A stretch of 64,000 bases of DNA from the NCBI RefSeq assembly GCF_000970305.1, contig NZ_CP009517.1, forward strand, positions 1-64,000. The letters run 5' to 3'. Under the pieces are notes generated by a model. The model saw only the letters and a list, made by a program, of their open reading frames with translations, was not told the DNA's origin and made no database searches. A program made the position numbers and the translations under genes. Shown here one piece after another: positions 1 through 64,000 of this stretch (position 1 is its first letter; each line of letters starts with the position of its first letter). The stretch is from Methanosarcina barkeri 3 (GTDB lineage Archaea; Halobacteriota; Methanosarcinia; Methanosarcinales; Methanosarcinaceae).

Positions 1-1153
1 TACCTGAAGTATAAATCCGTTCCAGTCGAAATAAAGGGGTCTTTACCACAACAATTAATACGGTGTACTTCCATTGCATCTACTGCAAATATAGCTTAAA
101 ATTACTTGCTTATAAACCAATTTTACCTAAAGTTTTAGTAAAAGAAGATCCGGAATATAGATTTTATCTAGCTTACAAGGTATCTTAATACTTAAGATTC
201 GCCCGCCATTTATCAGAAAATGGTAGAAAATAAAAATTTAGGCATTAACTGTGAGAAAGATGTATCTTCTATCCATTTCTCTCATTAAGCAGAATTTATA
301 GGGTTTTTCATAAAGATACAAACAATTAAGTAAAATTTCAGAATCCTAAAATAAATTTTAGTTCTTGGCACTTAAACTTTAGTTCCAGATATTGACAGTT
401 AAGACTTCAAAGTTAAGAGTTTAACCTTTTCCCTCTTTCCCTCTTTCCCTCTTTCCCTCTTTCCAAACCCCTTAAATGGATCCTACTTACAATCCCCAAA
501 TCTCCTAAAATTCCTTATTGCAATTATAATAATTATTAAGCCACTCTATTAAGCCCCACTCTAGAAACTTGCTAAATAGCTGTTATAAGGTCAATATAAA
601 GCTTGCCAAGGAGTTATGGCTATAATTGTCTAAGCATTTAAAATGGAAAATCTAAAAAATAACTGGAAAATCTAAAAAATAACTGGAAAATCTAAAAATT
701 TACTCTAAAAATTTACTCTAAAAATAGAATATTCAATAGCAGTAATTCGAAGGATTGAATCAACTGCAAACTATCAAAAAATTTTCCTTATTTCCGACAG
801 CAGTAAAACGCTTAAAATTAGTAAAGCACTTAAAGTTAATAAAATGCTTAAAATTAGTAAAACACTTAAAGTTAAAAATACTTAAAATTAAAAACACTTA
901 AAGTTAAAAACACTTAAAATTAAAAACACTTAAAATCAGTATTACAAACATAAAAATTAAAGTAGTTCAGAGAAAGTGGACAGAGTTTATCGATTGTATT
1001 AGTTCATTATATATACTCTCTATATAATCTCATATTAAAATTACTATATTAATTAATTTGACATGCAACGGTTCGCGTTGTATTAATTATCTGCATTAGA
1101 AGTATCTTAATCTCTTATATTGCTTAATATCATAATTTTTATAGAGGATCTTC
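1..1153. other. AT-rich spacer upstream of orc1/cdc6, probable origin flank
   Basis: No credible gene is visible. The stretch is very AT-rich. It holds an ORB-like box at 19-40, an 8-bp pyrimidine repeat near 430-465, three copies of a roughly 20-bp unit at 643-712, and a run of alternating CTTAAAATTA / CTTAAAGTTA units at about 815-940. TATA-like tracts lie near 1005-1045. The combination of an ORB, unwinding-prone DNA and an adjacent orc1/cdc6 gene is the usual arrangement of an archaeal replication origin. Origin function is inferred; further ORBs may lie left of the window. Confidence 0.6.
19..40 (+). promoter_or_regulatory. Origin recognition box (ORB)
   Basis: The bases GTTCCAGTCGAAATAAAGGG, followed by GT, fit the archaeal ORB pattern: a TTCCAGTGGAAA-type core followed by a G-string. 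Orc1/Cdc6 binds such boxes. It lies 1.1 kb upstream of orc1/cdc6 and points toward it. One core base departs from the better matches at 17.7-17.9 kb. Confidence 0.65.
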
Positions 1154-2398
1154 ATGATAAAAGCTCAATCATTAGACGGCTTATTCGAAAAATTACTTGA
1201 CGGAAAATCAATTTTCAAAAACAAAGAAGTACTTCGACCTTCTTACACACCTGACCTTTTATTGCACAGAAACGAGCAAATTAGCAGTCTTGCGACAATT
1301 CTGGTTTCTGCACTCAGAGGAGAGACTCCTTCCAATGTACTTATTTATGGAAAAACCGGAACAGGAAAAACCGCGGTTACTCGTTATGTTGGAAAAGAAC
1401 TTGAAAGAGTAAGTGAAGACAAATCCCTTTTCTGCTCGGTTGTTTATATTAATTGCGAAGTAATCGATACACAGTACCGGCTTCTTGCAAATCTTGCTAG
1501 ACATTTCGAAGAAGAAGTTCCTATGACCGGGTGGCCTACTGACCAGGTTTTCATGAAATTTAAGGAGGCAATCGATTCCAGAGAGCAGGTCATTGTCATA
1601 ATTCTGGACGAAATCGATAAGCTAATTAAAAAAGGCGATGATGTTCTTTATAATCTGTCGAGAATCAACACAGACCTGCGGAGAGCCAAAGTCAGTATGA
1701 TCGGCGTTTCCAACGATCTTAAGTTCACAGAATTTCTGGACCCCAGGGTCAAAAGTTCCCTGGGTGAAGAAGAACTTATTTTTCCTCCTTACGACGCTGA
1801 ACAGATAAGCGATATCCTGAAGCAAAGAGCAAAGATGGCTTACACTAGTGACGCTCTCGGTGAGATGGTAATTCCCTTATGTGCTGCTTTTGCAGCTCAG
1901 GAACATGGTGACGCAAGGCGCGCACTTGACCTTCTCCGGGTCTCGGGGGAGATTGCAGAAAGGGAAAATCAGCCTCAGGTTCTTGAAGAGCACGTAAGGC
2001 GCGCTCAAGAAAAAATCGAAATTGATCGCGTAGTCGAAGTGGTAAGAACCCTTCCCACCCAGTCCAAACTCGTACTCTACAGTATCATTCTTTTGCGGAG
2101 CAGGGGTAGAGAAGGTAAGAACGTCACGACAGGCGAAATGTATAATGTTTACCGCCAGCTCTGCCACCATATTGATGTAGATATTCTTACTCAGCGTAGA
2201 GTTACCGATCTCATGTCCGAACTTGATATGCTGGGCATAGTCAACGCAGTGGTTGTAAGTAAAGGCCGTTACGGTAGAACTAAAGAAATTTCTCTGAGCG
2301 TTCCAGTAGAAAGCACCCGTAAAGTACTTCTTGAGGATTACAGGCTCAAACCCCTGGTAGATTTCAAGGCGTCAGTTTTCAGCAAGATGTTTTCATAA
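1154..2398 (+). CDS. cdc6: Orc1/Cdc6 family replication initiator
   Basis: This 414-residue AAA+ ATPase should bind origin recognition boxes and load the MCM helicase. Walker A (GKTGTGKTA, about residues 65-73) and Walker B (VIIILDEIDKL, about 145-155) are intact. A sensor-2 type arginine segment (GDARRALDLLR) follows, then a C-terminal winged-helix region from about residue 300. The length is normal for archaeal Orc1/Cdc6-1. The start is supported by an AGAGGATC ribosome-binding site just upstream. It stands alone with its own terminator and is preceded by an ORB-bearing AT-rich spacer, as expected for an origin-linked initiator. Confidence 0.96.
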   Translation: MIKAQSLDGLFEKLLDGKSIFKNKEVLRPSYTPDLLLHRNEQISSLATILVSALRGETPSNVLIYGKTGTGKTAVTRYVGKELERVSEDKSLFCSVVYINCEVIDTQYRLLANLARHFEEEVPMTGWPTDQVFMKFKEAIDSREQVIVIILDEIDKLIKKGDDVLYNLSRINTDLRRAKVSMIGVSNDLKFTEFLDPRVKSSLGEEELIFPPYDAEQISDILKQRAKMAYTSDALGEMVIPLCAAFAAQEHGDARRALDLLRVSGEIAERENQPQVLEEHVRRAQEKIEIDRVVEVVRTLPTQSKLVLYSIILLRSRGREGKNVTTGEMYNVYRQLCHHIDVDILTQRRVTDLMSELDMLGIVNAVVVSKGRYGRTKEISLSVPVESTRKVLLEDYRLKPLVDFKASVFSKMFS

Positions 2399-2410
2399 GA
2401 TGTTTTTCAT

Positions 2411-2447
2411 AAGGATGAGACTTTCGCGTTCTCCATCCTTGTTTTTT
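2411..2447 (+). terminator. Hairpin plus T-run after orc1/cdc6
   Basis: AAGGATG (2411-2417) pairs with CATCCTT (2434-2440) and is followed by a T-run, 12 bases after the orc1/cdc6 stop. This is an intrinsic-type terminator; function is inferred from structure. Confidence 0.6.
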
Positions 2448-2865
2448 GGCCTACATGCTAATTTTTTACTTTTTCAGGATTTCCCTGACTTCTTTTCCTT
2501 TCTTACTTCAGGTCTTTAATTCTTCTCTAACTCTCTAATTTCAAATTTTTGATTTCCGTTGACTGTTCTTTATTCTCAGTTTTTCGCACTTGAGATTATT
2601 TTTATCATCCGTGTGTTAGTTTTCAGGAAATAATATATACGATCCTGTGATTTGACTAGAATCATATTATTTTACGGTTAGATTATGGAATCGATTATTC
2701 AACTTACTATTTAATTTGTAATTTTAACTTTATTCATCTTTGAAATTAAGATTCAGTATACTCAGATTTCTATTCAAATCTAATATTCATTTCAAGTTGA
2801 TAGTTCAGGGCTAATGGTTCAAACTAATAGTTTAAGCATAATTAAAGTTTAAAGGGTAATTTTTA
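2448..2865. other. Spacer between orc1/cdc6 and the UPF0200 gene
   Basis: AT-rich, with no supportable ORF or RNA gene. It is T-rich near 2460-2600 and contains loose repeats of TTCAAGTTGATAGTTCA type just before the next gene. A promoter for the UPF0200 gene presumably lies here, but no single TATA box stands out. Confidence 0.4.
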
Positions 2866-3438
2866 ATGAAGATAATAGCTTTTGTAGGCATGCCAGCATC
2901 TGGAAAGTCGGAAGCTGCTAGAATTGCTGCTGAAATGGGTATTCCCGTTATTATTATGGGTGATGTGATCCGGAAAGAAGTTTTAAGGCGCGGGCTCGAA
3001 CCCAATGATTCTAATACAGGAATGGTCGCAACACAGCTTCGCAAATGCGAGGGTATGGATGCAGTCGCAGTACGTTGTATTTCCCAAATCAAGGATGCTG
3101 GCTCTGACCTTATTGTTGTGGATGGGGTACGCGGGATTGCTGAAGTGGAATGCTTCAGGCGAGAATTCGGAGAAGGTTTTGTCCTGATTTCGATTTACGC
3201 CCCAATTGAAGTTCGTTTTTCCAGAGTTCAGAAACGAGGCAGAAGCGATGATATGAATAGTATAGAAGGGCTCCGCAACCGGGATGAACGAGAACTTGGC
3301 TGGGGCATGGGAGAAGCTATAGAGGCATCTAATATCGAAATTGAAAACAATTCCACTCTGGAAACTTTCAAAAAGGATGTTATTGAAGTTTTGAGCAACT
3401 ACTTAGGAAAAAACCTAGGAAAAAACCTCAATGAATAA
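2866..3438 (+). CDS. UPF0200 P-loop nucleoside-kinase-like protein
   Basis: This 190-residue P-loop protein resembles adenylate and dephospho-CoA kinases and matches the archaeal UPF0200 family. The N-terminus is a beta strand plus P-loop (IIAFVGMPASGKSEAA, residues 3-18). A lid-like basic stretch follows (SRVQKRGRSDD, about 119-129). The C-terminus ends in an imperfect duplication of LGKN. The substrate is not known to me; a nucleotide or coenzyme kinase role is inferred from the fold. The UPF0201 gene follows 65 bp downstream in the same direction, a pairing I recall from other Methanosarcina genomes, so the two are probably co-transcribed. Confidence 0.85.
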   Translation: MKIIAFVGMPASGKSEAARIAAEMGIPVIIMGDVIRKEVLRRGLEPNDSNTGMVATQLRKCEGMDAVAVRCISQIKDAGSDLIVVDGVRGIAEVECFRREFGEGFVLISIYAPIEVRFSRVQKRGRSDDMNSIEGLRNRDERELGWGMGEAIEASNIEIENNSTLETFKKDVIEVLSNYLGKNLGKNLNE

Positions 3439-3503
3439 AATCTCTCGAATATGCTTCTGAACAAAACTCCAAAAAATTGTTTTTAAATTACTGGGGCAGA
3501 TTT

Positions 3504-3983
3504 ATGATATATGTCAAGGTTTCATCAGCTGTATATCCTACAGAAGACTCGGAAAAGGTTATCAAAGCAATTTCATCCCTTTTTACTGATATTGAACTCA
3601 AAAAAGAAGCTACTGAGACTACTGGAGCAGAAACAGGGACTTTTCCCTCTTTTTTTCTTTCAGGTGAAGGAGGAATTGAGATTCTGCAAACCTTCCATAG
3701 GCTCATTCGCAGGGAAGAAATTATAGATAGTGTCCGTAACAAAGCTTTTAGTAAAGGATTGTCCAGTGACGGACTTTCTGTTCGCTTTTCACTCAACAAA
3801 CAAGCTGCTTTTGTCGGAGTTCCCAGTGTTCCTGCACAGGAAGAGCCTCTCGGATCTATTGAAGTCACTATCGGGGCTAGTTCTCAGGAAGAAATGGAAA
3901 GACTTTTTGAATGGCTTTTACCCCTTACTGAAGAAGGAAAACCTGTTGTTGAGGTAGAAATGGACTATGTGGAGCAGAATTGA
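3504..3983 (+). CDS. UPF0201 family RNA-binding-domain protein
   Basis: This is a 159-residue protein of the archaeal UPF0201 / 'RNA_binding' (PF01877) family. Recognisable features are the N-terminal strand MIYVKVSSAVYPTEDSEKV, the helix LLRREEIIDSVRNK-like stretch and the FSLNKQAAFVG strand. The start is placed at the ATG at 3504 because GGGGCAGA lies just upstream. An in-frame upstream start at 3477 would add nine residues that do not fit the family. It is likely to act in RNA metabolism together with the preceding UPF0200 gene, but no enzymatic activity can be read from the sequence. Confidence 0.85.
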   Translation: MIYVKVSSAVYPTEDSEKVIKAISSLFTDIELKKEATETTGAETGTFPSFFLSGEGGIEILQTFHRLIRREEIIDSVRNKAFSKGLSSDGLSVRFSLNKQAAFVGVPSVPAQEEPLGSIEVTIGASSQEEMERLFEWLLPLTEEGKPVVEVEMDYVEQN

Positions 3984-4079
3984 AAGATTTTAACACACTA
4001 TATTAAGTGTATATTTATTTTTTACGTACTTTTATTATACTTTTAATACTTTTATATTTTGTAAGTTTGAGCCAGTAAA

Positions 4080-4346
4080 TAGTTCAGTTCTTAATAGTTC
4101 AGTTAATATTTCAGTTAATATTTCAGTTAATAGTTCAGTTAATAGTTCAGTTAATAGTTCAGTTAATATTTCAGTTAATATTTCAGTTAATATTTCAGTT
4201 AATATTTCAGTTAATATTTCAGTTAATATTTCAGTTAATATTTCAGTTAATATTTCAGTTAATATTTCAGTTAATAGTTCACTTAATAGTTCACTTAATA
4301 GTTCACTTAATAGTTCACTTAATAGTTCACTTAATAGTTCACTTAT
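4080..4346. repeat. 12-bp tandem repeat array
   Basis: More than twenty near-perfect copies of a 12-bp unit (AGTTCAGTTAAT and its variant ATTTCAGTTAAT) occupy most of the spacer upstream of the TIM-barrel gene. The variants come in blocks (AGTTCAG, ATTTCAG, AGTTCAC), which suggests growth by slippage. No gene lies in this spacer. Confidence 0.9.
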
Positions 4347-4433
4347 ATAATTTAGTTAAATAATTTGGTTAAATATATCTCAGTTTGCACTAGATGATGT
4401 ATATTGATAAATAAAAAGGAATGAACTTTCATC

Positions 4434-5207
4434 ATGCAATTGCACAGAATCAGCTATTCTTCACGTGCAGTCGTTGAAGACCCTTTCAAATGGGCTTATA
4501 CGCTCGAAGACCACGGGTACACCGGTTGGGAAATCGTACAGGAAGGATCTCAGTGCCTGAACAGCAAGAATATCCAGAATTTGAAAAATATCAGTGAAAC
4601 CACAGGCCTAGAGTTAACTCTGCACTTGCCTTTCTCGGACATGAATCTTGCAGGTCTGAATGACTCAATCAGGGCAGAAGTCATCAGGCAGATGAAGCAC
4701 TACCTGACTCTTGCCTCTAACTATGTTAATCTCGCTGTAATACATCCTGGTTATCTTTCCCCTTACGGCGTACAGGTCCCACAGGAAGCCTATTTTACCA
4801 ATCTTGCTTCTCTCAGGGAAATCTGTGACTTTGCAGCCGATTTCGGAATCCTTATTGCTGTTGAAAATATGCCTGACATGCCGAAAATTTTTGGAAAATA
4901 TCCTGATGAAATGCTTGAAATGCTTGAGTCCATTGGAAGTCATAATGTGGGTTTTACCTTCGACGTCGGACATGCAAATACAGTAGGTCTTATTGACGAC
5001 TTTCTGGAATTTCTTAACGAAAAAATCTCTCATGTGCATATCCATGACAACTTGGGTAAAAAAGATGAACATCTACCTCTTGGAAAAGGCACAATAGACT
5101 GGAAGCGAGTTATGGAAAAACTTTCGGATTATAAAGGAATTTTCGTAACAGAGATGAGTTCTGTGGAAGAAGGAATTGAGAGCCTTGAGTTTTTAAAAAA
5201 TTTGTGA
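4434..5207 (+). CDS. Sugar phosphate isomerase/epimerase-like TIM barrel protein
   Basis: This 257-residue protein belongs to the xylose-isomerase-like TIM-barrel superfamily (AP endonuclease 2 fold). Metal-ligand positions typical of the fold are visible: LTLHLPFSDMN (about 61-71), AVIHPGY, IAVENMP with the first Glu ligand, FTFDVGHAN with Asp/His, ISHVHIHDN, and a final Glu in FVTEMSS. It should bind a divalent metal and act on a sugar or a polyol-like compound; the substrate cannot be told. It stands alone behind a 12-bp repeat array, with an AAAAGGAATGA ribosome-binding site before ATG. Confidence 0.85.
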   Translation: MQLHRISYSSRAVVEDPFKWAYTLEDHGYTGWEIVQEGSQCLNSKNIQNLKNISETTGLELTLHLPFSDMNLAGLNDSIRAEVIRQMKHYLTLASNYVNLAVIHPGYLSPYGVQVPQEAYFTNLASLREICDFAADFGILIAVENMPDMPKIFGKYPDEMLEMLESIGSHNVGFTFDVGHANTVGLIDDFLEFLNEKISHVHIHDNLGKKDEHLPLGKGTIDWKRVMEKLSDYKGIFVTEMSSVEEGIESLEFLKNL

Positions 5208-5302
5208 CTTCTTGTGGCTCTACTTTCCTTTTTCTTGATTCTTTTTAAATTATTCTAATATTTTCATAATTTTCATAAAAATTTTCAGTTGGAAAAATCT
5301 AT

Positions 5303-6145
5303 TCAACTAATTTTAGTTGCTTTGCAAAAGATAACATTGTCACCATTCCAGAGATCAATATCTGGTAAGACGTCATCATAGCACTCGATTTCCTTAAAGC
5401 CTTCTTGTACCAGCAGCTTTTTCAGGTTATCAGACGTAAAAAAGTGAGTCCAAAAACGATATACATCAAAATTATCAGAATCGTCGATTACGATGTGCTG
5501 GTACAATATCACTTTATCCTTCGGATAGTAATAAGAGTCTGAAAGAACAAGGTATGGTCTATCTTTCCAAAAGCCATATTCTTCCATTTGCCAGGATTTC
5601 TCACCAACTTTCAACTCAATGTCTTTATCACTGAGAACATCAAAAATGAAAGTTCCGTTAGGCTTTAAAGCCCTATAAACGTTCTGTAATAAAGTCTTTC
5701 TTGCAACTGGTGTTAAGACGCCAAAATCAGTAAAAAGCATCATTGCAAGGTCATATTTATTCTCTTCACACAGTTCGAGGTAATTCTGGTTTACATATTC
5801 TATATCCAGTTTTTTCTTTAAGGCTTCACTTCTGGCATATTCGATTGAATTCTTAGAGAAATCGACACCCGTTACTTTATGTCCCCTCTTTGCCATAAGT
5901 TCAGCATACAATCCAGGTCCACATCCAAGATCAAGAATGTTCATTTTTTCTAGACTGACTGAGTTTAAAATCCAGTCCACAGTACTCTCTATACTTGCTC
6001 TTCTCCGACTTGCCAGGTCAATATCCGGGTTCAAGTGGATGTCCAACAACTGCTTTGAAATGTGGTCATCTGTCCACATAACAGCATTCCCTTCTGCATA
6101 GACTTGCGGTTTCTTTATAAACTCTAGGATATCTGTAAAATTCAC
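5303..6145 (-). CDS. Class I SAM-dependent methyltransferase
   Basis: This 280-residue Rossmann-fold methyltransferase has motif I LDLGCGPGLYAELMAKRGH (about 75-93) and the acidic strand-2 end VTGVDFSKNS. A motif IV-like FIFDVLSD segment follows. The substrate is unknown; the domain order resembles small-molecule methyltransferases. The start is GTG at 6145, preceded by a strong AAAGGAGGA ribosome-binding site. The leader carries a short duplicated CGAGTC..CCTTTCCA segment at about 6146-6182. It is convergent with the TIM-barrel gene and has no obvious operon partner. Confidence 0.85.
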   Translation of the reverse strand: MNFTDILEFIKKPQVYAEGNAVMWTDDHISKQLLDIHLNPDIDLASRRRASIESTVDWILNSVSLEKMNILDLGCGPGLYAELMAKRGHKVTGVDFSKNSIEYARSEALKKKLDIEYVNQNYLELCEENKYDLAMMLFTDFGVLTPVARKTLLQNVYRALKPNGTFIFDVLSDKDIELKVGEKSWQMEEYGFWKDRPYLVLSDSYYYPKDKVILYQHIVIDDSDNFDVYRFWTHFFTSDNLKKLLVQEGFKEIECYDDVLPDIDLWNGDNVIFCKATKIS

Positions 6146-6429
6146 AAGCGAGTCCTCCTTTCCAGCGAGTCTTCCTTTCCAACTTCACGGACTTTATTCA
6201 TAGACTCTCATAACTGCGATTAACCACGACTCTATATCTACGATTAACCGTTAACACTTTTCAATAAAATAGAATGCTTCAGTTGTTGTTCATTATGAAA
6301 TATTTTATAAGTTTTCTATTAATAACTTACGCTATGTTAGGAATTTTTGTAATGAAATTCTTTAATGAAATTTTTGTAATGAAATTTTCTGTAATATTTT
6401 TCGCATTATTATTTAGTTCTCTTAATTGT

Positions 6430-6957
6430 TTATTCATACTGTTCTTTTTCTTTCAAGTATCTGGCCCAGTCACCATGTTCAATTCTTTCCGATTCAGGCT
6501 TCTCATCATAAACATAGATAAAGCCTCTGAACTTTTGATCACCGATTTCCAGATCCACATATTCCCTATGATATCCTCCGAAAAGTTCCATATAATCAAT
6601 TGATTTGGCAATTTCAAGCTGTTGTTTTCCCGAAAACCTGCGCACTTCAGCTATAATACATGAACCTTCCGAAGGGTATATTCCAGGATAAGGGCCCAGG
6701 GAGTAAAGAGCATACCCTCTTACTGTTGTTGTGCCAAGGAACTCTGATCTGTTTTGCAAGTCAAAACGGCGGCTATTATAAAGCCCATTTCTGAGGCTAC
6801 CGTACAGTGCCATGATAAGCTCCTCACCTTCCGGCCTCTTGTAAGAACGCTGCCAGCATACATTTCTGTGAAAAACATTTCCGTAGAGAGTCTTATCTTT
6901 TACTTTGCTTTCCTCGCCCTCATGTATGCTTTCCTTTTCTCCTGAACTCTTTTCCAT
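6430..6957 (-). CDS. Gamma-glutamylcyclotransferase-like (AIG2/GGCT fold) protein
   Basis: This is a 175-residue protein. From about residue 48 it matches the gamma-glutamylcyclotransferase-like fold: the glycine-rich substrate loop YGSLRNG, then GYALYSLGPYPGIYP, then the GYHREYV strand. The first 47 residues are charged, low-complexity and unlike the family, so an internal start at MALYGSL (about 6816) is possible. The annotated start has a modest AGGGT upstream. It lies 39 bp downstream of the SelB-like gene on the same strand, so co-transcription is likely. The substrate is unknown. Confidence 0.75.
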   Translation of the reverse strand: MEKSSGEKESIHEGEESKVKDKTLYGNVFHRNVCWQRSYKRPEGEELIMALYGSLRNGLYNSRRFDLQNRSEFLGTTTVRGYALYSLGPYPGIYPSEGSCIIAEVRRFSGKQQLEIAKSIDYMELFGGYHREYVDLEIGDQKFRGFIYVYDEKPESERIEHGDWARYLKEKEQYE

Positions 6958-6996
6958 ATTAACCCTTTAAGAATTTGAATAGAATTTTTAAAATAC

Positions 6997-8067
6997 TTAT
7001 TTTGTAAAGCCATAGCCTGCAAACCGCTGTGACAGATCAAGATTTGCTAGCAGGAAACGGTCATCTTTACTGTAAGCTACTTTTTTGTTACCTGAAAGTT
7101 CCAGTACGCACGTACTGCCTGGCTTTGCTTCTTGTACTTCCTGCCCGCCAACCAGAATCTTCTCCACACGTACAGGTTCAGACTGTAGACCAACAAAGAG
7201 ATGAAGCACACTTGAAGTTTCAATTGCTCGCGTGAATTTTGAGATGGTGCATTCAAGGGTATAGTCAATAGTTACGATTTCTTTATCAGAGATAATAAAT
7301 CCTCTTTCTATATCTTTAGCCTGCACGTTTTTAAGACGCATTCCCACCCTCGTGCCTGTGGGTGCACTGTCAATATCCACATCATGACTCTGAATGGATC
7401 GGATTTCGATATCTTTATCTATCGGGAAAATTTTGGTTTTGTCCTTATCTTTTGAAATTCCCTGTTTGACAACTCCAAGAACAACGCAACCTTTTCCAGT
7501 GACATTGAATGCATGGTCTATAAACACTCTTGCAGGCAGACTATTCAACTCAGCCTGTTCGGCTTCTATTTTTTCCGAGATCTCGGAAATTTTGGCTTTG
7601 AGATCTTCCACACCTTCAAAAGGATTTTTTGCACCTTTGTTGGTATTCATGGAAATACATTCCCAGTCTTGGAGAGAAGTACCCGCAGTCATCAGTTTTA
7701 TTTTCTTTTTCAATTCATCGATTGCATACATATGGGTACTGTCTGACTTTGTCAGAGCAATTATCCCATGCTTAAAACCAAGCAGGTCAAGGACAACAAT
7801 GCATTCTCCGGTATGAACACTTGTGGGATTATTTCTATCAAGGCCATCAGGAGGGACACAGAGGACTGCCATATCTGAGATATTGAGTGCCGTAACCAGG
7901 GATTTTAAAGCTTTAGGATAGCCATGCGGGTCTACAAAAACCATTTTCCGGCTCTCCTTATCATTGTTATACATAGTTATGTCAGAGTATGTTCCTTTTT
8001 TCCCCAGATTTGCGGCAAGGGAGGTTCTTCCGCTTTTTTCCGTCCCGATAATTGCAACATTTGTCAT
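6997..8067 (-). CDS. SelB-like (aSelBL) translation-factor homologue with degenerate GTPase motifs
   Basis: This 356-residue protein has the domain plan of SelB/EF-Tu: a G domain (1-180) followed by beta-barrel domains. The P-loop reads GTEKSGRTS, with Arg where the invariant Lys should be. G3 reads DPHG, and G4 reads TKSD. Published work describes archaeal SelB-like proteins with altered G motifs in species lacking selenocysteine, and this appears to be one. It may bind nucleotide weakly or not at all. The barrel region (ARVFIDHAFNVTGKGCVVLGVV) is well kept. ATG is preceded by AGAAGGAAT. A misannotation as functional SelB or EF-Tu is likely in databases. Confidence 0.8.
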   Translation of the reverse strand: MTNVAIIGTEKSGRTSLAANLGKKGTYSDITMYNNDKESRKMVFVDPHGYPKALKSLVTALNISDMAVLCVPPDGLDRNNPTSVHTGECIVVLDLLGFKHGIIALTKSDSTHMYAIDELKKKIKLMTAGTSLQDWECISMNTNKGAKNPFEGVEDLKAKISEISEKIEAEQAELNSLPARVFIDHAFNVTGKGCVVLGVVKQGISKDKDKTKIFPIDKDIEIRSIQSHDVDIDSAPTGTRVGMRLKNVQAKDIERGFIISDKEIVTIDYTLECTISKFTRAIETSSVLHLFVGLQSEPVRVEKILVGGQEVQEAKPGSTCVLELSGNKKVAYSKDDRFLLANLDLSQRFAGYGFTK

Positions 8068-8477
8068 ACTGGATTCCTTCTAGTTCTTTGTAATTCCTTT
8101 AAATTTCTTGTAATTTTTATAAATCTTTTTAATTCCTTTTAATTCCTTCTAATTCTCGTAATTCTTTGAAATTTGTTGTAACCTTTAGTCTATATGTTAT
8201 TAATGAATCTGAATTTATAAGGTATTATAACTCTGAAACTGCATCTAGTAAATGGGTCTGGTATAATTCATCTGGTATAATGCATTTAGTATAGCGCATT
8301 TAGTATAATGCATCTGGTAATAATGGGTCTGATATAATGCCATCTGATATAACACATTTAGTATAGCGCATTTAGTATAATGCATCTGGTATAATTATAC
8401 TCTAATATATTTCTTTTCAAAACATTGTAAAAACTCTTAAAAACTCAAATCTTAAAGCTCAACCTGAAAGAAAAAGA
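8068..8477. other. Spacer with degenerate TATAATGCATCTGG-type repeats
   Basis: No gene is seen. From about 8100 to 8160 it is T-rich with repeated TAATTCCTT units. From 8241 to 8395 a degenerate unit of about 15 bp (variants of TATAATGCATCTGG and TATAGCGCATTTAG) repeats roughly ten times. The promoter of the SelB-like gene should lie at the left side of this spacer. Confidence 0.55.
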
Positions 8478-9650
8478 TTACCAGGTTTCACCCTGCCAGA
8501 TTGCTTGAGTTTTATCGTTGGTACTTTTGTTTATTTTTTTTATAATTATCAGATACTCTTCCCCTACTAACTGAGGTTCTTCAAAAATTGCATCTATCCC
8601 GAGTCTTTTAAGATAATCTTCAAAATCTGCTGCAGTTTTTAAATCCTTTACTCGGATCCTTGCTTCCTCATATAACCTTTGGCCATTTTTCACATTTTGG
8701 ATGGATTCTCTAAGAGGATCCAGTATACTTTTTCCTAGCTGCATGCAGCGTTTTTCAAACTCGGTCTTGTCCTCGTTCCATTCAACTGTCTGAAAACCTT
8801 CTCTAACAATCCGGGAAAGCATATAATCTCTGCCGGTCTCATTATAAAATTTAAAGGCATGCCTGAGGTCCGAGCAATTACTCTGGGAAGAAGTATATTT
8901 TAACGGAGAAAGAACCATTTTCGGATCCTTTATTACGACGCCTTCATGTTCTTTTTCTCCAAGTTCCCGGATAATTTTTCTGATTTCTTCAGCAGCAGTT
9001 TCCATAGGAATTTTTTTGAAGAATTTTACCTGAAAAAAGCCATATTTTTCCAGAATTTCTTGTTTTCGGCTTATTGTAAGAGGCTTACCGCTATTTTTCT
9101 CCCGAATATCAAAGATGTAAAACTCTACCGACTCAATGCCATAGATATCTTTTGGAACATAAGGATTGTCCGGGCCTATCATTTCTCCATAAAGTACAAG
9201 TTCAGGGAAATCATCAAAAAATTTCAAATTTAATTTTTCTTTTGCCTTTTGAGTTGTATAAGGGCAGATATACCCGCTCCGAGTGATTGCGAGAATTTCG
9301 TCTTTTGCAATTGCTATGCGGACGTTATATCCATTCATTTTTTCTTCCACAGCTACTTTTTCAAGGCCGCTGAAGTGCTTTTTAATCGTGGGGTCCAATA
9401 CCATGGCTCTCCTGATTTTCGGGAAACCCATAATGATTTCGAAAGAACCGTCTTTCTCATAAATCACGGTTCCTCTTTCGATATGGGAGATCTCCTTATC
9501 GAAACGGAATATGTATTCATATTTTCCCCAATTCTGGGCTAGATAGTTCTTCTCAAAAAGGTGCTGAACTCTGTCTTTATCAAATCCCAGAAAACTGGCA
9601 AGCTTATCTATAAATTGAGGATCTAGCTTCTCGTTCCCCTCTCTACTCAT
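8478..9650 (-). CDS. Archaeal ATP-dependent RNA ligase (Pab1020/MthRnl family)
   Basis: This 390-residue nucleotidyltransferase matches the archaeal homodimeric RNA ligase family, typified by Pab1020 and MTH1221. Ligase motif I is EEKMNGYNVRIA (about 104-115), where the Lys would be adenylylated. Further motifs are LYGEMIGPDNPY, then FYIFDIRE (motif IIIa type), EGVVIKDP (motif IV) and LSPLKYTSS (motif V). The C-terminal helical domain fits the family's dimerisation domain. It would seal RNA 5'-phosphate and 3'-hydroxyl ends. No ribosome-binding site precedes the ATG, so the transcript may be leaderless. Confidence 0.9.
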   Translation of the reverse strand: MSREGNEKLDPQFIDKLASFLGFDKDRVQHLFEKNYLAQNWGKYEYIFRFDKEISHIERGTVIYEKDGSFEIIMGFPKIRRAMVLDPTIKKHFSGLEKVAVEEKMNGYNVRIAIAKDEILAITRSGYICPYTTQKAKEKLNLKFFDDFPELVLYGEMIGPDNPYVPKDIYGIESVEFYIFDIREKNSGKPLTISRKQEILEKYGFFQVKFFKKIPMETAAEEIRKIIRELGEKEHEGVVIKDPKMVLSPLKYTSSQSNCSDLRHAFKFYNETGRDYMLSRIVREGFQTVEWNEDKTEFEKRCMQLGKSILDPLRESIQNVKNGQRLYEEARIRVKDLKTAADFEDYLKRLGIDAIFEEPQLVGEEYLIIIKKINKSTNDKTQAIWQGETW

Positions 9651-9725
9651 GTTTATTTATCTGTTTTCAGGCCTGAAATAAGTATTGTTCTCAGGCATGC
9701 CTTCAGAGCATCATTATAGATGTAA

Positions 9726-9946
9726 GTATGAATATATGGTATGACTTTCAGGTATGAATATGTGGTATGACTTTCAGGTATGAATATATGGTATGACTTT
9801 CAGGTATGAATATGTGGTATGACTTTCAGGTATGAATATGTGGTATGACTTTCAGGTATGAATATGTGGTATGACTTTCAGGTATGAATATATGGTATGA
9901 CTTTCAGGTATGAATATGTAGTATGATTCTCAGGTATGAGTATCAG
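9726..9946. repeat. 26-bp tandem repeat array
   Basis: About eight copies of a 26-bp unit (TATGAATATGTGGTATGACT plus TTCAGG) sit upstream of both the RNA ligase gene and the AIM24-like gene. Copies differ mainly by ATATG/ATGTG alternation. The remainder of the 9651-10086 spacer holds no gene. Confidence 0.9.
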
Positions 9947-10086
9947 TACATCTTTATAATAACCTATTTTCACCTGTTTCTTGGGCAAAAAATTAAAGAA
10001 TGTCTCAGTACATTGAAAATGTTTTTAAGTATTTGGCTTATATTGTCTGTTATATCTAAGCTTGCAAAAAGGTTGGAGAGTAAAAC

Positions 10087-10875
10087 ATGGCAGATGAAAT
10101 TGACTACGAGATTATCGGTGACGATATGCAGATCGTCGAAGTTGAGCTTGATCCAAATGAAGCTGTTCAGGCAGAAGCTGGGGCTATGGCATACATGGGG
10201 CCCGGAATTGAGATGCAGACCGGTTTGGGTAATGAAGGCGGTGGATTTTTCGGAGGTCTCAAAAAAGGACTTAAAAGGGCTCTGACAGGAGAAAGTTTCT
10301 TCATTACAAGCTTTGTTCACAAAGGTTCAGGAAAAGGGCGTGTAGCTTTTGCGGCTCCTTATCCGGGAAAGATTATTCCCCTTGACCTCACAAAGTTCGG
10401 AGGCAGTCTCCTCTGCCAGAAAGATTCATTTCTCTGTGCTGCTCGTGGAGTAGATATAGAAATAGCTTTCACTCGCAAGCTCGGAGCAGGGTTCTTCGGT
10501 GGTGAAGGTTTTATTCTGCAGAGACTAAAGGGTGACGGTCTGGCCTTTCTCCATATCGGGGGCACAGTTATAAGAAAAGACCTGGCAGTTGGCGAGACTT
10601 ATCGTGTTGACACAGGCTGTGTGGCAGCTTTCACTGAGACAGTAACCTATGATATAACCTGGTCAAGGAACTTTAAAAATGCCCTTTTCGGTGGTGAAGG
10701 AGTTGTTCTTGCAACCCTTACAGGTCCAGGCACAGTGTATATGCAGAGCCTTCCTTTCTCTCGCCTTGCTGACAGAATCTTTGCAGCCTCTGTTTATGGC
10801 CGCCGAGACGAACAAACCGGCGTTGCCGGGACTGGTATTCTTGGAGGCATCATTGGCGGAGATAGATCATTCTAA
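10087..10875 (+). CDS. TIGR00266 / AIM24 family protein
   Basis: This 262-residue all-beta protein matches the TIGR00266/AIM24 family. The diagnostic opening VEVELDPNEAVQAEAGAMAY (about residues 18-37) is followed by glycine-rich turns (GNEGGGFFGGLKKGLKR), TSFVHKGSGKG and a repeated GAGFFGGEGFILQRL / NALFGGEGVVLATL pair. The fold resembles the trp RNA-binding attenuation protein. No catalytic residues are recognised and the archaeal function is unknown. GGTTGGAGAG precedes the ATG. A strong terminator-like hairpin follows. Confidence 0.85.
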   Translation: MADEIDYEIIGDDMQIVEVELDPNEAVQAEAGAMAYMGPGIEMQTGLGNEGGGFFGGLKKGLKRALTGESFFITSFVHKGSGKGRVAFAAPYPGKIIPLDLTKFGGSLLCQKDSFLCAARGVDIEIAFTRKLGAGFFGGEGFILQRLKGDGLAFLHIGGTVIRKDLAVGETYRVDTGCVAAFTETVTYDITWSRNFKNALFGGEGVVLATLTGPGTVYMQSLPFSRLADRIFAASVYGRRDEQTGVAGTGILGGIIGGDRSF

Positions 10876-11044
10876 AAATTGGGAACTACTCTAAATGAAA
10901 AAATCGTTAAAAATAAGAAACTATTCTAAATAAAAATACTCTAAAATGGTAATTAATTGTAAATCAAACTAAAGAGAAACTCATTTTAAAATAGAATTTA
11001 TTTTAAAAAAAGAAATAAATCCAAAGGAAAGTTAGAAATTCAAA

Positions 11045-11077
11045 AGGCCTGTTTTTAAGAAAGCAGGCCTTTTTTTA
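11045..11077. terminator. Bidirectional-looking terminator hairpin
   Basis: AAGGCCTG pairs with CAGGCCTT, and the stem runs into seven T residues. It lies between the convergent AIM24-like and CBS genes. Confidence 0.65.
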
Positions 11078-11136
11078 ATTACTGGTTTCAGGATTCCAAT
11101 CAAGTTTTTTTCTGCTCTTTCTCACCAGACTAGAGC

Positions 11137-11913
11137 TCATTCTTCAAGTGTACTTATTATATTTCTGCGAGCTAGAAAACCAGCAAGTTCATCATCCAAG
11201 CTAAGGACTGGAACACCTCCGACATCATGTTCCAACATTATCCTAACAGCTTCTTCAAGCGGTGTATTGGTATAGACACTAATCACACTACGAGTCATAA
11301 TATCCCCTACCAATAGGTTCTTGATCCTTGAATCCTGCTGATTATCAGCGACTAGGTCCCTAAAAGAACGCATAGCAAAGGCAATATCATCTTCAGCAAT
11401 AATGCCTACAAGTTTTCCGCTCTCAATTACTGGCAGCCTTCCTACGTTTTTGTCAAGGATAAGTCGCCTAGCGTGGCTAACCCTATCAGATGAACTGATA
11501 ACTATAGGGTTTCTTTCCATTATTTCCCCGACAAAGCCTGTGAAGTGGTTTCGTTTCATGAATTCCTGGGGTGTCACCCAACCCAGGGCTTTTCCATTAT
11601 CAGTGACAATAATTACGCCACCACTCTTTTTCATCAGGGTAAGAACATCCCTGGTGTCGGTGTCAGGCAGAACCTTTATGAAATTGTCGGATACGGCTGT
11701 TGCAACATGCAGAGAGGATGCAGGTTTGCTCAGTTTCTTGCGAGTTCCGAGCTCCTCTGTCAGACTTCTCATTGTAAGTACACCAAGTATCTGATCATCG
11801 TGGACTACCAGCAGGCGCTTTGTGTCCTTCTTTTCCATAAGATCCAGGGCGTGAGATATGGTGTCTGACTTGTCAATCCTATATGGCTGTACCATTATAT
11901 CTTTAACTTGCAT
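11137..11913 (-). CDS. CBS-domain protein (two CBS pairs)
   Basis: This 258-residue protein is made of two CBS pairs (about 1-120 and 125-258). Typical segments are [66 protein letters not shown] and [19 protein letters not shown] pairs usually bind adenosine nucleotides or S-adenosyl ligands and act as sensors. No fused effector domain is present. The start is set at the ATG at 11913, since GAGGTGAA lies seven bases upstream; an in-frame GTG inside that motif is unlikely to be used. It is the last gene of five CBS genes running leftward. Confidence 0.9.
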
Positions 11914-12102
11914 GCAATTCACCTCATGCGTATCCAGAACTTTTAATCATAATGTTCGCAATTTTTTGCGTGCTTTCTTCATCCGTTTTTCCTTTACTTC
12001 AATTTCGCATCCTTCTCTTGCTCTTAGCTGTTTTATCTATCGCTCTCTATTGCTTTCTATTGCTACTTTTGCAGTATATACCTCCGCACTGCCAGATAAT
12101 GG

Positions 12103-12948
12103 TTAGAGGATGGCTTTCATGATATCGGTTCTGCTTAATATTCCAACTATATTTTCTCCGTCACTGACAGGTAATGCAGTCACTCCTTCCTCTATCATTT
12201 TTTTAGCAGCTTCACTGACATTTTCATTTACGTCAATGGAGTTTATCGGAGAAACCATGATGTCTTCTGCGGTTAAAGGCACCTCTTTTACGTATCTGAA
12301 GGTTTTCTGGCCTCCAGGTGAGGATTTACGTGCCATCTTGATGTTTTTCGTGGAAAGTTCGCCTTGAAAATCAGTTAAGAGATTTAAAGCAAGGCTTTTG
12401 CTGGAAATTATCCCTACAGGCTTTCCTGCATCATCTTTGACGATTACTCTTTCGATCTCATTCCTGTTCATTTCATCAATTACGTGGTTAATAGTGTGAT
12501 GCCGGTGAACAGAAATAGTATCTTCAGACATTAACTTGGGGATTTTTGTTTTCATTTCCTCGCTATTTTCCGCAACATAACGCACAAGATCTGTCCTGGT
12601 GATAATGCCTACAATATCGTTCTTTACCACCGGAATGTTATGCACCCCGTTCTCAAGCATTAAGGCAGCTGCCTGGGAAATAGAGGCTTCAGGATAGATA
12701 GTAATAACCGATTCAGTCATCAGTAACTTAATAGGGATCTGGTCAATCGGTCTTCTCCTCCAGAGAGGTTCGGCCTGAGCCAGACGGTTAGTGATGTCTG
12801 ATTTTGTAACGATTCCCACCATCTTGCCCTCATTGAGGACAAGCAATGTACTGATTCTATGCCTTAACATCAGTTTTCTTGCACGTGACACGGGTTCGTC
12901 TGCGTTTAGGACATACACAGGTGAACTCATGATGTCCGCCACATTCAT
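12103..12948 (-). CDS. CBS-domain protein (two CBS pairs)
   Basis: This 281-residue protein is built only of CBS repeats. The first pair opens with [20 protein letters not shown], and the second ends with [21 protein letters not shown] linker of about 35 residues ([10 protein letters not shown]...[10 protein letters not shown]) separates the third and fourth repeats. A perfect AAGGAGGT box lies seven bases before ATG. It lies 189 bp upstream of the previous CBS gene. A ligand-sensing regulatory role is inferred from the family; the partner is unknown. Confidence 0.9.
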
Positions 12949-13231
12949 GAAGTACCTCCTTCACTTTTACAATATATGAGTATCAATAATTATACTTTTT
13001 GAATTGGATGTGAAAGCTACAATTTTTAACTATAGGCTGTAGATTTTTAGGGGAGTAACCAGTACCTCTTGTTAAAGTGAGAGCTATTTTAAAAGTTCTT
13101 ATTTTTGAAAATCCTTGTTTTAAAATAGACTACACTCCAAATCCTGAATATTCAATGTATAGATTACTTCTCGACCTATCTACAAAGTAGGCTTATTTCC
13201 TGGTAGGTTCAGCTAGAGGATTTTTCTTTTT

Positions 13232-13474
13232 TAAAACTCTTGAAAACTTAGCCTCCTTAAACCTTAAACTCCTGAAAACTTAGTCTCCTTAAACCTTAAA
13301 CTCTTGAAAACTTAGCCTCCTTAAACCTTAAACTCCTGAAAACTTAGTCTCCTTAAACCTTAAACTCCTGAAAACTTAGTCTCCTTAAACCTTAAACTCT
13401 TGAAAACTTAGTCTTCTTAAACCTCAAACTCCTGAAAGCTTAATCTCCTTAAACCTCAAACTCTTGAAAGCTTA
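13232..13474. repeat. 32-bp tandem repeat array
   Basis: About eight copies of a 32-bp unit beginning CTCCTTAAACCTTAAACTCC fill the middle of the 12949-13618 spacer between CBS genes. It is not CRISPR: the copies abut without unique spacers. The rest of the spacer shows no gene. Confidence 0.9.
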
Positions 13475-13495
13475 AGCCCGAAGTTTTTTCGGGCT
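13475..13495 (-). terminator. Hairpin between CBS genes
   Basis: AGCCCGAA pairs with TTCGGGCT around a short T-rich loop. It lies about 120 bp past the 13619 stop on the minus strand. It could terminate that gene; there is no strong T-run in that direction, so this is tentative. Confidence 0.4.
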
Positions 13496-13618
13496 CAGTC
13501 AACTTAAGGCTCAGTTAGACTTTAGTTTCACTAAACTTTGTTAAGTTTCAGGATAGTTTGAGCTAGCTTGAACTAGCATGACGGTTTTGATCAATTGAAA
13601 CCAGTTCTGTTCAATTGA

Positions 13619-14626
13619 TTATTTACCAGGTTCATTCAGAGATCTAAGGAAATCCCTTTCAGTAATGATGCCGCGGATTAGTCCATTCTCCAAAATCGGA
13701 AGTGAACCTATCTTTTTCTCAAGCATTATTTCCATCGCTTTTCCCAGGTCTGTACCCGGTTCAGTCCATATCAGTTCTTTTGAGACAATAGATCCTACAG
13801 GCTGGTCAAGCGCTTCATGAATGTTTCCTGTTGTCAGCTTACTGAAAGCGTCTCCCCTTCCAAGGAAATGGACAATATCAGTGGAAGTGATAATTCCTGC
13901 GAAGATGCCATCTTTAACTACAGGAAGTCTTCGGAGCCAGTTATCTACCATTACTTTTGCTGCCTGTCCAATGGGTGTCTCAGTTGACACCATCTTGACG
14001 TTCTTGGTCATATATTCATCAACAGTTCGGCTTGTCACGATTCCGCCCATCAGTTCAATTGCATTCCTTTCGGTAAAGATTGCAACGACCTGCATGTCAT
14101 TGTTCACGATTGGAAGGCCGCCTCTTTTTCTTTCAATCATCATTGAAACAGCATCTTTAAAATCAGCCTGGTCATTAAGGTAGGGAATATTAGTTTCCAT
14201 GATTTGCCGTACTTCTTCGTTGATTGCAGCCAGAAGGTTACCTTTGAAGCGGTTTTCAACGAGCAGATTCTTTCTTCCGCCCCCCAGGAAATCGATAATA
14301 TCTACGGAAGTAACAACTCCTTCCAGCCTCCGCGTTCCGGCGTTTGTAATAGGAATGCGTCTGAACCTCTTTTCAGTCATAATCTTGATTGCTTCCATAA
14401 CTGTTGCAGTAGGAGGAAGGGTTACTACACTCCTCGTTGCCAGGGCCAGAATTTTTCCTTCATGTTCTGAAATACGGGATTTAAACTCAGGACCTATTCG
14501 CATAGTGCCCATGCTGCTAATCATGTGCGGGTCTTTCTGCTGCGCTTTCTTGGATTTGCTCACGCCTGGCTGAACTTTCATCTTATCGACGGACGAAAAT
14601 GTCGTATTTTTGTTCAATAGGACCAC
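13619..14626 (-). CDS. CBS-domain protein (two CBS pairs) with basic N-terminal tail
   Basis: This protein has about 335 residues. A poorly conserved, Lys-rich N-terminus of about 60 residues precedes two CBS pairs. Signature stretches are [79 protein letters not shown] and [19 protein letters not shown]. The start is uncertain: GTG at 14626, TTG nine bases later, or ATG at about 14581 (MKVQPGV). It is the largest single-copy CBS protein of the cluster, and the basic tail is unlike its neighbours. Confidence 0.88.
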
Positions 14627-14884
14627 CGAATTCGAGTTGCAGTTAATTGCTTTTTTAGTATTCCATTTCTTCTTTTCCTGCTTTCTTGCGGAAACTTCCC
14701 TGGAATCTGCAGTTCATTCCTCAACAGACCCAGATTTGCTCCCGGAAAAAATAAAACCTGAAAGCAATTTTTCCCGAATCTTTCCGAAAGGTTTCCTTTA
14801 TTTTAGATTTATAATTATTATTAATGATGATCTTTGATGTTATAATCTTTTTGCGTGAAAACTTGCTGCTGTTTTTCGCATTGC

Positions 14885-15076
14885 ATTAATTCTCAGTTAA
14901 TTATTTGTTTAATTCTGAGTTAATTTTTTGTTTAATTCTCAGCTAATTGTTTTTTTAATTCTGAGTTAATTGTTTTTTAATTCTAAGTTAATTGTTTTTT
15001 AATTCTAAGTTAATTGTTTTTTAATTCTAAGTTAATTGTTTTTTAATTCTAAGTTAATTGTTTTTTTAATTCTGCG
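14885..15076. repeat. 22-bp tandem repeat array
   Basis: About nine copies of TTAATTCTAAGTTAATTGTT (22-bp period including two more T residues) lie between two CBS genes. The first copies carry CTGAG and the later ones CTAAG. No gene is present in the 14627-15122 spacer. Confidence 0.88.
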
Positions 15077-15122
15077 ATTATCTGTTATTCTTTCACCGGA
15101 TACCTTCATTACACAGTTTTTT

Positions 15123-15938
15123 TCAAAGGCGATTTTCGAAGGTTTTTTCAGGCCATACATTGACAATAGATTCCAGAAGGTCCTGTCTATCGACGAGTCC
15201 AGATACCCTATCCTTTTCATTTACTATGGTAACCCTTCCAATATCATAGTAAATAATCATCTTAATTGCACTTTGAATGGAATCATTTTCTGACAGTGTA
15301 TACGTAGGGGTTGACATTATCTTTTCAACTTTTGGGCTCTCATTAGGCCTTGTTCGCCTTTCATCTTCCGTTTCAGTGCGCACAGCACCTGATTTGATTA
15401 TGTCTCTGCGGGTTATCATTCCAACCGGTTCGCCTTTCTTTGAAACTACAGGAATACCCGTATAATCGGTCTCGAGCATATGCGCCCAGACTACACTGAC
15501 TTTGTCCTCTTGTGAACACGTTTTGACTTTTTTCGTCATCATGGTCTGCAGTGTTTTAGGAACATTTTTTGGGACTTCGACATTTCTGAGAATATCCACA
15601 TTACTCAGGACTCCAACCACCGTACGATCCGTAGTTGATTTAACAACGGGAACTCTGTTCTGCTTCGATTGCACCATCAGTTTTGCGGCCTTTATAATAT
15701 CCATATCCGGAGTGACTGTAGGGGATTGGCTTGCATACCCGCCTACTGTGACATTCGAGCGTGTAGAGGTAATCCTCAAGATATCCTGGTCACTCAGCAT
15801 TCCCACAAGCCTGTTCTCTTCGTCAACAACAACAAGACTTCGAAGAAGGTAATCGCGCATCAGCTGACGGGCACGAGTCACAAACTCTCCTTCTTTGATA
15901 CTCACAGGCTCATCTGTCATAATCTCACTAACGTTCAC
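15123..15938 (-). CDS. CBS-domain protein (two CBS pairs)
   Basis: This 271-residue protein consists of two CBS pairs. Typical stretches are [76 protein letters not shown] and [20 protein letters not shown]. It starts with GTG behind a perfect AAGGAGGT. It sits 66 bp downstream of the larger CBS-zinc-ribbon gene, so these two are probably co-transcribed. A nucleotide-sensing role is inferred from the family. Confidence 0.9.
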
Positions 15939-16003
15939 TATATACCTCCTTATACTCTCTTTAAAAAAGATGTCTCTGGAAATCGATATCTAAAGATTGT
16001 GAG

Positions 16004-17272
16004 TTATTCGTAGTCTTCGCCTTCTTCCTGCCTGCAGTTTCTGCATAAATATTTACCGTGTACATACTTGAGGTCAACGGAAAAAACTAAACAGGATTCA
16101 CATATACCAGTTATAAAATCCTCTAAATCTTCTGAAATCTCTTCTCTTGAGGGAATGGAGAATAGGGCTTCTCTATTCATATCAACAAGGTTTCTGAGGA
16201 TAGTATCAATTCCGGGTGTTATTGCCAGGATATCAGTATTCGAAATTATTCCTATTACTGTCCTATCTTTCAGGACTGGCAGTCTTTTGATATTAGCTTT
16301 TAACATAATTTCGGAAGCTTCTGCAATACTTTTTTCGGGTTCTATGGTTATGAGAGGACTCGAAAAAATGTCCTTCGCTTCCACTTCACTTGGTTTTTTA
16401 TTCTCTGTAACAATATTTTTAACAATATCCCTTTCAGTTATAATCCCTATAGCTTTATCATTCTCTGTGACGATAACACTACCTGCATCACGACTGACCA
16501 TTTCTCTTGCAATAGAAGGAATATCTGAGTTGATATCCATTACTATTACTGCTTTATTCATAGCCCTAGTAACCGAAACTTTATTGATGTCTCTGTTATG
16601 AATGCCGGCATATTTTCCCCTGTCAGCATCTATGTCCTTTTCGTGCCGACAGTTTCCGCATAAGTATCTGCCATCTACATACCTGAGGTCAATGGAAGTA
16701 GAACCACACAATTCACATACATTCATTCTGGAATTTTCTAAATCTGGAATCTCATCTCTCGAGGGAATAGAGAGTAGGGCCTCTCTGTTCATATCAATAA
16801 GATCTCGAAGAATAGTATTAAGTCCAGGTGCTACCATCAGGATATCTGTATTCGAAATTACTCCTATTACTGTCCTATCTTTCAGGACTGGTAGTCTTTT
16901 AATTCTTGCTTTTAGCATGATTTCGGAAGCTTCTATTATGTTATTTTCAGGCTCTATGGTTATAAGAGGACTTGAGAGGACTTCTTTCGCTTCCACTTCA
17001 CTTGGTTTTTTATTCTCTGTAACAATATTTTTAACAATATCCCTTTCAGTTATGATCCCCATAGCTTTACCATTTTCTGTGACGATAACGCTTCCTGCAT
17101 CACGACTGGCTATTTCTCTTGCAATAGAAGGAATATCTGAGTTGATATCCATTACTATTACTGCTTTGTTCATAACCTCAGCAACTGAGAGTTCTCTTTC
17201 AATCTCTTTATTGTGAATGCCAGCATATTTTCCCCTGTCAGCATCTATGTCCTTTTCAGGTCCATCTGCCAT
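16004..17272 (-). CDS. Tandemly duplicated CBS-pair plus zinc-ribbon protein
   Basis: This 422-residue protein is an internal duplication of about 206 residues. Each half has a short DIDADRGKYAGIHN segment, a CBS pair and a zinc ribbon. The ribbons are CELCGS...YLCGNC in the first half and CESCLV...YLCRNC in the second. The halves are about 80% identical by eye, with long identical runs such as GIITERDIVKNIVTENKKPS, so the duplication is recent or kept homogeneous. The zinc ribbon suggests a nucleic-acid or protein contact added to nucleotide sensing; this is inference. It faces the ORB-bearing spacer. Confidence 0.88.
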   Translation of the reverse strand: MADGPEKDIDADRGKYAGIHNKEIERELSVAEVMNKAVIVMDINSDIPSIAREIASRDAGSVIVTENGKAMGIITERDIVKNIVTENKKPSEVEAKEVLSSPLITIEPENNIIEASEIMLKARIKRLPVLKDRTVIGVISNTDILMVAPGLNTILRDLIDMNREALLSIPSRDEIPDLENSRMNVCELCGSTSIDLRYVDGRYLCGNCRHEKDIDADRGKYAGIHNRDINKVSVTRAMNKAVIVMDINSDIPSIAREMVSRDAGSVIVTENDKAIGIITERDIVKNIVTENKKPSEVEAKDIFSSPLITIEPEKSIAEASEIMLKANIKRLPVLKDRTVIGIISNTDILAITPGIDTILRNLVDMNREALFSIPSREEISEDLEDFITGICESCLVFSVDLKYVHGKYLCRNCRQEEGEDYE

Positions 17273-17740
17273 CTACTGCCATTCCCCCTTTGTCCTTTAT
17301 GTCGGCAATTAATAATATAAAGTTCACAGTATAAAATTCACAGTATAAAAAGCCAAAATGTAGAATTTACGATATAAATTTACGATTGAAGTTTTTTAAG
17401 TATCCACTTTCTAGAAAACGTTCCATGTTGGTTTAGTTTTCCTTCCAGTCTATACTCTGAAATTATTAGTTTTTTAAAGACAATACTGCGGCGAAGCTCG
17501 TTATCCCGAATTTGTTTTTGTCAGCATCCTCTAAGATGTTTTCCCCATAATTTTCGGATTTTTTTACAGCATTTATATATACGAGTCAATGGTACATAAT
17601 GATAACGGCATTTTGCTTTTTTCATAAAACACATAAAACTTTATAAAATCAAGGACATTCACTTTAAATCTCCAGTTAGCTTGTTTCTGGTGAATTCATA
17701 GTAAAAAAATTTATAGCACGCACACAGGAATTTTTTAAGT

Positions 17741-17761
17741 ACCCCTTTGTTTCCACTGGAG
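17741..17761 (-). promoter_or_regulatory. Origin recognition box (ORB)
   Basis: On the minus strand it reads TCCAGTGGAAACAAAGGGGT, an essentially canonical archaeal ORB with dyad core and G-string. It lies in the spacer 3' of the RPA gene and 5' of the CBS-zinc-ribbon gene. Confidence 0.75.
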
Positions 17762-17917
17762 ATTTTTGCTGAGAATGAAAAATGCTCCATTATCTGGAAG
17801 AAGTATTAGAAAGAAGTGCAGAAGAGAAGTATATCTTAGAAAACAGGTTTATACAGTTTAAAAAAATCAAAATTATATTTGTAATGCTTTCTATTTTTCT
17901 CACAGTAAATTTTTCAG

Positions 17918-17938
17918 ACCCCTTTATTTCCACTGGAA
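17918..17938 (-). promoter_or_regulatory. Origin recognition box (ORB)
   Basis: On the minus strand it reads TTCCAGTGGAAATAAAGGGG followed by T. It has the same orientation as the box at 17741 and nearly the same sequence as the box at 19-40. Two such matches within 200 bp are hard to ascribe to chance. Confidence 0.75.
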
Positions 17939-18000
17939 AACACTTCACAAGCTTTTACCGCGAAAAGCATGGTTTAAGAAATAAACCAGAAAGAAGACAC

Positions 18001-18095
18001 TGAAAAAGGATAACGATTAAAGCATAAAAAGGATAACGATTAGAACATAAAAAGGATAACGATTAAAGCATAAAAAGGAATAAAGATTAGAGCAT
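18001..18095. repeat. 23-bp tandem repeat overlapping the RPA stop
   Basis: Four copies of a unit reading AAAAAGGATAACGATTAAAG plus CAT; the last copy is diverged and contains the RPA stop codon. Confidence 0.85.
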
Positions 18096-19541
18096 AATTA
18101 CTCTGCTCCGATTCCCGATGCTAAGTTCAATTTCTTCGTTCAGACCATACTTCGCGTAAGCATTAATTATCTGGATTTCGGAGTCAATATCAAGATCTTC
18201 GATCACATAAGCCTGTTCTCCCCAGAGAGTTATCTTTATGCTGCCAGTTTCGTCCTTTAATCGAAGGTTTGCAACTACATTCTCGGTTCCGTCTTCCCTT
18301 TCAAACTCTTTGAGTTCCCCTATTTCGGAAACCTTACCCTGAACCGAATAGCTTTCCCCAGGGATAATATCAGCAATATCCGTAAACTTTTCTTTGTACT
18401 CAATTTCCTTTTCACTCTTCTGGATTATTCCTCGGCCTCCCAGGTTGAGTTCTATCTGCTGGCTGAATGCATTTTCCCGAGAGTAAGCATGAAGTACTTC
18501 TATGGTCTCGTCAAAATCGACTTCATCCAGAAAACTGGTTTTTTCATCCCATAGAGTCAGTCTGATTTTTCCAGTGGAATCTCCAAGAAGAAGATTTCCA
18601 ACTCTTCCGGTAGACCCGTCTTTTTTCTCAAAAGTCCGGATTTCTCCTATATCGAGTACTCTACCTGAAATGTTTATATTGCTCATATCAGCCCTGATGT
18701 CCTCAATTGGAATAAATTCCTCTTCGTACTCGACTTTTTTCTCACTTTTCCTTATTATGCTTCGATTTCCTACCTGTAGTTCAACTTTCTGAGTAAAGGC
18801 GTTCTCTCGCGCATAAGCATTGACCAGTTCAATAGTGTCTCCGTATTCTACCTGGTTCAGGAATTCGGTTCTGTCGTCCCAAAGGGTTACTCTGACTGTG
18901 CCTGTACTATCCCCGAGAAGCAGGTTTCCTACCTGTCCGCTAGTGCCATCTTTCCGCTGGAAAGTTCTTACATCTGAAATTTCCAGGATTTTTCCTGTTA
19001 AATTGAGATCTCCCATACCGTCTTTTATATCCTTTATTTTCTGGCTGCTGGCAGCCACATCGATTTCTTCTTCGCTCTCGGCCAGGACTCCGTTATTTCC
19101 TACATTGACCTCTACTCCTGAGTATCCCTGCTTCGCATAACCGCTAACCTGAAGAGTTTGCCCTACTTTGATTTTTTCAGCTTTTATAAGATCTGCCATG
19201 TTATCCCAGAGCGTTATCCTGATCTTTCCTGTTTCATCTCCAACAATTATATTTCCGACTCTACCTATCGTCCCATCATTTCGAGTAAATTCTTTGGTGT
19301 CGAAAACCGACACAACTTTTGCAACAAAATTTATTTGTCCGCTTTCAGCTGTAATGTTTTCAATTTTCACACTGTCCCGACCTACATCTGAAAACCCAAG
19401 TTCGTTGGCAACTAGCATGGCAGCCATGGGTTCATCGCAAAGCCCTCCCATGCTTTCGACCTTTTCCTGTACATGCTGCAGGAAGTCTTCTTTACTGATA
19501 ACGTGGCTGAGCTTCTTATAGATTGATTCGATATCTGTCAT
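18087..19541 (-). CDS. Replication protein A with four OB folds
   Basis: This 484-residue single-stranded-DNA-binding protein has four repeated OB-fold units. Each contains a variant of REFxRxDGTxGxVxNLxxGDxTGxIRxTLWDD (near residues 85, 205, 305 and 410). This is the architecture reported for RPA1 of Methanosarcina acetivorans. No zinc finger is present. It would coat ssDNA during replication and repair. An AAGGGGATAAT ribosome-binding site precedes ATG. Two ORBs lie just past its 3' end, placing it next to a putative initiation zone. Confidence 0.93.
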   Translation of the reverse strand: MTDIESIYKKLSHVISKEDFLQHVQEKVESMGGLCDEPMAAMLVANELGFSDVGRDSVKIENITAESGQINFVAKVVSVFDTKEFTRNDGTIGRVGNIIVGDETGKIRITLWDNMADLIKAEKIKVGQTLQVSGYAKQGYSGVEVNVGNNGVLAESEEEIDVAASSQKIKDIKDGMGDLNLTGKILEISDVRTFQRKDGTSGQVGNLLLGDSTGTVRVTLWDDRTEFLNQVEYGDTIELVNAYARENAFTQKVELQVGNRSIIRKSEKKVEYEEEFIPIEDIRADMSNINISGRVLDIGEIRTFEKKDGSTGRVGNLLLGDSTGKIRLTLWDEKTSFLDEVDFDETIEVLHAYSRENAFSQQIELNLGGRGIIQKSEKEIEYKEKFTDIADIIPGESYSVQGKVSEIGELKEFEREDGTENVVANLRLKDETGSIKITLWGEQAYVIEDLDIDSEIQIINAYAKYGLNEEIELSIGNRSRVIML

Positions 19542-20535
19542 ATTATCCCCTTAATGTATAATTTCTGTTTTCAGTGTCTATTATTTGCTTCAACTCTAAG
19601 TAATAATTGTTAGTATGTTGCTACCTTGAATCCAGTTCATCATTATAGTATAAAATTCAAAAGCTGTTTTAAGAGACCAGTAAATTGCAGCTAGTAAATA
19701 TAAATTTACAAACCTGAGCACATTAATTCTTAAATCGCGTCATTTAATGAGTGATAAAAACGGTAATAATCAAATATCTTGTGAAGTCTCTTTTATTCTT
19801 TTTGATTTTAAATTCCAGCTATTTTAAGCTTTATTTTTATAAGTTTAATTTTCTAATAAGTTTAATTTTCTAATAAGTTTAATTTTCTAATTTTAATTTT
19901 CTAATAAGTTTAATTTTCTAAGTTGTGTTTTGTGTTCCTTTTCTTTCAGCCTCGGTAACGTACTGCAAGCAGTCCACCAATTTTTCTACTATAAAGCTTG
20001 CGGATTATAACCTGACAGTAAGTTTGAAATTAAGTCCACAAATATTCCTCAATAGACTTTAAATTGAATTTCAACCGGAAATTAAGGCTCTAACAATCCT
20101 TTTCAAAGTTCTGGTAAGACACTTTAAATATAGCTATCGTAAAGTTACTTTAAATAGGGCTGTCGTAAAATTACTTTAGGTATATACGCTACGGGTATGC
20201 AAGCGGTCCTACTAAAAATTACCGTGTACCTGATGAAAGTATTTCTCAACAAAGTAGATCAATATAATAAACTATGCTCATGCTTATCTGTTATGCTTCT
20301 TTCAGGCTTTCAAGCTAAAAGATAATCTAAAATTAAAGCTTGATGCTTGATGTTTTTCTATTTCTCCTTGGTCATCCTGTTAAAGAATTAACAGGCTTCC
20401 TGTTCTACAAAAAGCCAGGGAATAAATCGGGGTAGAGGATAATTGAGAGACATAAAATTTTAGCTTTGTAGCTTTGTCAAAACAAACTTAAAACAAACCT
20501 TATTTATAGTAAAGTTTCGTTATGTACGTGATACC
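19542..20535. other. Long spacer between RPA and kptA
   Basis: No ORF, tRNA or convincing RNA gene is seen. It contains a 17-bp repeat (TAATAAGTTTAATTTTC) at about 19845-19922. A doubled unit related to TTACTTTAAATAGGGCTGTC lies near 20120-20180, and a short palindrome (CCTGTTAAAGAATTAACAGG) at about 20378-20397. The kptA promoter occupies the right end and the RPA promoter the left. Confidence 0.5.
20500..20508 (+). promoter_or_regulatory. TATA box of kptA
   Basis: TTATTTATA lies 28-36 bases before the kptA ATG. An archaeal start is expected about 25 bases past the box, so the mRNA would be leaderless or nearly so, which fits the lack of a ribosome-binding site. Confidence 0.55.
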
Positions 20536-21159
20536 ATGATTCGAAAATGCACTGAGCACGGCTATTTTAGAGGAGGCAGCTGTCTGCAGTGTAAACGCCC
20601 TGGAAGATACCTGCTGGACGATAACAAGGAAGAAAAGCTTGGTAGGTTTGTATCTGGTACGCTCCGGCATTTTCCAGAATCTGCAGGAGTTGAAATGGAC
20701 AGATTCGGCTGGGTCAATATCAATGCTTTCTGTGACGTTATGAGAAAGCGATACAGCTGGATGAGGAAGGAGTACCTTTACGCGCTTGTAGAGTCTGATG
20801 AAAAAGGAAGGTACGAGATCCGCAATTCAAGAATCAGGGCACGTTACGGGCACTCTGTCAACATTGATCTGGATTATAGGGAAAGCGATTCTCAATATCT
20901 GTATTATGGGGCAAGCCCTGAAGAAGTTGATGTCTTGCTGGAGAACGGAATTTTTCCAATAAAGCAAAGATATGTTCACCTCAGCACTTCGTATGAAAAA
21001 GCAGTAGAAGTGGCTCTTATTCATACTGAAAGTCCTGTTATCCTTCAAATCGACGCCTTTAAAGCTCAAGAAGATGGGATCTCTCTCAAGCTTGCAACTG
21101 ATGACATCGTACTTGCGGAAAAAATACCTTCTGAATACCTCTTTGTCGTTGAAGATTGA
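20536..21159 (+). CDS. kptA: RNA 2'-phosphotransferase (Tpt1/KptA)
   Basis: This 207-residue enzyme would move the 2'-phosphate of RNA to NAD, as in the last step of fungal-type tRNA splicing. An N-terminal Cys/His stretch (CTEHGYFRGGSCLQC, residues 4-18) is a likely zinc site, seen in archaeal members. The RNA-binding Arg-His pair is in LRHFPESAG (about 43). The later catalytic arginines are in RARYGHS and KQRYVHLS. The NAD-loop motif, usually YHGTS, reads YYGAS here. It stands alone, apparently with a leaderless transcript. Confidence 0.9.
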   Translation: MIRKCTEHGYFRGGSCLQCKRPGRYLLDDNKEEKLGRFVSGTLRHFPESAGVEMDRFGWVNINAFCDVMRKRYSWMRKEYLYALVESDEKGRYEIRNSRIRARYGHSVNIDLDYRESDSQYLYYGASPEEVDVLLENGIFPIKQRYVHLSTSYEKAVEVALIHTESPVILQIDAFKAQEDGISLKLATDDIVLAEKIPSEYLFVVED

Positions 21160-21214
21160 TTTTGAAGGTGCCCTTCAAAGAATAGTTTTAAGACACTTAT
21201 TATTAAACTTCCAG

Positions 21215-21345
21215 TAAATTATTTGTAATACTTTTCTTTCTTTCCCCTCTTCTTTTCTTTCTTCTTTTCTTTCTTTCCCTTCTCCTTTTCTTTCTTCTTT
21301 TCTTTCTTTCCCTTCTCCTTTTCTTTTCTCTTTTACCTCTTGTTC
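21215..21345. repeat. Polypyrimidine tract
   Basis: Almost pure C/T on the plus strand for over 100 bases, with imperfect repeats of CTTCTTTTCTTTCTTTCCCT. It separates the convergent kptA and rtcA genes. Such mirror-like tracts can form triplexes; no function is shown. Confidence 0.8.
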
Positions 21346-21377
21346 TTCTTTTCCGTATCTACCTTTCCTATTTTCTT

Positions 21378-22379
21378 TCAACTCACGCACACTTCAAAAA
21401 GCCCTTCTTTTTTTTCTATCCTGAAGTTAACATCCAGAAACTGTTCAGTAACCCAAATATTTGTCTTAGTGTGAAGAGAGAGTTCACGGACAGTGTAAGA
21501 ACTATTTCCTGCAAGAGCCATGTACGGTATTAGCTGGTCTGCCAGATATGTGTCAACAGAAGCTCCTGATCTAAGTTCAAGAATAATTTCGTCTGCAGCA
21601 TATTTACCCACTTTTTCTGCTGGGAGTCCTCTTTTCCCAAGGGCACTCCCACCCATATAGCCTGTCCAGAGAGTTATCCCGCTTCCAGTGGAAAAAGCTT
21701 CAAAGGATTGAGTTTCAATTTGAGATGGGTATCCGGCTTCTATTAATCTTGTACTGGCAGCTTCGGCCTGGCGTAAAGGTACATGAGCCGGAAGATTTGA
21801 AGCATGAGAAATTCCCTTGATCTCTTCTTCTTGTTCTTCTTTTAAAAAATGAAAACCTCGTAGCCTGCACGGTTTAAAATAAGCCGAAACTTTTCCTCCC
21901 CCTTTAGGGTAGTACCCGTGTTCTTTCAGGGTTACACTGCCTGAGTATCCAAGTTGCTTCAGAGCGCTAAAGGTAACATGCTGCAGGTAATCCATTGTCG
22001 GAGACCAGGCAACGTCAGTTCCCCCTTTTATCGTTAGTTCGACTTCCTCTTTCGCAAAAGGCAGGGCTGGCATAATGCACTGGAGAAACAAGGTTATGCT
22101 TCCTGCAGTCCCGATATCAATATCATACTTACCCCCCTTTATTTCAACTGGAACAAAAGAAAGTTCAGTAGAGCCTGGAAAAAGTCCCGAGATCTGAGCT
22201 TGACAGATCTTGGCCGCTGTTTCCAGAGCCTTTAAATGCTGTTGTTTCAGGCCAGGATTTGGCCGGTTTTTCCTGATATTCGTAACTCTGATCCCTTTTC
22301 CAGTAACTGCGGAAAGAGCAACAGCCGTTCTGACCAACTGCCCTCCTCCTTCACCATAAGAGCCGTCGATTTCTAACAT
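21378..22379 (-). CDS. rtcA: RNA 3'-terminal phosphate cyclase
   Basis: This 333-residue enzyme converts RNA 3'-phosphate to a 2',3'-cyclic phosphate using ATP. Family marks are the N-terminal MLEIDGSYGEGGGQLVRTAV, GTAGSITLFLQ (about 93-103), KEHGYYPKGGGKVSAY, and the C-terminal LSLHTKTNIWVTEQFL with the catalytic His. The start is set at the ATG at 22379, because GGGAGA precedes it; an in-frame ATG 15 bases upstream lacks a site. It probably follows the flavoprotein gene upstream in the same direction, separated by a repeat array. An ORB-like string lies inside the coding sequence (22131-22153). Confidence 0.94.
   Translation of the reverse strand: MLEIDGSYGEGGGQLVRTAVALSAVTGKGIRVTNIRKNRPNPGLKQQHLKALETAAKICQAQISGLFPGSTELSFVPVEIKGGKYDIDIGTAGSITLFLQCIMPALPFAKEEVELTIKGGTDVAWSPTMDYLQHVTFSALKQLGYSGSVTLKEHGYYPKGGGKVSAYFKPCRLRGFHFLKEEQEEEIKGISHASNLPAHVPLRQAEAASTRLIEAGYPSQIETQSFEAFSTGSGITLWTGYMGGSALGKRGLPAEKVGKYAADEIILELRSGASVDTYLADQLIPYMALAGNSSYTVRELSLHTKTNIWVTEQFLDVNFRIEKKEGLFEVCVS
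22131..22153 (-). promoter_or_regulatory. ORB-like sequence inside rtcA
   Basis: On the minus strand it reads TTCCAGTTGAAATAAAGGGG plus GGT. It differs from the 17918 box by one core base and has a longer G-string. It encodes PVEIKGG of RtcA, so coding constraint may explain it. Confidence 0.35.
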
Positions 22380-22425
22380 TTGCTTCTCCCACATTTTCTT
22401 GATTTCATCTTACGTTATCCGACTG

Positions 22426-22578
22426 CCTTTCTTTTGTTTTCTTTTTCACCTTTCTTCTGTTTTCTTTTTCACCTTTCTTCTGTTTTCTTTTTCACCTTTC
22501 TTCTGTTTTCTTTTTCACCTTTCTTCTGTTTTCTTTTTCACCTTTCTTCTGTTTCCTTTTTTACTTTTCTTCTGTTTC
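22426..22578. repeat. 23-bp tandem repeat array
   Basis: About six copies of a pyrimidine-rich 23-bp unit (CTTTCTTCTGTTTTCTTTTT plus CAC) lie between rtcA and the flavoprotein gene. The array runs into the flavoprotein's last codons, producing its Lys/Glu-rich tail. Confidence 0.9.
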
Positions 22579-24042
22579 CTTCCTTTCTTTTTTATTTCGG
22601 ATTGCAGCTTTTACAGCTGGTCTGAGAGGGTCCACAAGCATAGAGACGGGTGGTGCATAGCAAGTTTCCAGGTCAAGAAGGTCTCTAATTGTAGTTGTCT
22701 TGCGAATTGCAAGAGAAAAGGTATCGATTCTTTCCTTTATCCCTTCTCCTCCGGCAAGCTGTGCACCTACCAGAACATCGTCTTTAAACAGAAGTTTAAT
22801 GTACAGATCTTTCCAGCCCGGATAATAGGAAGCTCTTGTACGCCCAGCGGAGAATCCTGTGCTTATCTTTATTCCGTGGCTTTGAGCCTCTTTTGAGGTA
22901 ATACCAACTCCGCCAAATTGTAAGTCTCCTGCCACGGCTACCCAGGGATTGACAAGCGGCCCGAGTGGAGTATATTTTCCTGTGATATTATTGCCGATTA
23001 TGTCGGCCATATGCCTAGCTGTTGTACCCAGCTGACCTAATTTTGCTTCTCCTGTTATAAGGTCTATTACCTCTACACATTCCCCACCTGCATACACGTA
23101 GGGAAGAAATTCTTCTCCTGCCTTATTTCTTGCCTTAACCTGGAGCATTTCATTTACAATTATTCCTCCTGCCTTTCCGATTTCGATACCAGCATCCAGG
23201 GCAAGGGATATCTCAGGTCTAACTCCACTTGCAAGAAGTACAAGATCTGCAGGAAGCTGCCTATTCCCTACATATAGTGTTTTTTCTTTCCGGAAATTTT
23301 CAGGAAAAGCTGCAGGCTCCCCAGAAACGACTTCAATCCCTAGACTTTTCAAATGTTCTCTTACGATTTCGGAAATGTCTGGGTCCAGTTGTCTGGAAAG
23401 CAGGTTTTTACTTCGGCTTATGAGGTAGGTTTTAATTCCCCTTCTTGAAAGTGCCACTGCACACTCTATTCCTATTGTCCCTCCACCTATTATGCAGACT
23501 CTCTTAACAGTTTCCAGGGCTTTTTCGAAAAGTACTCCATCATCAAGACTCCTCAGAGTAAAAACACCATAAGGGAGAATATTTGTGCTGCCTGTCAGAG
23601 GTATAAAGGGTAGACTGCCTGTGGCGATAACAAGTTTGTCAAAAGGATAAATCCCTTCTCCTGTCCGAACAACTTTTAAATCCAGATCTATTGAGCTGGC
23701 GCACTCGTTTAGCCTAACATCTATTTGATTTCTTTTGAAAAAATCTTTTGGTTTCACTATTAATTTTTCAAAACTCTCAATTTCCCGTCCCAGAACAAAA
23801 GGGATTCCGCAATGGCTATAAGCAGTATGTGAATCTCTTGAAATCACTGTAATCTTAAAATCACTCTGTCTTCGAATTTTGGTAGCAACCGCCATGCCAC
23901 AGGCTCCCCCTCCTATAATAACCACTTTTACAGGATCTTCTTCTAGTTTCTGTGCAGATACTGCCTCCTGAAATTTTCCATCAATTTCGGCTGGTTTCCG
24001 GGTTTCGTGTATAGTATTTTCTGTGCCAAAATCGCTTCCCAT
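22561..24042 (-). CDS. FAD/NAD(P)-dependent oxidoreductase, CoA-disulfide-reductase-like
   Basis: This 493-residue flavoprotein has an FAD Rossmann motif (VVIIGGGACGMAVA, about 39-52) and the single redox Cys in YSHCGIPFVLG (about 80-90). An NAD motif (VCIIGGGTIGIECAVALSRRG, about 185) and the second FAD motif (YVYAGGECVEV) follow. This pattern fits the CoA-disulfide reductase / NADH oxidase branch. It would reduce a thiol disulfide or polysulfide, or oxidise NAD(P)H. The first 35 residues and the KKERKETEEK tail lie outside the family core; the tail derives from a tandem repeat. Confidence 0.88.
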   Translation of the reverse strand: MGSDFGTENTIHETRKPAEIDGKFQEAVSAQKLEEDPVKVVIIGGGACGMAVATKIRRQSDFKITVISRDSHTAYSHCGIPFVLGREIESFEKLIVKPKDFFKRNQIDVRLNECASSIDLDLKVVRTGEGIYPFDKLVIATGSLPFIPLTGSTNILPYGVFTLRSLDDGVLFEKALETVKRVCIIGGGTIGIECAVALSRRGIKTYLISRSKNLLSRQLDPDISEIVREHLKSLGIEVVSGEPAAFPENFRKEKTLYVGNRQLPADLVLLASGVRPEISLALDAGIEIGKAGGIIVNEMLQVKARNKAGEEFLPYVYAGGECVEVIDLITGEAKLGQLGTTARHMADIIGNNITGKYTPLGPLVNPWVAVAGDLQFGGVGITSKEAQSHGIKISTGFSAGRTRASYYPGWKDLYIKLLFKDDVLVGAQLAGGEGIKERIDTFSLAIRKTTTIRDLLDLETCYAPPVSMLVDPLRPAVKAAIRNKKERKETEEK

Positions 24043-24262
24043 ACTCTCATTAATTGTGTTTTACACCTATTATAAGTTTTTAAGTGACCGAGAAACTTTG
24101 AGGTTAGTGAGTAGGGAATTCTCAAAGCGATTTATCAAGATTACTTAATCAAGAACTTCTTGAAGGACAGGTTACTTGAAAATCTATTTCTCCCACGTGA
24201 AAATAGGTCTCTGACATATTCCGGAAAATCACGAAAAGGAGCAATAGTATTCAGGGGGGGGC

Positions 24263-24326
24263 TGAACGAGCGAGTTTGGGAGTGGGGGGTTAGTACATAA
24301 AAAAGTTTCTATGTCTCGCCCGTTCA
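24263..24326 (+). ncRNA. Candidate structured RNA or attenuator-like hairpin
   Basis: TGAACGAGCGAG (24263-24274) pairs with CTCGCCCGTTCA (24315-24326), 11 of 12 positions. A nested ACATA/TATGT stem closes the loop, and a T-rich run follows. Two G-runs (eight and six G) lie just before and inside the loop. The stem is much more GC-rich than its surroundings, as small RNAs in AT-rich genomes often are. There is no family match I know. Confidence 0.35.
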
Positions 24327-24544
24327 ATTTTTTACAAGTCTTTTTTTTTATATATACTTTTCTAAATTTTCGACTCTATTATTTTTTAAGTTTTTTGAGT
24401 TTCTTCTGACCTATTCTAAAGGACTTCTTCTGGAGTTGTTTTGAAAGTACCTTCTCTTTAAGACACCGGCATGAAAAATGACTTTAATTTGATAAAACTT
24501 TTTAAATAACCACAAAGTTCTTAAATCCTGCAGGCATTAATTAC

Positions 24545-24640
24545 ATGAATTTAAAAATACGTGACGTACAGGTTTCCTCAGTTGCCAAGACTCCTTTAAA
24601 GGTGGGAGGGACTGTTCTGTCAGATTATATCATTGATTAA
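24545..24640 (+). CDS. Short ORF or truncated gene start, unknown
   Basis: A 31-codon frame starts MNLKIRDVQVSSVAKTPLKV and ends SDYIID before TAA. Codon choice and GC content look gene-like against the AT-rich surroundings. There is no ribosome-binding site. It may be the remaining N-terminus of a decayed gene or a small protein. I do not recognise it. Confidence 0.25.
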   Translation: MNLKIRDVQVSSVAKTPLKVGGTVLSDYIID

Positions 24641-25625
24641 CAACTTCACCTAATCACCATTGCTAAATTCGTAAAGATAATCCAATATAATTAATTCACA
24701 TGCAAATAATAATAAAAACTTCAGATTTACTACATTATACTCAGGGTTAAAATAACCACTCAACGTAGAACTTTAATTCATATATCTTCACCCATGAAGT
24801 AAAAGTCAAAAAGTGCTAAGTCAAAAAGTACTAAGTCAAAAAGTACTCTCGATAAACCTGATACAAATTTCACTTCACTTACCACTTATCAGTTACCACT
24901 ACAAGCCCCTAAACCACGGAATAAGGTGTCTGGCATATATCGGCTTCATGCTCGAATTATCCGTTTTTAAGGGTATTTCTTGAAAATCGTAGCATCAGGT
25001 TAATTGAAAAGTTAACACATTTTTTGACTTCTGGCTCTGAAATTTATCTCAGAGTTATAACAAAAACTTATGTTAGGGAAAGGGTTTTCGGGCAGATATT
25101 GGAAAGCTTTAGAAACAACGCAAGTTATTATCTGCTCACTTGAAAGTTGAGAAATTCTCGATCTAAGAGAGACTTAAGCCAGGCTAATTCAGGTCTGGAA
25201 CTTTACCAGGTTCTCATAAGGTAAGAGTCCACTCGATAGCATGAATTTCTGGCACTCTACCCGGATCCAGGTCTCCTGGCATAAGTATATTGAAAACTTC
25301 CAGGCAGGTTCGGAACTATCTTTCCGGCTACAGCCATAGTTAATTCTCAAACCTGCTCCTTCAAGGGTGTTTTATCCCTGATCTGATATAAATCTGATTT
25401 TTTACTATTTTTGCATTGTTCAGGGCTTTACGAGTTTTCGGAACCTAATGAATAGTTTATAATGTCAGGAAACTCGGCGGATATAATTCACAAAACCAAA
25501 AAGCGCAATTATTGGAACAAGTTCACAATTGCGATGAATTTAATTGTTAGGAATGGAATTCCTAGCGATTTTAATTTAATAAAATTATCACGATAAATCA
25601 TTCACAATATATGAGGAGAATTCAC

Positions 25626-27182
25626 ATGCAAAATACGGATACTACAAAATACATCATTCATTCTAAGATTAATGCGGATGGGGTAATTGAACGTCCTGAT
25701 ATCGTAGGTGCGATCTTTGGGCAAACTGAGGGATTACTTGGGGCTGATCTTGATCTCCGTGACCTGCAAAAAACCGGTAGGATTGGCAGGATCGAGGTAA
25801 TGGTTACGGCTAAAGGAGGAAAGACTAAAGGAAATATCTTTGTTCCCTCAAGCCTTGATAAAGTCGAAACTTCAATTCTTGCCGCATCACTTGAGACTAT
25901 TGACAGAGTGGGGCCATGCAGCGCCAAAATTGAGGTTTTCCAGGTAGAAGATGTAAGAGCTGTAAAGCGAAAGAAGATTATCGAAAGGGCAAAACTCATT
26001 TTTACCAAGATGTTTGATGAAACCGTGCCCGAATCCCAGGAACTGGCGGATGAAGTCCGACAGTCTGTAAGAGTCGATGAACTCACTTACTATGGAAAGT
26101 CCAGAATTCCCTGTGGACCGAATGTACTTAACTCAGACGCTATCATTATTCTTGAGGGGAGAGCTGACATTCTGAACCTGCTCCGCTATGGTATAAAGAA
26201 TACCATTTGTGTAGGAGGGACAAACATTCCTCCAGAAGTTGCAGAGCTAACTAAGAAGAAAACAGTAACAGCTTTTACTGACGGAGACCGTGGAGGAGAA
26301 CTTATAATACGTGAACTCCTTCAAGTGGCAGATATTGACTATGTTGCCCGTGCCCCCGACGGAAAATGCGTTGAAGATCTTGTCCAGAAAGAAGTTATAC
26401 GAGCTCTTCGTCGGAAAGTTCCTGTAGAACAGATTATCGAGAAATACGGAATTCAGGAGAGGGAAAATGAAGAAAGCGCCTGCAGAGTGGAGAGGAGCTC
26501 TAAAAGAAAGATCAGGGCACCTGAAATTGCTCCCAGGATTGCCGAAAAGAAGTTGCACAAGCGTATTAAAGTTCACAGAGTCTCTTCAAAGCCAGATCTT
26601 TATGGGGAGGAATTCCAGGAAGAAGAAACGAAAGGAGCAGTGCCTGTAAAAGCTTTTGAAAAGGTTACTGAAAAAACTGCTGAAAGAGTCTTGGAAACAG
26701 TTCCTGCGACTATAGAAAAAGTCAAAACAAGATCTGTTGTCGCAAAACCTCAGATTTCATCAAGGGCAGTTCCTGCCGCTGTCAGAGTTCCCAGAGAAAA
26801 ACCTGTTGAGAAAGTTCCGGCAACCGTTAAAGTTCCTGGAGGTGAGGCGGTCAGGGTCTCTCCTGCCCCGGTAAAAACTGTCCCGGTTTCGCGTGAAGCC
26901 GCCAGGTTCAGACCTCATGTCGAAGCTCTAAAAGGAACTTTAACGGCTAGAATTCTTGATTCTCAGGATAAAATAATAGAGGAGATTGCAGTTAGGGACC
27001 TTGCGAGCAGGCTGAAAACTTATAAAGACAATATCCAGAGTGTAGTTTTTGATGGCGTAATTACTCAGAGACTCGTTGATATTGCCTCAAGTAACGCAAT
27101 TAAGAATCTTATAGGTGTAAAGATAGGAAATATAGCCAAGGTTCCTGCTGATATGGAAGTTTTGACCGCAAGCATGCTTTGA
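25626..27182 (+). CDS. dnaG: Archaeal DnaG-type primase / exosome subunit
   Basis: This protein has about 518 residues. The archaeal N-terminal domain (about 1-165) leads into a TOPRIM domain with the catalytic Glu in [14 protein letters not shown], then [13 protein letters not shown] with the metal-binding acids. A long, basic, Pro/Val/Lys-rich linker (about 285-430) precedes a conserved C-terminal region. Archaeal DnaG has been found both as a primase and as a part of the RNA exosome. The start is ATG at 25626, eight bases after GAGGAG; an upstream ATG overlaps that site. Confidence 0.92.
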
Positions 27183-27316
27183 GAGACCTTTATTTCTCTC
27201 AATACTTATTCCTTTTTAATTCCCTTTTTTCAGTGCCTTTTTTTAATTTCCCTTTTTTAATGCCTTTCTCTTAATTTCCCCTTTTTAGTACCTTTCTCTT
27301 AATTTCCCCTTTTTAC

Positions 27317-27511
27317 TTATCTTCTCTTAATCTTCCCTCCCTTTTCATTTTTTAATTCAAATTTTTTATTTTTTGAAAATCCGGCTTTTTCCATGTGTCT
27401 TGACTTTTCCATTCTAGCTTTTCTATAACTAATATTCCTATACTTTCCATCTTCTAAGTCAATTTCGTCTGGACTGTCATCCCATATGTAATATTTATAC
27501 ATGGAACTCAT
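27317..27511 (-). CDS. Small hypothetical protein
   Basis: A 64-codon frame whose product is acidic then strongly basic (MYKYYIWDDSPDEIDLEDGK to KNEKGGKIKRR). The likely start is the second ATG (27502). No ribosome-binding site or family is recognised. It is convergent with dnaG. It may be real, since the first 40 residues look protein-like, but the tail is low-complexity. Confidence 0.3.
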   Translation of the reverse strand: MSSMYKYYIWDDSPDEIDLEDGKYRNISYRKARMEKSRHMEKAGFSKNKKFELKNEKGGKIKRR

Positions 27512-27710
27512 AGGATCACTACGATTTAGTATTGTTTCACACCATAGTGTTAAACTTCACACTTTCTGCCATAATCCTTCATTATTTATCATATACATTA
27601 TATGGAAAAGTTTATAATGTAAAACTAGGAAGTTCATTTCCTCGGATAATTCTTTTATCCGATTCAAGATAATATTAAATTGATCTTGTAAAATTGTAGG
27701 TCTGTTCGCT

Positions 27711-27989
27711 ATGCACAAGGAAGAGCTAATACAACTACACACGTATATGGCCCAGATGAAGAGATATTTTGAAAGGCACGGGGTAACACACGAATTCGAT
27801 GACTACAAGGCTTTATCCATAAGCCCTGTACACATTCACCGGAGCAAGGCGGATCACAAGCGCGCAATTTTCATTTTAGGAGGCGAGCTTGCGACTCTCA
27901 TGTCCCGGGACGACCCTATCTTTGAGGAAACACCAGCTCACGTGAGGGATTCGCTGAATTCCGTCATCAAGCTCATGGGTAATAACTGA
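27711..27989 (+). CDS. UPF0058 family protein
   Basis: This 92-residue archaeal protein is mostly helical: MHKEELIQLHTYMAQMKRYF, then YKALSISPVHIHRSKADHKRA with a conserved His pattern, then VRDSLNSVIKLM. It matches the UPF0058 family, of unknown function; the His cluster hints at metal binding. There is no ribosome-binding site. Its 3' end overlaps the convergent acetyltransferase gene by 17 bp. Confidence 0.85.
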   Translation: MHKEELIQLHTYMAQMKRYFERHGVTHEFDDYKALSISPVHIHRSKADHKRAIFILGGELATLMSRDDPIFEETPAHVRDSLNSVIKLMGNN

Positions 27990-28503
27990 CAGGGTCCTTG
28001 AAGGTGACAAAGAATTCGTTATCTGAAATTATAGATTCCAGATATTTTTGTTTTGAAATTAAGAGGCGATAAGGATGAAGGTGCATCTTCATCACCATCC
28101 CGTCCTCTCCATCTGAGTAGTATTTCTTTTCGGTCCAGCAGGATACAAATCCTATGGACCTATATAATTTTTGTGCTCCTTTGTTACTGTTTCTTACTTC
28201 GAGCCTTGCGTATCGAAGTCCGTTTGCAACAAATATATCACAGATAGCGTGAATTAGTGATGTACCTATTCCTCTCCCCCGATGTTCTTCTTTAACACCG
28301 ACAGAAAAAACATGCCCTTCGTTTTCTCCAGAACGGTAGCCTACTACATACCCCACGACTTTTCCATGCTGCTCCGCTACAAGGAAACCATCTCCCACGG
28401 TTTCATAAAAACTCATGTACAAGAGGGAGTTGTGCTCCGAAAAGGCCTCACCTTCAATTTCAACTACTTCCTGGAAGTCCTCAGGTGCAAAACGCCTTAT
28501 CAT
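27973..28503 (-). CDS. GNAT family N-acetyltransferase (RimI-like)
   Basis: This 176-residue acetyltransferase has the acetyl-CoA-binding motif A (VFSVGVKEEHRGRGIGTSLI, about 86-105) and motif B (LRYARLEVRNSNKGAQKLYR then SIGFVSCWTEKKYYSDGEDG). This resembles RimI/Naa10-type N-terminal acetyltransferases, including the final Tyr and the GxxGMVMKMHL end. It probably acetylates protein N-termini. A C-terminal tail of about 35 residues extends beyond the domain. Its 3' end overlaps the UPF0058 gene. Confidence 0.88.
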   Translation of the reverse strand: MIRRFAPEDFQEVVEIEGEAFSEHNSLLYMSFYETVGDGFLVAEQHGKVVGYVVGYRSGENEGHVFSVGVKEEHRGRGIGTSLIHAICDIFVANGLRYARLEVRNSNKGAQKLYRSIGFVSCWTEKKYYSDGEDGMVMKMHLHPYRLLISKQKYLESIISDNEFFVTFKDPVSYYP

Positions 28504-28715
28504 AATATCTAATATATTCCTACCATTTTATTATTTCTTCTAAGGGTAAAATCTCTTATAGAGTTTTTCCGAAGTCCTTCAATCCAGATTTCAGTAAAAT
28601 TAACTTTTGTAGGACTTGTTTTCGTAAAACTGAAATTAGTAGAGCTAATTTCAATAGAACTAATTTCAATAGAACTAATTTCAATAGAACTTATTTTAAA
28701 GATCCGTGTGTAAGC

Positions 28716-30596
28716 TCAGAGTTTCTTGATATGCCTGACATCCACTGCAACTCCTCTAGTGGATTTCACCATTTCTTCTCCGCTCATCACAGCTCGCCCT
28801 ACACAGAGAGCTTTTTTGCCAAGTACAATTACCTCATCATTAGGCCGTATTTCCGGATCAGCCTGAGTAACTCCTGGGGCAAGGATGGAACCGCGTGGGA
28901 GAAAATCATCAATTGTTACCAGGTATTTCCCACTTTTTAGCATCCTTTCAGCTCCTTCAAGGGAAAGAGCAAGCATTCCGTATTGAGGAACAAGGGTTGC
29001 AAGTTGTTTTTTTCCAGAAAAGAGCTGATACTTGGGAAAGCGACCTTTAACTGCAAGCTTTCCTGCCTCTTCAGAGAAAAGAAGTGAAGCATCTTTACCG
29101 AACTGATATTCTGCAATCGCTCTCACAAAGTTCTTCTTGTCTTCTTCCGCGTTCAGGCTTTTCTTGCTGAAGTTTTCAGATATACATATAGACTCAACTG
29201 TCCTCTTAAGGTTTGAAAGCGCATCCATAGACACAAGGTTTCCTGTAGCAGTATAGGTTATTTCAATCCCAAGTTTGCTCGCTGCTCGTTCACAGATTTC
29301 TTTGTATGCCCCTTCTACATGGGCAACTATGGATCTATACCTGTGTTTTGAGAGATATGCCTCAAGACAACCGGAAACCCAGGCTTTTTCTTCTTCGTCC
29401 CAGTGACCTGTAACCGCAGTGTCATAATGGGCTGCTGGGTATGTTAATTCCAGTTCTCTGGGCACTATTCCAAGAGGTGAGGTTAAAATCACTTCATGGA
29501 CAAATTTCCGATACTTTCCTAGGGCCAGAATAAACTTTTGATGAGACTGGGAAGTTGAGTAAGGTTTTTTGGCTGCACAGGGGAAAAGTAGGAGAATCTC
29601 AAGCTCTGGAGGTGTATACCTTTCCTGTATGCGCTGTGCAAATCTTGCCACTTCGATTCGGGATAGGGCCTCTGAGGTATCTGCAAGCAACTGGTTTTGT
29701 CGAAAAGCAGGAACTCTTTCTTCAAGGTAAGAGTACTGGAAATCCCCAAGTCTTAACAGGGCTGTTAGCCAGGGCTTAACCCTGCACTGGCCTTCAATAT
29801 ATTCTCTCAATGTTCCCGCCCTTATCCTCTCTCTCACAAGGGAGAGTTCGGCTTCGAGAGCATTCCTGTTATGAGCTGAAAGGAATTTTGCTCTCTCAGT
29901 TTTTGGAAGCTTCCCAATTTCTACGGGCGTACTTTCAGCACATACCCTGCATCTGCAAGGAAACTCTGTTAGGGAGTCGAGATAGAATCTACCTGCTGCT
30001 GTCAGGTAGATGTCAGAATAAGCTGCGATTTCCGCTCTGGTATCGTCCAGAACATCGATTCCGAAGTAAACCAGCATAGCTATATTTTCAGGAAGTGCGA
30101 GGTTTGGGGCATAAAGAGCTGTATCAGGGGGAATCTGGTTTCTAAGCTCTATTACGGTCTCGAGAAATCTTCGTGCGTTGTTTTCCATAGTACCTGCCCC
30201 TTCCATTATATACAGGTCGGCTTTCTCAGGCTTTCCTCCTACTCTCAGGAGAGAGCCTGTAGGGCCTGTATCTTCGGTGTTTTCGCTATTAAGGGCAGTA
30301 AATTTTTCGACTTTTCGGAGGGATTCGATTGGAATTGCAGGTGGGTAAGCTTGATGCGGCAGGATTATGAGAGTTCCATTTCCTGCTTTTTCACGGATTT
30401 GCTTTATGTGTGTTTCAAGCTCTACATCGGATTTCACACCCCAGAAACTCCCTGCATCAACAACAGGGCCGGGATTTTCAAACTTTCCGAGTTCCGCCGT
30501 ACTTAAAATGCAGGGCGTACGAAGCTCGGGGGACAGCAGAAGTTTTCCGATCCTTGCTGCTCCGTCTCTTTGTTCTATCTCAAAGTATCGTGTCAT
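28716..30596 (-). CDS. arcS: Archaeosine synthase ArcS
   Basis: This 626-residue enzyme of archaeosine formation at tRNA position 15 is a paralogue of tRNA-guanine transglycosylase. A TGT-like N-terminal half contains a zinc-type cluster (PCRCRVCAESTP, about 235). A central domain carries the ArcS-specific FPCAAKKPYSTSQSH motif. The C-terminal PUA domain ends RGVAVDVRHIKKL. The start is set at the ATG at 30596, with AGAGGA nine bases upstream; the frame is open 45 bases further but without a site. It would add lysine or ammonia equivalents to preQ0-tRNA, depending on partner enzymes. Confidence 0.92.
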   Translation of the reverse strand: MTRYFEIEQRDGAARIGKLLLSPELRTPCILSTAELGKFENPGPVVDAGSFWGVKSDVELETHIKQIREKAGNGTLIILPHQAYPPAIPIESLRKVEKFTALNSENTEDTGPTGSLLRVGGKPEKADLYIMEGAGTMENNARRFLETVIELRNQIPPDTALYAPNLALPENIAMLVYFGIDVLDDTRAEIAAYSDIYLTAAGRFYLDSLTEFPCRCRVCAESTPVEIGKLPKTERAKFLSAHNRNALEAELSLVRERIRAGTLREYIEGQCRVKPWLTALLRLGDFQYSYLEERVPAFRQNQLLADTSEALSRIEVARFAQRIQERYTPPELEILLLFPCAAKKPYSTSQSHQKFILALGKYRKFVHEVILTSPLGIVPRELELTYPAAHYDTAVTGHWDEEEKAWVSGCLEAYLSKHRYRSIVAHVEGAYKEICERAASKLGIEITYTATGNLVSMDALSNLKRTVESICISENFSKKSLNAEEDKKNFVRAIAEYQFGKDASLLFSEEAGKLAVKGRFPKYQLFSGKKQLATLVPQYGMLALSLEGAERMLKSGKYLVTIDDFLPRGSILAPGVTQADPEIRPNDEVIVLGKKALCVGRAVMSGEEMVKSTRGVAVDVRHIKKL

Positions 30597-30964
30597 GTTT
30601 GTCCTCTTATGTCTACCAGAATGTAAAGGTTTGTCCTGCACTTTCGCCTAAGGTTTCTTTTATTTCCCATTTTTCTAAAACCAGAGGATGCTCAGTTTTA
30701 CGGTTTATTTGATAACTTTTCAGAAGGAAAATATATTCTTCAGAAAGAGAATGATATTCTTCACGGAGAATGATATTCTTTAGAAGGAGAATAGTGCTCT
30801 TCAGAAGAATGGTACTCTTTAGAGGGAAGGAGGATGGTATATTCTTATATATTATTAATCTTGATTATCTGCTGCAACTCATCTTTCATTCACCTGTCAT
30901 TGTCTGTCTCAAGCCGTGACAGAAATCCTATTTTTCACATCTGAATTCCAATTTGAGGTCTAGA
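30597..30964. other. Spacer between arcS and the GlcD-like gene
   Basis: A divergent intergenic region. Imperfect repeats of TTCAGAAGGAGAATGATATTC run from about 30715 to 30835, followed by a TATA-like ATATTCTTATATATTATTA at about 30838-30856. No gene is seen. Confidence 0.5.
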
Positions 30965-32335
30965 ATGGATATAACTGCAGAACTTCAAAAGATCGTTGGT
31001 GGACGACTTTCTGTCTCTCCTTCGGAACTTTATTGTTATTCTTCTGACGCATCCCAGGTCAAGGGAATACCTGATTACGTGGTACGCCCGAAAAGCACAG
31101 ACGAAGTAAGCCGGATTGTCAGGCTTGCCTACGAGAATGAGATCCCTGTGACCGCAAGGGGAGCAGGCACAGGACTTGCAGGTGGTGCAGTCCCTGTTAA
31201 AGGTGGCATTGTGCTGGATATGTCTGGCATGAACCGGATTCTTGAAATCGATATTGATAATATTCAGGTCCTGGTAGAACCCGGGATTATTCAGGATACT
31301 TTAAACGAAACACTAAAACCGTATGGCTTTTTCTTTCCTCCCAATCCTGGCAGTTCAGCCATGTGCACTATCGGGGGTATGATAGCTTACAATGCAAGCG
31401 GAATGCGTTGCGTTAAGTATGGCACTACCAGAAACTATGTTCGCGATCTTGAAGTAGTGCTTGCGGACGGAACAGTTATCCATACCGGTTCAAAGATGCT
31501 TAAATCCGCAGCAGGATATGATTTGACCCAGCTTATTGTAGGTTCGGAAGGCACATTAGGCATTGTCACGAAAGCCAGGCTGAAGATTGCCCCTCTCCCG
31601 AAAACTCGAAAACTGGTAATTGCTTCCTTTGAGAATGCAGAAACTGCAGGACAGGCAGTTGTAAAAACCTTCTCACACGGGGTTATTCCCTCAGCTTGCG
31701 AGATTCTGGACAGAGTTTCCTTGCAGGTTCTCAAACGTTACGACCCGAAACTTGTGCTTCCTTCAGAAGGTGATGTGATTCTTTTTGAGGTTGATGGCAC
31801 AGAAAACTCGGCACGTGAAGCCGCAGAACAAATAATGGCAGTCTGTGCTCCTCTGGCTCTTTCCATAAGGCTTGCGGAAAGTGAAAAGGAAATGGCAGAT
31901 ATCTGGGCAGCCAGAAAACTCGTAGGAGCTGCGGTTTCGCGCCTGGACCCGACGAAAAGCCGCATCTATGTAGGAGAAGATGTGGGAGTTCCCATAAAGC
32001 AAATTCCGGAACTGCTAAAACGAGCGCAGGAAATCGCTGAGAAATTCAACCTGCCTGCTATGAAATACGGGCATATAGGAGACGGAAACCTGCATCTCGC
32101 CCTATTCATTGATGTTTTAAATAAAGATGAATGGGATCGCCTGAATAAAGCTGCAGACCTGGTCCACAGGACAGCGATTGAGCTTGGAGGCACAGTTAGC
32201 TCCGAACATGGGATAGGTGCAGCCAGGGCTGAATACATGAAAGCTCAATGGGGACCCGCACTTGAGGTAATGCGTGCGATTAAAAAAGTCCTTGACCCGA
32301 AAGGTATACTGAATCCGGGTAAACTGGGGTTGTGA
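30965..32335 (+). CDS. FAD-binding (D-lactate/glycolate) dehydrogenase, GlcD-like
   Basis: This 456-residue flavoprotein has the FAD-binding PCMH motif (VTARGAGTGLAGGAVPVKGG, about 60-79), GGMIAYNASGMRCVKYGTT, and the C-terminal domain ending MKYGHIGDGNLHLALF and GTVSSEHGIGAARAEYM. It belongs to the GlcD/DLD family that oxidises D-lactate, glycolate or similar 2-hydroxyacids. The start is ATG at 30965 behind GAGGT; the in-frame TTG 12 bases upstream overlaps that site. The Fe-S partner gene begins at its stop codon, so the two form one electron-transfer unit. Confidence 0.9.
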   Translation: MDITAELQKIVGGRLSVSPSELYCYSSDASQVKGIPDYVVRPKSTDEVSRIVRLAYENEIPVTARGAGTGLAGGAVPVKGGIVLDMSGMNRILEIDIDNIQVLVEPGIIQDTLNETLKPYGFFFPPNPGSSAMCTIGGMIAYNASGMRCVKYGTTRNYVRDLEVVLADGTVIHTGSKMLKSAAGYDLTQLIVGSEGTLGIVTKARLKIAPLPKTRKLVIASFENAETAGQAVVKTFSHGVIPSACEILDRVSLQVLKRYDPKLVLPSEGDVILFEVDGTENSAREAAEQIMAVCAPLALSIRLAESEKEMADIWAARKLVGAAVSRLDPTKSRIYVGEDVGVPIKQIPELLKRAQEIAEKFNLPAMKYGHIGDGNLHLALFIDVLNKDEWDRLNKAADLVHRTAIELGGTVSSEHGIGAARAEYMKAQWGPALEVMRAIKKVLDPKGILNPGKLGL

Positions 32336-32340
32336 GAACA

Positions 32341-33513
32341 ATGAAAAACGAAGGAAAAAAGGAAACTGAACAGACAAAAGAAACAGAAAAAATTAAAATA
32401 ACCCCAAAAAAAATAAACGAGAACGATAGTGAAAGCGAAAAGCAGCCCTTTGAGGTTGATCGCAGGTCGGTTTATAGATGCGTACAGTGCGGAACTTGCC
32501 GCTCTGTTTGTCCTGTGTTTGACGTAGTAGGCTGGGAATCTGCCAATACACGAGGCAGAATGCTCATCATTAAAAGCCTGCTTGAAGGAAGACCTCCTTC
32601 CGAAGATGTCCTCTCAAGCCTTGCTTCCTGTACAACCTGCGGAATCTGCGCCTCCAAATGCCCTGCAGGAGCAAACCCACCTGAGGTTGTGGAAGCTACT
32701 CGTGCTCAGCTTGTGAAATGCGGTATCACAACTGACGCCCAGAAAAATTTGAAATCTGCCATTACAACATATGGGAACTCTTTTGGTGAAACAAGGGACC
32801 GTAAGCACTGGCTTTCTGAAACAGAACGTTCAAAACTTCCCGAAAAGTCAGATTATGTTTATTTCGTTGGCTGCTTCGATTCCTACCGCTACCCGGAGTT
32901 TGCCAAAAAAACCTTTGATATTCTGCAGCGCTTTGGCGTAACTCTTCTGCCTGACGAGCATTGCTGTGCCTCTCCACTCCTGCGTACCGGATTTAGGGAG
33001 GATGCAGAAAAGGTTATGCAGCACAATCTTGAGCAGATCAGGAAAGTAGGGGCGCACACAATTATCACTAGCTGTGCGGGTTGTTATACAACGCTTAAGA
33101 ATAACTATCCCGAAGAACTTAAGGTCATAAGTCTCCCTGAATTCCTTGCCGAACATCTGGAAGATCTTAATTTGAAGAAACTTGACCTTACAGTTACTTA
33201 TCACGATCCGTGCCATCTGGGCAGGCATAACAAGGTCTATGACGCTCCAAGGAAGGTTATCCAATCGATCTGTACTCTCAAGGAAATGAAAAACACTAAA
33301 GAAAACGCACGTTGCTGTGGTGGCGGAGGTGGAGTGCGGACAGGTTATCCTGACATTTCCCTTGAACTTGCAAGAAACAGGCTTAAAGACGTGCCGGAAG
33401 GTGTGGATTATATTGTTACCTCTTGCCCCCTCTGCGTAAGGAACCTCAGGGATGCAGGCGGGAATATCGAGGTTATAGATATTGTAGAACTCGTAGCAAT
33501 GGCAATAGAGTAG
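32341..33513 (+). CDS. Fe-S oxidoreductase with two 4Fe-4S motifs and two CCG domains (GlcF/HdrD-like)
   Basis: This protein has about 390 residues. A charged tail of about 40 residues precedes two ferredoxin motifs (CVQCGTCRSVCP and CTTCGICASKCP). Two cysteine-rich CCG domains follow (HCCASPLLRTG and RCCGGGGGVRTGYP, the latter after CAGCYTTLKNNYP). This matches glycolate/lactate oxidase Fe-S subunits and heterodisulfide reductase HdrD. It would take electrons from the upstream flavoprotein and pass them to a membrane carrier or disulfide. The start is uncertain: GTG at 32332 overlaps the previous stop, ATG at 32341 follows it. Confidence 0.9.
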   Translation: MKNEGKKETEQTKETEKIKITPKKINENDSESEKQPFEVDRRSVYRCVQCGTCRSVCPVFDVVGWESANTRGRMLIIKSLLEGRPPSEDVLSSLASCTTCGICASKCPAGANPPEVVEATRAQLVKCGITTDAQKNLKSAITTYGNSFGETRDRKHWLSETERSKLPEKSDYVYFVGCFDSYRYPEFAKKTFDILQRFGVTLLPDEHCCASPLLRTGFREDAEKVMQHNLEQIRKVGAHTIITSCAGCYTTLKNNYPEELKVISLPEFLAEHLEDLNLKKLDLTVTYHDPCHLGRHNKVYDAPRKVIQSICTLKEMKNTKENARCCGGGGGVRTGYPDISLELARNRLKDVPEGVDYIVTSCPLCVRNLRDAGGNIEVIDIVELVAMAIE

Positions 33514-33683
33514 TCTGGCTAACTTCAAAGTCCGGCTACTTTTAAGTTCAACTGCTGCTTCTCAGTTAATTACTAAGGGTCAGCCTTCGACCCAACTCAT
33601 TCTTTTTTTACGGCATATTACACCACACTTTTATTTCCGGAAAACGAGATTCTTATTTACTGGATTTTACGGTTGAGTAAGAG

Positions 33684-33790
33684 TTTTAGAGATCTGTTAA
33701 GGGTATTTAGAGATCTGTTAAGGGTATTTAGAGATCTGTTAGGGGAATGATTTAGTGATCCGTTAGGGGAACATTTAGAAATCGGTTAGG
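33684..33790. repeat. 21-bp repeat upstream of the small paralogue genes
   Basis: Three close and two diverged copies of TTTAGAGATCTGTTAAGGGT (21-bp period) lie in the 33514-33801 spacer, ending at the AGGAGG site of the next gene. Confidence 0.8.
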
Positions 33791-33801
33791 AGGACAGGAT
33801 A

Positions 33802-34059
33802 ATGAGTTGTAAACCGCTAATATTTCGTAATGTTAAGCCTGATACGTTTAACTGTATGAAGAAAAAGCTTCAGGACAATGGCATCTACATCCCTGGAGGA
33901 TACAGAGGAGAACTATCTGGCAAAGGAATTACTGCGAGTTTCGAATGGGATGGACAGTCTAATCTTACCATTACAATTACGGAAAAACCTTTCATTGTCA
34001 GCTGTGAAGTCGCAGCCCAGAAAATGCGAGCTTTCGTAAGAGCTTGCCATGGCTCGTAA
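33802..34059 (+). CDS. Small conserved-looking protein, paralogue A
   Basis: An 85-residue protein of unknown function. Its core (FRNVKPDTFNCMKKKLQDNG, then GELSGKGITASFEWDGQSNL, then a C-terminal FVRAC) is shared with the next gene, so the two are tandem paralogues of one small alpha/beta family. It has a strong AGGAGG site. Two cysteines (in NCMKKK and RACHGS) are kept in the paralogue. Confidence 0.75.
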   Translation: MSCKPLIFRNVKPDTFNCMKKKLQDNGIYIPGGYRGELSGKGITASFEWDGQSNLTITITEKPFIVSCEVAAQKMRAFVRACHGS

Positions 34060-34154
34060 TATTTTGCCTCAACTCTTTAGGATATTTAGAAATTAGCTTA
34101 GGACTAATATAAGAATCAGTTTCATATCATAGGAATTAGTTTTGGATTAAGACT

Positions 34155-34436
34155 ATGGGCGAAAGGAAACTGGACACAGAGGGCTGCCAGGGGATTAAAT
34201 TCAAAAATGTAACTCCTGATGTATTTTCTTGCATGAAAAAAAAATTTCAGAACTATGGAATCGAAGTTCAATCCGGAAATTCCGGTGTTCTTGAAGGAAA
34301 GGGAATAATTGCCCATTTTAGCTGGGATGGTGAGGCAAACCTGTCAATTGAGATCAAAGAAAGGCCTCTGGACACTTACTGCGGGCAGGTAAGTGGGAAA
34401 TTCAGGGCTTTCTGGCGTGAGTGTCAGAGGTACTGA
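34155..34436 (+). CDS. Small conserved-looking protein, paralogue B
   Basis: A 93-residue paralogue of the preceding gene (FKNVTPDVFSCMKKKFQNYG, GVLEGKGIIAHFSWDGEANL, FRAFWRECQRY). It has a longer N-terminus and a weak ribosome-binding site. Its last 64 coding bases recur almost unchanged at 37577-37640, beyond the efflux cassette. Function unknown. Confidence 0.7.
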   Translation: MGERKLDTEGCQGIKFKNVTPDVFSCMKKKFQNYGIEVQSGNSGVLEGKGIIAHFSWDGEANLSIEIKERPLDTYCGQVSGKFRAFWRECQRY

Positions 34437-34497
34437 AGAAAACTAAAGAATGAATATTTTTCTCATCACTGTGGACAGATGGGATTGTCCAGATAAA

Positions 34498-35901
34498 TCA
34501 ATTATTTCTGTTCCTTATATATGAAGGCCAGGCAGCAATTACACATAGTAGGGCAGCTATGACCAATGCCACTCCTGAGGATAAAGTCAGGCTGTTGATA
34601 TTAATCTCAGGAAGTGCCTTCGTGGAAAGGATAAAAGATGCAAAAGATGCTCCGACTGCCATTCCAAAGTACCTGCCTGTATTTGCAATACTTGAAGCGA
34701 TAGCTGCTCTGTCCTTTTGCAGTCCTCGCATTATCTCAATATTATTGGGACTCTGGAAAAAGGAGTAACCAGTTGCAAAAAGACCTATTGAGAGCATAAT
34801 TATACTCAATTTTTGACTTAGTATTGCCCAGGCACATACCAGCAGGGCTAAAAAGGATATTAATAGTCCTATAACTGAAAAGTATTGCCATAGAGAACGG
34901 TCGTACAGCCATCCTATTATCGGAGAGCCAATCACCAGGATAACGGGAGTGATCATCATAATCATTCCTACATGTAATGGGGTAAATTCCAGAACTTCCT
35001 CCAGATAGAAAGGCATGGTTATGTTCAGAATGAAAACTGCAGCAAAGAAAAGGATCATGCTCAAGAGAGGCAGAAGAAACATTGGTTCACGGAAAACGCT
35101 AATATCAAGCATTGGATTTATCTGTCGTCTCTCATTCCACTTCAGGAACATGAATGTTGAAAACATTACTGTAAAAGATACCAGAACCTCCATAGAGTAC
35201 ATGCCTTTTGTAGCGATTGCATCGAACAGAACCATAACTGATGTGATGCCAATTGCGAAGCTTATGGCTCCTGTCCAATCTATGTTCTCTCCTTTTTCCT
35301 TTCTATCTGTTATTCTGAGATAGGGAATGCCTAAAAAGAGTCCAATTATTCCTATCGGGATATTAATATAGAAAATGGCTCTCCAGTTGAAAGCTTCGAT
35401 TAATATACCTCCAATACCTGGACCTGCAAGGCTTGCGATGGCTACGGTTGCACCCATGATACCTATTGCCTTTCCCTGTGTATCGGGTGGGTTAATCCTA
35501 TATATAATGGCCATGCTGATAGAACTTGCCATGGCGCCCCCAATTGCTTGAGCTATCCTGAAAGTGATGAGTATGGGAAGAGAAGGAGCTATACCACAAC
35601 CCAAAGAGCTGATTGTAAAAAGAGCAATCCCTCCAAGGAACATCTTTTTCAGTCCCGTGTATGCAGAAAGCTTTCCAAAAATCATCAGAAATGCCGTGAT
35701 AGTGATTAAATATGCAGTTACGACCCATTGTGATTCGGAGATCGTGTTCCCGAAGTAAGCGGTTATATCTGGCAGTGCTATGCTTACAATGACAGTATCC
35801 AGCACGGACATGAAAAGTCCAAGCAGAACAACTCCCATAGCGAGCCTACGCTCTTTTCCACTTAAAATATTAGATTCCGAAGCAGTCTCATCTGTCTTCA
35901 A
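34498..35901 (-). CDS. MFS efflux transporter, DHA2 (14-TM) type
   Basis: This 467-residue integral membrane protein has about 14 hydrophobic segments. The family-typical first-helix motif is LDTVIVSIALPDITAYF (about 35-51). It also carries GKLSAYTGLKKMFLGG (MFS motif A region) and GPGIGGILIEAFNWRAIFYINIP (motif C-like). DHA2 proteins export drugs or toxic compounds by proton antiport. The start is TTG, overlapping the TGA stop of the methyltransferase; AGGAGG lies inside that gene, so translation is likely coupled. The cassette has its own divergent regulator. Confidence 0.88.
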   Translation of the reverse strand: MKTDETASESNILSGKERRLAMGVVLLGLFMSVLDTVIVSIALPDITAYFGNTISESQWVVTAYLITITAFLMIFGKLSAYTGLKKMFLGGIALFTISSLGCGIAPSLPILITFRIAQAIGGAMASSISMAIIYRINPPDTQGKAIGIMGATVAIASLAGPGIGGILIEAFNWRAIFYINIPIGIIGLFLGIPYLRITDRKEKGENIDWTGAISFAIGITSVMVLFDAIATKGMYSMEVLVSFTVMFSTFMFLKWNERRQINPMLDISVFREPMFLLPLLSMILFFAAVFILNITMPFYLEEVLEFTPLHVGMIMMITPVILVIGSPIIGWLYDRSLWQYFSVIGLLISFLALLVCAWAILSQKLSIIMLSIGLFATGYSFFQSPNNIEIMRGLQKDRAAIASSIANTGRYFGMAVGASFASFILSTKALPEININSLTLSSGVALVIAALLCVIAAWPSYIRNRNN

Positions 35902-36572
35902 AGTAGAGCCTCCTCTTGATTTTGGTTATTTTCATTCTTGCTTACTGAAAATATCAGGAAGCTCTGTTCTGGAAGGAATGCGTGGTCTTCTACCAGGTGG
36001 TATCCTGCCCCAGTCATTTCGTTAACTATTGTCGCTTTTGGGACATAGTGGCAGAAGAGTCTGTGGAAGCTCCATTTACCCCTACCGTCATAATCGATAA
36101 TCGCTATCTTTGCTCCGGTGCTCAGGGATTTGACCAGATCACTGAAATAAACTTCCCTGTTGGGAAGGTGATGGTATACATTACGCAGAAAGACCAGATC
36201 CAGTTTTTTACTCATAAGAGGGAACCTGTTGTCTTCAGCAAGTACTGGTATAATGTTATGGAAACCGTTCTTGTCTGAATTGCTTCTTATAAAGTCAAGA
36301 AGCTCTTTTTTTGTATCGATAGCGTATACCTTTCCTTCCCTGCCGACATCTCTGGCAAAAAGGAATGAAAAATAGCCTCCACCCGAGCCAACATCTGCAA
36401 TGTGCTGGCCAATTTTCAGGGAGAAAGCTTTTATTATTTCTTCGGATTTGCTCTTCGCACTTGATGCCTTTCTATTTAACATTCTGGCTTTTATAGTGTT
36501 CACGATTTCAACTTCTGGAAACGTCCATTGAAGAATTCGGGTCTTTGTTCGATTAAGTTCCTGTTCGACCAT
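35898..36572 (-). CDS. SAM-dependent methyltransferase of the efflux cassette
   Basis: This 224-residue class I methyltransferase has motif I IADVGSGGGYFSFLFARDVG (about 56-75), VYAIDTKKELLDFI, and LDLVFLRNVYHHLPN (about 126-140) of the UbiE/small-molecule type. Coupling to an efflux pump suggests modification then export, or detoxification, of one compound; this is inference. No ribosome-binding site precedes ATG, so the transcript may be leaderless. Confidence 0.85.
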   Translation of the reverse strand: MVEQELNRTKTRILQWTFPEVEIVNTIKARMLNRKASSAKSKSEEIIKAFSLKIGQHIADVGSGGGYFSFLFARDVGREGKVYAIDTKKELLDFIRSNSDKNGFHNIIPVLAEDNRFPLMSKKLDLVFLRNVYHHLPNREVYFSDLVKSLSTGAKIAIIDYDGRGKWSFHRLFCHYVPKATIVNEMTGAGYHLVEDHAFLPEQSFLIFSVSKNENNQNQEEALL

Positions 36573-36629
36573 TTATTTCACAAACATTTATACTCAAGTG
36601 CGTTTATTTAAAAAAAATCTGGAACAGAT

Positions 36630-36662
36630 GTTACAGTAGTCACATTAATATAACTAAGTAAC
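36630..36662. promoter_or_regulatory. Candidate operator/promoter of the divergent cassette
   Basis: GTTAC and GTAAC form an inverted pair separated by 23 bases in the spacer between methyltransferase and regulator. The TATA-like ATTAATATAAC lies within it. Repressor binding here would cover both divergent promoters. Inferred only from position and symmetry. Confidence 0.3.
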
Positions 36663-36684
36663 ATAATTGCCAGAACGTAAAGAA

Positions 36685-37434
36685 ATGAAAAGTCACGAGC
36701 TTTTTTCCGAGCTGTCATCCGAGAGCAGGCTTGCTATACTAAAGGCTCTTGAGAAAGAACCGTTGAAATTCACCCGGCTGACAACTATAACAGACACTAC
36801 ATCTCCTGAAGCAGCGAGGCAATTGAACCGTCTGTTCAAAAGTAGTCTAATCTGTAAGGATATCGAAGGATATTATTCACTTACTTCTTTCGGAAAGTTG
36901 GTAGTATCGTCAATACCAAATCTGGAGATTATCGCTCAAAGGTCAGATTTTTTCCTGCGTCATGATACATCTTCCATACCTCCCCAACTTCTCAAGGAGT
37001 TTGATGCTTTTGAAGGAGTAGAAGCTGTCAAAGGAGTTTTTGAGCTGGTTAACAAAACGACACAACTTTTCGAAGAGATTCATGAATATGCCTGGTACCT
37101 TACTGATAGTTTTCCTCATTACTTCATACCTCGCATAGAAAAGAAGATCAACGAAGGAGTGAGTTTTCGTGTCATTTATCCAGAAAATCTTGGTGAAAGC
37201 CTCATGTCTGGTTTTCCAGAAAGAGTTCTGAAATCTATAGATGCCCGTTCTATAGATGAGGTTAAAATAGTCATTAATGTCAGTGACAGGTTCGGTCTAC
37301 TTGCGTTGCCTGGGCCTGACGGAAAAATTGACCGTGACGATGTGCTTATCGGTTACGATAATAGATTCAAAGACTGGTGTAAAAAAGTTTTTGAATATTA
37401 TTTTAAAGTCCACAGGACGCTAGTGAGTCCATAA
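36685..37434 (+). CDS. Winged-helix transcriptional regulator (ArsR-like HTH plus C-terminal sensor domain)
   Basis: This protein of about 249 residues has an N-terminal winged helix (ELSSESRLAILKALEKEPLK, then a recognition region ISP-like TSPEAARQLNRLFKSSLI, then a wing DIEGYYSLTSFGKLV). The C-terminal domain of about 150 residues (WYLTDSFPHYFIPRIEKKIN, FRVIYPENL, CKKVFEYYFK) is typical of the haloarchaeal/methanogen FilR1-type regulators (DUF1724). It is divergent from the methyltransferase-efflux pair and likely regulates it. The start is ATG at 36685; an in-frame TTG at 36667 is possible. Confidence 0.85.
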   Translation: MKSHELFSELSSESRLAILKALEKEPLKFTRLTTITDTTSPEAARQLNRLFKSSLICKDIEGYYSLTSFGKLVVSSIPNLEIIAQRSDFFLRHDTSSIPPQLLKEFDAFEGVEAVKGVFELVNKTTQLFEEIHEYAWYLTDSFPHYFIPRIEKKINEGVSFRVIYPENLGESLMSGFPERVLKSIDARSIDEVKIVINVSDRFGLLALPGPDGKIDRDDVLIGYDNRFKDWCKKVFEYYFKVHRTLVSP

Positions 37435-37537
37435 ATTGATCTATATCATCAAAAGGTATGCAGCCCAAGAACTTCGATTGTTTGAAGGCAATGGCATAGT
37501 TTTCCATTCTTGAAGGCAATGACATAATTTTTCATTT

Positions 37538-37652
37538 TGCTGGGTGATGAATCCGATGATTGATATTAAAGAAAAAGCCTCTGGACACTTACTGCGGGCA
37601 GGTAAGTGGTAAATTCAGGGCTTTCTGGCGTGAGTGTCAGGGTTTATGAAGA
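37538..37652 (+). pseudogene. Frameshifted 3' fragment of the small paralogue gene
   Basis: Bases 37577-37640 match 34364-34427 with a single mismatch. The upstream 40 bases match more loosely, with small deletions. An extra A in the AAAGAAAAA run shifts the frame. No start codon region remains. It is a remnant of a third copy of the 33802/34155 family, on the far side of the transporter cassette. Confidence 0.8.
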
Positions 37653-37810
37653 TGAACCCAATTCAGGCTTACATCAGGAGTATGTGTGTTTTTACCTTAA
37701 AACGGCGTATTTATTTGAGATAAATGAATTCAGAGATGTTTTAAAGTAAAAGCGAGAAGTGTTTTAAATTCTTCGTTAAGATACTTAATACGTCTTTTTC
37801 ACACATCTTC

Positions 37811-37910
37811 GCATGTCTTCGCATGTCTTCGCATGTCTTCGCATGTCTTCGCATGTCTTCGCATGTCTTCGCATGTCTTCGCATGTCTTCGCATGTCTTC
37901 GCATGTCTTC
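37811..37910. repeat. Perfect 10-bp tandem repeat, ten copies
   Basis: GCATGTCTTC repeats ten times without error, with diverged copies on each side (ACACATCTTC and GTAGGTCTTC). Frames through it give decapeptide repeats on both strands but no credible gene. The period is close to one turn of the helix. The rest of the 37653-38098 spacer shows no gene; TATA-like TTTATATAC lies near 38030. Confidence 0.92.
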
Positions 37911-38098
37911 GTAGGTCTTCTTCACACTTCTTTTCCACACTTCTTCATAATTCTTCTTCACACTTCTTTTTCACTTTGTTTTTCTTCTATTATTTGAATG
38001 TCTACTTTTCATGATTGTCTTGTTTTAACTATTTATATACAATGATACTATCCTTTATATATCTTTAAAACACATGAGTGCTATGGAGATGTAAAAAT

Positions 38099-38623
38099 AT
38101 GTCCGAATCTCCTAACCGATTTCATTGCCTTGATGCCGATGTTTGGATTGAGGTTCCAGATAGGGTAATAGGCGTTACTGGTAATTGCTACGTTGGACGG
38201 GATTATATCCCTAAAAACGGTAAAACACGATATGATGTGAGGATCTTCGTTAAGGAAGTCAAAATGGATCAAGAGCATGATACAATGATTAACGACAATG
38301 CTCTCAAATTATCTCTACATAAGTCAGATGACATTGATGCTTTGATTGAGAAAGGTGTAAATCTGAGAAATTTCGGAAAATACGATGAAGCTCTTCAAGT
38401 GTTTGATAAAGTGACAGAACTCGAACCCTTAAATGCACAGGCATGGCACAATAAAGGAATTATTCTGGGAATACTTAAAAAGTACAGTGAAGCTCTGCAA
38501 GCATTTGAGAAAGCACTAAAAATCGAACCGGAGAAAAATCGTAGAGATTCTAGTGATCTTCGTCTTCGTCGTGCTCGTAATAAGACCTCTGAAAGGGATC
38601 GGGACAACGACGTAGAACAGTAA
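38099..38623 (+). CDS. TPR-repeat protein
   Basis: This 174-residue protein has an N-terminal beta-rich domain of about 65 residues (HCLDADVWIEVPDRVIGVTG), not recognised. It then has two TPR units (DALIEKGVNLRNFGKYDEAL...LEP and AQAWHNKGIILGILKKYSEAL...IEP) and a highly charged tail rich in Arg/Asp/Ser. TPRs mediate protein contacts. The start is ATG at 38099, seven bases after GGAGATG. There are no operon partners; accessory-type repeats begin just downstream. Confidence 0.75.
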   Translation: MSESPNRFHCLDADVWIEVPDRVIGVTGNCYVGRDYIPKNGKTRYDVRIFVKEVKMDQEHDTMINDNALKLSLHKSDDIDALIEKGVNLRNFGKYDEALQVFDKVTELEPLNAQAWHNKGIILGILKKYSEALQAFEKALKIEPEKNRRDSSDLRLRRARNKTSERDRDNDVEQ

Positions 38624-38681
38624 ATTAAATAAATGCAAAACTTGACTTTTATTTGAGCAAATTCGTGACACTGCCAGTTTT

Positions 38682-38853
38682 GGCAGTGTACATGATTTTC
38701 TGTAAAATAATAAATTTCATAAAGTAATTGGGCAGTGATATATCAGAAGCTCAATTTTTGTATACTGAACAAAATTCAGTTCTCTTGCTCAGGGATTTTC
38801 AAACCACAAACTTTCTAAGATTTCTGATTCTACAGAAAAAGTGGCACACTGCC
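38682..38853. mobile_element. MITE-like element, copy 1 (most intact)
   Basis: A 172-bp unit with imperfect terminal inverted repeats. The left end reads GGCAGTGTACATGATTTTCT, and the right end on the other strand reads GGCAGTGTGCCACTTTTTCT; both continue GTA-AAT. It has no coding capacity. An extra ACTGCC lies just outside the left end. Diverged copies occur at 43219, 43611 and 45055. Confidence 0.65.
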
Positions 38854-39388
38854 GTAGATTTACATGCTGATTCTGATATTTTTTGCAACGGAACCCTAAA
38901 CGGTTGTATGATTAATTAAAAACAATTTATAAATTCATTTCTTATTTTACATTTTCACAGGTTGGTCAAAAATATCCCGATTTGGCTCTTTTAAATAGAA
39001 AGGTCGGGGTCCGGAATATTGCTAGTTATGATCTACATTAAAGCTCCATGAAGTCTATTATTATTAATAAATGGTATAATTTAGATAAATAAAGTTAAAT
39101 TACGAAAAGGTACAATTATTAAGAAGAAACTATTCTATTAATCTTATATACTTGTAGATTTATTTTCATTTCGTACTGAAATGCATTTTGGTATTAGATA
39201 AATATATACAAGAATAATATTCATTATTCTTGTATAATTAAATAAATAAAATTTATGTAAAAAAAAGTCTATTATATAATAAAAAAATCTAGTTAGAAAA
39301 CTAAAAAACATATTTATCGATAATAAAATAGAGAGGACGAATGTGACGAATAAAATTCGTTTGGATAAAATTCGTTTGGAGAGGTAAT
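38854..39388. other. Spacer upstream of the repetitive secreted protein gene
   Basis: Very AT-rich with no gene. ATAAAATTCGTTTGG is duplicated in tandem immediately before the GAGAGGTAAT ribosome-binding site of the next gene. An inverted pair around AAGAATAATATTCATTATTCTT lies at about 39208-39232. Confidence 0.45.
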
Positions 39389-41269
39389 ATGGGAATAACA
39401 CTTGGAAAAGTGAAGAAGGCGCTTGTTCTATTGATGGTCGCCTTTTTCTTAGTATCGGTTACTGTTGCAGCTGCAAGTGCAAAACAAATAAATATCCAGA
39501 GCCTCCAGAGCTCTTTGAAACAATCCAATAACGATATTAAAAGCAATCTCGGAGACCTTCTTGGAAAAAGTTTCGGAAGCAGTTTTGGAAGCAATAATCT
39601 GAATATAGGCAAAGACAAAACCCCAGTCACGACAATCCCAGGCACGACAGTTGTGAATAATAACGGTGGAAACGGCGGAAGCGCTCCTGGCGGCACTGCC
39701 TCTATAGTCGCAGTTTCAGCTCCCTCGGTAAACAATGTCAGTTCCAGCGCAAATAGCGGCAACGTTACAGCTAATCCATCAACCACTACAACTGCCGGTA
39801 CAGTCAGTTCAGTTGGTGGCAACAATACAGCTAATCCGGCAGCTGTTACAACTAGCAGTGCAGATTCAACTGGTGGCAGCAATACAGCCACTCTACCAAA
39901 CACTCAAACTGGTGGTACGGCAAGTGCAGCAAATTCATCTGGTGGCAGCGCTACAGCTAATCCAACTTCAACCAATCAAAATGGTCCAGTAAACTCAACT
40001 GGTGGTAGCAATACAGCCAGTCCGACAGCCACTCAAACTAGTGGTGCAGCAAATGGAACAGGTGGCAGCAATACAAATTCTGGATCGTTCAATTCAACTG
40101 GTGGTGCATCAACTTCAACTGGTGGGGCCTCTTCGGCCACTCCATCATCCAATCAGACTAGTACAACAAATGCAACTGGTGGCAGTGGCAGCAGTACAAA
40201 TTCTGGATCGGCCAATTCAACTGGCGGTGCAGGAAATGCAACTGGTGGCAACAATGCAGCCGATCTATCAAATAATCAAACTGGTATAGTAAATGCAACC
40301 AGTGGTAGCAATACAGCCACTCTGACAAACAATGCAACCGGTGGTGCAACAACAGCAAATTCATCTAGTGGTGCAGCAAATGCAACTGGTGGTTCTGTGT
40401 CCTCATCCGCTCTGGTGGATTTGCCGTTGGATTTGGGTCTGTTGGATCCGCTGACCATTGTAGTTAACATTACAGGCGACAACAATACGGTCGACAACAA
40501 TACAGTGAATAGTGCAGTGAATACAACAAGTACAGGTGGTGCAGCAACAGCAAATTCATCTAGTATAGCAAATGCAACCGGTGGCGACCTTACAAATGAT
40601 CCAGCAATCAATCAGACTGCTGGTGCAGCAAATGCAACTGGCGCCCTTACAAATGATCCAGCAATCAATCAGACTGCTGGTGCAGCAAATGCAACCGGCG
40701 GCGCCTCTACGTCCAGCCTGATAGCTAATTCAACTGGTGGTGCAGCAAATGCAACTGGTGGGGCTCTCACAAATACTCAGACAGCCAATTCAACTGGTGG
40801 TGCATCAACTTCAACTGGTGGTGCCTCTACGTCCAGTCTGAACCAAACTGCTGGTGCAGGAACTGCAACTAGCGGCGCTCTCACAAATACTCAAACAGCC
40901 AATCAAACTGGTGGTGCGTCAACTGTAACTGGAACCAATACAGCCAATCAGACAGCCAGTGCAACTGGTGGTGCAGGAGGATCTGCAACTGTTGGAGGCA
41001 ATACAGCCACTGTAACAAATAATCAAACTGGTGGTGCAGGAGGAGCTGCAACTAGCGGCGCCGTTTCAAATACTCAGACAGCCACCCAGAATGCTAATGC
41101 AGGAAATGCAACTGGTGGCAACGCTATATCCAATGTAACAAACGCTCCAACCAGCAGTGCAACCTCCACTATAGATAACAGTGCTCCAGTATTGGTATTC
41201 GGAAACACTTTAGACGCCAGTGGCGGGCAAGCGAATGGTGGAAACGGTGGAAGTGTGTTGGTTTTATAG
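39389..41269 (+). CDS. Asn/Thr/Gly/Ser-rich repetitive secreted protein
   Basis: This 626-residue protein has a clear signal peptide (ALVLLMVAFFLVSVTVAAASA, about 11-31). The rest is low-complexity, made of hundreds of NATGGA, NSTGGS and SNQTG-type units, which are rich in N-glycosylation sequons (N-x-S/T). A short non-repetitive island (LVDLPLDLGLLDPLTIVVNI) sits near residue 345. It is probably an exported, heavily glycosylated surface or matrix protein; no anchor or LPXTG-like motif is seen. A GAGAGG site precedes ATG. The next gene encodes another repetitive secreted protein. Confidence 0.75.
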   Translation: MGITLGKVKKALVLLMVAFFLVSVTVAAASAKQINIQSLQSSLKQSNNDIKSNLGDLLGKSFGSSFGSNNLNIGKDKTPVTTIPGTTVVNNNGGNGGSAPGGTASIVAVSAPSVNNVSSSANSGNVTANPSTTTTAGTVSSVGGNNTANPAAVTTSSADSTGGSNTATLPNTQTGGTASAANSSGGSATANPTSTNQNGPVNSTGGSNTASPTATQTSGAANGTGGSNTNSGSFNSTGGASTSTGGASSATPSSNQTSTTNATGGSGSSTNSGSANSTGGAGNATGGNNAADLSNNQTGIVNATSGSNTATLTNNATGGATTANSSSGAANATGGSVSSSALVDLPLDLGLLDPLTIVVNITGDNNTVDNNTVNSAVNTTSTGGAATANSSSIANATGGDLTNDPAINQTAGAANATGALTNDPAINQTAGAANATGGASTSSLIANSTGGAANATGGALTNTQTANSTGGASTSTGGASTSSLNQTAGAGTATSGALTNTQTANQTGGASTVTGTNTANQTASATGGAGGSATVGGNTATVTNNQTGGAGGAATSGAVSNTQTATQNANAGNATGGNAISNVTNAPTSSATSTIDNSAPVLVFGNTLDASGGQANGGNGGSVLVL

Positions 41270-41270
41270 G

Positions 41271-41290
41271 CACCTCTCATAATTGAGGTG
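41271..41290 (+). terminator. Hairpin between the two repetitive-protein genes
   Basis: CACCTC pairs with GAGGTG directly after the stop codon. A second hairpin (GTGAGA / TCTCAC) follows at 41333-41350. There is no T-run, so it may be an mRNA-end or processing structure. Confidence 0.35.
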
Positions 41291-41392
41291 GATCTGTTAA
41301 GGTGAGTTATTAAAAGTTGATGTTAAAAGTGGGTGAGACTGCATTCTCACCACTCTTTTTGTTTGACAATTAACAAGCAAAGGATGAGGATT

Positions 41393-43201
41393 ATGGAGAG
41401 ACGGGGATTTGATTGGATAAAAAAAATGGTGACAGTTTGTGTTACGGCTTTTTTAATGGTATCAGCAACAGTGACTGCAGTAAGTGCTAATAGTTTTACT
41501 GTAGATGGACGCGTTCTAGCAAACAACACACCTGAAAATTTCATTTTAACTACCGGAAGCGGTGGTCTTGTTATCGGTCATGGTTCTGCAAATGCTGGAC
41601 CTGACGGTACACCTGCTGGAATTGTATATGGCGATGGATCTGCTGACGGTGGGACTGGTGGTGCAACTGGTGGTCTTGTTGTAGGTGAAGGTTCTGCTAA
41701 TGGCGGTAATGGTGTTACCGGAGGTGGCGGTATTGTCGTAGGTGAAGGTTTTGCTAACGGCGGAAGCGCAGTTAATGGAGGTGGAAGTAACGGTGGACTC
41801 GCTGGTTTTGCTAATGGCGGCCTTGTTGTCGGTACTGGTAGCAGTGCTAACGGTGGATCTGCCAATGGTGGAAATTCTGGATCTGATGGTGCTGGTACAA
41901 ATGGAGGAAAAGGTGGAGCCGGCGGTAATGGCGGTAATGCAAACGGTGGAATTGTAATTGGTAATGACAAAACAGAAGATGGAGGCTCCGCAAACGGTGG
42001 TAACGGTGGTAATGGCGGTGATGCAACTGGTAGTGGAGTCGGCGGTAATGGCGGTAATGGCGGTAACGGCGGCTCTTCCAATGGCGGAAGTACCATCACC
42101 GGCGAAAATGTAATAGGAAACTTAAACATCGCAAATGGTGGAAATTCCGATGGTGGAAATGGTGGTAATGGCGGTGACGCAGTTGGTGGTGGAGTCGGCG
42201 GCAATGGCGGTAATGGCGGTAACGGTGGCTCTTCCAATGGTGGAAGCATCAGCAACAGCGAAAATGCACTACAAAACCTGAACTTAGCAGTTGGTGGGCT
42301 TTCGAAAGGTGGAAATGGTGGTAATGGCGGTAACGCAATTGGTAGTGGAGTCGGCGGTAATGGCGGTAATGGCGGTAATGGTGGCTCTTCCAATGGCGGA
42401 AGTATCAGCAACAGCGGAAATGCACTACAGAACCTGAACTTAGCAGTTGGTGGGATTTCGAAAGGTGGAAATGGTGGTAATGGCGGCGACGCAACTGGTG
42501 ATGGAGTCGGAGGTAACGGCGGTGATGGTGGTAACGGCGGCTCTTCCAATGGCGGAAGCATCAGTAACAGCGGAAATGCACTGCAAAACCTGAACTTAGC
42601 AGTTGGTGGGCTTTCGAAAGGTGGAGTCGGCGGTAATGGCGGTGACGCAACCGGTAGTGGAGTCGGCGGTAATGGCGGTGATGGTGGTAATGGCGGCTCT
42701 TCCAATGGTGGAAGCATCAGTAACAGCGGAAATGCACTACAAAACCTGAACTTAGCAGTTGGTGGGCTTTCGAAAGGTGGAGTCGGCGGTAATGGCGGTG
42801 ACGCAACCGGTAGTGGAGTCGGCGGTAATGGCGGTAATGGTGGTAACGGCGGCTCTTCCAATGGCGGAACCATCGGCATCGGCGGAAATGCGCTACAAAA
42901 CCTGAACTTAGCAGTTGGTGGGCTTTCGAAAGGTGGAGTCGGCGGCAATGGCGGTGGAGCAAGTCAAGATATAAGTGGTAATGGCGGTAATGGCGGTAAC
43001 GGCGGCTCTTCCAATGGTGGAAGTATCCATATCAGTGGAAATGGAAATATTTATGGAAATAAAGATATTGCAAATGGAGGAGGCAGCAGTGGTGGTAATG
43101 GAGGACACGTTGGGTTGAATATTGGAATGCCCGGAGGAAAGGGTGGAAACGGCGGTAATGCAGACGGTGGTTCTACATCGATAGAAGCGAATTCATATTA
43201 A
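41393..43201 (+). CDS. PGRS-like Gly/Asn-rich secreted repeat protein
   Basis: This protein of about 602 residues starts MERRGFDWIKKMVTVCVTAF and has a signal peptide ending near AVSAN. The mature part is GGNGG-type repeats. From about residue 245 a 52-residue unit recurs: GGNGGNGGSSNGG, then SISNSGNALQNLNLAVGG, then LSKGG and a GDATGSGV linker. This looks like mycobacterial PE_PGRS or other polyglycine-II surface proteins, without shared ancestry implied. Start choice: AAAGG lies nine bases before this ATG; ATG at 41384 is the alternative. The strand opposite is fully open but is only a codon-shadow. Confidence 0.75.
   Translation: MERRGFDWIKKMVTVCVTAFLMVSATVTAVSANSFTVDGRVLANNTPENFILTTGSGGLVIGHGSANAGPDGTPAGIVYGDGSADGGTGGATGGLVVGEGSANGGNGVTGGGGIVVGEGFANGGSAVNGGGSNGGLAGFANGGLVVGTGSSANGGSANGGNSGSDGAGTNGGKGGAGGNGGNANGGIVIGNDKTEDGGSANGGNGGNGGDATGSGVGGNGGNGGNGGSSNGGSTITGENVIGNLNIANGGNSDGGNGGNGGDAVGGGVGGNGGNGGNGGSSNGGSISNSENALQNLNLAVGGLSKGGNGGNGGNAIGSGVGGNGGNGGNGGSSNGGSISNSGNALQNLNLAVGGISKGGNGGNGGDATGDGVGGNGGDGGNGGSSNGGSISNSGNALQNLNLAVGGLSKGGVGGNGGDATGSGVGGNGGDGGNGGSSNGGSISNSGNALQNLNLAVGGLSKGGVGGNGGDATGSGVGGNGGNGGNGGSSNGGTIGIGGNALQNLNLAVGGLSKGGVGGNGGGASQDISGNGGNGGNGGSSNGGSIHISGNGNIYGNKDIANGGGSSGGNGGHVGLNIGMPGGKGGNGGNADGGSTSIEANSY
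42130..42980 (+). repeat. Exact 156-bp coding repeat
   Basis: The string AACTTAGCAGTTGGTGGG (one variant) begins at 42281, 42437, 42593, 42749 and 42905, i.e. an exact period of 156 bp, or 52 codons. A diverged earlier copy lies around 42120. Near-identity at DNA level points to recent expansion or gene conversion. Confidence 0.92.
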
Positions 43202-43218
43202 TATTTGGTAATTTACTG

Positions 43219-43330
43219 AATTTTCTGTAAATTCAAACGTCAAATCTTGTATACTAAGTAAAATTCAGCTATCTTGATGTTGAATTCTCAAAACACAAAC
43301 TTATGAGGATTTCTAATTCACAGAAAAGGA
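43219..43330. mobile_element. MITE-like element, copy 2 (degenerate)
   Basis: It starts TTTTCTGTAAATTC and ends AATTCACAGAAAAGG. The interior (CTTGTATACTAAGTAAAATTCAG...) aligns with copy 1 at TTGTATACTGAACAAAATTCAG. The outer GGCAGTGT ends are not recognisable. Confidence 0.5.
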
Positions 43331-43610
43331 AGAAAACTATCTTTTAGAAACAGACAGACTGAAAAAACGGCAAATAGAAAGTAAATTTCAATATGGCTCT
43401 TCGCTATGTCATGTGAATAATTTAAATTTTAGCTCCCATTTTAGATAGATCATATCAGTAAGATAGTATATTTTCTAAATCCTCTTGCATATTTCTTTTT
43501 TGCAACTGTACGACAAAAAATACCATCTTTTGAGTTATTGAGCAGTTTCTATTCGATTTTGTGAATTCCAAAACTTTTGAAGACTTAACTTTATATTATA
43601 TGCTCTTACG

Positions 43611-43744
43611 TCAATGTGCATGATTTCTGTAAAATAACAAATCTCAAAAAGTAATTAGGTAGAATATTTCATATTAGAAGCTCAATTTTTACCTGAGTAT
43701 ACAAAAAGTTGATTTCGAATTTACAGCAAATTCATGACAGTGCC
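43611..43744. mobile_element. MITE-like element, copy 3 (partial)
   Basis: TCAATGTGCATGATTTCTGT aligns with the left end of copy 1, and the following AAAATAACAAATCTCAAAAA run also aligns. The right end is GACAGTGCC. Little else lies in the 43202-43770 spacer, which has no gene. Confidence 0.5.
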
Positions 43745-43770
43745 AAGGAACCCAATTGAAGCAGAAATAA

Positions 43771-44418
43771 TCAAGATAATTTGTTATCTCTATTTTTGAT
43801 TCCTTCCAGTTTTGATTGCGGGAGGCGGTAGAATAATTCTTCAATCTCTCTAGGCTGAGTTATCATATCATGTACGATTATATTCAACAATTTGAATAAT
43901 TTTAAAGCAGTTTCTCTGTCATCTTTTAAGTCAATTTCTCCTGGGTGAACCGCTTCATTTCCATAAACTCGTAAAGAATCAAGTGCTAATTTAATCTTCA
44001 CTGGTAAACCTTTTTTTACCAGCTCCCCAATATCCTTGTTAATATCTTTTCCCTCTTGTCCTAAATGTTTCATAAGCTTTTGTAATGCAAGCCTTAACAA
44101 CGCTGCTGCCGATCTTGGAGATGTTTCTACTACCTCTCTAGCTTCTAAGAAATCCTCTTTCACATCTGAGGGCATGTCATCTTCAGGAAACGGAGCTGTA
44201 GATAAGCCAGGATACACGAGTTTTTCGTTAATCCATATACATCGTTTACCGCAGTTAGGATTTTCACACTGACTTAACCATATACATTCAATGGCTCCAA
44301 AATTACCACTATACTCATTGTACTCATAAACATCAATCCATGACTGGTGAGCAATGGCACTACAATGAGGACATGAAAAAGCTGTTAATTTAAATGAAGG
44401 GGCTATATACAGATTCAT
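43771..44418 (-). CDS. DUF4145 domain protein with N-terminal zinc-binding region
   Basis: This 215-residue protein has an N-terminal CPHCSAIAHQSW (about 17-28) and CENPNCGKRCIW (about 50-61) that look like a zinc site. The C-terminal DUF4145 region contains PRSAAALLRLALQKLMKHLG and the typical RVYGNEAVHPGEID. DUF4145 occurs alone and fused to restriction-type enzymes, and some members sit in defence regions. There is no enzymatic motif. It is flanked by MITE-like repeats in an accessory stretch. Confidence 0.8.
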   Translation of the reverse strand: MNLYIAPSFKLTAFSCPHCSAIAHQSWIDVYEYNEYSGNFGAIECIWLSQCENPNCGKRCIWINEKLVYPGLSTAPFPEDDMPSDVKEDFLEAREVVETSPRSAAALLRLALQKLMKHLGQEGKDINKDIGELVKKGLPVKIKLALDSLRVYGNEAVHPGEIDLKDDRETALKLFKLLNIIVHDMITQPREIEELFYRLPQSKLEGIKNRDNKLS

Positions 44419-44578
44419 GATTCAGAGAGTTTATTCATACAATATATATTCATTTATTTTTGTTATATACACAAAAAATTTATGTAAATATCCATATTCG
44501 ATGCCAGCACTTCTAAGTAACAGTACATGAAAAAAGAGAAAAAGATAGTTTTAAAACATGTAAAACATATTATAAGAG

Positions 44579-44977
44579 ATGACATTGCCAACGCACCCCC
44601 AAATAATGTTTATCATAATTGCATTCTTAGGTTTTATTTTTATATTAATTGTAACGCTAATAAAGAAACATTACACGTTATCAAAAACGAAAAAAACTGT
44701 ACTGGGAATAGCAGTTATCTTCTACTTAACCTTTTTTTTAATCAGCTTTTCAGCATTCATGGGACCAATATTCTTTCAAAAGATGGGTTATAACGTAAAC
44801 AATACCACTGCTGACACAATCACCGCTTTTGATACAACCAATTGTTTAGCTAGTTCAATATTAGCAGCGACATTCGGATATATGGCTATAGAAACATCAC
44901 AAAATGAATCAAAGAAAAAAGAAGAAGACGATTCAGTACCAAAATTCAGTGATGAACGTAAAATTGTAAATCAATAA
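44579..44977 (+). CDS. Small membrane protein, unknown
   Basis: A 132-residue protein with three hydrophobic segments (about 10-28, 42-66 and 90-108). The C-terminal tail is charged (SQNESKKKEEDDSVPKFSDE). The N-terminus faces a weak AGAGATG site. No family is recognised. It lies between the DUF4145 gene and the broken membrane-protein gene. Confidence 0.5.
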   Translation: MTLPTHPQIMFIIIAFLGFIFILIVTLIKKHYTLSKTKKTVLGIAVIFYLTFFLISFSAFMGPIFFQKMGYNVNNTTADTITAFDTTNCLASSILAATFGYMAIETSQNESKKKEEDDSVPKFSDERKIVNQ

Positions 44978-45054
44978 ATTTTTATTTCATTCGAATACCT
45001 GCTAGCTTGCTGCAGGGTGCACCAGCGCAACTTCTGATTTTGCGATACCTCAAG

Positions 45055-45176
45055 TTTTCTGTAAATTCGAAGTAAAATTTTTGTGTACTGAACATAATTT
45101 AGTTCCCTTCATATTGGATTCTTAAGCAATCAACTTATTAAAATTTATAATTTTACAGAAAAATTGACACACTGCC
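45055..45176. mobile_element. MITE-like element, copy 4
   Basis: The left arm is AGTTTTCTGTAAATTCG and the right arm TTTACAGAAAAATTGACACA then CTGCC. The interior TTTTTGTGTACTGAACATAA matches copy 1. It ends 70 bp before the next gene's likely start. Confidence 0.55.
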
Positions 45177-45245
45177 ATAGGTCAAAATTTAAAAAAGTTG
45201 TAAAAACGAAAACTTTAACCGTGGTTTCTTTAACTTTTTTATTGA

Positions 45246-45938
45246 TGTCCGAAATTGATCCTTTTACAAAAGCTAATTTACTTGTTTCAGTTGTTGTTCT
45301 AGTTATTTCTGGCATTAGTCTATATTTTTATATAACTGAATATGACGAGAAAAGAAACAAAGACAAAAGAGAGTCTATTGAACAAAAACTTCAGAAATTG
45401 TACTATCCTTTAAGACAAATACTTAGTAAATATGATGACATAAGTACAGATAATCTTAGAAAAGACACTTATTATTATAGAGGACTTCGATAAACCTCTG
45501 ATTTCAACATATTACTTATATATTCATTATAAGCAACTAGCCAAAAAGCTGGGTTTATCGAAGTCCTCTATAGTATTAAAAATGATATACAAAAAAATAA
45601 CACCGTATTTATATTTATCATCTGACACATTGTATGAATCATTGAATAGCTTTATATCTGTTTTTGATAAGAACGCAGCTCTTGTTGTGGAGAAATTCCG
45701 AGAAAATTCTGAAAAACAAAAAAAGAATAGCAGCGAAAAAATTACTAAAGATTTCATGATAAACATGGCTATGTTAGATGCCCTGTATAATTCACATCCT
45801 CAAGCTGTTACAATGCCCACAGAAACCGAAGCCGAAAAGGCTAAGATATTATATTTTGAAATATTGGAAATAATAAAAAGGGATATTTCATATTACCAAG
45901 ATCTGATAAGAATACCCGAGTCAAACCCGAAAGATTAA
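45246..45938 (+). pseudogene. Membrane-anchored coiled-coil protein gene broken by an inverted-repeat element
   Basis: The first part (ATG 45246) encodes MSEIDPFTKANLLVSVVVLV, a transmembrane helix, then a charged helix ending LQKLYYPLRQILSKYDDIST. It stops inside the element at 45474-45576. The second part (frame from 45582) continues in protein-like style (YLYLSSDTLYESLNSFISVF to ISYYQDLIRIPESN). Removing the element with one target copy leaves the halves one base out of phase, so an additional frameshift exists or the boundary is imperfect. Original function unknown. Confidence 0.6.
45474..45576. mobile_element. Short inverted-repeat insertion (MITE, possibly IS630/Tc1-like)
   Basis: GAGGACTTCGATAAACC at the left and GGTTTATCGAAGTCCTC at the right are perfect inverted repeats enclosing about 50 bp. 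Both ends are flanked by TATA, consistent with a TA target duplication. There is no coding capacity. It lies inside the gene above. Confidence 0.8.
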
Positions 45939-46000
45939 CACATTGTCAACTTGCCAGACTTAGGCCAGCCAAGAAAATAGAGAAGAAGCCTTCAATAAGG

Positions 46001-46222
46001 CTAATTATCGACCCATTCCTTAAAGTTCGGGCACTTTTTATAATTATCAGTATTACAATAAGTTTCAAAGTAACCTTCTTTCATGTGCCCGATTTTGCAC
46101 CACGGCATCCTGTGTTCAGGTTGTTTGTCTAAGTCAACATCTCCAGTTAACGGCGACAAATCTAATTCTCTAAGCGTTGCTCCTGACATGAAATGTTTAC
46201 ATCCTATCTTTAACATCTTCAA
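46001..46222 (-). CDS. Small cysteine-rich protein
   Basis: A 73-residue protein with cysteines in KIGCKHFMSG, MPWCKIGHM, ETYCNTDNYKKCPNFKEW. The spacing hints at a zinc or Fe-S site. The start may be the second Met (46216). No strong ribosome-binding site and no family recognised, but composition is protein-like. Confidence 0.5.
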   Translation of the reverse strand: MKMLKIGCKHFMSGATLRELDLSPLTGDVDLDKQPEHRMPWCKIGHMKEGYFETYCNTDNYKKCPNFKEWVDN

Positions 46223-46522
46223 TTATTTTTCAAACCTATATAAACAATATAACATATAAAATGTATTATTTTGTTTGATGCAAAACTACTGAATGGCAAC
46301 AACTCAAACCTTAACTTGATAATTCCAGGGTATATAGGAATATTGGATTTTTGACTGATTATTCACATCAAACGTAAAAAATAGTAAGAAACAAATAGGC
46401 AAAATTAACAGATATTTTTACAGAGGTTTTACAACAAAACCTATGTATCACAAATTAGAATTTACAGAACTTTCAGTATACTACATTGATTTACTTTAAT
46501 TTCTACACGAACAACTTTACCT
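46223..46522. other. Spacer before the YgiQ-type gene's 3' end
   Basis: AT-rich with no gene. GAGGTTTTACAACAAAACCT at about 46422-46441 forms a small hairpin that may serve as a terminator. A TTTACAGAA string near 46462 recalls the MITE arms but is too short to call. Confidence 0.35.
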
Positions 46523-48823
46523 TTACCACTTACCTTTCCTTCTTATCAAACACTTATGTGCATTTCCCACAAGGTCAAGTCTTCCTGCCTTCTCCAGAGC
46601 TTCATATACAAGCTCGTAATTTGCAGGGTTCCTGTAGTGCATAAGGGCTCGCTGCATAGCTTTTTCTTTCTTACCTTTTGCAACGTATACTTTTTTGCCT
46701 GTGAACGGGTCCAGTCCTGTATAATACATACATGTCGAAACGGTCATAGGCGTTGGGGTGAAGTCCTGAACCTGTTCGGTGTAGCCTCCATGGTCCCGTA
46801 CATACTCTGCCATCTCTATCATATCTTCAAGAGTACAAGCCGGATGTCCTGACATCAGGTAGTTTACGATGTACTGTTCTTTGCCGCACTTCCGGTTGAG
46901 AGCTGTAAATTTCTGGGTAAACTTTTCGTAAACTTCCTTTCCTGGCTTGCACATTGCATCTGTAACCTGCCTCGAAAAATGTTCAGGTGCGATTCGCAAT
47001 TGGCCGCTGATATGGTAAGCACAAAGTTCTTCGAGGTATTCTTCGTCCTTAAGTGCCAGATCATAGCGCACGCCGTAACCTGTAAAGACTTGCTTGACTC
47101 CCGGAAGTTCGCGCAGGCGGCGTAAGAGTTCGAGCAGCTTTTTGTGGCTGGTATCCAGAGCAGGGCAAACGCGAGGATAAAGGCAGGACTTGTCCAGGCA
47201 GGCTCCTTTCTTTTCCCAGGTTTTACACTCCATGCCGTACATGTTTGCACTCGGGCCGCCGACTCCGTTTATAATGCCCTTGAAATCAGGTTTTTCAGTC
47301 AGCTTTTTTGCTTCACGCAGGACAGATTCGATGCTGCGGCTTGCAATCATACGCCCCTGGTGCTCCGTAATTGCACAGAAAGCGCAGCCTCCGAAGCATC
47401 CCCTGTGCGTTGTCAGGGAAAATTTAACCATTTCCAGGGCAGGAACAGGTTCGGCGTAGGAAGGGTGAGTTTCGCCAGTGAACGGCAGTTCATATACATG
47501 GTCCATTTCAGACTCTGTAAGGAGGCGCATTGGCTTATTCTGCACGATTACGGTTTTCGGGTGAGGTTGAATGACCCCTTTTCCAGTAACAGGGTTCTGT
47601 TCCGCAAAATACATTCGAAAAGCTTTTGCAAAGGCCGTTTTATCCTGAGAAACCTCTGAAAAGGAAGGAATTTCGAGATATTGTTTTAAAAATGTGGCTG
47701 CGTCCTCAGCTATCTTTTCGTTCTTTTGTTCCGACTTTTCCTTTTCCGTTACTTCCTGTTCCGATTTTTCCTTTTTCAGTTCTTCCTGTTCCGATTTTTC
47801 CTTTTTCAGTTCTTCCTGTTCCGATCTTTTCTTTTCCGACGTTTCTTTTTCCGATTTTTCCGGTTCCTGTTTATATGGCCTGTTATCTGACTTTTCGGCT
47901 CTCTCTTTGAGTTCTTTCCAGGCTTTAACTTCCATTTTCCAGACTGTACCCGGAATATTTCTGATATTTCTGATATCTTCTCCGGCTTGCAGCCTTTTTG
48001 CAATTTCCACGATCTGAAGCTCTCCCATACCGTAGACTATGAGGTCAGCAGGTGCGTCAGCCAGAATGGATTGCCTGACCTTATCCGAAAGATAATCGTA
48101 ATGAGCAAAACGACGTAAGGAAGCTTCAATGCCCCCAAGAACTATAGGCACTTCAGGGAAAGCCTCTTTTATCCTGTTTGAGTAAATTATCACGGCACGG
48201 TTCGGACGAAGCCCTGCTCTGCCTCCAGGGGAATAAGCATCCTTATTTCGCAGTTTCAGGCCTGGAGTCAGGTTGCTGACCATTGAATCGGTATTTCCTG
48301 CACTTACGGAAAAAAAGAGTCTGGGTTTTCCAAGTTTTTTGAAATCTTCAGGGCTGTCCCAGCGCGGCTGGGCAATTACTCCCACTCTAAAACCGGCGTC
48401 TTCAAGAACTCTTCCTATTATTGCCGTGCCAAAACTGGAATGATCTACATAAGCATCCCCGGAAATCAGAATAATATCAAGTTCTTTCCAGCCTCGAGCT
48501 TTCATTTCTTCAAGGCTCATCGGAAGAAATTTCGATACAGGTATGCGGGAAGAAATGGTTTTTTCTTTTCTTTCCTTCTTTCTGCATTTGGTTTCGGATT
48601 TTTTTCCGGGTTTTTTTCCTGTTTCTATCGGTGATTTTCCTGCTTCTATCTTTTCAGGTCTTATCACAGATTTTGCTCTGAGTTCCACTCCATTTTTCGT
48701 TTTTTGTCTTAATTCAGCTTTTTTTGCCTCCAAAAAACCAGTTTTCCTGCTTGATTTTTCTTTATTCGGCTTTTCAGAGTTTAAGCTCTTATTTCTTTTT
48801 GTAACTGCTATATTTTTGTCCAT
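46523..48823 (-). CDS. YgiQ family radical SAM protein
   Basis: This 766-residue protein has a radical SAM cluster motif GGCAFCAITEHQGR (about 466-479) preceded by LTTHRGCFG. It also has the YgiQ-type N-terminal domain (FLPMSLEEMKARGWKELDII, about 98) and the conserved VNYLMSGHPACTLEDMIEMA and FTPTPMTVSTCMYYT. The reaction is unknown to me. A Lys-rich leader of about 95 residues and a Glu/Lys repeat insertion (SEQEELKKEK units, about 320-370) make it longer than usual. The insertion is encoded by a DNA tandem repeat near 47730-47860. Confidence 0.9.
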   Translation of the reverse strand: MDKNIAVTKRNKSLNSEKPNKEKSSRKTGFLEAKKAELRQKTKNGVELRAKSVIRPEKIEAGKSPIETGKKPGKKSETKCRKKERKEKTISSRIPVSKFLPMSLEEMKARGWKELDIILISGDAYVDHSSFGTAIIGRVLEDAGFRVGVIAQPRWDSPEDFKKLGKPRLFFSVSAGNTDSMVSNLTPGLKLRNKDAYSPGGRAGLRPNRAVIIYSNRIKEAFPEVPIVLGGIEASLRRFAHYDYLSDKVRQSILADAPADLIVYGMGELQIVEIAKRLQAGEDIRNIRNIPGTVWKMEVKAWKELKERAEKSDNRPYKQEPEKSEKETSEKKRSEQEELKKEKSEQEELKKEKSEQEVTEKEKSEQKNEKIAEDAATFLKQYLEIPSFSEVSQDKTAFAKAFRMYFAEQNPVTGKGVIQPHPKTVIVQNKPMRLLTESEMDHVYELPFTGETHPSYAEPVPALEMVKFSLTTHRGCFGGCAFCAITEHQGRMIASRSIESVLREAKKLTEKPDFKGIINGVGGPSANMYGMECKTWEKKGACLDKSCLYPRVCPALDTSHKKLLELLRRLRELPGVKQVFTGYGVRYDLALKDEEYLEELCAYHISGQLRIAPEHFSRQVTDAMCKPGKEVYEKFTQKFTALNRKCGKEQYIVNYLMSGHPACTLEDMIEMAEYVRDHGGYTEQVQDFTPTPMTVSTCMYYTGLDPFTGKKVYVAKGKKEKAMQRALMHYRNPANYELVYEALEKAGRLDLVGNAHKCLIRRKGKW

Positions 48824-48856
48824 AATTTGCTTTAAGATCCCTTATTCTCGTATTTT

Positions 48857-49498
48857 TTATTCGCCCATCATCATTTTTAACATTCTGTACGAGGCCATAA
48901 TCTGGTTGTTTCCATCTCTATCCGTAGGAGCTCCATGTCCAGAATACAGAGCTTTTACATCCAGTTTTGTGAGTTTTTCTATTGAGCTAGCCATTTTTTC
49001 AGGTTCCGAGCCCTCAAAGTCCATTCTTCCGAAACCCCCACCTGGAAACACAGTATCCCCTGAAAAAAGACTTTTTGAGACTGGTTCATAGAGGCAGATA
49101 CTTCCTTTTGAATGACCCGGCGTATGGATTACTTCCAGATATTCCCCATTTCCGATATCAATTTTATCTCCTTCTTCATATGTAATTGTGGGCCTGACCT
49201 CAGGAGCTCGCTCTCCAAAAATCACAGCCACACTGAGGTACTCATCGTTTATGCCTTCCAGGTCAGCTTTATGTATTCCGATTTTTGCACCGCTTTTTTC
49301 TGCAATAGCTGCGGCTGCTGCGGTATGATCATAATGGCAATGTGTGAGGACTATTAATTCAATGTCAGTCAGCTTTATATATTTCTCCAGTTGCTTGATA
49401 ATCAGGTCGCTATTCATTCCTGCATCAATCAGGATTTTTCCATTTACCAGATAGACACTTGAATCGTAAGCTGTAGGGCAAATGTACCGGACTTCCAT
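48857..49498 (-). CDS. Metallo-beta-lactamase fold hydrolase (glyoxalase II-like)
   Basis: This 213-residue protein has the metal motif THCHYDHTAAAA (about 51-62), the second ligand site HTPGHSKGSICLY (about 130), the bridging Asp in LFSGDTVFPGGGFGRMD, and the final His in LYSGHGAPTD. This is the glyoxalase II-like branch of the superfamily. It probably hydrolyses a thioester; the substrate is unknown. GAGGAAG precedes ATG. It lies 33 bp upstream of the end of the YgiQ leader region on the same strand, so joint transcription is possible. Confidence 0.9.
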   Translation of the reverse strand: MEVRYICPTAYDSSVYLVNGKILIDAGMNSDLIIKQLEKYIKLTDIELIVLTHCHYDHTAAAAAIAEKSGAKIGIHKADLEGINDEYLSVAVIFGERAPEVRPTITYEEGDKIDIGNGEYLEVIHTPGHSKGSICLYEPVSKSLFSGDTVFPGGGFGRMDFEGSEPEKMASSIEKLTKLDVKALYSGHGAPTDRDGNNQIMASYRMLKMMMGE

Positions 49499-49513
49499 AG
49501 TTCTTCCTCTTTC

Positions 49514-49544
<31 letters not shown>

Positions 49545-49661
49545 TTATTACTTCTTTTTACTCTTATTCTGTGCCTCTTTTCCTTTTTTCCTCGTTCTAG
49601 TTTTTTGAACTTTTATGTTATTTTCTAGCTTATTCTTTGCTTTTGATATATGTCTGAAAAT

Positions 49662-50435
49662 TTAGATATTAAAAACTCTTCGTGTATTTTCGGTAGTGGA
49701 TTTTGCAATCTCTGCCGGCTCCATATCTTTAAGTTGTGCTACTACCGGAACGGAATCTACTATGAAGGCAGGCTCGTTTCTGCCTTTGCGGGGAGAAAGG
49801 AAGGGACTGTCGGTTTCCAGAAGCAGGTTTTCGAGCGGCACGTCTTCTGCAAGAGTCTGGTGATGTTCAGAAAAGCAGACAAGAGTTGCCAGGGAGATAT
49901 AGTATCCCATATCCACAATTTCTCGCATGGTCTCAACAGAACCGCTATAGCAGTGATAGATAACCATATCCACGTCTTTAATAAGCTTCAGAACTTCTGC
50001 TTCAGCCAGTCGAGCGTGCACTATAAGAGGTTTTTCAAGATCTTTTGCAAGCTCAATAACTTTTTCGAACGCAGCAGTTTGTCTCTTACGTTCCTCTTCG
50101 GTTTTACAGTCTTGAAAATCCAGTCCTGCTTCTCCGATTCCAACTGCTTTTTCTACATTGGCTTCAATCTGGGCAAGAATGTCATTTATCTCTTCATCCG
50201 TACCTTCCCTGCCAATATCAGGACTCAGGCCAAGTGTAGCATGAATATCTTCATTTGTTTCAGCAAGTTCAAGGCTAATGCGATTTCCTTTCAGGGAAAT
50301 TCCGGAGTTGACCATTCCGACAATTCCTGCCTCTCTAGCTCGGAGAATAGTCTCTTCCCTATCACGATTAAATTTAGGAAAATCAAGATGACAATGAGAA
50401 TCAATAATTGGATAAGGCATGGATCTGTATTCCAT
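49662..50435 (-). CDS. TatD family metal-dependent hydrolase
   Basis: This 257-residue TIM-barrel hydrolase has IIDSHCHLDFPKF (about 10-22) with two His ligands, AVGIGEAGLDFQD (about 97-109) with the Glu ligand, LIVHARLAEAEV, VIYHCYSGSVETMREIVDMG, and the closing LLLETDSPFLSPRKGRNEPA. TatD proteins are metal-dependent nucleases. The start may be 50435 or the internal ATG at 50420 (MPYPIIDSH). Single gene. Confidence 0.9.
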   Translation of the reverse strand: MEYRSMPYPIIDSHCHLDFPKFNRDREETILRAREAGIVGMVNSGISLKGNRISLELAETNEDIHATLGLSPDIGREGTDEEINDILAQIEANVEKAVGIGEAGLDFQDCKTEEERKRQTAAFEKVIELAKDLEKPLIVHARLAEAEVLKLIKDVDMVIYHCYSGSVETMREIVDMGYYISLATLVCFSEHHQTLAEDVPLENLLLETDSPFLSPRKGRNEPAFIVDSVPVVAQLKDMEPAEIAKSTTENTRRVFNI

Positions 50436-50568
50436 CTCATTTTATTTACTTTTTACACATGATTATGGATACAGACCCGAAAATGAGCATACAGCTCTTA
50501 TCCGATTTTTTGTTTTTAATTATTGAACCAAAGACAGCCAGTCTGTTTTAGCCAGCCCAGTTGTCAAT

Positions 50569-52077
50569 TTAGTTTTTTTCTTCTCTCTTATACAGCAGGT
50601 TCATAGCATTTACAAGGGCTTCTACAGAGGCCATAACTATGTCCGGGTTTGCGGACCTTGCAGTTACAATCCTGCCTTTCTCATTTTCGAGACCTATGTA
50701 TACATCTGCAAGAGCATCTGCTCCACCTGTAATTGCATCGATCCTGAACTCCTGGAGTCTGAAGTGATTACTTTCTCCCAGGATGTCTCTTACTGCTTTG
50801 AGGGCGGCATCTACAGGGCCAACTCCTGTCTTTGCTGCAATTATTTCTTTGCCTTCGATATCTGCTTTGACTACTGCAGTTGGTGTCAGGATATTTCCTG
50901 TCATTACGGAAACTTCTTTGAGTTTAATCAGTTCATCTTCCGAACTTGCTTTCCCTAGCACGGCAGAGGCAACAGCATAAAGATCCGCATCTGTGATCTG
51001 CTTCCCTTTATTTGCAATCTCCTTAATTCTGGATACAATCTCATCAAGCTGCTTGTCATTGCTGATTATGCCTGCAGATTCAAGAGACTGCTTGACTGCA
51101 TGTTTACCTGTGTGCTTACCAAGAACAATACGCCGTCTGTGTCCTACCATTTCCGGTGTCATTATCCCTGGTTCAAAAGTATCGGATTTTTCGAGTACTC
51201 CCTGACTGTGGATTCCCGACTCATGGGAGAAAGCGTTTTGACCTACGACAGGTGTATTTGGTGGCAGCCTGATTCCAGTATAGTTTTCAATCATTTTCGA
51301 GGTTTCTACAAGATATTCAGTGCGAATATTCGTCTTTGCCCCGTAGATTGAGGTCAGACTCATGACTGTCTGAGAAAGATCGGCGTTTCCTGCCCTTTCA
51401 CCTATTCCGTTTATCGTAACCTGAACTTGCGATGCGCCTGCTTCTACTGCCATGAGACTGTTTGCTACAGCAAGCCCGAAATCGTTATGGCAGTGTACAT
51501 CAATAGGAATCGTTATTTCAGCCGCGATATCCTTTATCTGCCTGTACATTGCCGATGGAACCATAACCCCAACAGTGTCCGGCACGTTAATGATATCACA
51601 TCCTGCTTCCTGCACTGCTTTGAAAACCTCTATGAGATATTCAGGTTCGGTTCTCGTAGCGTCCATTGCAGAAAACATGCATTTTCTCCCATTATCTTTA
51701 ATGTACTGGACAGCTTCCACAGCCATTTGAATTACTTCTTCCTGGCTTTTTTTGATGGTATATGTCCGCTGTACTTCAGAAGTGGGAACGAATGTATGCA
51801 CAAGTCCTACATCACTATCAAAACAGGCATCGATATCTTTTTTCAGTACACGGGCAAGTCCGCAAACCTCAAGGTCAAGTCCGGCATTAGAAATAGATTT
51901 TACAGAGTCTTTATCTCCTTCTGATGAGATAGGAAATCCAGCTTCTATAATGTCTACCCCGAGTTTGTCAAGTTGACAGGCAATTTCCAGCTTCTGGGCA
52001 GAAGTTAGAGATACCCCAGGGGTCTGTTCTCCGTCACGCAGTGTTGTGTCAAAAACAGTTACTTTTTTATTCTTCAT
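50569..52077 (-). CDS. 2-isopropylmalate/(R)-citramalate synthase
   Basis: This 502-residue enzyme of the DRE-TIM metallolyase family carries TTLRDGEQTPGVSLT (residues 11-25), IIEAGFPISSEGD, VHCHNDFGLAVANSL (about 196-210), and GERAGNADL. A C-terminal allosteric LeuA domain extends from about residue 385. It condenses acetyl-CoA with a 2-oxoacid. LeuA and CimA are close relatives and sequence alone does not decide the substrate; leucine or isoleucine synthesis fits. No ribosome-binding site is clear. It is divergent from the rRNA operon. Confidence 0.88.
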   Translation of the reverse strand: MKNKKVTVFDTTLRDGEQTPGVSLTSAQKLEIACQLDKLGVDIIEAGFPISSEGDKDSVKSISNAGLDLEVCGLARVLKKDIDACFDSDVGLVHTFVPTSEVQRTYTIKKSQEEVIQMAVEAVQYIKDNGRKCMFSAMDATRTEPEYLIEVFKAVQEAGCDIINVPDTVGVMVPSAMYRQIKDIAAEITIPIDVHCHNDFGLAVANSLMAVEAGASQVQVTINGIGERAGNADLSQTVMSLTSIYGAKTNIRTEYLVETSKMIENYTGIRLPPNTPVVGQNAFSHESGIHSQGVLEKSDTFEPGIMTPEMVGHRRRIVLGKHTGKHAVKQSLESAGIISNDKQLDEIVSRIKEIANKGKQITDADLYAVASAVLGKASSEDELIKLKEVSVMTGNILTPTAVVKADIEGKEIIAAKTGVGPVDAALKAVRDILGESNHFRLQEFRIDAITGGADALADVYIGLENEKGRIVTARSANPDIVMASVEALVNAMNLLYKREEKN

Positions 52078-52500
52078 AGGTTCGATGTAAAAATCGATCC
52101 CTTCTTTCAGTTGTTACATTCATGGTAATCATCTAGTTGAATGTAGATTTCTAGTATATAAATCCCACGAGAGTTTTTTAATATCTAAGTTTGAGTTTTG
52201 TTTTTGAACTTCTCGACGGAAAAGTATTTATACTAGATCCCCCATTCTAGGGTTGCTTCTCAAGGTGTCACACGACAACTAAGAGAATGAAAAACGAAAC
52301 TTGAAAAACGGGACTTGAAAAACGGAATTCAAAGGTGCCGAAAAAACGAATCTGAAAAACGGAAACAGAAGGCGCCTGTAAGCATTGTTTTTTGAAACAA
52401 TGACTCATAAAAACGGATAAAGTTAAGGATTCGAAAGTACAACTCTTTTGAAATCTTTTAACTCTTCTCATTTCCCTCTTTCAAAATTGTTTAATCTCCT
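52078..52500. other. Spacer upstream of the rRNA promoter block
   Basis: No gene. At about 52285-52365 a degenerate CTTGAAAAACGGA-type repeat occurs. TATTTATACTAGATC (about 52227-52241) followed by CCCCCATTCTAGGG could be a further promoter with hairpin. The synthase promoter lies at the left. Confidence 0.4.
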
Positions 52501-52504
52501 TTGC

Positions 52505-52720
52505 AGGAGAAGCTTTATATACAATAAATGCGTTGTATATCTTCCTCGTATAAATTCAATGTACTGAGGAAAGTAATACAAAGCTTTATATACAAGAAAT
52601 CCCTTGTATGTATCCCTCACACAAAGCGATTGTGTCGAGGGGAATAACACAAAGCTTTATATACAAGAAATGCCTTGTATAAGTCCCTGCGCGAACTGAT
52701 TGCGTAGGTAAAAAAATCAC
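52505..52720 (+). promoter_or_regulatory. Three tandem rRNA promoters with 71-bp period
   Basis: AGCTTTATATACA occurs with its CTTTATATA core at 52513, 52584 and 52655, exactly 71 bp apart. Each TATA box merges into a dyad, ATACAA...TTGTAT, ending near the expected start site. Each is followed by a hairpin such as CCCTCACACAA / TTGTGTCGAGGG. The sequence between boxes is otherwise diverged, so selection is keeping the boxes, the dyads and the spacing. They most likely drive the downstream rRNA operon. Confidence 0.75.
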
Positions 52721-52768
52721 AAATCTCTTTCATCTTTTAATGGAGTCAGGAGTTTTTTCCTGTCTGAC

Positions 52769-52803
52769 GAGGATTTTGTCGGTTCGGTTAATTCTGGGCG
52801 GTG
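52769..52803 (+). other. 16S rRNA processing stem, 5' arm
   Basis: GAGG, TTTTGTCGGTT and TCTGGG in this segment pair with CCCAGA, AACCGACAAAA and CCTC at 54410-54440, across the whole 16S gene. Unpaired bases between helices fit the bulge-helix-bulge pattern cut by archaeal splicing endonuclease. Confidence 0.65.
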
Positions 52804-52913
52804 AGAGTTTTTCATAACACATCATCGCGAAACTGAAATAACTGAATTGATAGTTGTTAGTGCAAGTTTCTGCGACCAAGACCTTTAATTTTGAAGTGTG
52901 CGATACATTAACA

Positions 52914-54392
<1,479 letters not shown>

Positions 54393-54445
54393 AAGCATAA
54401 AAAACCCACCACCCAGATGCCGATAAACCGACAAAACCTCAATCC

Positions 54446-54466
54446 AGAGATCCTTTGTGGATCTCT
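54446..54466 (+). other. Hairpin in the 16S-tRNA spacer
   Basis: AGAGATCC pairs with GGATCTCT around TTTGT, just before tRNA-Ala. It is probably a processing structure. Confidence 0.45.
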
Positions 54467-54476
54467 TGTCTCTCTC

Positions 54477-54549
54477 GGGCTTGTAGATCAGTTGGAAGAT
54501 CGCTGCCTTTGCAAGGCAGAGGCCCTGGGTTCGAATCCCAGCAAGTCCA
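54477..54549 (+). tRNA. tRNA-Ala (TGC anticodon)
   Basis: A 73-base cloverleaf: acceptor GGGCTTG/CAAGTCC, anticodon loop CTTTGCAA with TGC, T arm CTGGGTTCGAATCCCAG and discriminator A. CCA is not encoded. Its place between 16S and 23S is standard for euryarchaea. Confidence 0.97.
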
Positions 54550-54632
54550 TTTTTGTGCACCCGGAAAGTAAATTTCCGGGGAAGGACGGATTGCCTGTGT
54601 TGACACGCAGGTACATGAAGTCATGTATAGGT

Positions 54633-54660
54633 GCTGTATACTGGACGCTTACTGGACCTG
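54633..54660 (+). other. 23S rRNA processing stem, 5' arm
   Basis: CTGGACCTG (54652-54660) pairs perfectly with CAGGTCCAG (57574-57582). The outer GCTGTATACTGGA pairs with TCCAGTAATGCAGC (57589-57602). The two helices are offset by short bulges, as in a bulge-helix-bulge site bringing the 23S ends together. Confidence 0.65.
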
Positions 54661-54671
54661 GTTAGGATACA

Positions 54672-57565
<2,894 letters not shown>

Positions 57566-57644
57566 TTCCAAGTCAGGTCCAGGCGAAATCCAGTAATGCA
57601 GCACTTTATACATGACTTTTCATTTTCCAATCCTTCTTATATGT

Positions 57645-57773
57645 TGAGTATGGCGGCCATAGCGGCAGTGCAACTCCTGTACCCATCCCGAACACAGTAG
57701 ATAAGCCTGCCCGCGTTCCTTACTGTACTGAAGTGTGCGAGCCTTCGGGAACTCTGGATCGCTGCCATGCTCA
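57645..57773 (+). rRNA. 5S ribosomal RNA
   Basis: TGAGTATGGC pairs with GCCATGCTCA as helix I. The loop region CCCATCCCGAACACAG and the TGCGAGCCTTCGGGAAC arm are typical of 5S. It lies 70 bp after the 23S processing stem. A T-rich tract follows and may end transcription. Confidence 0.9.
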
Positions 57774-58348
57774 CCTTATAATACTTTACTTTTCCATGGC
57801 TTTTTTAAAAATTAGTTCTTTTAGATTATTGTATATTTTGATTCTTGCATATATCAAATTTTGATTCTTTTATATCTTAAATTTTGATTCTAGCATATTT
57901 CTTAAGTTATTTTTACTGCTTTTGTATACTCAATCTGTGAAATTTGCTTACTCTTTGTTGCTTTCTTCTGCTTGAACGAGCCAAGAGAGTGAAACAGACC
58001 TCGTGCTCCCGAAGCGAAACTCGGGTGTGCAAGCCTTCGGGAATAGCCATGAAGCCAAATAAACGTAGAAAGTCAACAAACGTAGAAAGTTTACAAACGA
58101 AATTAATATCCAGCAGTTAAAGAAAGTTAGTTAATAGAAACTTGCTCCTTGAAATTTAATGAAGACAGTGACTGATGTTTTTCCATACAACTGAATGGCT
58201 ATCTCATTATACTATTTCGTTCCTTAAACTCCATAGTGATCCTGTCATGCAGGCATAATAAAAATTGGAATAATATTTTGAATCTGAATATGATTATTAA
58301 ATATAAATTATATTTTTTAATTATATAAATGTTGATGGGGGAGTAAAA
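57774..58348. other. Spacer after 5S with a GC-rich structured island
   Basis: AT-rich except for about 57970-58055, which has hairpins such as CCCGAAGCGAAACTCGGG. TGTGCAAGCCTTCGGGAA (58025-58042) matches the 5S arm at 57734-57751 with one mismatch. It could be a decayed 5S fragment or a small RNA. CAAACGTAGAAAGT is doubled near 58060-58095. No protein gene is seen. Confidence 0.4.
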
Positions 58349-59344
58349 TTGCTTAAATTAGGATATAAGATCGCACCTGAACAGTTCCCTCCTTCCGAGT
58401 TGCTGCAACAGGTAATAGCTGCTGAAAAGGCAGGCTTTGAGAGTATTGATGCCAGCGATCATTTTCATCCCTGGAGTGAAGAAGGGCAGGCCTGTTTTAT
58501 CTGGAGCTGGCTTGGTGCAGCAGCTGCGAGTACCCAAAATATCGAACTTGGAACAGGTCTGACCTGCCCTATCCTGCGCTATAATCCTGCAGTTATTGCT
58601 CAGGCTGCTGCGACCGTATCTTCACTTGCCGAAGGAAGGACCTATCTTGCTGTTGGAACTGGAGAGGCTTTAAATGAATACTCCGTAACCTTAGAATGGC
58701 CTGAGTATGATGAACGTCAGATCCGCATGATAGAAGCAATAGAACTTATCCGCAGACTCTGGACAGGGGATAAGGTCAGTTTTGACGGGTGCTACTATCA
58801 AACAAAAAAGGCCAAATTATATACTCTGCCAAAAAATGAAATTCCGATCTATATTTCTTCTTTAGTGCCTGAAAGTGCATATATTGCAGGCTATTATGGG
58901 GACGGTCTTTTAACTGTAGGAGGTGGAGAGGGCCTGGAAAAACCTAAACAAATCCTCTCCGAATTTGAAAAGGGGGCCAGGGACTCAGGAAAAGATGTTG
59001 AAAGTTTACCGAAGGCAATAGAAATATCTGTTGAATACGGAATAGACATTGAAGCATCTATTGAGAATTTTATGAAACTCTGGTCAGGAGCCGCAGTTCC
59101 TGCTCTTTTCGTAAATAAGATTTATACTCCCGAAATGTCTGCTCAAAATGGAAAAGTTGTGGGCCCTGAAACAATTAAGAAACAGGGTTGTTTTTCCGAA
59201 AATCCGGAAGATCACATCAAATTTATAAAAAAATATATTGAAGCAGGTTTCACCCATATATATGTTCATTCAAAAGCCTCGGACCAGATAGCTTTCATCA
59301 AAGCTTACGGAAAAGATGTTTTGCCGGCATTAAAAGAGACATGA
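58349..59344 (+). CDS. F420-dependent LLM-class oxidoreductase (FGD-like, TIGR03557 type)
   Basis: This 331-residue luciferase-fold TIM barrel fits the F420-dependent branch. Recognisable segments are SIDASDHFHPWSEEGQACFI (about 32-51), IELGTGLTCPILRYNPAVIA, GRTYLAVGTGEALNE (about 97-111) and IPIYISSLVPESA. Relatives include F420-dependent glucose-6-phosphate dehydrogenase, but the substrate here is unknown. It starts with TTG, justified by GGGGGAG seven bases upstream. It stands between the rRNA operon and the convergent dehydrogenase gene. Confidence 0.88.
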   Translation: MLKLGYKIAPEQFPPSELLQQVIAAEKAGFESIDASDHFHPWSEEGQACFIWSWLGAAAASTQNIELGTGLTCPILRYNPAVIAQAAATVSSLAEGRTYLAVGTGEALNEYSVTLEWPEYDERQIRMIEAIELIRRLWTGDKVSFDGCYYQTKKAKLYTLPKNEIPIYISSLVPESAYIAGYYGDGLLTVGGGEGLEKPKQILSEFEKGARDSGKDVESLPKAIEISVEYGIDIEASIENFMKLWSGAAVPALFVNKIYTPEMSAQNGKVVGPETIKKQGCFSENPEDHIKFIKKYIEAGFTHIYVHSKASDQIAFIKAYGKDVLPALKET

Positions 59345-59477
59345 CTGATATTCTAAAAAACATAATTACATAAAATGTCGAATAAGTGAAAGCGGTTATT
59401 CCACTTTCACTTTCTCCCCTCCCTCTGAACAGCACTTGAAAGTTTTCCTCATACGGCTGAGTATTTTTTACATTACA

Positions 59478-59567
59478 TCTAAGTGTCTTCTTACACTATG
59501 TCTGAGTGTCTTCTTACACTATGTCTGAGTGTCTTCTTACACTATGGCTGAATGTTTTTTTACACTC
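59478..59567. repeat. 23-bp hairpin-forming tandem repeat
   Basis: Three good copies and one diverged copy of TCTGAGTGTCTTCTTACACT (plus ATG). Each copy contains AGTGT/ACACT, able to form a small stem. They sit between the convergent oxidoreductase and dehydrogenase genes, where they might act in termination. Confidence 0.8.
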
Positions 59568-59582
59568 TTGATTCTAAAGATC

Positions 59583-60893
59583 TTACTTTTGAGGTTTGAT
59601 TATCACCTTTGTATAGCCGTTTGCACGTTGATCAAATTCCCTATAGGCTTCAGGCACTTCATCAAAGGAGATCCTGTGGCTCACTATAAAACTGGGCTTT
59701 GCTTGTCCTCCAATTATCATATCTCTGAGCATTTCCTGGATTGCTTTTACTGGTGTCTGGCCAGTTCCAACGCTCATGCCTTTTTCCCAGAGCTGTCCAA
59801 AGGGAAGCATATATTCCCCTTTCTTGGCGTGTTCATCAGAGGCTCCAGGATCGTTTGACATGAAAACGCCGATAACTCCAAGATGCCCGGTGGGATTGAT
59901 TAACCTTATCAGGTCGTCTAACACCTGTGTAGGTTTTTCTTTTGAGGGATCATTTCTGTCCCTGGCCTGATAGCCAACCGCATCAATGCCGCACATTACT
60001 CCTTTCATTTTTTCCTCCCCTGGCAGCCATGACCCAATAATTGCCGGGTTTCCAGCCCTCATTATCTCAATTTCGGTCACAGGATCGTTACCTGAAGGAT
60101 CCATGCTACCCAGGACTGTTGCCATTTTTTGCTCCTCTGGTGGCATTGGCTCTGAAGTTCCCTCTTTCTCACTTAGTATCGCCTTAATCTGGGCTACAGG
60201 GTCACTTTTGGTAAAATCAATAGGTATAGCACCTATATCCTTAACAAGATCCAGTCTCTCAGGGATGTAATCAACTACAAATACCTGAGCTGCTCCTTGA
60301 AGCAGTGCTGAATAAGCTGTAAGCAAACCAACAGGTCCGGCACCGAAAACTGCGACTGAAGCTCCGGGCTGTAGCATAGCTAGCTTGGTGGCATAGTAGC
60401 CAGTTGGAAAGATATCAGCCAGCAGGACAAAATCATCTTCCCATTTATCCCCTGCAGTTCCCGGTAATTTGGTACAGTTAAGATCTGCGAACGGTACTCT
60501 CAACATTTCAGCCTGTGCCCCTCTATATGGGCCCATTTTAGCATATCCAAATGCTCCACCTGCAATCTCTGGATTAACAGTCAGGCAAGCGCTCGTAAAG
60601 CCTCTAACGCAGTTAAAGCAGTGCCCACAGGCAATGTTAAAGGTGACAACAACGCGGTCTCCTTTCTTAAAAGATGTAACAGCATCTCCAACTTCCTCTA
60701 CAACTCCAAGAGGCTCGTGCCCAAGTACAGTACCGGGTTCTGCAACTGTCCTTCCGTCATACATATGAAGGTCGCTTCCGCAAATGGCAGTTGAAGTGAG
60801 CTTGATAATAGCATCTCTGGGATTCTCTATCTTTGGATCATCGACCTCTTCTACGGCGACATCTTTTGGTCCTTTATATACAACAGCTCTCAT
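59583..60893 (-). CDS. Zinc-dependent alcohol dehydrogenase, formaldehyde-dehydrogenase-like
   Basis: This 436-residue MDR-family enzyme has catalytic-zinc residues in AICGSDLHMYDG (about 37-48) and GHEPLGVVEEVGD, the structural cysteine cluster CGHCFNCVRGFTSAC (about 93-107), and the NAD Rossmann motif VFGAGPVGLLTAY (about 180). The long form, with an insert before GNPAIIGSWLPGEEK, resembles glutathione-independent formaldehyde dehydrogenases. The start is ATG at 60893 behind GGGGGGAAG; an ATG 15 bases upstream overlaps that site. The physiological substrate is unknown. Confidence 0.9.
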   Translation of the reverse strand: MRAVVYKGPKDVAVEEVDDPKIENPRDAIIKLTSTAICGSDLHMYDGRTVAEPGTVLGHEPLGVVEEVGDAVTSFKKGDRVVVTFNIACGHCFNCVRGFTSACLTVNPEIAGGAFGYAKMGPYRGAQAEMLRVPFADLNCTKLPGTAGDKWEDDFVLLADIFPTGYYATKLAMLQPGASVAVFGAGPVGLLTAYSALLQGAAQVFVVDYIPERLDLVKDIGAIPIDFTKSDPVAQIKAILSEKEGTSEPMPPEEQKMATVLGSMDPSGNDPVTEIEIMRAGNPAIIGSWLPGEEKMKGVMCGIDAVGYQARDRNDPSKEKPTQVLDDLIRLINPTGHLGVIGVFMSNDPGASDEHAKKGEYMLPFGQLWEKGMSVGTGQTPVKAIQEMLRDMIIGGQAKPSFIVSHRISFDEVPEAYREFDQRANGYTKVIIKPQK

Positions 60894-61225
60894 AACTTCC
60901 CCCCACATTCCATAAAGGTCCTCTATCGGTTTTTTATATTTGTTTTAAGAAAATAGGGTGACCTTTATGGGTAACCTTTATTGCAATAACTACTCCTTAT
61001 TGCAATGGCTGCTCCTTATTGCAATGGCTACTTCGTAATCCAATTATTTATTCTTCGTTTTTTATAATTAATGTTTTTATATTATTTTTTGGATTTATTT
61101 ATTTGTTATAGAACTTGACATAAGAATATGAAAATATAATAACAGCGGCTATTGCATGCAAAAAAATGAATTCAAGTAAACTAAAAAAAGTAAAAAATTA
61201 TCGACGTCATACAATGGTGAGTACT

Positions 61226-61318
61226 CCCACGACTGAAGTCGCGGGCATCTAAGCTTTCGCTACAGACTGTAATCCCAGTCTGAGAATATTGATAGCAGCA
61301 TTAAAATGACGGGATTAG
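61226..61318 (-). mobile_element. IS200/IS605-type remnant: TnpB tail and right-end hairpin
   Basis: On the minus strand bases 61314-61249 encode RHFNAAINILRLGLQSVAKA then TAG, the classic C-terminus of TnpB. Directly after it CCCGCGACTTCAGTCGTGGG forms the right-end hairpin. All upstream parts of tnpB and the left end are missing, so it is a dead fragment. Confidence 0.75.
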
Positions 61319-61336
61319 CCCTTCTTTTTTCCTAAA

Positions 61337-61744
61337 TCATGAAAGAGCAGGACTCAGGATTAGTGGGTCATTAGGCATCATATCTATGTCGATGGATAGT
61401 GTTAAGCCTAATAAATCCTTTGAAACAATTAGAGTCTTGGTGATATTGTTATCTAATGTGACTTTAATTTCTACTCCTGGCACCGGTGTAATTGGGAATT
61501 GGCTTCTTATAGTCTCCCTCGGTACTGAAATGTATGATTCATTAAATACAGAAACGTTTTGGGTATTAAATAATTCCACAGTAACTTCATGACTTGTATT
61601 ACCCCAATTATTTATGAAAAAGGAATTTGTAATTTCACTATTAGCTTCTATTAGAGAACTATGCCACAAAAAATAGCTTAAAGTAATAAGAACTAACACA
61701 AGGCATATACTTACAACCAAACTCGAAATGTTCTTTTTTAGCAT
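61337..61744 (-). CDS. Membrane-anchored or secreted beta-domain protein, unknown
   Basis: A 135-residue protein with one N-terminal hydrophobic segment (SSLVVSICLVLVLITLSYFL, about 7-26) serving as anchor or signal. The outside domain is beta-rich (NSFFINNWGNTSHEVTVELF) with several N-glycosylation sequons. AAGGAAATTGGA precedes ATG. No family is recognised. It begins just past the TnpB remnant. Confidence 0.6.
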   Translation of the reverse strand: MLKKNISSLVVSICLVLVLITLSYFLWHSSLIEANSEITNSFFINNWGNTSHEVTVELFNTQNVSVFNESYISVPRETIRSQFPITPVPGVEIKVTLDNNITKTLIVSKDLLGLTLSIDIDMMPNDPLILSPALS

Positions 61745-62513
61745 ATTTCCAATTTCCTTTTTACAATCTAGAATTATACTTGTGTCCAGATTTCATGAAA
61801 TCGTACATATAAAAATTACATAAATATCTCTTTTACAAATATATAAGCCTCTTAGAGCATGTATGATGTAGTTTGGGTGATGCTGGGAAACACTTCCAAA
61901 CTCCATAAACTCCTTGTTATTGGTTCTTTATAAGTTTTGTATCCAGATTCTCTAACAATTCGATCTTCAAATTAATTTTGAGCCTATAAGTTACTTCTAT
62001 ATCTCTGATAATTTGATGATTGACCATAAGTATTTTATTTGGCAGATTGCCCCAAGTAAATTCCCACAGCATCAATAAAAAGTGAATAATTCTTTTATTA
62101 AAACGATACGCGTTAATTGTTTAACATCTATTCTAAAATTTTAACACGGTTCTAAAATTTAATGTGAAAATTTTTAAGACTTCAAAACTTCAGGGATTTT
62201 AGAAGTCAAGGATGAAATTTCAAGACTCATTCTTCTCGACAGTTCCTCTCTTTTTACATAAGTAGCAACTCTTTACAAACCCGCCATTCAAAAATATCTT
62301 CATTCTAATATGTTGTACGAAATCAACTATGAGCCTGCAAAGAAGTCCAAAAATAGCGCTATTCGATTTTTATAAACCAATAGCTGTTTAAATATCTAAT
62401 TAACCCTTTTCAGCTTTGTTTGTTTTCTATAATATGTGCGCATGCGCTTATACGCATGTATTAATATACGCGAGTATGGACCTCTAAAGAAGCTACGCCT
62501 CATGAGAAAAGTA
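61745..62513. other. Spacer with no recognised gene
   Basis: AT-rich. GCGCATGCGC (62438-62447) is a perfect palindrome, followed by TACGCATGTA. GCTACGCCTCAT (62492-62503) and ATGAGGTAGC (62515-62524) form a hairpin at the end of the next gene on the minus strand, a possible terminator. No RNA gene is seen. Confidence 0.4.
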
Positions 62514-62699
62514 CTATGAGGTAGCCGCTCCTGTGAATCGTAAACTAACATATTTCATCCAAATTTTCCAAACATAATCAGACAACTCAGCATATATGAC
62601 AGCGAAAATAAAAAAGAATGCTATAATCAGTAGTTCTTTACTATTTTCATTCCTCAGGATTTCCCAAAAAGTAGGATTAATATAATAAAATATATGCAA
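62514..62699 (-). CDS. Membrane ORF in frame downstream of the next one
   Basis: A 61-codon frame (HIFYYINPTFWEILRNENSK, then the hydrophobic LLIIAFFFIFAVIYAEL). It has only a TTG for a start and directly follows, in the same frame, the TAA of the 62700 ORF. It is either the downstream half of a nonsense-mutated gene or not expressed. Confidence 0.35.
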   Translation of the reverse strand: MHIFYYINPTFWEILRNENSKELLIIAFFFIFAVIYAELSDYVWKIWMKYVSLRFTGAATS

Positions 62700-62927
62700 T
62701 TAGCCATATATTTCGAGTTGGTTTTTTTGAGAGTATCTGATCCCTGAAAAAAAACCAGCTACAGATAATACGACAAAACATGACATATAAAAAAGAAGAG
62801 AGTCATGAGAAAACAGATTTTCTAGTCTATTTATATAATACAGAGTTATATACATAAAAATAAGGGAGGAAGCCAGCAGCAAACCTCCCCAAAATCCAAA
62901 TACACTGCATAGTATTCTTTTGTTCAT
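62700..62927 (-). CDS. Small two-helix membrane protein, possibly truncated
   Basis: About 75 residues with two hydrophobic helices (CSVFGFWGGLLLASSLIFMY and SLLFYMSCFVVLSVAGFF). The start is taken as ATG at 62927. The TAA stop is followed in frame by another hydrophobic stretch, so the original protein may have been about 136 residues with three or four helices. No family recognised. Confidence 0.45.
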   Translation of the reverse strand: MNKRILCSVFGFWGGLLLASSLIFMYITLYYINRLENLFSHDSLLFYMSCFVVLSVAGFFSGIRYSQKNQLEIYG

Positions 62928-63148
62928 TGAAATCAAACACTTGTAGCTGATTTTACTAAATTGTAGATCATTTGTATTCGGTTAAGATACGATCTATAAG
63001 AAATGTGTTATTTTTGTTGCCGCTTCTGTAAACCTAGAAATGTAAATCGAGATGTATAGATGATTTCAGTAGTCATTTTAACGTTAACAGGATCCTTAAC
63101 CGGATACAAATGAATTGTAGATATTTAGCGGTTATCTTGTGTTACTGT

Positions 63149-63433
63149 TCATTGAAAATCGATCTTAATAGAATCAATTCTTGTATATCCGCAGAACTGT
63201 AAATAACTAGCAAGGTCTCTGACGGTCAATGCATCTGCTGCTCCTTCACCAGTGCCTACAGCTGAAGCGCTTGTTTTTACTACAAGATATTGAATATAAG
63301 AATGTCCGGCTTCAAGATATACATTTTGTGTAGTACTATAGCTTTCATCTTTTGAATTATAATATGGTAAGGCACTAGAAGACCAATGGAATATTTCCTT
63401 TGAATTTTTTTCAGTCCCAGTTGTTGCATAAAA
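63149..63433 (-). pseudogene. C-terminal fragment of an unknown, probably secreted protein
   Basis: An open frame without start codon runs from TTTTATGCAACAACTGGGAC to TGA. It reads YATTGTEKNSKEIFHWSSSA, then QNVYLEAGHSYIQYLVVKTS, and ends SIKIDFQ. The composition is that of a real beta-rich extracellular domain. A TAA just upstream and the lack of any start indicate truncation. A 69-codon frame on the same strand is a shadow. Confidence 0.5.
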
Positions 63434-63673
63434 GTATTACAAAGAATTTTTAACAAGATTACAATGTTAAAATGGAATATATCCAATTAATTTATAGAGA
63501 AATAGGAACGTAGTTATAGCTTAGATGCATTTTCCAATTTACGTACAAAGATAGATGATACGCACGATAAGAAACCCGCATCAAAGCCACCAAAACTGGA
63601 ATAGGCAAATTCATCTGCACATTACCAATATTTGTTAGCTATTTTTGGAATTTCAAAGAAAAATCCTCTGTGC

Positions 63674-64000
63674 TCACAATAAATACCGTCTTGAGCTTAA
63701 AACTGTCCTGAGAATCTCTTCACCGCCTGTTTTTTCGACCCTGATGTCAGACGGCTTTTCGATTACCTCAAGGTTAAGGGGCAAACGCTTCCGGATTTCC
63801 CCAATTAACTGAAAATCCCCGCTCAGAATAACGCAGTCAATAAACTTATTTTCTTCAAGAATCTTATCCAGGGCCTCGAGGACTTTATCCATGTGGTGCG
63901 CGATATCCTCTTCCCTCAGGCGTTCGAAGCGGCGCTGGCTAAAGCCTCCCTTACTGTGTTTTTCCTTCACGCTGCTGCGGATAATCTCCTCGGTATCGAA
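63674..64000 (-). CDS. Vms1/eRF1-like protein, C-terminal part (cut by window edge)
   Basis: The frame runs off the right edge; 108 residues are visible. KGGFSQRRFERLREEDIAHH resembles the GxxQ-type catalytic loop and helix of Vms1/ANKZF1-like and aeRF1-related proteins. It is followed by VLEALDKILEENKFIDCVIL and a C-terminal EKTGGEEILRTVLSSRRYL. Such proteins release peptides from stalled ribosomes as peptidyl-tRNA hydrolases. The assignment rests on this short part only. Confidence 0.65.
   Translation of the reverse strand, partial: FDTEEIIRSSVKEKHSKGGFSQRRFERLREEDIAHHMDKVLEALDKILEENKFIDCVILSGDFQLIGEIRKRLPLNLEVIEKPSDIRVEKTGGEEILRTVLSSRRYLL

Follow-up and report, generated by a model that had tools for sequence, protein, structure and literature searches.

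In nearly all Methanosarcina species, two near-consensus initiator boxes (ORBs) are conserved about 17 kb from the replication origin, between the replication factor A gene (RPA) and a cluster of CBS-domain genes. We tentatively read this pair as an origin-linked, non-origin candidate binding site for Orc1/Cdc6-1 that may sequester the initiator. The conservation of initiator boxes outside the origin suggests, as far as comparison of genomes goes, a second kind of initiator-binding control site. The boxes had been pointed out in an initial annotation of the window, the 64,000-bp stretch analysed here; what our analysis adds is their genus-wide conservation, their near-constant spacing and, elsewhere in the genome, another conserved array off the origin.

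Position and quality of the boxes

The genome scanned is a single contig of 4,560,446 bp, and the window is its start. ORB1, the RPA-proximal box, lies at 17918-17937 on the minus strand (TCCAGTGGAAATAAAGGGGT) and matches the 20-bp ORB without a mismatch; ORB2, the CBS-proximal box, lies at 17741-17760 on the same strand (TCCAGTGGAAACAAAGGGGT) and differs from it at one base. The start-to-start distance is 177 bp, and the DNA between the boxes is 73% AT. The initial annotation, which had described two near-consensus ORBs in the same orientation at this spacing, is borne out by these exact coordinates. Each box consists of the TTCCAGTGGAAA dyad followed by a GGGG string, as do the organism's own oriC boxes.

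At no more than one mismatch, six sites occur genome-wide against 0.0014 expected under an order-3 Markov model. With up to three mismatches to the 20-bp box there are 13 sites in the whole genome, versus one for the reversed pattern, and across 31 Methanosarcina genomes TCCAGTSGAAAYAAAGGGGT at up to two mismatches gives 276 sites in sum against 14 for the reversed-pattern control. The sites are clustered, contrary to the random scatter that the initial annotation had named as a refutation: they fall at oriC beside orc1/cdc6, at the RPA/CBS pair and at an array at 2.80 Mb, with a few singles, some of them intragenic. The pair boxes have a mean mismatch of 0.41 and 0.11 over 27 species, whereas the boxes at oriC in these genomes mostly have 1-3 and so stand further from consensus.

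Conservation and spacing across genomes

Both boxes were found 3' of RPA in direct orientation in 27 of 29 informative Methanosarcina genomes. Altogether 31 were searched: two related genomes have ORB1 only, one contig ends early, and one incomplete assembly is without the gene. Judged by the RPA protein, the nearest named relative of the present genome is M. spelaei (99% identity), and the relatives retrieved are Methanosarcina. The pair also occurs in the sister genus (3/3 genomes checked). It is absent from 15 sampled genomes of other genera; the other genera of the family do have RPA, mostly with a nearby CBS homologue.

The spacing between the boxes is 177 bp in ten Methanosarcina genomes, 178 bp in 11, 179 bp in two and 180 bp in one, so that 24 of 27 fall within 177-180 bp; single genomes have 173, 168 and 247 bp, the last with an insertion that shows in the alignment. 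In the sister genus the spacing is 167-168 bp. At 10.5 bp per turn, nearly all of these values are at most 0.15 turn off a whole number, including the 168 bp of one Methanosarcina genome and the 167-168 bp of the sister genus, the exceptions being 173 and 247 bp. Since the species share ancestry, we treat the whole-turn spacing as suggestive and attach no significance test to it. The distance from the RPA stop codon to ORB1 ranges from 78 to 948 bp and is at least 701 bp in two genomes. On a larger scale, in all checked Methanosarcina genomes that carry both on the same contig, about 14-18 kb separate the pair from the cdc6 start; in two genomes of the sister genus, its distance to oriC is about 21 kb.

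Second array and single boxes

The second array found by the genome scan consists of three ORBs, all on the minus strand, at 2799098, 2800911 and 2801541 (G000:C1:2799098-2801560; L017:6099-8561). It occupies the spacer between two convergent genes, one for ADHS (2-amino-3,7-dideoxy-D-threo-hept-6-ulosonate synthase) and a radical-SAM gene; a transposase-like ORF between the boxes is, by eye, presumably IS110-like. All 10 Methanosarcina species examined, like the sister genus, have two to three direct boxes at the ADHS spacer, always oriented with ADHS, and in a third genus (3/3 genomes) a single perfect box follows the ADHS gene by 37-81 bp or less. A spacer between convergent genes is a poor site for a promoter operator, and the array thus favours a role of the bound initiator as such. 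A second chromosomal origin at 2.80 Mb is rejected, given that AT and keto skew have no extremum there in the stretches sampled and that the distance from array to oriC varies between species from about 0.28 to 1.76 Mb.

Several single boxes were also recorded. An ORB-like sequence at 22133-22152 of the window lies inside the RTC gene (RNA 3'-phosphate cyclase); as it encodes PVEIKGG of that enzyme and recurs at the same place in relatives, it is probably a coding coincidence or constraint. TGCAGTGGAAATAAGGGGGT at 3136305 gives in frame what we take, by eye, to be a shikimate-dehydrogenase-like peptide. Several relatives share the single box-like site CACAGTGGAAATAAAGGGGT at G000:C1:4514195-4514214 (L020:5196; also L253, L254, L255); it lies beyond oriC, about 46-48 kb away on the opposite side, in the spacer 3' of a methionine-synthase-like gene. 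Two further genera of the family have a near-consensus ORB in a divergent spacer (L245:5810, L246:6414, L247:6010), approximately 160-270 bp upstream of a gene resembling proteasome-activating nucleotidase.

Neighbouring genes and the putative CBS promoter

The RPA gene (RPA1-like, 484 aa) occupies 18087-19541 on the minus strand, and its stop codon adjoins the spacer that holds the pair. The boxes are intergenic and evolutionarily conserved there, in agreement with the location first assigned to them between RPA and the CBS cluster. The description of the pair as beside RPA can be refined: the boxes lie 3' of the gene, away from its promoter. As RPA runs leftwards and has its 3' end at this spacer, the pair cannot be its promoter, and control of RPA by the pair is rejected. 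The next gene downstream, at 16004-17272 (minus strand), encodes a protein with four CBS domains and has its start codon about 470 bp from the pair. It belongs to a run of five tandem minus-strand genes at 11137-17272 of the window, between cdc6 and RPA, each with four CBS domains.

The initial annotation had also proposed an Orc1-dependent regulator of RPA and CBS genes. The RPA half of that proposal falls with the orientation of the gene; the CBS half is possible, and leads to the first alternative to sequestration, namely that Orc1/Cdc6-1 acts here as a transcription factor and that the pair is an upstream operator or enhancer coupling expression of the CBS cluster to the level or nucleotide state of the initiator. 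ORB2 stands at a median distance of 143 bp (138-162 bp in 29/30 genomes) from a highly conserved putative CBS promoter element at 17577-17608 (minus strand, CCGTTATCATTATGTACCATTGACTCGTATAT), which as CCGTTATCNTTATGTACCATTGAYTCGTATAT ends in a TATA-like sequence and whose core (17585-17608) has a unique match in the genome. The element is found in every genome that has the pair, and both are absent from the 15 sampled genomes of other genera, though most of these keep a CBS homologue near RPA. An Orc1-family precedent exists in Sulfolobus Orc1-2, a known damage-response regulator (PMC9738581). In one genome (G017), however, about 5 kb inserted between RPA-ORB1 and the CBS gene have left the promoter element 5.3 kb from ORB1: the element is perfect (32/32) with no ORB nearby, and ORB1 is perfect beside RPA. 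Each thus persists apart from the other, and box and promoter are separable. The related genome G016 likewise has ORB1 only, and this lineage has lost ORB2. The distance to the promoter moreover varies more than the spacing between the boxes, and the other conserved array stands between convergent genes. On balance we consider control of the CBS cluster unlikely, while counting it as the most serious competitor.

The origin at the record start

The canonical oriC wraps round the start of the record. Its boxes are at 4559524 (minus strand), 4559819 (plus strand; degenerate) and 4559858 (plus strand), and the outermost, with one mismatch, lies at 21-40 on the plus strand. This last is the opposing ORB that had been listed together with the pair at 19-40; it is real but belongs to oriC. 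Beside the origin lies orc1/cdc6-1 (1154-2398, plus strand), 16.6 kb from the pair, which is thus without an adjacent orc1/cdc6 gene. The best solved relative of the orc1/cdc6-1 product is Sulfolobus Orc1-1 (2qby_A), and the encoded initiator is of the Orc1-1 type. A second Cdc6 paralogue, cdc6-2, is encoded at 4473950-4475032. Between oriC and cdc6, at 420-960 of the window, are short AT-rich tandem repeats (TTTCCCTC units and CACTTAAAATTAAAAA-like units).

A second alternative, likewise raised at the outset, makes the pair an origin, whether accessory or dormant, or else one portion of an extended initiation zone. Near-consensus ORBs, an AT-rich spacer with a conserved central motif, and closeness to both oriC and the RPA gene are what such a site might be expected to offer. 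Its architecture is nonetheless a different one. In oriC, as aligned from 12 genomes, an inverted box is followed by an AT-rich element that is conserved (TATATATA...CATAACAAAACAACATTATTTTG...) and next by two boxes in tandem at a distance of 39 bp, whereas the boxes of the pair are direct in 27/27 species; Sulfolobus oriC1 requires both of its inverted boxes (PMC12141716). When the conserved AT-rich element of oriC was sought in the spacer of the pair, its best match had eight mismatches, versus one at oriC. Skew was sampled in 63 stretches of 20 kb, which together make up about a quarter of the genome. For AT skew as for keto skew the switch falls near 0 kb, although skew by itself does not tell 0 kb from 17.8 kb, a position too near to oriC and subject to local confounding by gene orientation. 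Direct boxes, the missing oriC element and the skew switch at oriC give a second origin or extended zone no support from architecture, and we hold it to be unlikely, though a live competitor.

Conserved DNA around the boxes

Both boxes are embedded in a conserved non-coding block of about 240 bp (17720-17960, minus strand), in which mean pairwise identity across 24 species is mostly 0.68-0.88, compared with about 0.3 on either side. Each box is extended on its 3' side: the extension of ORB1 (17903-17923, minus strand; consensus GGGGTCTGAAAAATTTCCTG) is repeated 3' of ORB2 (17725-17745, minus strand), and the two share the form GGGGT(N)CTGAAAAA(T)TTCCTG. At one mismatch or fewer, the sole match to the extension in the genome is that of ORB2, the ORB1 copy having three mismatches. 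Between the boxes, a AAATATAATT core at 17871-17880 (minus strand) is invariant in 27/27 aligned species.

It is conceivable that a different protein, a nucleoid- or chromosome-organising factor, uses this block and that the boxes are part of a structural site near the origin. The unit that extends beyond the ORB (GGGGTNCTGAAAAATTTCCTG) and the invariant core between the boxes would accord with such a factor, since neither is found beside the oriC boxes. The boxes themselves, however, are almost identical in sequence to those of oriC, and since the best-conserved 20 bp of the block are the ORB core, the same reader protein is indicated; we give a different protein little credence. Chance matches, or conservation caused by a small ORF or a structured RNA, have high AT content alone in their favour and hardly merit belief, given the expectation of 0.0014 sites per genome and the conservation in 27 species: single-base indels between species make a reading frame unlikely and so rule out a small ORF, and a structured RNA is ruled out by the absence of any Rfam match for the block, by weak fold z-scores (-0.47 and -0.43) and by covariation at 1/26 pairs.

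A candidate site for initiator control

Sequestration of Orc1/Cdc6-1, the reading that we tentatively prefer, is proposed by analogy with oriC2D of Haloarcula hispanica. Two initiator molecules might each occupy one box, both in the same orientation and with about 17 helical turns between them, a distance that would set both on one face of the DNA. By cooperative bending or looping, in which a factor on the conserved inner DNA might take part, they could then yield a stable complex that would keep initiator away from oriC. As the site lies 14-18 kb from oriC, it would be copied soon after initiation, so that its binding capacity would double at the time when re-initiation must be prevented, and the second array at the ADHS/radical-SAM locus might add to the sink.

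Three points weigh against a simple sink. Two boxes are few for titration, albeit near consensus and joined by 2-3 more at the 2.80-Mb array; ORB2 stands near the CBS promoter element, as a transcription regulator might; and plain titration leaves the near-fixed spacing and the conserved inner sequence unexplained. A more specific version is a dedicated archaeal initiator-control element, in which two Orc1 molecules on one face, about 17 turns apart, would loop the DNA into a conserved complex; this would sequester or remodel the initiator near oriC and act with the second array in once-per-cycle control in Methanosarcina. We regard this elaboration as possible but doubtful.

How archaea time initiation is largely open, and a 2014 review names Methanothermobacter thermautotrophicus as the only methanogen with an origin shown experimentally (PMC3984812). 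With its address defined, a non-origin element for the initiator would be directly testable in the genetically tractable Methanosarcina. If the boxes do act from the same face, half-turn shifts in their spacing should matter more than whole-turn shifts. Among the open-access papers searched, we found no description of off-origin ORBs in Methanosarcina; most subscription papers lie outside that set, and this silence is weak evidence of novelty.

Comparison with known systems

The ORB core followed by a G-string is common to the pair, to Sulfolobus oriC1 and to the Methanosarcina oriC at 0 kb, and the reader is presumably the same, Orc1/Cdc6-1. In archaeal origins, inverted boxes flank an AT-rich unwinding element beside the initiator gene, whereas the boxes here are direct and lack such an element. 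Were the CBS-promoter reading true, the pair would resemble the Orc1-2 regulon of Sulfolobales, in which an Orc1-family protein regulates transcription; Orc1-2, however, is a non-initiator paralogue (PMC9738581), whereas the boxes of the pair are of the initiator type. A more distant parallel is the DnaA-titrating datA locus of E. coli, which also has high-quality initiator boxes off the origin and has been proposed as a sink that is copied after initiation (PMC4010727, PMC3936714). Its boxes are bacterial DnaA boxes and the proteins are unrelated, so that the likeness is one of analogy only.

The closest counterpart is oriC2D of Haloarcula hispanica, a box cluster downstream of oriC2-cdc6E that has no origin activity and represses oriC2, likely by titration; the repression was partly reproduced with two boxes (PMC3936714). 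Like the pair, oriC2D comprises intergenic, origin-linked initiator boxes outside the origin and without origin architecture. It differs in having 11 boxes within 722 bp, directly beside its cdc6 gene, whereas the pair has two, at near-fixed spacing and about 16 kb away from cdc6, and the DNA that separates them is conserved. Genetic work has demonstrated negative control for oriC2D (PMC3936714), while the pair is known from its sequence. As a kind, the pair resembles oriC2D; as an instance, it differs in how many boxes it has, in their spacing, in how far it lies from cdc6 and in its conserved inner DNA.
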